This document shows, in pieces, positions 1 to 23,967 of a stretch of DNA of 23,967 nt. Origin of the DNA: a virus; the IMG/VR virus record IMGVR_UViG_3300038682_000024, positions 1 to 23,967 of that record; one strand, 5' to 3'. The translations under genes were made by a program, and so were the position numbers. Within the stretch, counting starts at the first letter, position 1; each line of letters begins with the position of its first letter. Below the pieces are notes generated by a model. It saw nothing but the letters and a program-made list of their open reading frames with translations, was not told the DNA's origin and did not search any database.

Positions 1-17
1 GTTTCCCAGTCACGATC
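1..17. other. Amplification primer/linker sequence at left contig end
   Basis: The first 17 bases are GTTTCCCAGTCACGATC, and the last 17 bases of the window are their exact reverse complement. This matches, from memory, the constant part of a primer used for sequence-independent random amplification of viral nucleic acid. It should be treated as non-phage sequence. It also supplies an artificial TGA stop (bases 10-12 on the minus strand) to the tailspike reading frame. Confidence 0.9.
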
Positions 18-1050
18 CATAGCCGTCAGGAGTGCCTAATGCTTCAACAACATACTCAGCACCGCCCCCATCTGGGTACTTTATCCCTAGCGCGCTACAC
101 TCATCAGCATTGCGAAAACTTAAAGTAGATAGCCGCTTATATGATTCTGGATGATTTGTTATTTTTGATATTGCTGTTGTGAGACTATCAAAAGTAATTG
201 ATGACTCATTCACATATGACGCTGACTCACTAATAGCGTCTGCTTTTGCGTTATCAACATAATCAACGCTCGCAACTCGCGACTCACTCCAACGACCTAA
301 CGCCTGATCTTCTGCAAATGTGTTACCTGTAGTGAAAGGTAGTTGATTTGGGTCGGGTAGCCATTGTTGATAAACAGAAACGCCTTGCGTTCCTGTGCTG
401 TAAAGCTGGAGCGGATTATCAACCAGTGTATTGGCTGTCCAGCTTAAAGCAGGCTGCACCAGTGCAAAGCGACTCTGAAATTGTGCCTTTTGCTCTGTTA
501 ATTGCGAAGAAGATAACTCTGAAAAGTCAGCTAAAGAGGAAAACCCGGTTGATATTCCAGCACTAGTGATGCTTGTGCGAACCACTGTGTCGAATACTTC
601 TACAGCCGTGTTAGTTCCATCAAAACTTGAAGCTGTAACCGTTGTTTCAGTTTTCAAGGCATCCAAGAATGAAAGCTCAACACGCGCACCAATGGCAAAA
701 GCTTCTTGATGATCGCCTAGAATATTAAATGATGATGATGAAGCATAATAAGCAGTAACAATATAAGAAAATCCAATGCCTGCCGCCTCGCTTACCGGGT
801 CTGCTGTCCATATCTCATTACCGTCTTTGTCTTTAACGACAACCTTATACGATCCAGTTAAGTAAATATCCGCATATCCCTCGCCATTCAAGATAACGGG
901 ATTGGTGTTTGCGGTAATGCTATCTTCATTTGTGTATGTTGCTTTTGGATCATTGGTTCGCGCTTTGTAGGTGTAAACCTTGCCAAAAGCTAATGGCTTG
1001 CCGTCACGGTCGAAAGCGTAGAACTTTGGGCCAATCATTGAAACTGCCAT
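18..1050 (-). CDS. P22-type tailspike/tail fibre, head-binding N-terminal part (truncated by contig end)
   Basis: This gene starts at ATG 1050, preceded by AAGGTAAATAAT, and directly follows the giant gene. Residues 1 to about 90 look like the head-binding domain of P22-like tailspikes: a short beta-rich module that docks on the tail hub, with motifs such as GPKFYAFDRDGKPLAFGKVYTY, NGEGYADIYL and GSYKVVVKDKDGNEIW. About 200 residues of connector follow. The visible end (KYPDGGGAEYVVEA) resembles the entry to a beta-helix receptor-binding domain, which is missing here. The apparent TGA at 10-12 and the final residues come from primer sequence, so the true protein continues beyond the fragment. 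In P22 the tailspike also lies downstream of the ejection genes. Whether it has enzymatic activity on a host polysaccharide cannot be judged from this part. Confidence 0.85.
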
Positions 1051-1051
1051 A

Positions 1052-4000
1052 TTATTTACCTTCTTTATTTTTCATTAGTTCGTTTCGTGATCCTTCAATG
1101 CCTGTTTTCTTAGCAACCTTCTTGGCTTTGTCTAGCGCCTTGGTAGCTTCGTTATAGTATTGAGTGAACATTGCGTTTCTTTGTTGCCATAGCTTATCAA
1201 GGCTTTCGCGTTTTTGCTCGGCAGTTAGTTTAGGATTGTAGCGTATTGAATGCTCTTGAGTCTTTATTCCTTCCTTACCGTAAGCAATACTGATTAGATC
1301 ATTCATTGAATCGTTCAGTGCAAACAATACTTCTTTTTCGCCTTTGCTTAGCCCAAAGAACGTATCGTCTTTTTCAAATTCTGTTTGCTTGTCGCCTTTA
1401 ATCATTCTGCGAATATCAATACCGGCTTTAAAGTCTGCGGTCACACGGTCAGATTGTTCTTTTAAATCAAAGAACTTTTCCATGCTGCGGTTATTAGGTC
1501 GAGTTTCTGGCGTAAGGAATCGCTTAATGAAAATATTGCTAGAAACGTCTTTGTCTGGCATTTCGCCAAACTTGTCTTCATCCCACATTAGCTTCTCAGT
1601 TCCCCAAAGCAAGTAGCCGCCCAGGTAACCAGTCTGAGCTTTAAAGGCATGCTCTGCTTTTATCGGGCTCATTCCAAGCGCTTGGCCTAATCGAATAAAG
1701 GTTTCACTGGTGTTTGAATTGTATTGATTAGTTGCTGACACATCGGCCATTCCATGCGGCACAACTGGCGCACCCGTCCATTTCTTGTTGCGGGTAATAT
1801 CCCACCAGCCTTGAGCCGCTGCAGGAACGCCGTCAATGCCGTACATTTGTAGCATTGTCCAAGCCATACCTTCGGCATACTCTTTTCCGTTTTCGTCTTC
1901 TAAGTACTTAAAGAAAAGCTCTGGCATAGTGGCATAAACAAAACCAACATCGTAAGGGCGCGGCATTTTCATAAATCGGCCATTGCCTAGGGGTATATGC
2001 CAATTGGTGCGCTTCTCATGATCTGGAATCTCTTTGTATTCTTCGTCATCCTTGTTGAACAGCCAAAGCAATAGCGTTGGTACGGTCAGGCCTAGAAAGG
2101 CTTTCATTGCCAATCCTGTAGGGTTACCGCCGTACTTGTTTTTAATAAACGCTTCTCTAAATACACGATCTTGAGACTGAATCATTGCATTCAAGAAAGG
2201 CACAGTGCGAATGTAGCCCGTCAAGAAATGGTTAGCCCCGTAAACACTGAAGTCGGTCGATATTTCGCGTGCTGCAAAGGCTGCATCCATATCGCTTGCG
2301 CCGTTCTTTTTGGCCAGTCTGAATTCACCGATACGAGTACCGTATTCAAACGCGCTCATAATATTATCGAATGCGCTTAGCATGCGCTGAGTTCTATTAC
2401 CCACGCCAACGTCTTTAATTTGCACACGCTGGCGAGCCTTGCCTGCTTTGGTGCTTCCATGTAAGCGGCTAGAGTAACCACCACCGGAACGCATAAAGTC
2501 TTGAAAGTGCTCATCCCTTGATAGGTACGAATACATTCCTTTGAATGAACCAACGAAAGGCATGAACTTATTTTTACTAATGAAGGTCGCGCCAATTGTA
2601 TCGCGCACCAGGTTGGCCCCAGTAAATTCAACGCCTAATGTAATGCTACGGGTGAAGAAGTTTTTCACCGCAAACATGCCATTCATTAGCGAGCTGTAAG
2701 ATTCGCCATTCATGGTCAATAGCATTTCCTGCAGTAGCGGGTCTTGCACTTCAAAATATTGCGGCTTGCCATTTATTAAAACGGTATCAACAAAATTACC
2801 CGACTCGGTTAGCGTTGGCTTTACGCCATGCTGCCAAAAGTTTAATAAGCCTGGGTCGCTTAAATCTAGTTCGCCCTCAATCACTACGCCTGAAGCTTCT
2901 AGCACTTCGCCAATTTTCTTTTCCATGTCGGCCAAGTGAGTTTTAACTAGCTTGGAATCTGGCGCTATCTTAGTCGCCCAAATAGCCCCGTCACGGTGAT
3001 TAGCAATGTATTGATACAAGCGCTGCTTTGCTTTTGCATCCAGTGCGGCTTTTACGTTTGATGTTACGCCGTCTTGAATATTGTGAAGAATATCTTCAAG
3101 GTTAGCAGTGCCGCCTTTTAAGCGCTGAAATCCGCCACCGCCGCCCTTGCCTTCTTCTAGGCTATCGCGCAATCGGTTGAATGGGACATAATCTTTATTA
3201 ACGGACTCCATTGTTTGACGCGCTTCAGGAGTCAATAGACCTGCCTGCTGGTACATATCCATCATGCGAGTATTGAACTCTTGATACTCAATGAAAATAT
3301 TCCCGAACATCGGGAATGTTCTTCCCATCTTTGCCCATTCCTTAGCGGTTTCTTTAGGAATAAGATTCTCGCGGCCTTGGCGGTGAAGTTCCAAAGCTCT
3401 ACGTCCGGCAAAGTAACGCATTAATAAATCAATAGGCTTTTGGCCTTTGTATTTTGGATCAGCTTTAATCAACCCCTTGAGTTCATCGACCGGCTTTAGG
3501 ATTTCATAAAGGCTTTTACCACTGCGAACCAGGTCACCGTTTTCGGCAAACTCTAAGGTGCCATAGTTCATAATGTATTCTGCTATGCCCTCATATCCGC
3601 CGTTTGCAATTCTGAATTGCTTCCACGCTGAGCCCTGTACTGGATCGCTTAGCTTACCGGTTAATTCTTTTTCAACTTCTCGCGCTGCGTGAAACTTATC
3701 AATTGTTTCTTGGCGAACAAGGCTGTCACGGCGATAGGTCCAATCCATGAACTTCCCATAAACACCTTCGTCACGACCAATAAGCGCTTGCCCAAGCTTG
3801 TCAGAACCTTGGAAGTAAAACTTGTGCATTGCTTCCTGCATGTCACGCATTGGATTCAATAGCTTGCGATCACGCGCAAGCTCTTTAACAAAGGCATCAT
3901 AAAAGCCTGGCGCTCTTAGCTTCGCTTCGTTTGAATTGGTCAGCCATAGGCGCACAAACTCGGCAAAGCCTTCTAGCAGCTCCAATTTTTTATCATCGGT

Positions 4001-7000
4001 ATAGCTTAGTGCTGCAACCTCATCTTTAAACGCGGCCTGCTTATAAAGCCTTTTGAAGTTAGGCAAAGAGACATTTGAATATAGGTCGAGGTAGTGAGCC
4101 ATTTCATGCGCCAAAATCTCAACATCATTCTTGCGAGCGGTTCTAAGCTCACCAACATCGCTACGGTAAAATCCTTGTACTGATTTACCTTTGATTTTGC
4201 CGTTGTAAATTCTGCGGCCCATGATCTTTACTAGCTGGCGCATAATTGGCTCTATACGCTGCGGCTCTGCTGGCATCTTAATGCTGCGGCCCTCAATGGT
4301 GAAAACTTCCTTGCGTGAAGGAATGCCGGTGGAGCGATAAAGGTCTACATAGTTATGACCTGGGGCGTGCACAACCGAAGGCTGGCCGCTATTTAGCTTC
4401 GCTGGCTGCTCATCTTCTCGGCGGTTTAGCGTATTGGTATCAGGCTTATCAATCGTCACCATCACTGTGGCAACACCCGTCTGGCGTTCTGAAGATTTAA
4501 AGCTGCCATCGGGCAGGTCTTCAATGTAAGAGCCAGACTCGTCAATCCATTGGCGGAACTCTACAGCCTTCTTGCGTGAATTTTTGACACCAGCACCCAT
4601 GATGGCAACTAACTTGCCACCAGGCTTTAACAATTCATAGGCGTGCTTAACGTGATCAATGTCTTGGAAGTTCTCAAACGGCGGATTCATTATGATTCTG
4701 TCGTACTGCTTGCCATCGTATTCAGTGAAGTCGTTAGAAACTACGTTATAGCCTTTGATCTCAAGCATTGAGCGCAAGCCTTGATTGATTTCGATAACAT
4801 CGATTTCAGCATTAGGCTCAGACTCTTTGATAATGTCGGCAATATTCCCTTTACCGGCAGAAGGCTCTAGCACTTGGTGACCTGGCTGAATTTCAGCATA
4901 GTCAATCATTTGCTCAACCAGTTCGCGAGGCGTTGGGAAATAACCTTCGATCTTCTTGCCAACTAAGTCACGCTCAAGCTTTTTAATTGGGTCTTCTTTC
5001 TGCTCGGTAACCGTTAGCGAATCAAGTTCACGAATAGCTGTACGTAATTGCTCATCGGTTTTAATGCCTAACTTATCAAGGCGATTCATTGTCTTTTCAC
5101 GATCTGGAATAAAGCCAAGCTCGTAAGAACTAAGGTGGCCAGCTTTCACCGCGTCATGAATTTTTTTAACTTGGTCTTTCGTCAATCGGCCAAGGTGAAC
5201 TTTACCCTCTGCCATTGGCAGTTTTTTAAGTTCTGCAGAAAATCGGCTAAACCCTTTCACCCCATCAAGCTTATCGCTGAAGCGCTTCGCTCGCTCTTTA
5301 TCAATAAACAGCTCAGGCATACGGACGTTATTAATATAATCCTCTACCGTCACGCCTTCTTTCATTGAGTTGCTAATGGAATAACCATCGTACTCGCTGT
5401 GCATCATTGAGCTAGGCACTGCCTTGCGCTGAATAGCCTTAAGCTCTTCCAGTTGGGTTATCTGCGTCATCTTGCCCAAGTAAACGATCTCACCCGCTGC
5501 CATTTTTGTGGCAATCTGCTTAACCGTTTGAGCCGTTGCTATCTGCTTGTAAGCTTTCTCGCTTGCGCTGGCTGCCTGCGCTGCACGCTTACCGGTATTG
5601 GTTTGGCGGTCTTGCCCTAGTGATTCATTTCCCTTTGCTTCTAGCTTGTCGGCCATTTCCATAAGCTTGTCGGCTTGCTTGGAATTCTTAACATCGGCTT
5701 TGGCTTCTTCAAAATCACTCTTGTCGGTATCCTTGCCTTTCAATACCTGCTCGAATTGGTCGGCCTCTTCAATCGTTTTAAATTGAAAGCCTGGGATAGC
5801 ACCAGCTTTGTTATAAGCGCTGTAGTAGCCGCCAAACTCTTTGGCCTTATCATTGAGTTCTTTGTATTGCTCTTTGCTAACACGATTAACAAGCGAGACA
5901 ACAAATAGCTGGTGGCCTTTCTTCGCGTGGGTTGTTTCTGCGCGGGTAGTTTCTACCGCTTCAGCTTCACCCTGTACGGTTTTTGGCTTGGCCTTGTCTT
6001 CTTCTAGCATTGAATCAGCAACTAGCGTGTCATAGGTCTTTAGCTGCTCAGTGGTTAGCTTTGCTTTTCCGCGTACACGAATGAATTCCTTATACTCGGC
6101 CAAGGTTTCGGGATTGGTTAGCGACTTAACAAAGGATTCTTTTCGCTTGTCGCGCTCTGCTCTTGCTTCACGCTGGCGCTCATAGTCGGTTTCGATTTGC
6201 TCTTGAGTTTGTTTTGCTACTTTTTCAGCTATCTGTTCTTCATAGGTCTTACTTCCACCGAAGATAGTCATAACCATATCGCCAAAAACATGAGCGCTTA
6301 ACATCGTTTTATAAGCTGCCTCTACCATAGCAGGCTTTTTAAGATCACTACGGCCAACGTATTTAAGCAACTGCGCCTTGGTTAGCTTTTTAAGCTGTGC
6401 CAGTACCGCGTCTTTGCTTTCGACTAGATCATCAAAACTAGATTGAATATCTTGCTTGGTTGCCGTTCCTTTCCCCGTTGACTCTCTAAACTTATGAAAT
6501 GCGATAACGGCATTGTTTGAGTAGTCCAGTTTGATAGGGTCTTTAGTGGCTGGTTCCTTTTTGGAACTAGCCACTGGCTCCTTTTTAGCTTTTGGCTCTG
6601 CTTTCTTTTTCTTTCCTATGATGATTTTCTTTGAAGGCTCAAGCTCTGCCAGTTCATTTTCTAAATCATTTTTAAGATCGTGAAGGTCATCCCAGTCTTT
6701 TGTTGCTTCTCTGTATTCTAATCTTTCTGCTTCCGTAGCTTCTGAAAAGTTAAAGTTTTCAGCCAGTTCACTATATTCTTCTAGCTTGGCCTCAGTTTCT
6801 TCTAGCTTATTTACGGTCGATTCATAATCACCACTACCAATAACATTGTACTCAAGCGAATCAATTAGCTTTGCACCATCGCCTGTTAGTGAGCCTAGAT
6901 CAATTTCAACATCAGGAAACTTAGCTTGCAGCTTTATAAGCGCTTCTGTTGCTAATCCTTGTCGTTGGTAATCTGGATCGGTATTAATCATCTTAACGGC

Positions 7001-10000
7001 TGGTATGCCTTCAAAGACTGAATAATCAACGCTTGCTACTGTTTTGCCATCGCGCTTAATTTCTATCGTAGAATCTGTTTGCTGCGCTTTTGGCTCTGCC
7101 GGTGCATCGAATAATCCAGCTTGACCTCTAGCTTCGGCTTGGTCTGCTACTCGGTCGGAACCGGCAAGTACAAAGTCATCCACTTGCTTATCGGCTTCGG
7201 CCTTTGCTTCTGCTGCTTTTTCTTCGGCCTTGGCTTTAGCCTGCTTCTCTTCTGCCGCTTTAATGTCGGCTTCGGTCTGCTGGCCTAGATCAAAATCTGG
7301 CTTGTAAGCAATAAACTCACTGTTCGCAATAGTTGGGTTAGAACCTTTAGCAAACAATTCTTTTCGCTTGGTATCGCTCAGTGACTTTAACCAGGTAACG
7401 TAATTTGGTTGCAGTCCTTCATAGTTACCGGAATAAATACGTTCGCGCTTTTGCTCTTTTTCAAGTGCTGCTTTGCTTTCTTGCTGGGTCTTTTTTGTTT
7501 TGGCTTTGGTTTCTTCTGTCTTGGCCTTGGTTTCAGATTTGCTTTGTTTGTCGTTAAGCTCGGCTAGGTTTTTAAGTTGTCGCTTAACTGACTCCTGCTT
7601 GCCATTTACCGCATCGGTAATGTCTTTGATTAGCGCATTGGTACGGCTTACGCCTAGATCACTGCTTTTAACATCAGCAATCAAACGGTCGGCATCTGAT
7701 TGGGATAGCTCTGGCTTTTTCTTTGCTTTTCGGTCTGCCCAAAATGCGGCCGCATCATCCGTATGGCCTTCTGACGGGTTTATCTCAACGCCTTCTATCT
7801 CGCTGGCAAAGTCATACATCATTGTGGCAATGCCTTGCCTGCGACTGTCTTCTCTTACCTCAACCGAACCGTATAGCTTGCCTTCATCAAAAGAAAAGAA
7901 TAAATCGCCTACCACTTCACCATCGGAGTTAAGCGCGAACATTTGCTTATCTTCAAAGCTTTCACTTACATTAAGCGTAATACCTTTAACTGTTTTGGTG
8001 CGCACTGGTTGCGTACTATCAGCTTTACCTTGTTTGTAGTTCCACTTGTCTACATCGTAGCTTTTTTCTTCTTTTTTGGTGACTTCTTCTTTGGCTGGTA
8101 ATTGGTCGGCCTTTTTCTTGCCCGTCAATTGCTCCATTAGCTTTGGGTTGGTGTGCCAGTTATCCCATGCTTTCTTTTTAGATTTAAGCTGCTTGATCTT
8201 CTTCTTAATGCCTTCGGGGTCTTTAACGTCTACCCCTTCTTTTCTGGCAAGCTCTGGGTTTTTGGCCGCACCGGTTACCGCGGTCAATGTGCGCTGAATC
8301 TCCGCCTGCTTTTTGCCAACCTTCTTGGCGAGCTCAACGGCTTCTTTCATTGCTGAATCATCAAAGCCGAATAAATCGTCTGTAGCCTGCTGCTTGTCGG
8401 TGGTCATGCTGCCAACGGCTTTAACTAGGTTTTCAGCCATGATGATAGTCTTACCATCCTGAATAGCTTTAATGCCTACCGATTGAAGCGCGTCATTCTT
8501 TGGCGCTGCTCTTGCTATCCTTGTGGCTGCTTCGTCACTGATTTGGTTAGCTCGATGACTGGCAATGAGCGTATCGCTTCCTGAATCTGCGATTGTGAAC
8601 GCCCGTTTGCCCGTTTGTCTTGCCAAAATGCCTTGTGCTGCTGCTTCGGCTTCTGTTGGCTTTGTTGCTTGTATGAATTCGACATAATCTTTTACCTTGC
8701 CTTGGCCTTCACGAATATTAAGAATAGCGTCTAATGATGCTGCTTGCTCTACGGTAAAGCCTTCGCTCTCGTAGTGGTACTGTGCTGGGATTGTTTGTTC
8801 ACCGCTGCGCTTTGCTAGGTCTAAGCGATGGCGACCGGAAATAACTTCTTTTCGGCCATCTTCTCGAACCCATATTTGAATTGGTGCAACACCGGTGCGC
8901 TCAAACTTACCGCCTAATGGTTCAACAACACCACTAGCATTAGCACCTTCCTTGAATTGCGGCACATCACTCGAAAGAGTGACTTCATCAATTGGCGCTT
9001 CAACAACTGCCAAGCCTTTAATTTGGCCCTGCTCTTTAGGCTCGGCCTTTTCTTCTGCGATCTGCTTTGTATTTTTTGGTGCTTCTGGAATATCGTAAAC
9101 CGCCGGTGTGCTTTCAGGCATACCTGGTGCAAATTCACCTTTAGGCTGCACGCCTTCAAACTCACCTGTTAATTCAAGCGGAGTGTGTGGCTTTAACTTT
9201 ATTGTGCCTTCGGTGCTTTCTTGTTGTGGTCTAGCTTCTAGCTGTGCATTAGCTGGGTCGAATTGTCTTGTAATAGCCTCTTGGTCAATCTCAAAGCGCG
9301 ATTGGTCGATAAGGTTGTTAAGTGCTTTGCCTAGCTCTGCCTCTGGGTTGTAAGTGGCTTCTTTGTAACCTGCTGAAACCGTACCTGCACCACCACCCAT
9401 ACCGCCACCAGCAACCGCGCCCGCTGCTGCAAGGTCTAGTGATTCGGCAAGAGTCATCTTTGCATTAGTGCCTAGTCGCTCGCCTGCATATTCAATCATA
9501 CCCTCTTGAATTGCTTCGGTTACCGCTTCTTTGGTGCCAGCTTTAGCCCCTGCTTTAGCTGTTCGCTTAGCTGCTTCTTTGAATCCTGATTTTAATGCTT
9601 CCTTACCAAAAGCCTCTGCTCCTGCTTCAGTAATCCCCTTTGCCCCAATTCGCTCTAATAGTGCGCTACCTACGGCAAAAGGTACGGCTTCAACAATATC
9701 AATTAAGTCTGTCTTATCTTTGCCTTTGTTTTCCGCTCGCGTTTCACCGATTTCACCCGATCTGGCAATAATATAACTAGGTAGGTTTAATAGCGCTGCT
9801 GCCATATCAGGAATGGATTTAACCCCCTGTTCGCCAATATAGCCAACAACCTCACCCCAAGCGCTGCCGCTTAAAGCACCACCCTCTGAAAATTCGCGCT
9901 TTACCTCTTCCCAGGTATGCGTAGGAATGTAGCCAGCCTCTAAGCCTTTAGCGCTTTCTTCGGTTTCAGCTAGAATATCCTTACCGCCTTGCTGTAAGTA

Positions 10001-10492
10001 AGCTTGGTATTCTTCTGGCCCCTTATAGCTTGGCAATACTCCACCATCCCAAACAAAACCGCCAATTGGCATAGATTGCTCGGCTTCTCTTGCTGCGGTA
10101 TTGATAGTGGTTAAGAATCCCGCGCCAACATCACCTGCACGCTCTATTGCACCTTTAACAGCATTCGGCACTGGGTCTGCTGCCAGCTCATTAAGCTTTG
10201 AGCTAACCATATCAAACATTGAAGGCTCTTGTTCTTGCTGCTCAATGACTTCTTGCTGCGGTATGACTTCCGATTGAATAGCTTTAGCCTGGGTAGGCTC
10301 CACCTGCGGCTCTACCGCTTGAACCTGCTCGATAGGCTGCTCGGCAACTGATTGATAGCCTATCTTTTGATTGAATGCCTCAACATCCATATCAGAATAG
10401 TATTTGCGATGAAGAGCAGAAACTAATTGGTCGTCTGCCATATCATTGTATTGCGGGTTCTTTTTTCTAAAATCTGCGATGAACTGACTCAC
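1052..10492 (-). CDS. Giant multidomain 'polyvalent' virion protein in the P22 gp16 (ejection protein) position
   Basis: This 3146-aa gene fills 39% of the window. It starts at GTG 10492 with a strong AAGGAG seven bases upstream. Visible layout: residues 1-45 carry a DFRKKNPQYNDM...LHRKYYSDM signature seen at the start of other phage internal proteins; 100-380 hold alanine/glycine-rich helices; about 501-695 a ParB/DdrB-like domain (SGRHRLDLAKRSG); 836-921 and 1139-1218 two GNAT-like domains (RRQGIAT, QRQGLAT); 1521-1586 a small GGYYSAYNKAGAIPGF module; 1844-2017 a DNA methyltransferase (LEPSAGKGN, NPPF); 2061-2188 a zincin (HEMAH at 2129, later EGFAEF); and 2605-3146 a C-terminal region resembling the LPD38-type domain of polyvalent proteins. 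Charged Lys/Ala/Glu linkers join the modules. I see no lytic transglycosylase motif. Gene order points to ejection with the DNA. The DNA-modifying and protein-modifying roles are inferred from motifs only. Confidence 0.85.
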   Translation of the reverse strand: MSQFIADFRKKNPQYNDMADDQLVSALHRKYYSDMDVEAFNQKIGYQSVAEQPIEQVQAVEPQVEPTQAKAIQSEVIPQQEVIEQQEQEPSMFDMVSSKLNELAADPVPNAVKGAIERAGDVGAGFLTTINTAAREAEQSMPIGGFVWDGGVLPSYKGPEEYQAYLQQGGKDILAETEESAKGLEAGYIPTHTWEEVKREFSEGGALSGSAWGEVVGYIGEQGVKSIPDMAAALLNLPSYIIARSGEIGETRAENKGKDKTDLIDIVEAVPFAVGSALLERIGAKGITEAGAEAFGKEALKSGFKEAAKRTAKAGAKAGTKEAVTEAIQEGMIEYAGERLGTNAKMTLAESLDLAAAGAVAGGGMGGGAGTVSAGYKEATYNPEAELGKALNNLIDQSRFEIDQEAITRQFDPANAQLEARPQQESTEGTIKLKPHTPLELTGEFEGVQPKGEFAPGMPESTPAVYDIPEAPKNTKQIAEEKAEPKEQGQIKGLAVVEAPIDEVTLSSDVPQFKEGANASGVVEPLGGKFERTGVAPIQIWVREDGRKEVISGRHRLDLAKRSGEQTIPAQYHYESEGFTVEQAASLDAILNIREGQGKVKDYVEFIQATKPTEAEAAAQGILARQTGKRAFTIADSGSDTLIASHRANQISDEAATRIARAAPKNDALQSVGIKAIQDGKTIIMAENLVKAVGSMTTDKQQATDDLFGFDDSAMKEAVELAKKVGKKQAEIQRTLTAVTGAAKNPELARKEGVDVKDPEGIKKKIKQLKSKKKAWDNWHTNPKLMEQLTGKKKADQLPAKEEVTKKEEKSYDVDKWNYKQGKADSTQPVRTKTVKGITLNVSESFEDKQMFALNSDGEVVGDLFFSFDEGKLYGSVEVREDSRRQGIATMMYDFASEIEGVEINPSEGHTDDAAAFWADRKAKKKPELSQSDADRLIADVKSSDLGVSRTNALIKDITDAVNGKQESVKRQLKNLAELNDKQSKSETKAKTEETKAKTKKTQQESKAALEKEQKRERIYSGNYEGLQPNYVTWLKSLSDTKRKELFAKGSNPTIANSEFIAYKPDFDLGQQTEADIKAAEEKQAKAKAEEKAAEAKAEADKQVDDFVLAGSDRVADQAEARGQAGLFDAPAEPKAQQTDSTIEIKRDGKTVASVDYSVFEGIPAVKMINTDPDYQRQGLATEALIKLQAKFPDVEIDLGSLTGDGAKLIDSLEYNVIGSGDYESTVNKLEETEAKLEEYSELAENFNFSEATEAERLEYREATKDWDDLHDLKNDLENELAELEPSKKIIIGKKKKAEPKAKKEPVASSKKEPATKDPIKLDYSNNAVIAFHKFRESTGKGTATKQDIQSSFDDLVESKDAVLAQLKKLTKAQLLKYVGRSDLKKPAMVEAAYKTMLSAHVFGDMVMTIFGGSKTYEEQIAEKVAKQTQEQIETDYERQREARAERDKRKESFVKSLTNPETLAEYKEFIRVRGKAKLTTEQLKTYDTLVADSMLEEDKAKPKTVQGEAEAVETTRAETTHAKKGHQLFVVSLVNRVSKEQYKELNDKAKEFGGYYSAYNKAGAIPGFQFKTIEEADQFEQVLKGKDTDKSDFEEAKADVKNSKQADKLMEMADKLEAKGNESLGQDRQTNTGKRAAQAASASEKAYKQIATAQTVKQIATKMAAGEIVYLGKMTQITQLEELKAIQRKAVPSSMMHSEYDGYSISNSMKEGVTVEDYINNVRMPELFIDKERAKRFSDKLDGVKGFSRFSAELKKLPMAEGKVHLGRLTKDQVKKIHDAVKAGHLSSYELGFIPDREKTMNRLDKLGIKTDEQLRTAIRELDSLTVTEQKEDPIKKLERDLVGKKIEGYFPTPRELVEQMIDYAEIQPGHQVLEPSAGKGNIADIIKESEPNAEIDVIEINQGLRSMLEIKGYNVVSNDFTEYDGKQYDRIIMNPPFENFQDIDHVKHAYELLKPGGKLVAIMGAGVKNSRKKAVEFRQWIDESGSYIEDLPDGSFKSSERQTGVATVMVTIDKPDTNTLNRREDEQPAKLNSGQPSVVHAPGHNYVDLYRSTGIPSRKEVFTIEGRSIKMPAEPQRIEPIMRQLVKIMGRRIYNGKIKGKSVQGFYRSDVGELRTARKNDVEILAHEMAHYLDLYSNVSLPNFKRLYKQAAFKDEVAALSYTDDKKLELLEGFAEFVRLWLTNSNEAKLRAPGFYDAFVKELARDRKLLNPMRDMQEAMHKFYFQGSDKLGQALIGRDEGVYGKFMDWTYRRDSLVRQETIDKFHAAREVEKELTGKLSDPVQGSAWKQFRIANGGYEGIAEYIMNYGTLEFAENGDLVRSGKSLYEILKPVDELKGLIKADPKYKGQKPIDLLMRYFAGRRALELHRQGRENLIPKETAKEWAKMGRTFPMFGNIFIEYQEFNTRMMDMYQQAGLLTPEARQTMESVNKDYVPFNRLRDSLEEGKGGGGGFQRLKGGTANLEDILHNIQDGVTSNVKAALDAKAKQRLYQYIANHRDGAIWATKIAPDSKLVKTHLADMEKKIGEVLEASGVVIEGELDLSDPGLLNFWQHGVKPTLTESGNFVDTVLINGKPQYFEVQDPLLQEMLLTMNGESYSSLMNGMFAVKNFFTRSITLGVEFTGANLVRDTIGATFISKNKFMPFVGSFKGMYSYLSRDEHFQDFMRSGGGYSSRLHGSTKAGKARQRVQIKDVGVGNRTQRMLSAFDNIMSAFEYGTRIGEFRLAKKNGASDMDAAFAAREISTDFSVYGANHFLTGYIRTVPFLNAMIQSQDRVFREAFIKNKYGGNPTGLAMKAFLGLTVPTLLLWLFNKDDEEYKEIPDHEKRTNWHIPLGNGRFMKMPRPYDVGFVYATMPELFFKYLEDENGKEYAEGMAWTMLQMYGIDGVPAAAQGWWDITRNKKWTGAPVVPHGMADVSATNQYNSNTSETFIRLGQALGMSPIKAEHAFKAQTGYLGGYLLWGTEKLMWDEDKFGEMPDKDVSSNIFIKRFLTPETRPNNRSMEKFFDLKEQSDRVTADFKAGIDIRRMIKGDKQTEFEKDDTFFGLSKGEKEVLFALNDSMNDLISIAYGKEGIKTQEHSIRYNPKLTAEQKRESLDKLWQQRNAMFTQYYNEATKALDKAKKVAKKTGIEGSRNELMKNKEGK

Positions 10493-10508
10493 GGTCGTTC
10501 TCCTTGGT

Positions 10509-11420
10509 TTAGCGAATGCCTAAAGGGTCTTCTGGTATTGCGTTATTTTTACTAATATTACCTGATAAACTAGGAATTTCGTAAGGTACTTTAAGTTTTC
10601 TTGCTGCTAGTGTAACGGCCTCGGCCTCATTATTTGCCTCTCCAAGCTGTAGCATTCTACTAGCTTCATCAACTACTGCTTGCATATCAGATCGTGTACC
10701 AGTTTGAAGTTTAGTTATCTGTCCTGTTCGCTCATCAAACAAACCGCCTGCAAGGTCTGCTGTTAATCTGCGAATAGTATTAATGCTAGTTGATCCTTTC
10801 CAGTTACTAGCACCGGAGCCGCCTTTGCCGTCTGCGCCACCCGCCTTAACCGGCTTATCTGCACGCTCAATTTCTCGGCCACCACGGTAAAGAATATCCT
10901 CGCCACCAACACCAACCGACTTAGGCGCCTCTAATAGCTTATCCATTGCAGTAGCTTTTGATAGTGAAAGCTCCATAAATGCCGGATCGTAAGTTTCGGG
11001 TAGCTTTGCTGCTACTTCTGGCGATAAATTCTCTTTTAGTGTTTGATAGCGCTGCGCCTGTTCTTCCGGGGTTTTCCCATTAAGAACAAACATTGATCCG
11101 CGTCCAATTTCATCAATACTACGCTTAACGCCTGCGCGTTTTGTTTCATCCATTTTACCTATAGCGTCAATAAATTGAGGCCCGTTCTCAGGATCAAGCG
11201 CTAATAACTGCTGCTGTGCATCAACATCACCTGTAACCGACTGCTGGCGCAATGCAGTAAGTTTGTTTTTCTTCTCTTCTTCAATGGGTCGCTGGTCAAT
11301 CTTATATTGAGCCTCAGACAATTGAAGGTCTGCCAATTTGTTTCTAGTTCTGGCACCCTTTACCGCTGCTGTTGTGCGGTAAATATCGGCCATGTCGATA
11401 CCGTATTGATTAGCTGCCAT
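10509..11420 (-). CDS. Putative ejection (internal virion) protein, P22 gp20 position
   Basis: This 303-aa protein starts at ATG 11420, one base after the preceding stop, with GGAAAA upstream. It is hydrophilic and mostly helical. The N-terminal half is rich in Gln, Lys and Glu (DLQLSEAQYKIDQRPIEEEKK). A glycine-rich hinge lies near residues 192-206, and a helical C-terminal third follows (DMQAVVDEASRMLQLGEANN). I recognise no catalytic motif. Its place between the gp7-like gene and the giant protein corresponds to P22 gene 20, whose product is packaged in the capsid and enters the cell during infection. The ejection role is inferred from gene order and composition, not from clear sequence similarity. 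It could alternatively be a scaffold-like internal head protein. Confidence 0.6.
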   Translation of the reverse strand: MAANQYGIDMADIYRTTAAVKGARTRNKLADLQLSEAQYKIDQRPIEEEKKNKLTALRQQSVTGDVDAQQQLLALDPENGPQFIDAIGKMDETKRAGVKRSIDEIGRGSMFVLNGKTPEEQAQRYQTLKENLSPEVAAKLPETYDPAFMELSLSKATAMDKLLEAPKSVGVGGEDILYRGGREIERADKPVKAGGADGKGGSGASNWKGSTSINTIRRLTADLAGGLFDERTGQITKLQTGTRSDMQAVVDEASRMLQLGEANNEAEAVTLAARKLKVPYEIPSLSGNISKNNAIPEDPLGIR

Positions 11421-11421
11421 G

Positions 11422-12108
11422 TTATTTTCCTAGTGATTGGTAAAGCATCCAGTTTTGCGCGGCTTGGTTTGTAGATTGAGCCATGCCTTGATAAGCACTA
11501 GCTCTAGCTGCGCCTATGTTCTGCTGTGCTATGTTTTGCGCCTGCCCTGATTGAGCCATAATGTTACCGCCAGTCGATGCAAGCTGACTTGTTGCGCCTG
11601 CTTGACGCGCTGCGCTGGCTTGGCCTTGTTGTGATAAGCCAGAAAGCATATTGTATTTTCTAGCTTTAGCATCAGCCTCGCGTGCATAGGCTGCGCCGTA
11701 TTCTTGGCTGGCTTGGCCTTGTGCATAATCTGTAATGGCTTTGTTTTGAGCGCCACTAAGTAATCGCCCTCGCGCTGCCGCTGATTTATCTAGCGCCTCT
11801 ACGCCTTCATTCATTCTAAATTGATAGCCGGGGTCTTGCTTTACATCAATCTTGCCAACTTCAAACTCGCCAGACTGAACGCCAGCCCAGAGTTTATCTA
11901 GCGCTTGCCCGCCAGCCTCAGTCCACGGCGCAAAATCTTCTCGCTGTTCTGCTGCCATTTCACGCTGAAATGCTATGTTCTCGGCGCTCATTTGTTGCTC
12001 TGCGCGAATACCGGCTTTTGTGGCTTTTGCTTGTGCATTACTTGCTTGATTGCTTGCATATCCCCCAATTACTGCGGAACCAACAATCGCCGTTGCTACG
12101 CCTGACAT
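11422..12108 (-). CDS. P22 gp7-like DNA transfer/ejection protein
   Basis: This 228-aa protein starts at ATG 12108 and overlaps the end of the cupin-SET gene by 13 bases. A short hydrophobic Gly/Ala segment (residues 4-18) opens it. A charged helical region follows, with a motif common in this phage family (EQREDFAPWTEAGGQALDKL, 55-74), then DPGYQFRMNEG (92-102) and AAARGRLLSG (110-119). The tail is very rich in Ala, Gln and Ser (160-215). I know this composition and motif order from phage proteins annotated as DNA transfer or injection proteins. In P22, gp7 is packaged inside the head and ejected into the envelope ahead of the DNA. The hydrophobic N-terminus would suit membrane insertion. 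The family assignment is fairly safe; the mechanism is inferred. Confidence 0.72.
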   Translation of the reverse strand: MSGVATAIVGSAVIGGYASNQASNAQAKATKAGIRAEQQMSAENIAFQREMAAEQREDFAPWTEAGGQALDKLWAGVQSGEFEVGKIDVKQDPGYQFRMNEGVEALDKSAAARGRLLSGAQNKAITDYAQGQASQEYGAAYAREADAKARKYNMLSGLSQQGQASAARQAGATSQLASTGGNIMAQSGQAQNIAQQNIGAARASAYQGMAQSTNQAAQNWMLYQSLGK

Positions 12109-12959
12109 AAATCACCATGCTCTGATCTGTGGTTAATAACATCACGATAGTTAGCCGTAATCTCTTCACCTGGTTCAATATCTTTTAGGGCCATAAGGTT
12201 TACACCGGAGCCACAAACTACCATAGCGGCGTTCGGGTTTAGTGCGTGATTAGTATAGCGCCCTGCTTCTGTTCTAAAATCACCAATTCTTGCCGGGGCA
12301 ATAAGGGAGCCGCCTGTTATTAATTGGTCTGCAAAATATCCTTTGCCATGAATCTTTGATTCGCCAACGAATGCCATGTTGTACTCATCAGGCATAGCCA
12401 TCATATCGGCTTCATTGGTTACTTGCTTACTGATCTCGTCTTCGGTCATTCCAATTGAATCGACCATTAGTAAGTAATCAGCACGATTTACCGCAACATT
12501 AAAATCTTCAAGCTCTTCAAAGGTTTCACAAGTAAGGTAATCAAGCATTTCATCTTCATGGCGCTCATCGGTGCTATGAAAGGTTATCCAATGCGTATCA
12601 CTGTGGGCATAGCCAGCGCGTTTTTTACCGGCTTTACCTTGCATGATATTTAAACCAGTTAATCGCTTAACTTGGCCGTCATCGGTTGAAACCGTAATAT
12701 CACCGCTTAGCATAATATCAAAGTGGTCGAACTTATGAATGCGTCCGGTTAGTAGCGTACCTGCTTTAATTGTAAGCTCACGCGCATACATACCAGCATG
12801 AAAGTGATGGTCAATAGGAATATCAAGCTGTGGGAACTCTTTCATTTTGGCTTCAAGTGCAAATAACGAAGCAATGCTTTCGGCTTTATCAGGCAAGCAA
12901 GCAGCCCCGACAATATCAATACCTTTCTGCTCGTTACTTACATTTACGCTATCAGACAT
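12096..12959 (-). CDS. Cupin-SET fusion, putative protein lysine methyltransferase
   Basis: This 287-aa protein starts at ATG 12959, overlapping the preceding gene by 8 bases (ATGTCTGA), which suggests translational coupling. Residues about 50-130 look like a cupin beta-barrel, with clustered histidines (HHFHAG at 51-56, GRIHKFDHFDIMLSG at 72-86, YAHSDTHWITFH at 117-128) able to bind a metal. Residues about 190-275 look like a SET domain: GESKIHGKGYFA (199-210), GRYTNHALNPNA (233-244; family pattern NHxxxPN) and GEEITANYRD (264-273; family pattern GEELxxxY). SET enzymes transfer methyl groups from S-adenosylmethionine to protein lysines. No cysteine-rich post-SET motif is seen. The gene sits where P22 has gene 14, inside the tail/ejection block, which suggests a virion-associated or ejected enzyme. 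The target is unknown. Confidence 0.75.
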   Translation of the reverse strand: MSDSVNVSNEQKGIDIVGAACLPDKAESIASLFALEAKMKEFPQLDIPIDHHFHAGMYARELTIKAGTLLTGRIHKFDHFDIMLSGDITVSTDDGQVKRLTGLNIMQGKAGKKRAGYAHSDTHWITFHSTDERHEDEMLDYLTCETFEELEDFNVAVNRADYLLMVDSIGMTEDEISKQVTNEADMMAMPDEYNMAFVGESKIHGKGYFADQLITGGSLIAPARIGDFRTEAGRYTNHALNPNAAMVVCGSGVNLMALKDIEPGEEITANYRDVINHRSEHGDLCQA

Positions 12960-13602
12960 TATTCATTTGCCCCGCTGTTTTTGAGTTGGCTATCAAACTG
13001 TTTAGTTTAGTAACTATAGCATTAACCTCTGTGACAACGGTATTCAAATCAGAGGCCAGAGTATTAACATCAGCCTTGGTTTCATTGGCCAGTGTGACAA
13101 TGGTTTGGACTTGCGCTTGATCGTATGCCGCCGGTGCTGCTGTAGCATTAGGTGAACTTACTACTACGCTTGAACTGGTAGCATCTACGGCATCGGCGAC
13201 AATCTGCATTCTTTTGACTAAGCCCACAACGGCATCGGTAGCAATATCGTTAAAGCCAACCACATTTCCATTTGAACCATGAGCGGATTCTAGCGCTATG
13301 TGATTGTCTATATCGGCTTTGTTTGCTGTTATTTCAGTTTCGTTTTCATTAACGGCAATAATTACTTCGGCAATGGTTGCATTAGCAAGAAGTAGCTTGT
13401 CGTCAATTTCTGAAACGTCTAGGTTGATTCCATCTATTGCCTGATCTGTGATTTTTTTGTTTTCATCAATGGCATTACCGCCTTTGTATGCGACTCGGCG
13501 GTATAGATCGCGGAACCAAATTGACCACGCCTTAGAAATATTGCCGCTTAGGTCGGTTATTGGAACCTGTATTGGTGGTTGTGAAACTATATTTTTAGCC
13601 AT
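12952..13602 (-). CDS. Coiled-coil tail needle/fibre candidate, P22 gp26 position
   Basis: This 216-aa protein starts at ATG 13602, directly after the TAA of the gp10-like gene, with GAGGTTTAA upstream. The N-terminal segment NISKAWSIWFRDLYRRVAYK (21-40) could dock into the tail hub. Long heptad-like helical stretches follow (45-100 and 163-206). Between them lies AHGSNGNVVGFNDIAT (107-122), an HG...G.VG..D motif that I know from trimeric phage fibre-type proteins. P22 gp26 is a trimeric coiled-coil needle that plugs the portal after gp10 is added, and its gene also follows gene 10. Order, size and architecture fit. Direct sequence similarity to gp26 is weak, so a short fibre or another adhesin is possible. 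Confidence 0.6.
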   Translation of the reverse strand: MAKNIVSQPPIQVPITDLSGNISKAWSIWFRDLYRRVAYKGGNAIDENKKITDQAIDGINLDVSEIDDKLLLANATIAEVIIAVNENETEITANKADIDNHIALESAHGSNGNVVGFNDIATDAVVGLVKRMQIVADAVDATSSSVVVSSPNATAAPAAYDQAQVQTIVTLANETKADVNTLASDLNTVVTEVNAIVTKLNSLIANSKTAGQMNNV

Positions 13603-14970
13603 TTAAACCTCAATATACGCTGCGCCAATGTCGATTTTAACCGGGTCGGTTATGCGTATCTTAAAAACAAACTGCCTTGAAACGCCAAAGCGATTCCACT
13701 TTAAACGCTTTAGGTATTCGCCAAGCTTGCCGATAGGTGCAAGCCTATCGTTTGACCATGTTTTACCGTTATCTTTTGAGAAGGTACAAATAGCTTGAGG
13801 ATCACTGCCTTGGCCCTGAATTAATCCTATACCGGTTTGCATGTCCAATTCCAAGCTATAAACAGTCAAAAACTCACGGCCATTATTTACAGTGGGTAGT
13901 ACAAACTCGCGCTCTATTGGTTCTCCGTCATCGGTTAGCCAGTCAGTTGTAAGCTGGTAGATTCGCCCGTTTTGGAAATCCCCCACCAGTGTTTTGTTGT
14001 TTGTAAAAACCGCGCAATTGCTTCTGTGTCGCCCAAAATGATAATCCTTTCGTATATGCCATGAACCTAATGAAACATCATAGCACCACGTTATATTGCT
14101 AGATGGAACAGTCAGAACGTAAAACAATTGCCCTGAGTCCTGATAGGTGTATGCAAAGCAATCGCTTAAATCAATATCCAGTAGTGTTAGTTCAACTGCG
14201 TGTGTGCTGATTCTCTGCGGAACATAGCCCAGCATTCTATAAACAATTAGGTCGGAACCCACAAAGAAAACAGTATTATCCTGCTTGGCCACTGAATATT
14301 TAGCGGCGCAACCCTTTTCAATAAATGCTCCTTGGTTTCTTTCAAATGGAAAATCAGACGCACCGGAGTTATACCAAACCTCTATCGAGTCTTCGCCAAA
14401 CAAAAACAACTCTCGGTGATCGCTTAATACCGCGACTAGGTTATCTGGTCGGCCTTCTGCTGTTGCGTAATCATTAGGATCAAAAGCAACACTAAGCAAT
14501 TCCGATAGATAAAATTGCCCCGTACCTGAGCGCTCAAATATAAAGTAACCATCTTGATACGTTACCGTGGATGATGGATAAAAGCCCGGAGCGGTGATTT
14601 GCTTAACTTCATTCAATGACCGGTCGTAGTAATAGCCTTTTGAGCCATCGACAACGACAATCTGATTGCCGTTGTCATCAATTGAAATTCTGCCGCTTAA
14701 TGAAACGTCACCCAATTCAGTGTGAGCGCCGCTTGCTGCTATCTCATACATTTTACTAGGCGTGAAAGCAAACACTCTCGAACCAATAGAGTGAAGGCCC
14801 AGCACTGGATATGTAGGCAACTCTGCAAAGTATGCAAGGCCCGGTGTACCAACAAGACTAAACTGATACTTTCCTCCGGTGGATTTGCGCGGATAAACAT
14901 TAACCAAGCTCTCATTGCCTGATATGTCTTGCTCCGCCGTATTTACCGCTAAAGGTATTTCGCGCTGCAT
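13603..14970 (-). CDS. P22 gp10-like packaged-DNA stabilisation/tail hub protein
   Basis: This 455-aa protein starts at ATG 14970, one base after the gp4-like gene's stop. It has the look of the P22 gp10 family: an N-terminal IPLAVNTAEQDISGNESLVN stretch leading to NVYPR, then repeated beta-strand blades through the length (for example LGLHSIGSRVFAFTPSKMYE, RISIDDNGNQIVVVDGSKGY, YQDGYFIFERSGTGQFYLSE). A motif of this family, HRELFLFGEDSIEVWYNSG, follows at about 185-203. In P22 gp10 forms a hexameric hub under gp4 that keeps DNA in the filled head and carries the needle and tailspikes. The neighbouring gp4-like and needle-like genes and the downstream P22-type tailspike support the same role here. 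Confidence 0.85.
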   Translation of the reverse strand: MQREIPLAVNTAEQDISGNESLVNVYPRKSTGGKYQFSLVGTPGLAYFAELPTYPVLGLHSIGSRVFAFTPSKMYEIAASGAHTELGDVSLSGRISIDDNGNQIVVVDGSKGYYYDRSLNEVKQITAPGFYPSSTVTYQDGYFIFERSGTGQFYLSELLSVAFDPNDYATAEGRPDNLVAVLSDHRELFLFGEDSIEVWYNSGASDFPFERNQGAFIEKGCAAKYSVAKQDNTVFFVGSDLIVYRMLGYVPQRISTHAVELTLLDIDLSDCFAYTYQDSGQLFYVLTVPSSNITWCYDVSLGSWHIRKDYHFGRHRSNCAVFTNNKTLVGDFQNGRIYQLTTDWLTDDGEPIEREFVLPTVNNGREFLTVYSLELDMQTGIGLIQGQGSDPQAICTFSKDNGKTWSNDRLAPIGKLGEYLKRLKWNRFGVSRQFVFKIRITDPVKIDIGAAYIEV

Positions 14971-14971
14971 A

Positions 14972-15721
14972 TTATGGCCCTTGATTAATTATGTAAGTGC
15001 CAATCCCTTTACGCTGCGTAGCAAGCGCTCTATCCATACCAAGAACTAGTGAGCGGTAGTTGTTTCGCTTTAGCTTTAGCTTGGCTTGAACAGCTTGAGT
15101 AGCAATAAGGGCCGTAGGCTCTTTGCCGTACTCTGGCGCAAGCTCTAGGCACAAGTTATAGATCAATGCGCGTTCGTAACCCGGTGGCAAGTTAATAACT
15201 TCAGTTAAGCCAGTGGTAGGCAGTAGCTCAGAAAGTGGTTGTACTACTGATAGGTGCAATACTTCATTAGCATAAGGTACTGACTCAAAACGAATTTCAT
15301 TGAGCGGCCAGCCTTCCTGTATGTACATTCGAGAAGGGCGCGAACCGTTACCTTTTTGGCTAATTCGTGAATAGGTTTTAATATCCATTAGCTCTAATTG
15401 ATAATCAGTGTTTGAGCCATCACGAATAAACGCCGCGATAATCCGCTCTGGTCGTGAAGTCTCAATATGGTTCTCAGGTAATGGGTCTGGCTTTGGCTCT
15501 GGATAAATGCCGATAGTGTATTCAGACACATCAGGACTAAGTGTGAAAAGCACATCATTAACAATTGGAATCAACAAGATTTCATTGGCCCAATCATCAA
15601 CCATTTGGCGAAACACCTCTAAGGCATCATCGCCTTCATGCGCCGGTAATGCTTCCCCAGGGGCGAGCACACCAATTTTTCTCATTGCGCTTCGGATAGC
15701 GCCGCCCACTGTGAATGCCAT
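14972..15721 (-). CDS. P22 gp4-like head completion/portal adaptor protein
   Basis: This 249-aa protein starts at ATG 15721, three bases after the previous stop, with GGCGG upstream. The N-terminus VGGAIRSAMRKIGVLAPGEA (5-24), followed by GDDALEVFRQMVDDWANE (30-47), is the helical start typical of the gp4 / T7 gp11 adaptor family. The C-terminal part has NLPPGYERALIYNLCLELAP and a long basic helix. In P22, twelve copies of gp4 bind beneath the portal once the head is full and make the platform for gp10. P22 gp4 has also been reported to have a cell-wall-degrading activity; I see no catalytic signature that would confirm that here. Placement directly before the gp10-like gene matches P22. Confidence 0.83.
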   Translation of the reverse strand: MAFTVGGAIRSAMRKIGVLAPGEALPAHEGDDALEVFRQMVDDWANEILLIPIVNDVLFTLSPDVSEYTIGIYPEPKPDPLPENHIETSRPERIIAAFIRDGSNTDYQLELMDIKTYSRISQKGNGSRPSRMYIQEGWPLNEIRFESVPYANEVLHLSVVQPLSELLPTTGLTEVINLPPGYERALIYNLCLELAPEYGKEPTALIATQAVQAKLKLKRNNYRSLVLGMDRALATQRKGIGTYIINQGP

Positions 15722-15724
15722 ATT

Positions 15725-16210
15725 TTAAACCGCCATCGCTTCTTGAATTTTCTCTACCATTGTATCTTCATTGTGGTTCATAGTTAAACGCACATTATGC
15801 AATTTACCAACTTGAATTAGCTCTGGCTTGGTTAAGCTGAAGGCATCAACTTCAAATTGAGCAATTAGCTTTTCTTCGGTTTCAGATAGCTTTTGATCTT
15901 TTTCTTCTGTATTTGCTAATCCGGCATCAACGTGTAGCTGGTGCGCCGCCTTGCTAACTTCTGCGGTAAATTCTACTTCTGTTAAAACCATGTAGCCAAG
16001 CGCTTTAACCATGGCAACCAACTCTTGCGGCTTTGCTTGTTTGGCTTCTTCATCGGTAATAGCTTTAGGCTTAGGCTTTGGAAGGTCTAGCAATGCCGGA
16101 GTATCTACCCAGCCGTCCTTCTTCATTTTATCTTGCTTAGCGCGTACAACTTCAACGTCAAACGCTTTGCCTTCTGGCTGATCTTTATGAAATAAATAGA
16201 TTTTAGACAT
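15725..16210 (-). CDS. Hypothetical 161-aa protein with SAP/HeH-like C-terminal motif
   Basis: This protein starts at ATG 16210 with AGAGG upstream and is the first gene after the terminator behind the coat gene. Residues 15-39 (KAFDVEVVRAKQDKMKKDGW) resemble the opening of several small phage head proteins. The middle is charged and helical. Residues 125-159 (SLTKPELIQVGKLHNVRLTM and the following helix) look like a SAP/HeH/LEM helix-extended-loop-helix fold, a module that often binds nucleic acid. A weaker similar segment is KPQELVAMVKALGYMVLTEV at 60-79. The gene lies between coat and gp4, where P22 has no essential head gene. A role in the head or in binding packaged DNA is possible but unproven. 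Confidence 0.6.
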   Translation of the reverse strand: MSKIYLFHKDQPEGKAFDVEVVRAKQDKMKKDGWVDTPALLDLPKPKPKAITDEEAKQAKPQELVAMVKALGYMVLTEVEFTAEVSKAAHQLHVDAGLANTEEKDQKLSETEEKLIAQFEVDAFSLTKPELIQVGKLHNVRLTMNHNEDTMVEKIQEAMAV

Positions 16211-16238
16211 AGTAATACCTCTTTAAAAAGAAAGTTAA

Positions 16239-16267
16239 AAATAAAGCCTCGCGTGGAGGCTTTATTT
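16239..16267 (-). terminator. Rho-independent terminator after the coat gene
   Basis: Arms AAATAAAGCCTC (16239-16250) and GAGGCTTTATTT (16256-16267) pair perfectly over 12 bases around a 5-base loop. Read on the minus strand, the hairpin follows the coat stop codon by about 10 bases and is followed by a T-rich stretch (TTTATTTTTAACTTTCTTTTT region down to about 16222). The genes beyond it belong to the same late block and no new promoter is obvious, so it probably lowers transcription past the abundant coat mRNA rather than ending it fully. Confidence 0.85.
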
Positions 16268-16278
16268 AGTTGGCTGGC

Positions 16279-17532
16279 TTAGTATGCCTGACCCCATAAA
16301 CGCATACCCAATTCTGGGTAAATTGCTTTAGTGCCCCACACCGCATCAATACGGTGAATTTCAGACTGCTCATTAATGTCATACGCACCTGTTAAGGTTA
16401 AAGACAATCCTGAATCTGGATCACTTGCGCGAGACTTAACAACTGCCGTCTGTGGTAGCTCAAGGTCAATCATTGCCAATGCTACAGCGTCACGGTGGAA
16501 CAAGTAGTTTTGCTCGTAAGTCGTGTCTGCTGCACCCAATACAGTGATTGGTGCGTTATCTGCCGGTAAAGCACTAATGTTCTGGTATGCCTTCAATGAC
16601 AACGAATCACCATTAGAGTTGGTAGTGGTTGCGGTACCGTCATTCATTTCTGGCGAAACGGTGATAGTAGCCAAGCCACCAGCATCAGAATCAACGTCTG
16701 CCTGAACAACAAACTCCTGAAGCAAGCCAGTAGACGTGTAGTTCTGAGGGTTTACGCCATAAACACCAGAAAAGGTAATTACATCGCCCTGCTTTAGCAG
16801 ACCAGTTACAGAAGTGTCCCAGCCATCGGTTGTAATGGTAGAGCCATTGGTGATCGTGCCGGCGATAAGTGGAGTGCCGCCATGCTTACCAACTGTGTGA
16901 GTTGGGATATTCTGCGAGTCGTAAGTTTCAAAATCTGAAACCATGCCCTTATATCCCTTCATGTACGCGCCATTAACCATTTTTTCATTGAAAAGCTTGG
17001 TTACTTCGTCAGACAGGTTCGCACAAGTAAACGGGTTAAGGATTGCTTTACGCATACCATCTTGAGGCACTGCATAAGTGGTCATCTTAGCGCCAGCATT
17101 GGCAAAGTCGATAAACTTACCAGGGCGCGTACCCGGTGTGCCTGAGCTGTGAAAGATATTTTTCAGAGTAAGCAAAATAGACTGATCGATTTTGTTAGCA
17201 ATCTGAGTCATGCCCGATTTAAGGTAGCGTTCAGAGAAGTTAGCAATATCCAAAGTCTTGTCTTTAACCGTGTATTCAAGACCAACGTGTTCTTGATAGT
17301 CGATTTTTAAAGGGATTGTTTGGTCAACTAATGGCTGCTTAACAAGCGTTCGACCACTGGCAGACTTAACGCGGTACGGAAGTTTTAAGCGAATAGTATC
17401 GCCCACCTTACCAAACTCGCTTTCGTATTTGCGGTAAACATTCTTAGCCATGACTAAGTTGTTTTTTAATAAACGTAAACCTTCTTTGGCGATAATATCG
17501 TCCGTTAAAAGGTTATTATTCTGTACGGCCAT
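16279..17532 (-). CDS. P22 gp5-like major coat protein
   Basis: This 417-aa protein starts at ATG 17532 with AGGAG placed seven bases upstream, one of the best ribosome sites in the window and fitting for the most abundant virion protein. It shows the P22 coat family layout of the HK97 fold. The N-terminal arm is LLTDDIIAKEGLRLLKNNLV (8-27). Next come KYESEFGKVGDTIRLKLPYR and the spine helix DIANFSERYLKSGMTQIANK (95-114). A beta-rich insertion at about 222-335 corresponds to the P22 I-domain. The closing segment includes LFHRDAVALAMIDLELP (344-360). Length is close to the 430 residues of P22 coat. It lies directly after the scaffold gene and is followed by a strong terminator. Confidence 0.88.
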   Translation of the reverse strand: MAVQNNNLLTDDIIAKEGLRLLKNNLVMAKNVYRKYESEFGKVGDTIRLKLPYRVKSASGRTLVKQPLVDQTIPLKIDYQEHVGLEYTVKDKTLDIANFSERYLKSGMTQIANKIDQSILLTLKNIFHSSGTPGTRPGKFIDFANAGAKMTTYAVPQDGMRKAILNPFTCANLSDEVTKLFNEKMVNGAYMKGYKGMVSDFETYDSQNIPTHTVGKHGGTPLIAGTITNGSTITTDGWDTSVTGLLKQGDVITFSGVYGVNPQNYTSTGLLQEFVVQADVDSDAGGLATITVSPEMNDGTATTTNSNGDSLSLKAYQNISALPADNAPITVLGAADTTYEQNYLFHRDAVALAMIDLELPQTAVVKSRASDPDSGLSLTLTGAYDINEQSEIHRIDAVWGTKAIYPELGMRLWGQAY

Positions 17533-17546
17533 GATATGACTCCTAA

Positions 17547-18464
17547 TTAACTATGATGGCGACGACTTTGTTCAACTTTATTCATGTGTTCTTCATATTC
17601 TCTAAAAGACATATCACTAATTGGCTTTTGTTGAGCGTCCGAACCGTGAACAGGACTGATTGGGTCTGCCGCTGTTGTCGTTTTTGTTGGCTTTGGTGGT
17701 GTCACCTTCACCGTTAAATCTAATCGTGCGATTTCTCGCGCCTGTTGAATCGGTGTCTTTTCTGCAATGGCTGCAGCTAGCTCTTTGTTTTGGCCCAGGT
17801 GATACATTACTTTTAATGGGTCGTCACAATCGGCCAGTGCTTCTACCATTTCGCCAGTAATAGCCACGTCTTCACTTAAAGCGACATCCTCAAAGTTTTC
17901 ATACTTATCAATGCCCTCTCCAATTTTTTCACGAAGAATGCCTTGAGCCGTTTTCTGGCTGTCGGTTAAAGTATCTTGGTCGTTCTGCTCATCAGCCTTT
18001 GAGTAATTATCATCGGCCTGCTGGTTAGAACTACTGTCGTACTCATCCAGTGCTGTTAAATACTCATCATAAGTATCATAGTCACTTTCGTTCGGCGCTT
18101 CTCCGCTATTACCCTGTTTGCCTTTCGTAAGTTCGTCAACTTGTCGTTGAAGTCGCTCCGCTTCTCGCTTGGCTTCTTCACGCTGGCGGGTAATCTTATC
18201 AATACGTTTCTGAGCGCGTGACTTAGGCTTTTCGGCCTGCTTGCCTTCGTCTTGCTCACTGGCGGTATCTTCGCCAGCTGTGTCTTGTTCTTCTGCTCCG
18301 CTCTCGTCAGTAGAATCATGCTCGCTAGTACCTTCGGATTCGTTCGCGATCGAACCCTCTACCTGCTTACCTTCATCATCCGGTACAACTGGTGCGTCTG
18401 AATTAACAACAACAAAATTATCGGTTTCACTTGCTACAGTTTCACCGTTATTTACATCACTCAT
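17547..18464 (-). CDS. Scaffolding protein
   Basis: This 305-aa protein starts at ATG 18464 with AAAGG upstream and lies between portal and coat, as in P22. Residues 1-75 are extremely acidic and Ser/Thr-rich with no predicted fold. Residues 78-115 form a very basic coiled-coil candidate (SRAQKRIDKITRQREEAKRE). The middle is helical and acidic. The last 20 residues, which include EYEEHMNKVEQSRRHHS, make a short helix ending in basic residues. In P22 the basic C-terminal helix-turn-helix of scaffold binds coat and directs procapsid assembly. The position, composition and basic tail all fit. Sequence similarity to P22 scaffold itself is not evident, as is usual for this fast-evolving family. 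Confidence 0.8.
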   Translation of the reverse strand: MSDVNNGETVASETDNFVVVNSDAPVVPDDEGKQVEGSIANESEGTSEHDSTDESGAEEQDTAGEDTASEQDEGKQAEKPKSRAQKRIDKITRQREEAKREAERLQRQVDELTKGKQGNSGEAPNESDYDTYDEYLTALDEYDSSSNQQADDNYSKADEQNDQDTLTDSQKTAQGILREKIGEGIDKYENFEDVALSEDVAITGEMVEALADCDDPLKVMYHLGQNKELAAAIAEKTPIQQAREIARLDLTVKVTPPKPTKTTTAADPISPVHGSDAQQKPISDMSFREYEEHMNKVEQSRRHHS

Positions 18465-18599
18465 AGCATACCTTTTAGATACGAATTAGCCCGTAGGCTG
18501 TGCCGCAAGTTTAAACCCTTGCGTAAGGTCTAGCCCAGCCGGGTAACTCCCAGCCCCAAGCTAATATACTAATGATAACGCAATAATGTTCAAATACCA
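18465..18599 (-). promoter_or_regulatory. Structured 135-bp gap between portal and scaffold, with possible weak promoter
   Basis: This is one of the longest gene-free stretches in the window. In the minus-strand direction it opens with TTGAAC (18588-18593) and TATATT (18563-18568), a -35/-10-like pair with a long 19-base spacer, so promoter activity is doubtful. Two hairpins follow. One has arms at 18537-18543 and 18549-18555 with loop TAACT; it pairs fully only as minus-strand RNA, where two plus-strand mismatches become G-U pairs. The other pairs CGCAAG (18504-18509) with CTTGCG (18518-18523). They lie just before the scaffold ribosome site. Control of scaffold expression is an inference. 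Confidence 0.35.
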
Positions 18600-20708
18600 C
18601 TATTGCGCCCTTCCTGCTGCTAGTAGCTCTGCCACTGCTTGAGCTACCAACTCTTTAACTTGCTGGTAGTCAGCGCTTCCACTGTCAGCACCTTGATTAA
18701 TTGCTTGCAGCTTTAACTGTGCTTCTTGCGTCTTCATTTCAGCAATAGCCGCGTCAGATTGCGCCTTAGCCATAACCGCCTCATTTTTAGCCATTTCAGC
18801 CTGTGCTTTGGAGCCGTTAGCTTCTGCCTCCATACCGCGAACCTCTAACTCTTTCATCATTACTTGCTGCTCTGGCGTTGGCTCTGGTTGCTCTGGCATA
18901 TCTTCGGCCATTTTTTCGCGCTCTTCGCTAGTTAAAACATTTGGCGGCATAATCTTTTTAAGACGTTCAGTAATTACATCGGAACCCGGCCAATCCATGT
19001 TTTGTGCAATAAGATCAGCCATTACTGCTGCTGCGCTTGGTACTGCTTGAGCAAACTGTATCATTGCCTCGGCTGCTTCCATTCTCTGAGTGGAGTAAGC
19101 AGGGCCGGTATTAACAACAACGTCATACTTAGATACGTTTAAGTCGTGGATCGTAACCCAGTTACCCGTTTCTTCATCAAGCACTTGCTGGTTTAAAACA
19201 ACATAATCTTCTGTGTCGTCTTCAAACTTGAGCCGCATAACTCGCTCTGTGTCGTATATAGCAGGTATCATTTCAACCAATAGCCGACCAATGCGTGAAA
19301 TTGCCTTAGAAAGATTATCAATAAACTTAAACGTACCCGTATCGGATTCGCGCTGTCTTGCGATGATTGCACGACCGCTAGTTTCATTGCTTTGTGCGCC
19401 AAGTGAAGCGTCAAACATGCCCACAGTGCCTTTAATTTTATCTGTAGCAGTCGAGGCCATTGTTAGCTCTGCTGCTGGCACTGCTGCTGGCTGGTCGCGT
19501 CTTGGCCCTGGGTCGCCTTGAAATTGAGGAACGTATGTAAGAATTGCCTGATTTGTTGTATTGGCGTTTTCCCATTCGTTTTCTCGACCTTCGGTATGTC
19601 CTTCGCTACCTATAAACGGCGCTTTAGGTGCTAATGCTATCGACTCTGCCGCTGCACTATCCCAATAGTTTGCCATTCGTTGAGCATCTTTTGCGTATCG
19701 AATTAATGAGCGATACATTGTTTTCTTTTTAATTGTTATCGACTTGCCCCACACCGGGACCACTGGGATAGTTGTACAATCCAGTTCGATTGGCCCTTCT
19801 AACACTGCGTTTCCAGTGATCTTGCGCCAAATAACTTTGTGTGTTTTGACTTTGCGACTGCGCTTAACAGTAATACCTTGTTCGGCCAGTTCATCAAGAA
19901 TAGGCTCTAGGTCTTCTGCCCACACTACGCGGCCATCACTAAGCAATGACTGCTCTTTTAATTCTAACTCTCTAGTAAAATACTCAGATACCCGAACGGT
20001 CTTCTCTGTGTACCACTCACCTTGATCTGTTGAGCCTGCTAATGGCTCGGCCATAACATCGGGGTATTGCTCCCGAAACACATCCTTTGGCATAACATCA
20101 TCAATCAAAACCCATCCGGCATCGCTTTTATCAATCTCTCTCGCGTTAGGGTCAATGGTTACACTAAACTGATCTGATATGTGCTTGATTAACAGCTCTT
20201 GGTCAAAACTGTCTTCGCTTTCGTAGTCAGACAAAACGCGCAGATAGCCGATACCAGACTCTAAAGCAGATTGAAACGCCATGTCATAAGCTGTCTCTGC
20301 ATCGCAATTGTATTCAATATTCTTAATTGCACCGGTAAACACTTCTGATAGTGAATAATCTTTCTTGCCTGCTCGATTGCTTACTTTTAGCTCTTCCTGT
20401 TCACCTTCTGGTGTATTGACGTGAGCCGGGTCAATTGCAGATACCTTGATACGCGGCTTGTTTTGTAGCTGGTCGCCCATTACCTGATCCACAAATGTCG
20501 GCAATACGTTATTAACTAAACATGGTCGCTGCTCTAGCTCTCGCTCAGTTCTAACTTGACTAGGCCACTGGTCGCCTGAAAGAAATTTTAGGTCGTCTTC
20601 CGCTGCTTCCCAATTTTCCTTCCAGAATGTAGCACCATCACGCGCCCGCTCTCTTGCAGTAGCTAACAGTGCTTCGTCATTAGTATTCGTATTCGTCTTG
20701 TCGCCCAT
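18600..20708 (-). CDS. P22-type portal protein
   Basis: This 702-aa protein starts at ATG 20708, inside the end of the preceding small gene, with GGTGG six bases upstream. P22 portal features appear in order: an N-terminal helix ending in DDLKFLSGDQWP (38-49), CLVNNVLPTFVDQVMGDQLQ with the NKPRIKV strand, QSALESGIGYLRVLSDYESE, KTHKVIWRKITGNAVLEGPI, an IPVVPVWG strand, KDAQRMANYWDSAAAESIAL and YDVVVNTGPAYSTQRMEAAE. Residues from about 610 to the end form one long Ala/Glu/Gln/Met helix that matches the C-terminal barrel of P22 portals. Twelve copies would form the DNA channel at one capsid vertex. The length is close to the 725 residues of P22 portal. It terminates with TAG. Confidence 0.9.
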   Translation of the reverse strand: MGDKTNTNTNDEALLATARERARDGATFWKENWEAAEDDLKFLSGDQWPSQVRTERELEQRPCLVNNVLPTFVDQVMGDQLQNKPRIKVSAIDPAHVNTPEGEQEELKVSNRAGKKDYSLSEVFTGAIKNIEYNCDAETAYDMAFQSALESGIGYLRVLSDYESEDSFDQELLIKHISDQFSVTIDPNAREIDKSDAGWVLIDDVMPKDVFREQYPDVMAEPLAGSTDQGEWYTEKTVRVSEYFTRELELKEQSLLSDGRVVWAEDLEPILDELAEQGITVKRSRKVKTHKVIWRKITGNAVLEGPIELDCTTIPVVPVWGKSITIKKKTMYRSLIRYAKDAQRMANYWDSAAAESIALAPKAPFIGSEGHTEGRENEWENANTTNQAILTYVPQFQGDPGPRRDQPAAVPAAELTMASTATDKIKGTVGMFDASLGAQSNETSGRAIIARQRESDTGTFKFIDNLSKAISRIGRLLVEMIPAIYDTERVMRLKFEDDTEDYVVLNQQVLDEETGNWVTIHDLNVSKYDVVVNTGPAYSTQRMEAAEAMIQFAQAVPSAAAVMADLIAQNMDWPGSDVITERLKKIMPPNVLTSEEREKMAEDMPEQPEPTPEQQVMMKELEVRGMEAEANGSKAQAEMAKNEAVMAKAQSDAAIAEMKTQEAQLKLQAINQGADSGSADYQQVKELVAQAVAELLAAGRAQ

Positions 20709-20874
20709 TGCAAACCACCAGGTTATTAATTTCTTTTTTTAGTTCGGCCATGCTATTAACGTAAACGCTAATTGAGCCATCACCGACACTTAATTTATAT
20801 TCAATAGCTAGATGATATATTGAAAACCCCACTTTATGAAATGATACGCCTCTTATCTCGCCGTAAGTTCTCAA
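20680..20874 (-). CDS. Small unknown protein between terminase and portal (TTG start)
   Basis: The frame is open from 20883, but the TTG there abuts AGGAGG with no spacing. The next in-frame TTG (20872-20874) lies nine bases after AGGAGG and overlaps the terL stop, so I prefer it, giving about 64 residues. The frame overlaps the portal start by 29 bases. The protein looks folded and beta-rich in the middle (VGFSIYHLAIEYKLSVGDGS, ISVYVNSMAELKKEINNL) and ends in an acidic DEYEY. I do not recognise the family. The strong ribosome site and close packing support a real gene. The start choice is uncertain, since TTG starts are rare. Confidence 0.55.
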   Translation of the reverse strand: MRTYGEIRGVSFHKVGFSIYHLAIEYKLSVGDGSISVYVNSMAELKKEINNLVVCNGRQDEYEY

Positions 20875-22505
20875 TTCATCCAACCTCCTGATTGCGGCCT
20901 TGGTCGTGGCTTAGGCTTCTGTCTTGTGGTTGGTTCTTTGTAGTGTAAACCCATTTGCTGAATGGCATCAGTGAAGTTGGTCGCCCACTTTGGCCCCACC
21001 TCATCTTTAAATACTTCATTGTTGTGATCCCACTCGCGGCGCAATGCCTTTAATCCCTTCCAGCCCGTCTTCTTCGCCATGTCACCGGTTGCTCCGTTGG
21101 CTTCGGTATCGCAGCGAACGCTATCAATCCAAATACGCGGGAACAATGCCTTTAATGCGTTTATTGATTCGCGCTTACTCTTGCAGCGATCAACTAACTT
21201 AAACCTAATGCCCATGCCTTTTGCTATATCAATCCGGCTTTCTCTCGTCATTAAGTCGCGTACTGCAATGTCGTGTGGTGCCAGATGCTCACCGTATCGA
21301 ATGCCGTACTTGTCAGCGAAGTCATTTAGCCAATTAATATAGTGCTCCATTCCCTCATCACGGTTTGCATAGCAGGCAATCATTCGCAATTCTTTTCTAT
21401 GCGGCTGCATTAGCCATAGAACCATATCGTCATTGATCCCCAAATCCCAATAAGTAAACACCGGCAAAGACTTCTCAATAGGTATGCGACAAAGCCTACC
21501 CTCTTCAACAAGTAGTTCGAGCTCTTTCTTGTAAACAACGCCCTCTTGCAATGCGTCATCGGGGTTCTGCTGGTACTGAGCACTAAACATGTAGTTATCT
21601 GCCTTTTCCATTTTCAATAGTGTTTTAGTCGGTTCTTTGGCTGGCCAGTAGCTTGTGCGCTTACCGGTGAACTCTGTATCTCTAATGCAAGCCTCTTGCA
21701 TAGCTTTGGGCAATGAATCGACATACTGCTGATCAATCAACGCTGGCACTCTGAATTGCTCGTAATCATCCGGTGCTTTGTCGCTGTGTAGAAAATCGGT
21801 TGAATCACCTTTAGCTATTCGCTGCTGCACCATAATGATTGGAACGTCATCATGAGCTAATCGAGAGCGCACGACTCTGTTTAGCTTCTGGTTCGCCTTG
21901 TTCATTATCAAGCCTGAGTCCATATCTTTAGGCGGAAGAGGGTCATCAAGTATCACAGCGCCGGTAAAACAATTCTCTACCATGTAGCCGCCACGCCTGC
22001 CTGTTACTTGTCCATTGATTGAAGTGCCGTAAAGCCTATGGCGGTTGCCGTTATCGTCCCTGTACATCCAGTTAGCGCTCGATTTTGTGGTTGGGTCAAC
22101 TCTAACCGGCCATAGTGTGCTGAATTCCTCACTATCGAGTATTTCTTTCACTCGCTTTGCGTTCTCTGTTACCAAGTCGTCAGAATAAGAAAGCGGAAGC
22201 CATCGGCTTGATCTTGGATTGTCGTCACTAATGCACTTAATAATGCACCAGGCTATCCAGTGAATAGACCATATCTCAGTCTTGGTAGAACCTGGTGCTA
22301 CGTTGATAATGCCGCGCTTAATCTTACCGTGGTAAACGTCTTCAGCAAGTTGGCACTCGTAAGTGTGGTGCCAGTTCTTCTTGAACTTCTGCCCTTGCAG
22401 TAATTGGAAGAATATACGCAAAAAAGCCTCAAAAGAGGCTTCGCTTGCAATCTTGACGGCTACCTTGTCAGCGTCCGTCATTGTTTCCCACTGCATAATG
22501 CTCAT
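20871..22505 (-). CDS. terL: Terminase large subunit
   Basis: This is the DNA-packaging motor and headful/cohesive-end nuclease. The open frame can begin at GTG 22523 (550 aa), but I prefer ATG 22505 (544 aa), which shares a TAATG stop-start junction with the 48-aa gene. In 550-aa numbering, the ATPase has a Walker A variant APGSTKT (76-82, with Thr where Gly is usual, as in the PPGSAKS-type terminases) and a Walker B AVILDDP (189-195). The RNase-H-like nuclease acids would be D360 (TYWDLG), D418 (APHDIAVRD) and D519 (ATNFTDAIQQM). A proline/arginine tail ends the protein. A terminator-like hairpin lies inside the coding region near residues 28-35. Confidence 0.9.
   Translation of the reverse strand: MSIMQWETMTDADKVAVKIASEASFEAFLRIFFQLLQGQKFKKNWHHTYECQLAEDVYHGKIKRGIINVAPGSTKTEIWSIHWIAWCIIKCISDDNPRSSRWLPLSYSDDLVTENAKRVKEILDSEEFSTLWPVRVDPTTKSSANWMYRDDNGNRHRLYGTSINGQVTGRRGGYMVENCFTGAVILDDPLPPKDMDSGLIMNKANQKLNRVVRSRLAHDDVPIIMVQQRIAKGDSTDFLHSDKAPDDYEQFRVPALIDQQYVDSLPKAMQEACIRDTEFTGKRTSYWPAKEPTKTLLKMEKADNYMFSAQYQQNPDDALQEGVVYKKELELLVEEGRLCRIPIEKSLPVFTYWDLGINDDMVLWLMQPHRKELRMIACYANRDEGMEHYINWLNDFADKYGIRYGEHLAPHDIAVRDLMTRESRIDIAKGMGIRFKLVDRCKSKRESINALKALFPRIWIDSVRCDTEANGATGDMAKKTGWKGLKALRREWDHNNEVFKDEVGPKWATNFTDAIQQMGLHYKEPTTRQKPKPRPRPQSGGWMN
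22420..22441 (-). terminator. Terminator-like hairpin inside the 5' end of terL
   Basis: On the minus strand AAGCCTC, loop TTTT and GAGGCTT pair perfectly over 7 bases and run directly into a six-T tract. This is the full form of an intrinsic terminator, yet it lies about 65-85 bases inside terL. The stem is identical to the core of the terminator behind the coat gene. Translating ribosomes would normally mask it. It could act when terL is poorly translated, or it may be coding coincidence (it encodes EASFEAFL). Confidence 0.5.
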
Positions 22506-22651
22506 TAGTTTATCGTTAACCACTTCCCAGTAAATGAGTATTTAAACTGGCGCGATCCGCAGCATGTGCATTCTCGCTCGTCAAATGTAGCTTTAACCGC
22601 CTTATTTTTGTGGCCAACAAAGAAACACTTAATCGCTTTTAAATTTCGCAT
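22505..22651 (-). CDS. 48-aa zinc-knuckle protein (DUF1660-like)
   Basis: This small gene fills the space between the terminase subunits. It starts at ATG 22651 with AAGG eight bases upstream and ends at TAA 22505-22507, sharing its last A with the preferred terL ATG (TAATG). The 48-residue protein has C9, H14, C28 and C31 in the pattern C-x4-H then C-x2-C (KCFFVGHKNKAV, RECTCCGSRQF). This recalls the tiny phage/prophage DUF1660 proteins, whose C...GH...CxxC residues suggest a zinc site. Function is unknown. Placement inside the packaging operon with coupled translation suggests it is made together with TerL. The family assignment is from memory of the pattern and only moderately sure; that it is a gene is likely. 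Confidence 0.7.
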   Translation of the reverse strand: MRNLKAIKCFFVGHKNKAVKATFDERECTCCGSRQFKYSFTGKWLTIN

Positions 22652-22663
22652 ACTTAATACCTT

Positions 22664-23281
22664 CTAGAGTTTATCCATTAAGCCAGCAAGAGCGCTGGCA
22701 ACTTCTGGCGAACTAACATCGGCTTGAATGGCTAATGGCTTGCCACCTGCACCTGTTAGCTCTGATTTCTTGGGAGCGTTCCAACCTTGCATGTCAGAGA
22801 GCTGTTTAATAGCGCCATGCTGATCATGCAATTCAATCTTCGGCCCTTGCTTTGTCATCGTTACAGACTTGATGCAGCTCATAACATTAGGGTCAATGTC
22901 CTTGCTGTCTTTCATTGTCCAAACGGTTTGCATAACGTCATTGCCTTCGGCGTCCTCTCCGACCCGCGCTAGCCCAAAAACGGCTACGTCAGTCATTTGT
23001 ACCTTGGCGTTATTAGAAAGGATTTGAAGAGCTTCTTCGCGCGTTAGAATAGCTTCTGAGGTTGCAGATTCCATTAATGAATCATAAAAAGCCTTCACCT
23101 TAACGTCAGCTAACATTCTGCTTGCTGCTGCATCTTGGGCGTCATCGCTCTTTGCTTTGCCTCCTGCATCAACATAAGCCTGTCTTTGGCTTTTATTAGT
23201 GCCAACAAGATTAACGACAAACTTCCTATTAAGTGTCGTCAATTTGCTTGCTAGCTCTAACTGTTTATCTGTTAGTTCCAT
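22664..23281 (-). CDS. terS: Terminase small subunit
   Basis: This 205-aa protein starts at ATG 23281, five bases after the previous stop, with only a weak purine stretch upstream. The N-terminal third has the typical small-terminase DNA-binding region: DKQLELASKLTTLNRKFV, then a helix-turn-helix-like NKSQRQAYVDAGGKAKSDDA (29-48) and AASRMLADVKVKAFYDSLM (52-70), a pattern of the Terminase_2 type. The middle (80-150) would form the oligomerisation core and beta barrel. The C-terminal residues (EVASALAGLMDKL) could contact the large subunit. It would recognise the packaging site and load the motor. The large subunit follows after the 48-aa gene, supporting the call. Confidence 0.82.
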   Translation of the reverse strand: MELTDKQLELASKLTTLNRKFVVNLVGTNKSQRQAYVDAGGKAKSDDAQDAAASRMLADVKVKAFYDSLMESATSEAILTREEALQILSNNAKVQMTDVAVFGLARVGEDAEGNDVMQTVWTMKDSKDIDPNVMSCIKSVTMTKQGPKIELHDQHGAIKQLSDMQGWNAPKKSELTGAGGKPLAIQADVSSPEVASALAGLMDKL

Positions 23282-23286
23282 TTTAC

Positions 23287-23826
23287 TTAAGCCTGAAATG
23301 GTGAAGGATCGTCAACTTCTGCCCAAGATACATAAAGCTCGCATTCAGCGTCATCTTTAGAGCCGTTATTGGTTATCTCAAGCAACAAGGTTGTGTGTGG
23401 CGGAAGTATGTTTTCTTGTTCATTCGAGTATACATTGCCTATGTCTGACTGACCCTGACCAGAAGCCCCAGGCATGTACGACTTAGTGCCTTGAATACCT
23501 TTGTCCGAAAAGGTTGGTGCGATGTGAGCTACAACTGTGCTTTTTAGCGGCGTTATTGCGTTCAAATTGGAATGATTAATTAATGTGCCTTCGTCTGTGA
23601 TCGTAGAGCCGACCCAAGGACTGTATTCAAGCTCATCGCCATTGGTTGTTACGATTCGCTGAGTTACGATAATTGTTTTGTTGCCTGAAGATACAAGCCA
23701 ATAACCAGCGCCGCCGTTGTTTGCAATCTGCTGGCGACTTGAAAAGAAGAATATGTACCCGTCTTCTGCTCGCTTTGCTGATGCGCTTAGCTCCACGCCG
23801 TCAAACTTTGAACTGTTAGCGCTCAT
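23287..23826 (-). CDS. Hypothetical beta-rich protein, possible virion protein
   Basis: This 179-aa protein starts at ATG 23826 and overlaps the end of the upstream gene by 11 bases. It is rich in Gly, Ser, Thr and Asn, with alternating strand-like segments (AEDGYIFFFSSRQQIANNGG, GYWLVSSGNKTIIVTQRIVT, TTLLLEITNNGSKDDAECEL, YVSWAEV). It has no signal peptide or membrane segment and no catalytic motif that I can see. This looks like a beta-sandwich, as in decoration or fibre-tip proteins, but I do not recognise the family. It lies directly upstream of the terminase genes and is probably transcribed with them. It may be a head decoration protein. The gene itself is well supported by its codon-like composition and tight packing. 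Confidence 0.6.
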   Translation of the reverse strand: MSANSSKFDGVELSASAKRAEDGYIFFFSSRQQIANNGGAGYWLVSSGNKTIIVTQRIVTTNGDELEYSPWVGSTITDEGTLINHSNLNAITPLKSTVVAHIAPTFSDKGIQGTKSYMPGASGQGQSDIGNVYSNEQENILPPHTTLLLEITNNGSKDDAECELYVSWAEVDDPSPFQA

Positions 23827-23950
23827 TCTTCGCCTTCCTTGCCATTATCGGCTTTTTTTTTGACTGCTCAGCTAGCCCTCCGACCATTGGAGCGTTCTTC
23901 TTTAATATCTCACCGATAATATAGAGCGATCGCGTGCCGTTGTGTGCGGC
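23816..23950 (-). CDS. 3' end of an unknown gene cut by the contig end
   Basis: A frame enters from the right end of the window and stops at TAA 23816-23818, overlapping the next gene's ATG by 11 bases. About 44 genuine codons are visible, with residues AHNGTRSLYIIGEILKKNA, MVGGLAEQ and a basic end rich in Lys and Arg. The coding strand contains a run of nine A (around 23853-23861) at a Lys-Lys-Lys stretch, a place where sequencing error or slippage could change the frame. I cannot assign a function. The tight overlap with the following gene supports a real coding end. Confidence 0.5.
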   Translation of the reverse strand, partial: AAHNGTRSLYIIGEILKKNAPMVGGLAEQSKKKPIMARKAKNER

Positions 23951-23967
23951 GATCGTGACTGGGAAAC
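23951..23967. other. Amplification primer/linker sequence at right contig end
   Basis: The last 17 bases, GATCGTGACTGGGAAAC, are the exact reverse complement of the first 17. The same primer therefore lies in inward orientation at both ends, as expected for an amplified product or a contig built from such products. Confidence 0.9.

Follow-up and report, generated by a model that had tools for sequence, protein, structure and literature searches.

The gp16 slot of a small marine P22-like podovirus was found to be occupied by a giant polyvalent protein of 3146 amino acids, in which a constant chassis appears to carry an exchangeable set of enzyme modules. The window, i.e., the whole virus record of 23,967 bp that was analyzed, contains the late genes of the phage, every one of them on the minus strand, and the giant spans positions 1052–10492 as a single unbroken frame of 3146 codons with a GTG start (350.7 kDa). 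An open reading frame of 9.4 kb is far past chance expectation, and the single frame proposed by the initial annotation was confirmed by the frame itself, by a second contig and by relatives. The second IMG/VR contig (36,324 bp) carries an open reading frame of identical length, differs by one mismatch over ~15 kb of overlap and has a complete tailspike of 944 aa directly after the giant, while some 20 phage relatives, with identities of ~60%, keep the frame intact; since these sequences carry the giant too, an assembly-fusion artefact was rejected. The GTG start (position 10492) and the first residues, V-S-x-F-I, are kept in all close relatives examined, and dN/dS of ~0.04–0.18 in the conserved parts (D478 vs. 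FGH) indicates purifying selection on the giant. In another IMG/VR contig (3300010430_000240; L038:3600-3610) a break within the zincin domain divides the frame into parts of 1200 and 908 residues, which may represent either a sequencing error or a genuine split.

The gene order on the minus strand is terS-like, terL, portal, scaffold, coat, an unknown gene, gp4-like and gp10-like, followed by head-fibre/needle-like, SET-domain protein, gp7-like, gp20-slot, giant and tailspike. The coat protein matched Pfam P22_CoatProtein (2e-42), and the portal, terminase, gp10-like and gp4-like proteins are also P22-like. Two genes upstream of the giant lies a gp7-type DNA ejection protein of 228 aa (11422–12108, minus strand; phrog_598 “DNA ejection,” 1.7e-40), and between the two lies the gp20-slot protein of 303 aa (10509–11420, minus strand; phrog_36852). 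The description of this order as P22-like up to gp20 stood for the head genes and gp7; the gp20-slot protein is a counterpart by position only, with no signal of P22 gp20 homology by BLAST, HMMER or hhalign, where one side was often a single sequence. The giant is the last gene of the gp7-gp20-gp16 block and precedes the N-terminal part of the tailspike (10–1050, minus strand), which runs off near the window end and has 944 aa in locus L016. P22 gp16, a 609-aa member of phrog_770, holds the same genomic slot, but no homology to the giant was detected by BLAST, HMMER, hhalign or PHROG, again often with a single sequence on one side, so that these negatives are weak ones. A side observation concerns the 287-aa protein upstream of gp7 (12096–12959, minus strand), in the gp14/collar position, where a SET domain (Pfam, 2.8e-8, residues 167–271) follows an apparent cupin half recognized by eye. 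A protein-lysine-methylase fold amid virion genes is unusual, and since relatives such as D478 carry merely a 186-aa “short tail fiber protein” at this place, the SET part may be an addition.

Comparison of the gp16 position among phages revealed giants, reduced giants or proteins of ~550–820 aa. Giants of 2631–3640 aa occupy the same slot in Vibrio phages D478, 41E34.2, FGH and VvAW1, Shewanella phage X14 and Thalassomonas phage BA3. In D478, 41E34.2, FGH, X14 and BA3 the gene after the giant is at the expected tailspike position, and in most IMG/VR relatives an N-terminal tailspike match follows the giant immediately. This conservation of slot and gene order across phage isolates and IMG/VR contigs counts in favor of an ejection protein. 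Among gp7 relatives without a giant, the slot protein has ~550–725 aa in Rhodoferax phage P26218, DSL-LC05, ctpVu19, CBW1004C and loci L022, L024, and L027, and up to ~820 aa when Vibrio phage 1.184.A is included. No empty slot was found among the loci examined, and a gp16-sized protein was present wherever the giant was gone.

Phage 1.184.A provided sequence evidence of exchange at this slot. Its head genes share ~84–89% DNA identity with those of D478, and the first 196 aa of its gp20-slot protein are 91% identical to those of D478 and unrelated beyond, with the breakpoint near codon 196 (L008:13275-17310). Both the giant and the C-terminal portion of the gp20-slot protein are replaced by a pair of proteins of 419 and 819 aa, of which the 819-aa protein resembles the gp16-slot protein of CBW1004C (8e-9). 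A remnant of the 3′ end of the giant, now frameshifted, survives between the 819-aa gene and the tailspike; its DNA matches cover 129 bp with 90% and 189 bp with 97% identity, and its protein matches 61 aa with 97% and 27 aa with 85%. Because this remnant persists, the sequences directly indicate that the ancestor of 1.184.A carried the giant and lost it by replacement. The statement that the giant replaces gp16 is consequently correct as regards the slot, as this exchange and its scar show, and incorrect if taken to mean a gp16 homologue. The simplest reading is that the gp20-slot protein had its C-terminal part swapped in the same event, which suggests that this part contacts the occupant of the gp16 slot. 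We infer that the gp16 slot must be filled.

Alignment of the giant with its closest relatives showed that residues 1–420 and 1320–3146 align throughout, whereas residues 420–1320 are variable. The N-terminal chassis segment (residues 1–420; 9233–10492, minus strand) begins with FIxxFRxxNPQYNDMxDDQLVxALHxKYYSDxxxExFNQKIG and is present in all close relatives at ~43–56% identity. This motif was rejected as a general ejection signal, as it is restricted to the giant’s group, Ruegeria phage 45A6 and Pelagibacter phage HTVC106P. The C-terminal chassis (residues 2260–3146; 1055–3715, minus strand) is mostly alpha-helical in the AlphaFold2 model (pLDDT 80.8, pTM 0.79). Its relatives in IMG/VR number at least 581, and in the 43 cases whose layout was compared it stands last in the open reading frame, preceded by 40 to at least 3000 residues, the shortest being a broken frame. 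It contains the LPD38 domain (residues 2816–2980; 1553–2047, minus strand; Pfam PF18857, 3.9e-40) and, just before it, a hydrophobic helix (residues 2794–2812; 2057–2113, minus strand), which is helical in the model and shows a mean hydropathy of more than 1.2 in 27 of the 32 family members, and which is therefore, by hydropathy alone, a candidate for membrane insertion. The fold had no counterpart in the PDB (best E-value 1.1) and matched predicted structures of LPD38 proteins from many phages, including PTXU04 gp25 (Foldseek TM 0.79). The C-terminal chassis also occurs in Pelagibacter phage HTVC204P gp40 (L028:7861-11622), a 1253-aa protein encoded beside the tail-fibre gene in a SAR11 podovirus whose tail genes are T7-type, and thus crosses podovirus lineages; Bacillus phage Palmer gp20 has part of it as well.

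Domain searches and structure prediction recovered the enzyme folds anticipated in the initial annotation, which had counted at least five enzyme-like modules: a ParB-type module by Foldseek, two GNATs and a methylase by Pfam, and a zincin by motif. The ParB-type module (residues 490–780; 8153–9025, minus strand) has an N domain with the motifs GRHRLDLA and NIRE, followed by HTH-like helices. An AlphaFold2 model of residues 481–1240, submitted to Foldseek, matched ParB/Noc/KorB/Spo0J structures with E-values from 1e-6 to 1e-3 (best 1.1e-6; prob 1.00) over ~160–250 columns; in the ParB part most 10-residue block means were 73–94, with one loop at 55–61, and the model overall reached 66.0. In the module alignment A4, built from a 44-locus family of IMG/VR loci, the G-x-x-R motif (GRHR) is invariant, and Pfam ParB_N matched 10 of 24 family members (best 0.001); a search of the PDB with the sequence profile found no chain. 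The predicted N-domain fold, the G-x-x-R motif and the helical domain that follows thus agree with the ParB superfamily. The ddrB-ParB model PF18763 gave no match in the giant (P0001) or in A4 members, yet it matched phiARM81mr at 2e-36, and a DdrB-type identity was therefore rejected. On the structural model, residues 490–780 are assigned to a ParB-superfamily module with a CTP-binding-type N domain and HTH-like part, other than the DdrB type.

The GNAT pair is the least well supported of the five modules. GNAT 1 (about residues 825–935; 7688–8020, minus strand) carries RRQGIAT and matched Pfam Acetyltransf_7 (1.3e-5) near residues 848–903 with 25.9 bits, just below the family cut-off of 27, and it shares 43% identity with a free-standing protein of jumbo phage HRDY3. 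GNAT 2 (about residues 1135–1225; 6818–7090, minus strand) carries QRQGLAT and matched Acetyltransf_1 above the cut-off (4.9e-6, residues 1141–1192). The cassette model gave RimI/RibT-type Foldseek matches at E-values of 0.03–0.1, in which GNAT 1 and GNAT 2 were not separated, and a search for IMG/VR relatives of both GNATs found only the same phage. A RimI-like, protein-acetylating role has been proposed for the GNATs of polyvalent proteins (Iyer et al., 2017; PMC5512222), and the two domains may be acetyltransferases of this kind. Behind them, a conserved region of unknown function without a Pfam name (residues 1320–1800; 5093–6535, minus strand) is shared with H66 gp60 and phiARM81mr p69, i.e., it accompanies the methylase into otherwise different giants.

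The adenine-methylase-type domain (residues 1847–2025; 4418–4954, minus strand) matched Pfam MTS (9.3e-7, residues 1870–1968) and PADLOC mad2 (3e-20), and PDB sequence searches with the giant gave weak methylase matches only. Its motifs FPTP, LEPSAGKG, and NPPF, which are retained in close relatives, are of the type that marks the gamma-class adenine methylases of polyvalent proteins (Iyer et al., 2017; PMC5512222). Located behind it is the zincin metallopeptidase (residues 2030–2260; 3713–4405, minus strand), with HEMAHYLD at residues 2129–2136 and EGFAEFVR. The phage-type signature, an HEXXH motif, an Asp three residues on and a Glu in the helix that follows (Iyer et al., 2017; PMC5512222), is found in the giant, and HEMAHYLD…EGFAEF is present in every complete zincin domain of its family. 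The zincin is the sole enzyme found in every close member, including those that lack the methylase.

The modules are distributed unevenly among relatives. The ParB module is common to the giant, D478, X14, 1.183.O, and 1.211.A (75% identity) and occurs in many IMG/VR giants of otherwise different composition, while the giants of BA3, FGH, and 41E34.2 lack it. X14 and 41E34.2 share ~98% identity over the stretch that starts near X14 residue ~790 and reaches the end, and 76% at the N-terminus, with unrelated cassettes, which points to a recent cassette exchange. Chassis-only members, which consist of the N-terminal segment, zincin and C-terminal region without methylase or ParB module, are found in loci L048, with a cut 3′ end, and L060 (1619 aa). 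The N-terminal segment, zincin and C-terminal region thus appear to be the constants of the group, and the methylase, ParB module and GNATs its optional parts. As far as our searches show, this layout of constant chassis and variable cassette, the recent cassette exchange and the replacement scar in 1.184.A are new.

The classification as a polyvalent multi-enzyme protein was upheld by the domain tests, and the giant counts as one of the known polyvalent proteins: its single chain combines several domains with disparate activities, LPD38 is present (3.9e-40), and the gene sits among late virion genes. A study of 2017 had already described polyvalent proteins together with their expected injection, LPD38 and zincin processing, and the proteins treated there share with the giant the multi-enzyme chain, LPD38, zincin and location among virion genes (Iyer et al., 2017; PMC5512222). 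The giant differs from them in a ParB module missed by the ddrB-ParB model, a methylase without helicase, tandem GNATs, and a constant chassis with an exchangeable cassette in the gp16 slot. Orthologous giants are present in GenBank, many as hypothetical proteins; those of D478, X14, BA3, Vibrio phage vB_ValP_FGH and V. crassostreae podoviruses share 60–66% identity, slot and neighbors, but have 2631–2741 aa and lack the GNAT pair. The “DarB-like antirestriction” protein of VvAW1 (3640 aa) occupies the same slot and has the zincin and C-terminal chassis (37% identity), but carries an Eco57I-type methylase and an SNF2-type helicase instead. P1 DarB, named earlier as an established example, does not fit as the model: the giant has an adenine methylase with the TP and NPP(F/Y) motifs (FPTP and NPPF), but no SWI2/SNF2 helicase lies behind it, with neither a helicase family nor a Walker A motif detected, and DarB membership was rejected. 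The DarB-like podovirus giants JC1 gp69 and Bcep22 gp75 resemble the giant in having LPD38 near the C-terminus, but have 4515 aa (JC1 gp69), a lysozyme-like N-terminus and a methylase-helicase, and no PHROG link. Phage N4 gp50 works alike as a giant enzyme and third ejection protein of a podovirus, but contains an RNA polymerase instead of methylase, ParB and GNAT modules, and is unrelated in sequence: no polymerase family and no N4 gp50 match was found in the giant, and neither chassis region gave a signal against N4 gp50 by BLAST, HMMER or hhalign, with one side often a single sequence.

These giants also bear on whether such a chain can be packaged. The N4 vRNAP (3500 aa, 383 kDa, ~4 copies), the third ejection protein of that podovirus, is thought to cross the tail unfolded, and Pavtok gp27 has 5007 aa (PMC8402733). 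With these and the 4515-aa JC1 gp69 in existence, size is no obstacle to ejection, and the view of the giant as exceptionally large for a short-tailed phage was overstated. JC1 is a Bcep22-like podovirus in which gp69, with LPD38 at residues 4195–4401 in its domain table, was found by mass spectrometry in CsCl-purified virions (51 unique peptides, 15.6% coverage). H66 gp60 (3787 aa, F116-like), annotated as mass-spectrometry verified, has 46% identity to the giant over the methylase region, and the LPD38 chassis was not found in it. Because mass spectrometry detected one giant with LPD38 and another with the methylase region, the giant is, by analogy, likely packaged in the virion; a literature search found no proteomics for its phage or close relatives. 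The C-terminal chassis is all that PTXU04 gp25 shares with the giant. A screen in E. coli BL21 showed that gp25 is required, with a large plating drop on knockdown. That strain lacks type I restriction, which argues for a role of gp25 beyond anti-restriction. Few gel bands were analyzed for the PTXU04 virion, and only gp7, gp10, gp11, and gp12 were identified.

The reading that we favor, with modest confidence, is that the giant acts as the third ejection protein, its chassis completing the conduit and its cassette being delivered to the cytoplasm. A carrier made up of the first 420 residues, the zincin and the LPD38-bearing C-terminal region would handle capsid packaging, passage out by way of portal and tail, and the end of the DNA conduit at the inner membrane, a job done by gp16 in P22. 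The cargo between the carrier parts (ParB-type module, two acetyltransferases and methylase) would cross into the host in a mostly unfolded state, together with the DNA or shortly ahead of it. Once refolded, it would work on incoming DNA and host proteins within the first minutes. The methylase may mark the genome on entry as a protection from restriction and, being without a DarB-type translocase, may work otherwise than DarB; the acetyltransferases may modify host proteins, and the zincin probably frees the cargo by cutting. A service function of this kind fits the zincin, as it never goes missing in the group. We infer packaging, ejection, the membrane role, proteolytic release and every target of the cargo. 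Against this reading, the chassis showed no sequence or fold link to P22 gp16, N4 vRNAP or any PDB structure.

The constant zincin could also belong to a precursor that is cut before or during packaging, so that only fragments reach virion and host, as with P1 DdrB. We consider this unlikely, but to be taken seriously: the domain is intact in every close member, also without methylase, and P1 DdrB enters the virion in a processed form of 76 kDa, yet the N4 vRNAP, said to contain a domain of this kind, is packaged without processing (Iyer et al., 2017; PMC5512222). The peptides and coverage of JC1 gp69 speak against cleavage as well, with the limit that a whole-lane digest cannot tell pieces from the full chain. 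What separates the precursor from the favored third ejection protein is when the zincin cuts, whether inside the cell that makes the phage, within the capsid or following entry.

If the giant were instead ejected anti-defence cargo and nothing else, gp7 and the gp20-slot protein alone would build the conduit. The variable cassette resembles anti-host cargo, and in P1 an anti-restriction protein, DarB, is carried in the virion (Iyer et al., 2017; PMC5512222). However, the slot is never empty in the loci examined and receives a gp16-sized protein where the giant is gone, chassis-only versions exist, and PTXU04 gp25 was needed in the BL21 screen, so we regard this alternative as improbable. A late intracellular, non-virion protein, e.g., one methylating progeny DNA, would agree with the methylase domain, with the assignment to a “transcriptional regulation” module in the X14 genome paper and with the lack of proteomics found for the close group, but is very improbable, as relatives already have separate early-region adenine methylases, the gene lies in the ejection block, and virions of other phages contained relatives with LPD38 or the methylase region.

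The question at stake, which includes N4, is how very large proteins exit the capsid via a narrow tail and act on arrival. The phages compared here offer a natural experiment, in which near relatives have the giant, a reduced giant, other cargo on the same chassis, or a normal-sized slot protein, and the question of conduit part or cargo thus becomes directly testable in environmental phages of marine bacteria. The group also marks the boundaries of natural cargo exchange. Tentatively, and as a possibility that we hold less firmly than the role as third ejection protein, the group may have a dedicated delivery chassis that both completes the conduit and carries exchangeable effectors, which a protease releases. 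If true, it would be an ejected, phage-borne counterpart of modular secreted toxins, i.e., a vehicle of natural origin with a cargo slot that evolution has filled anew many times.
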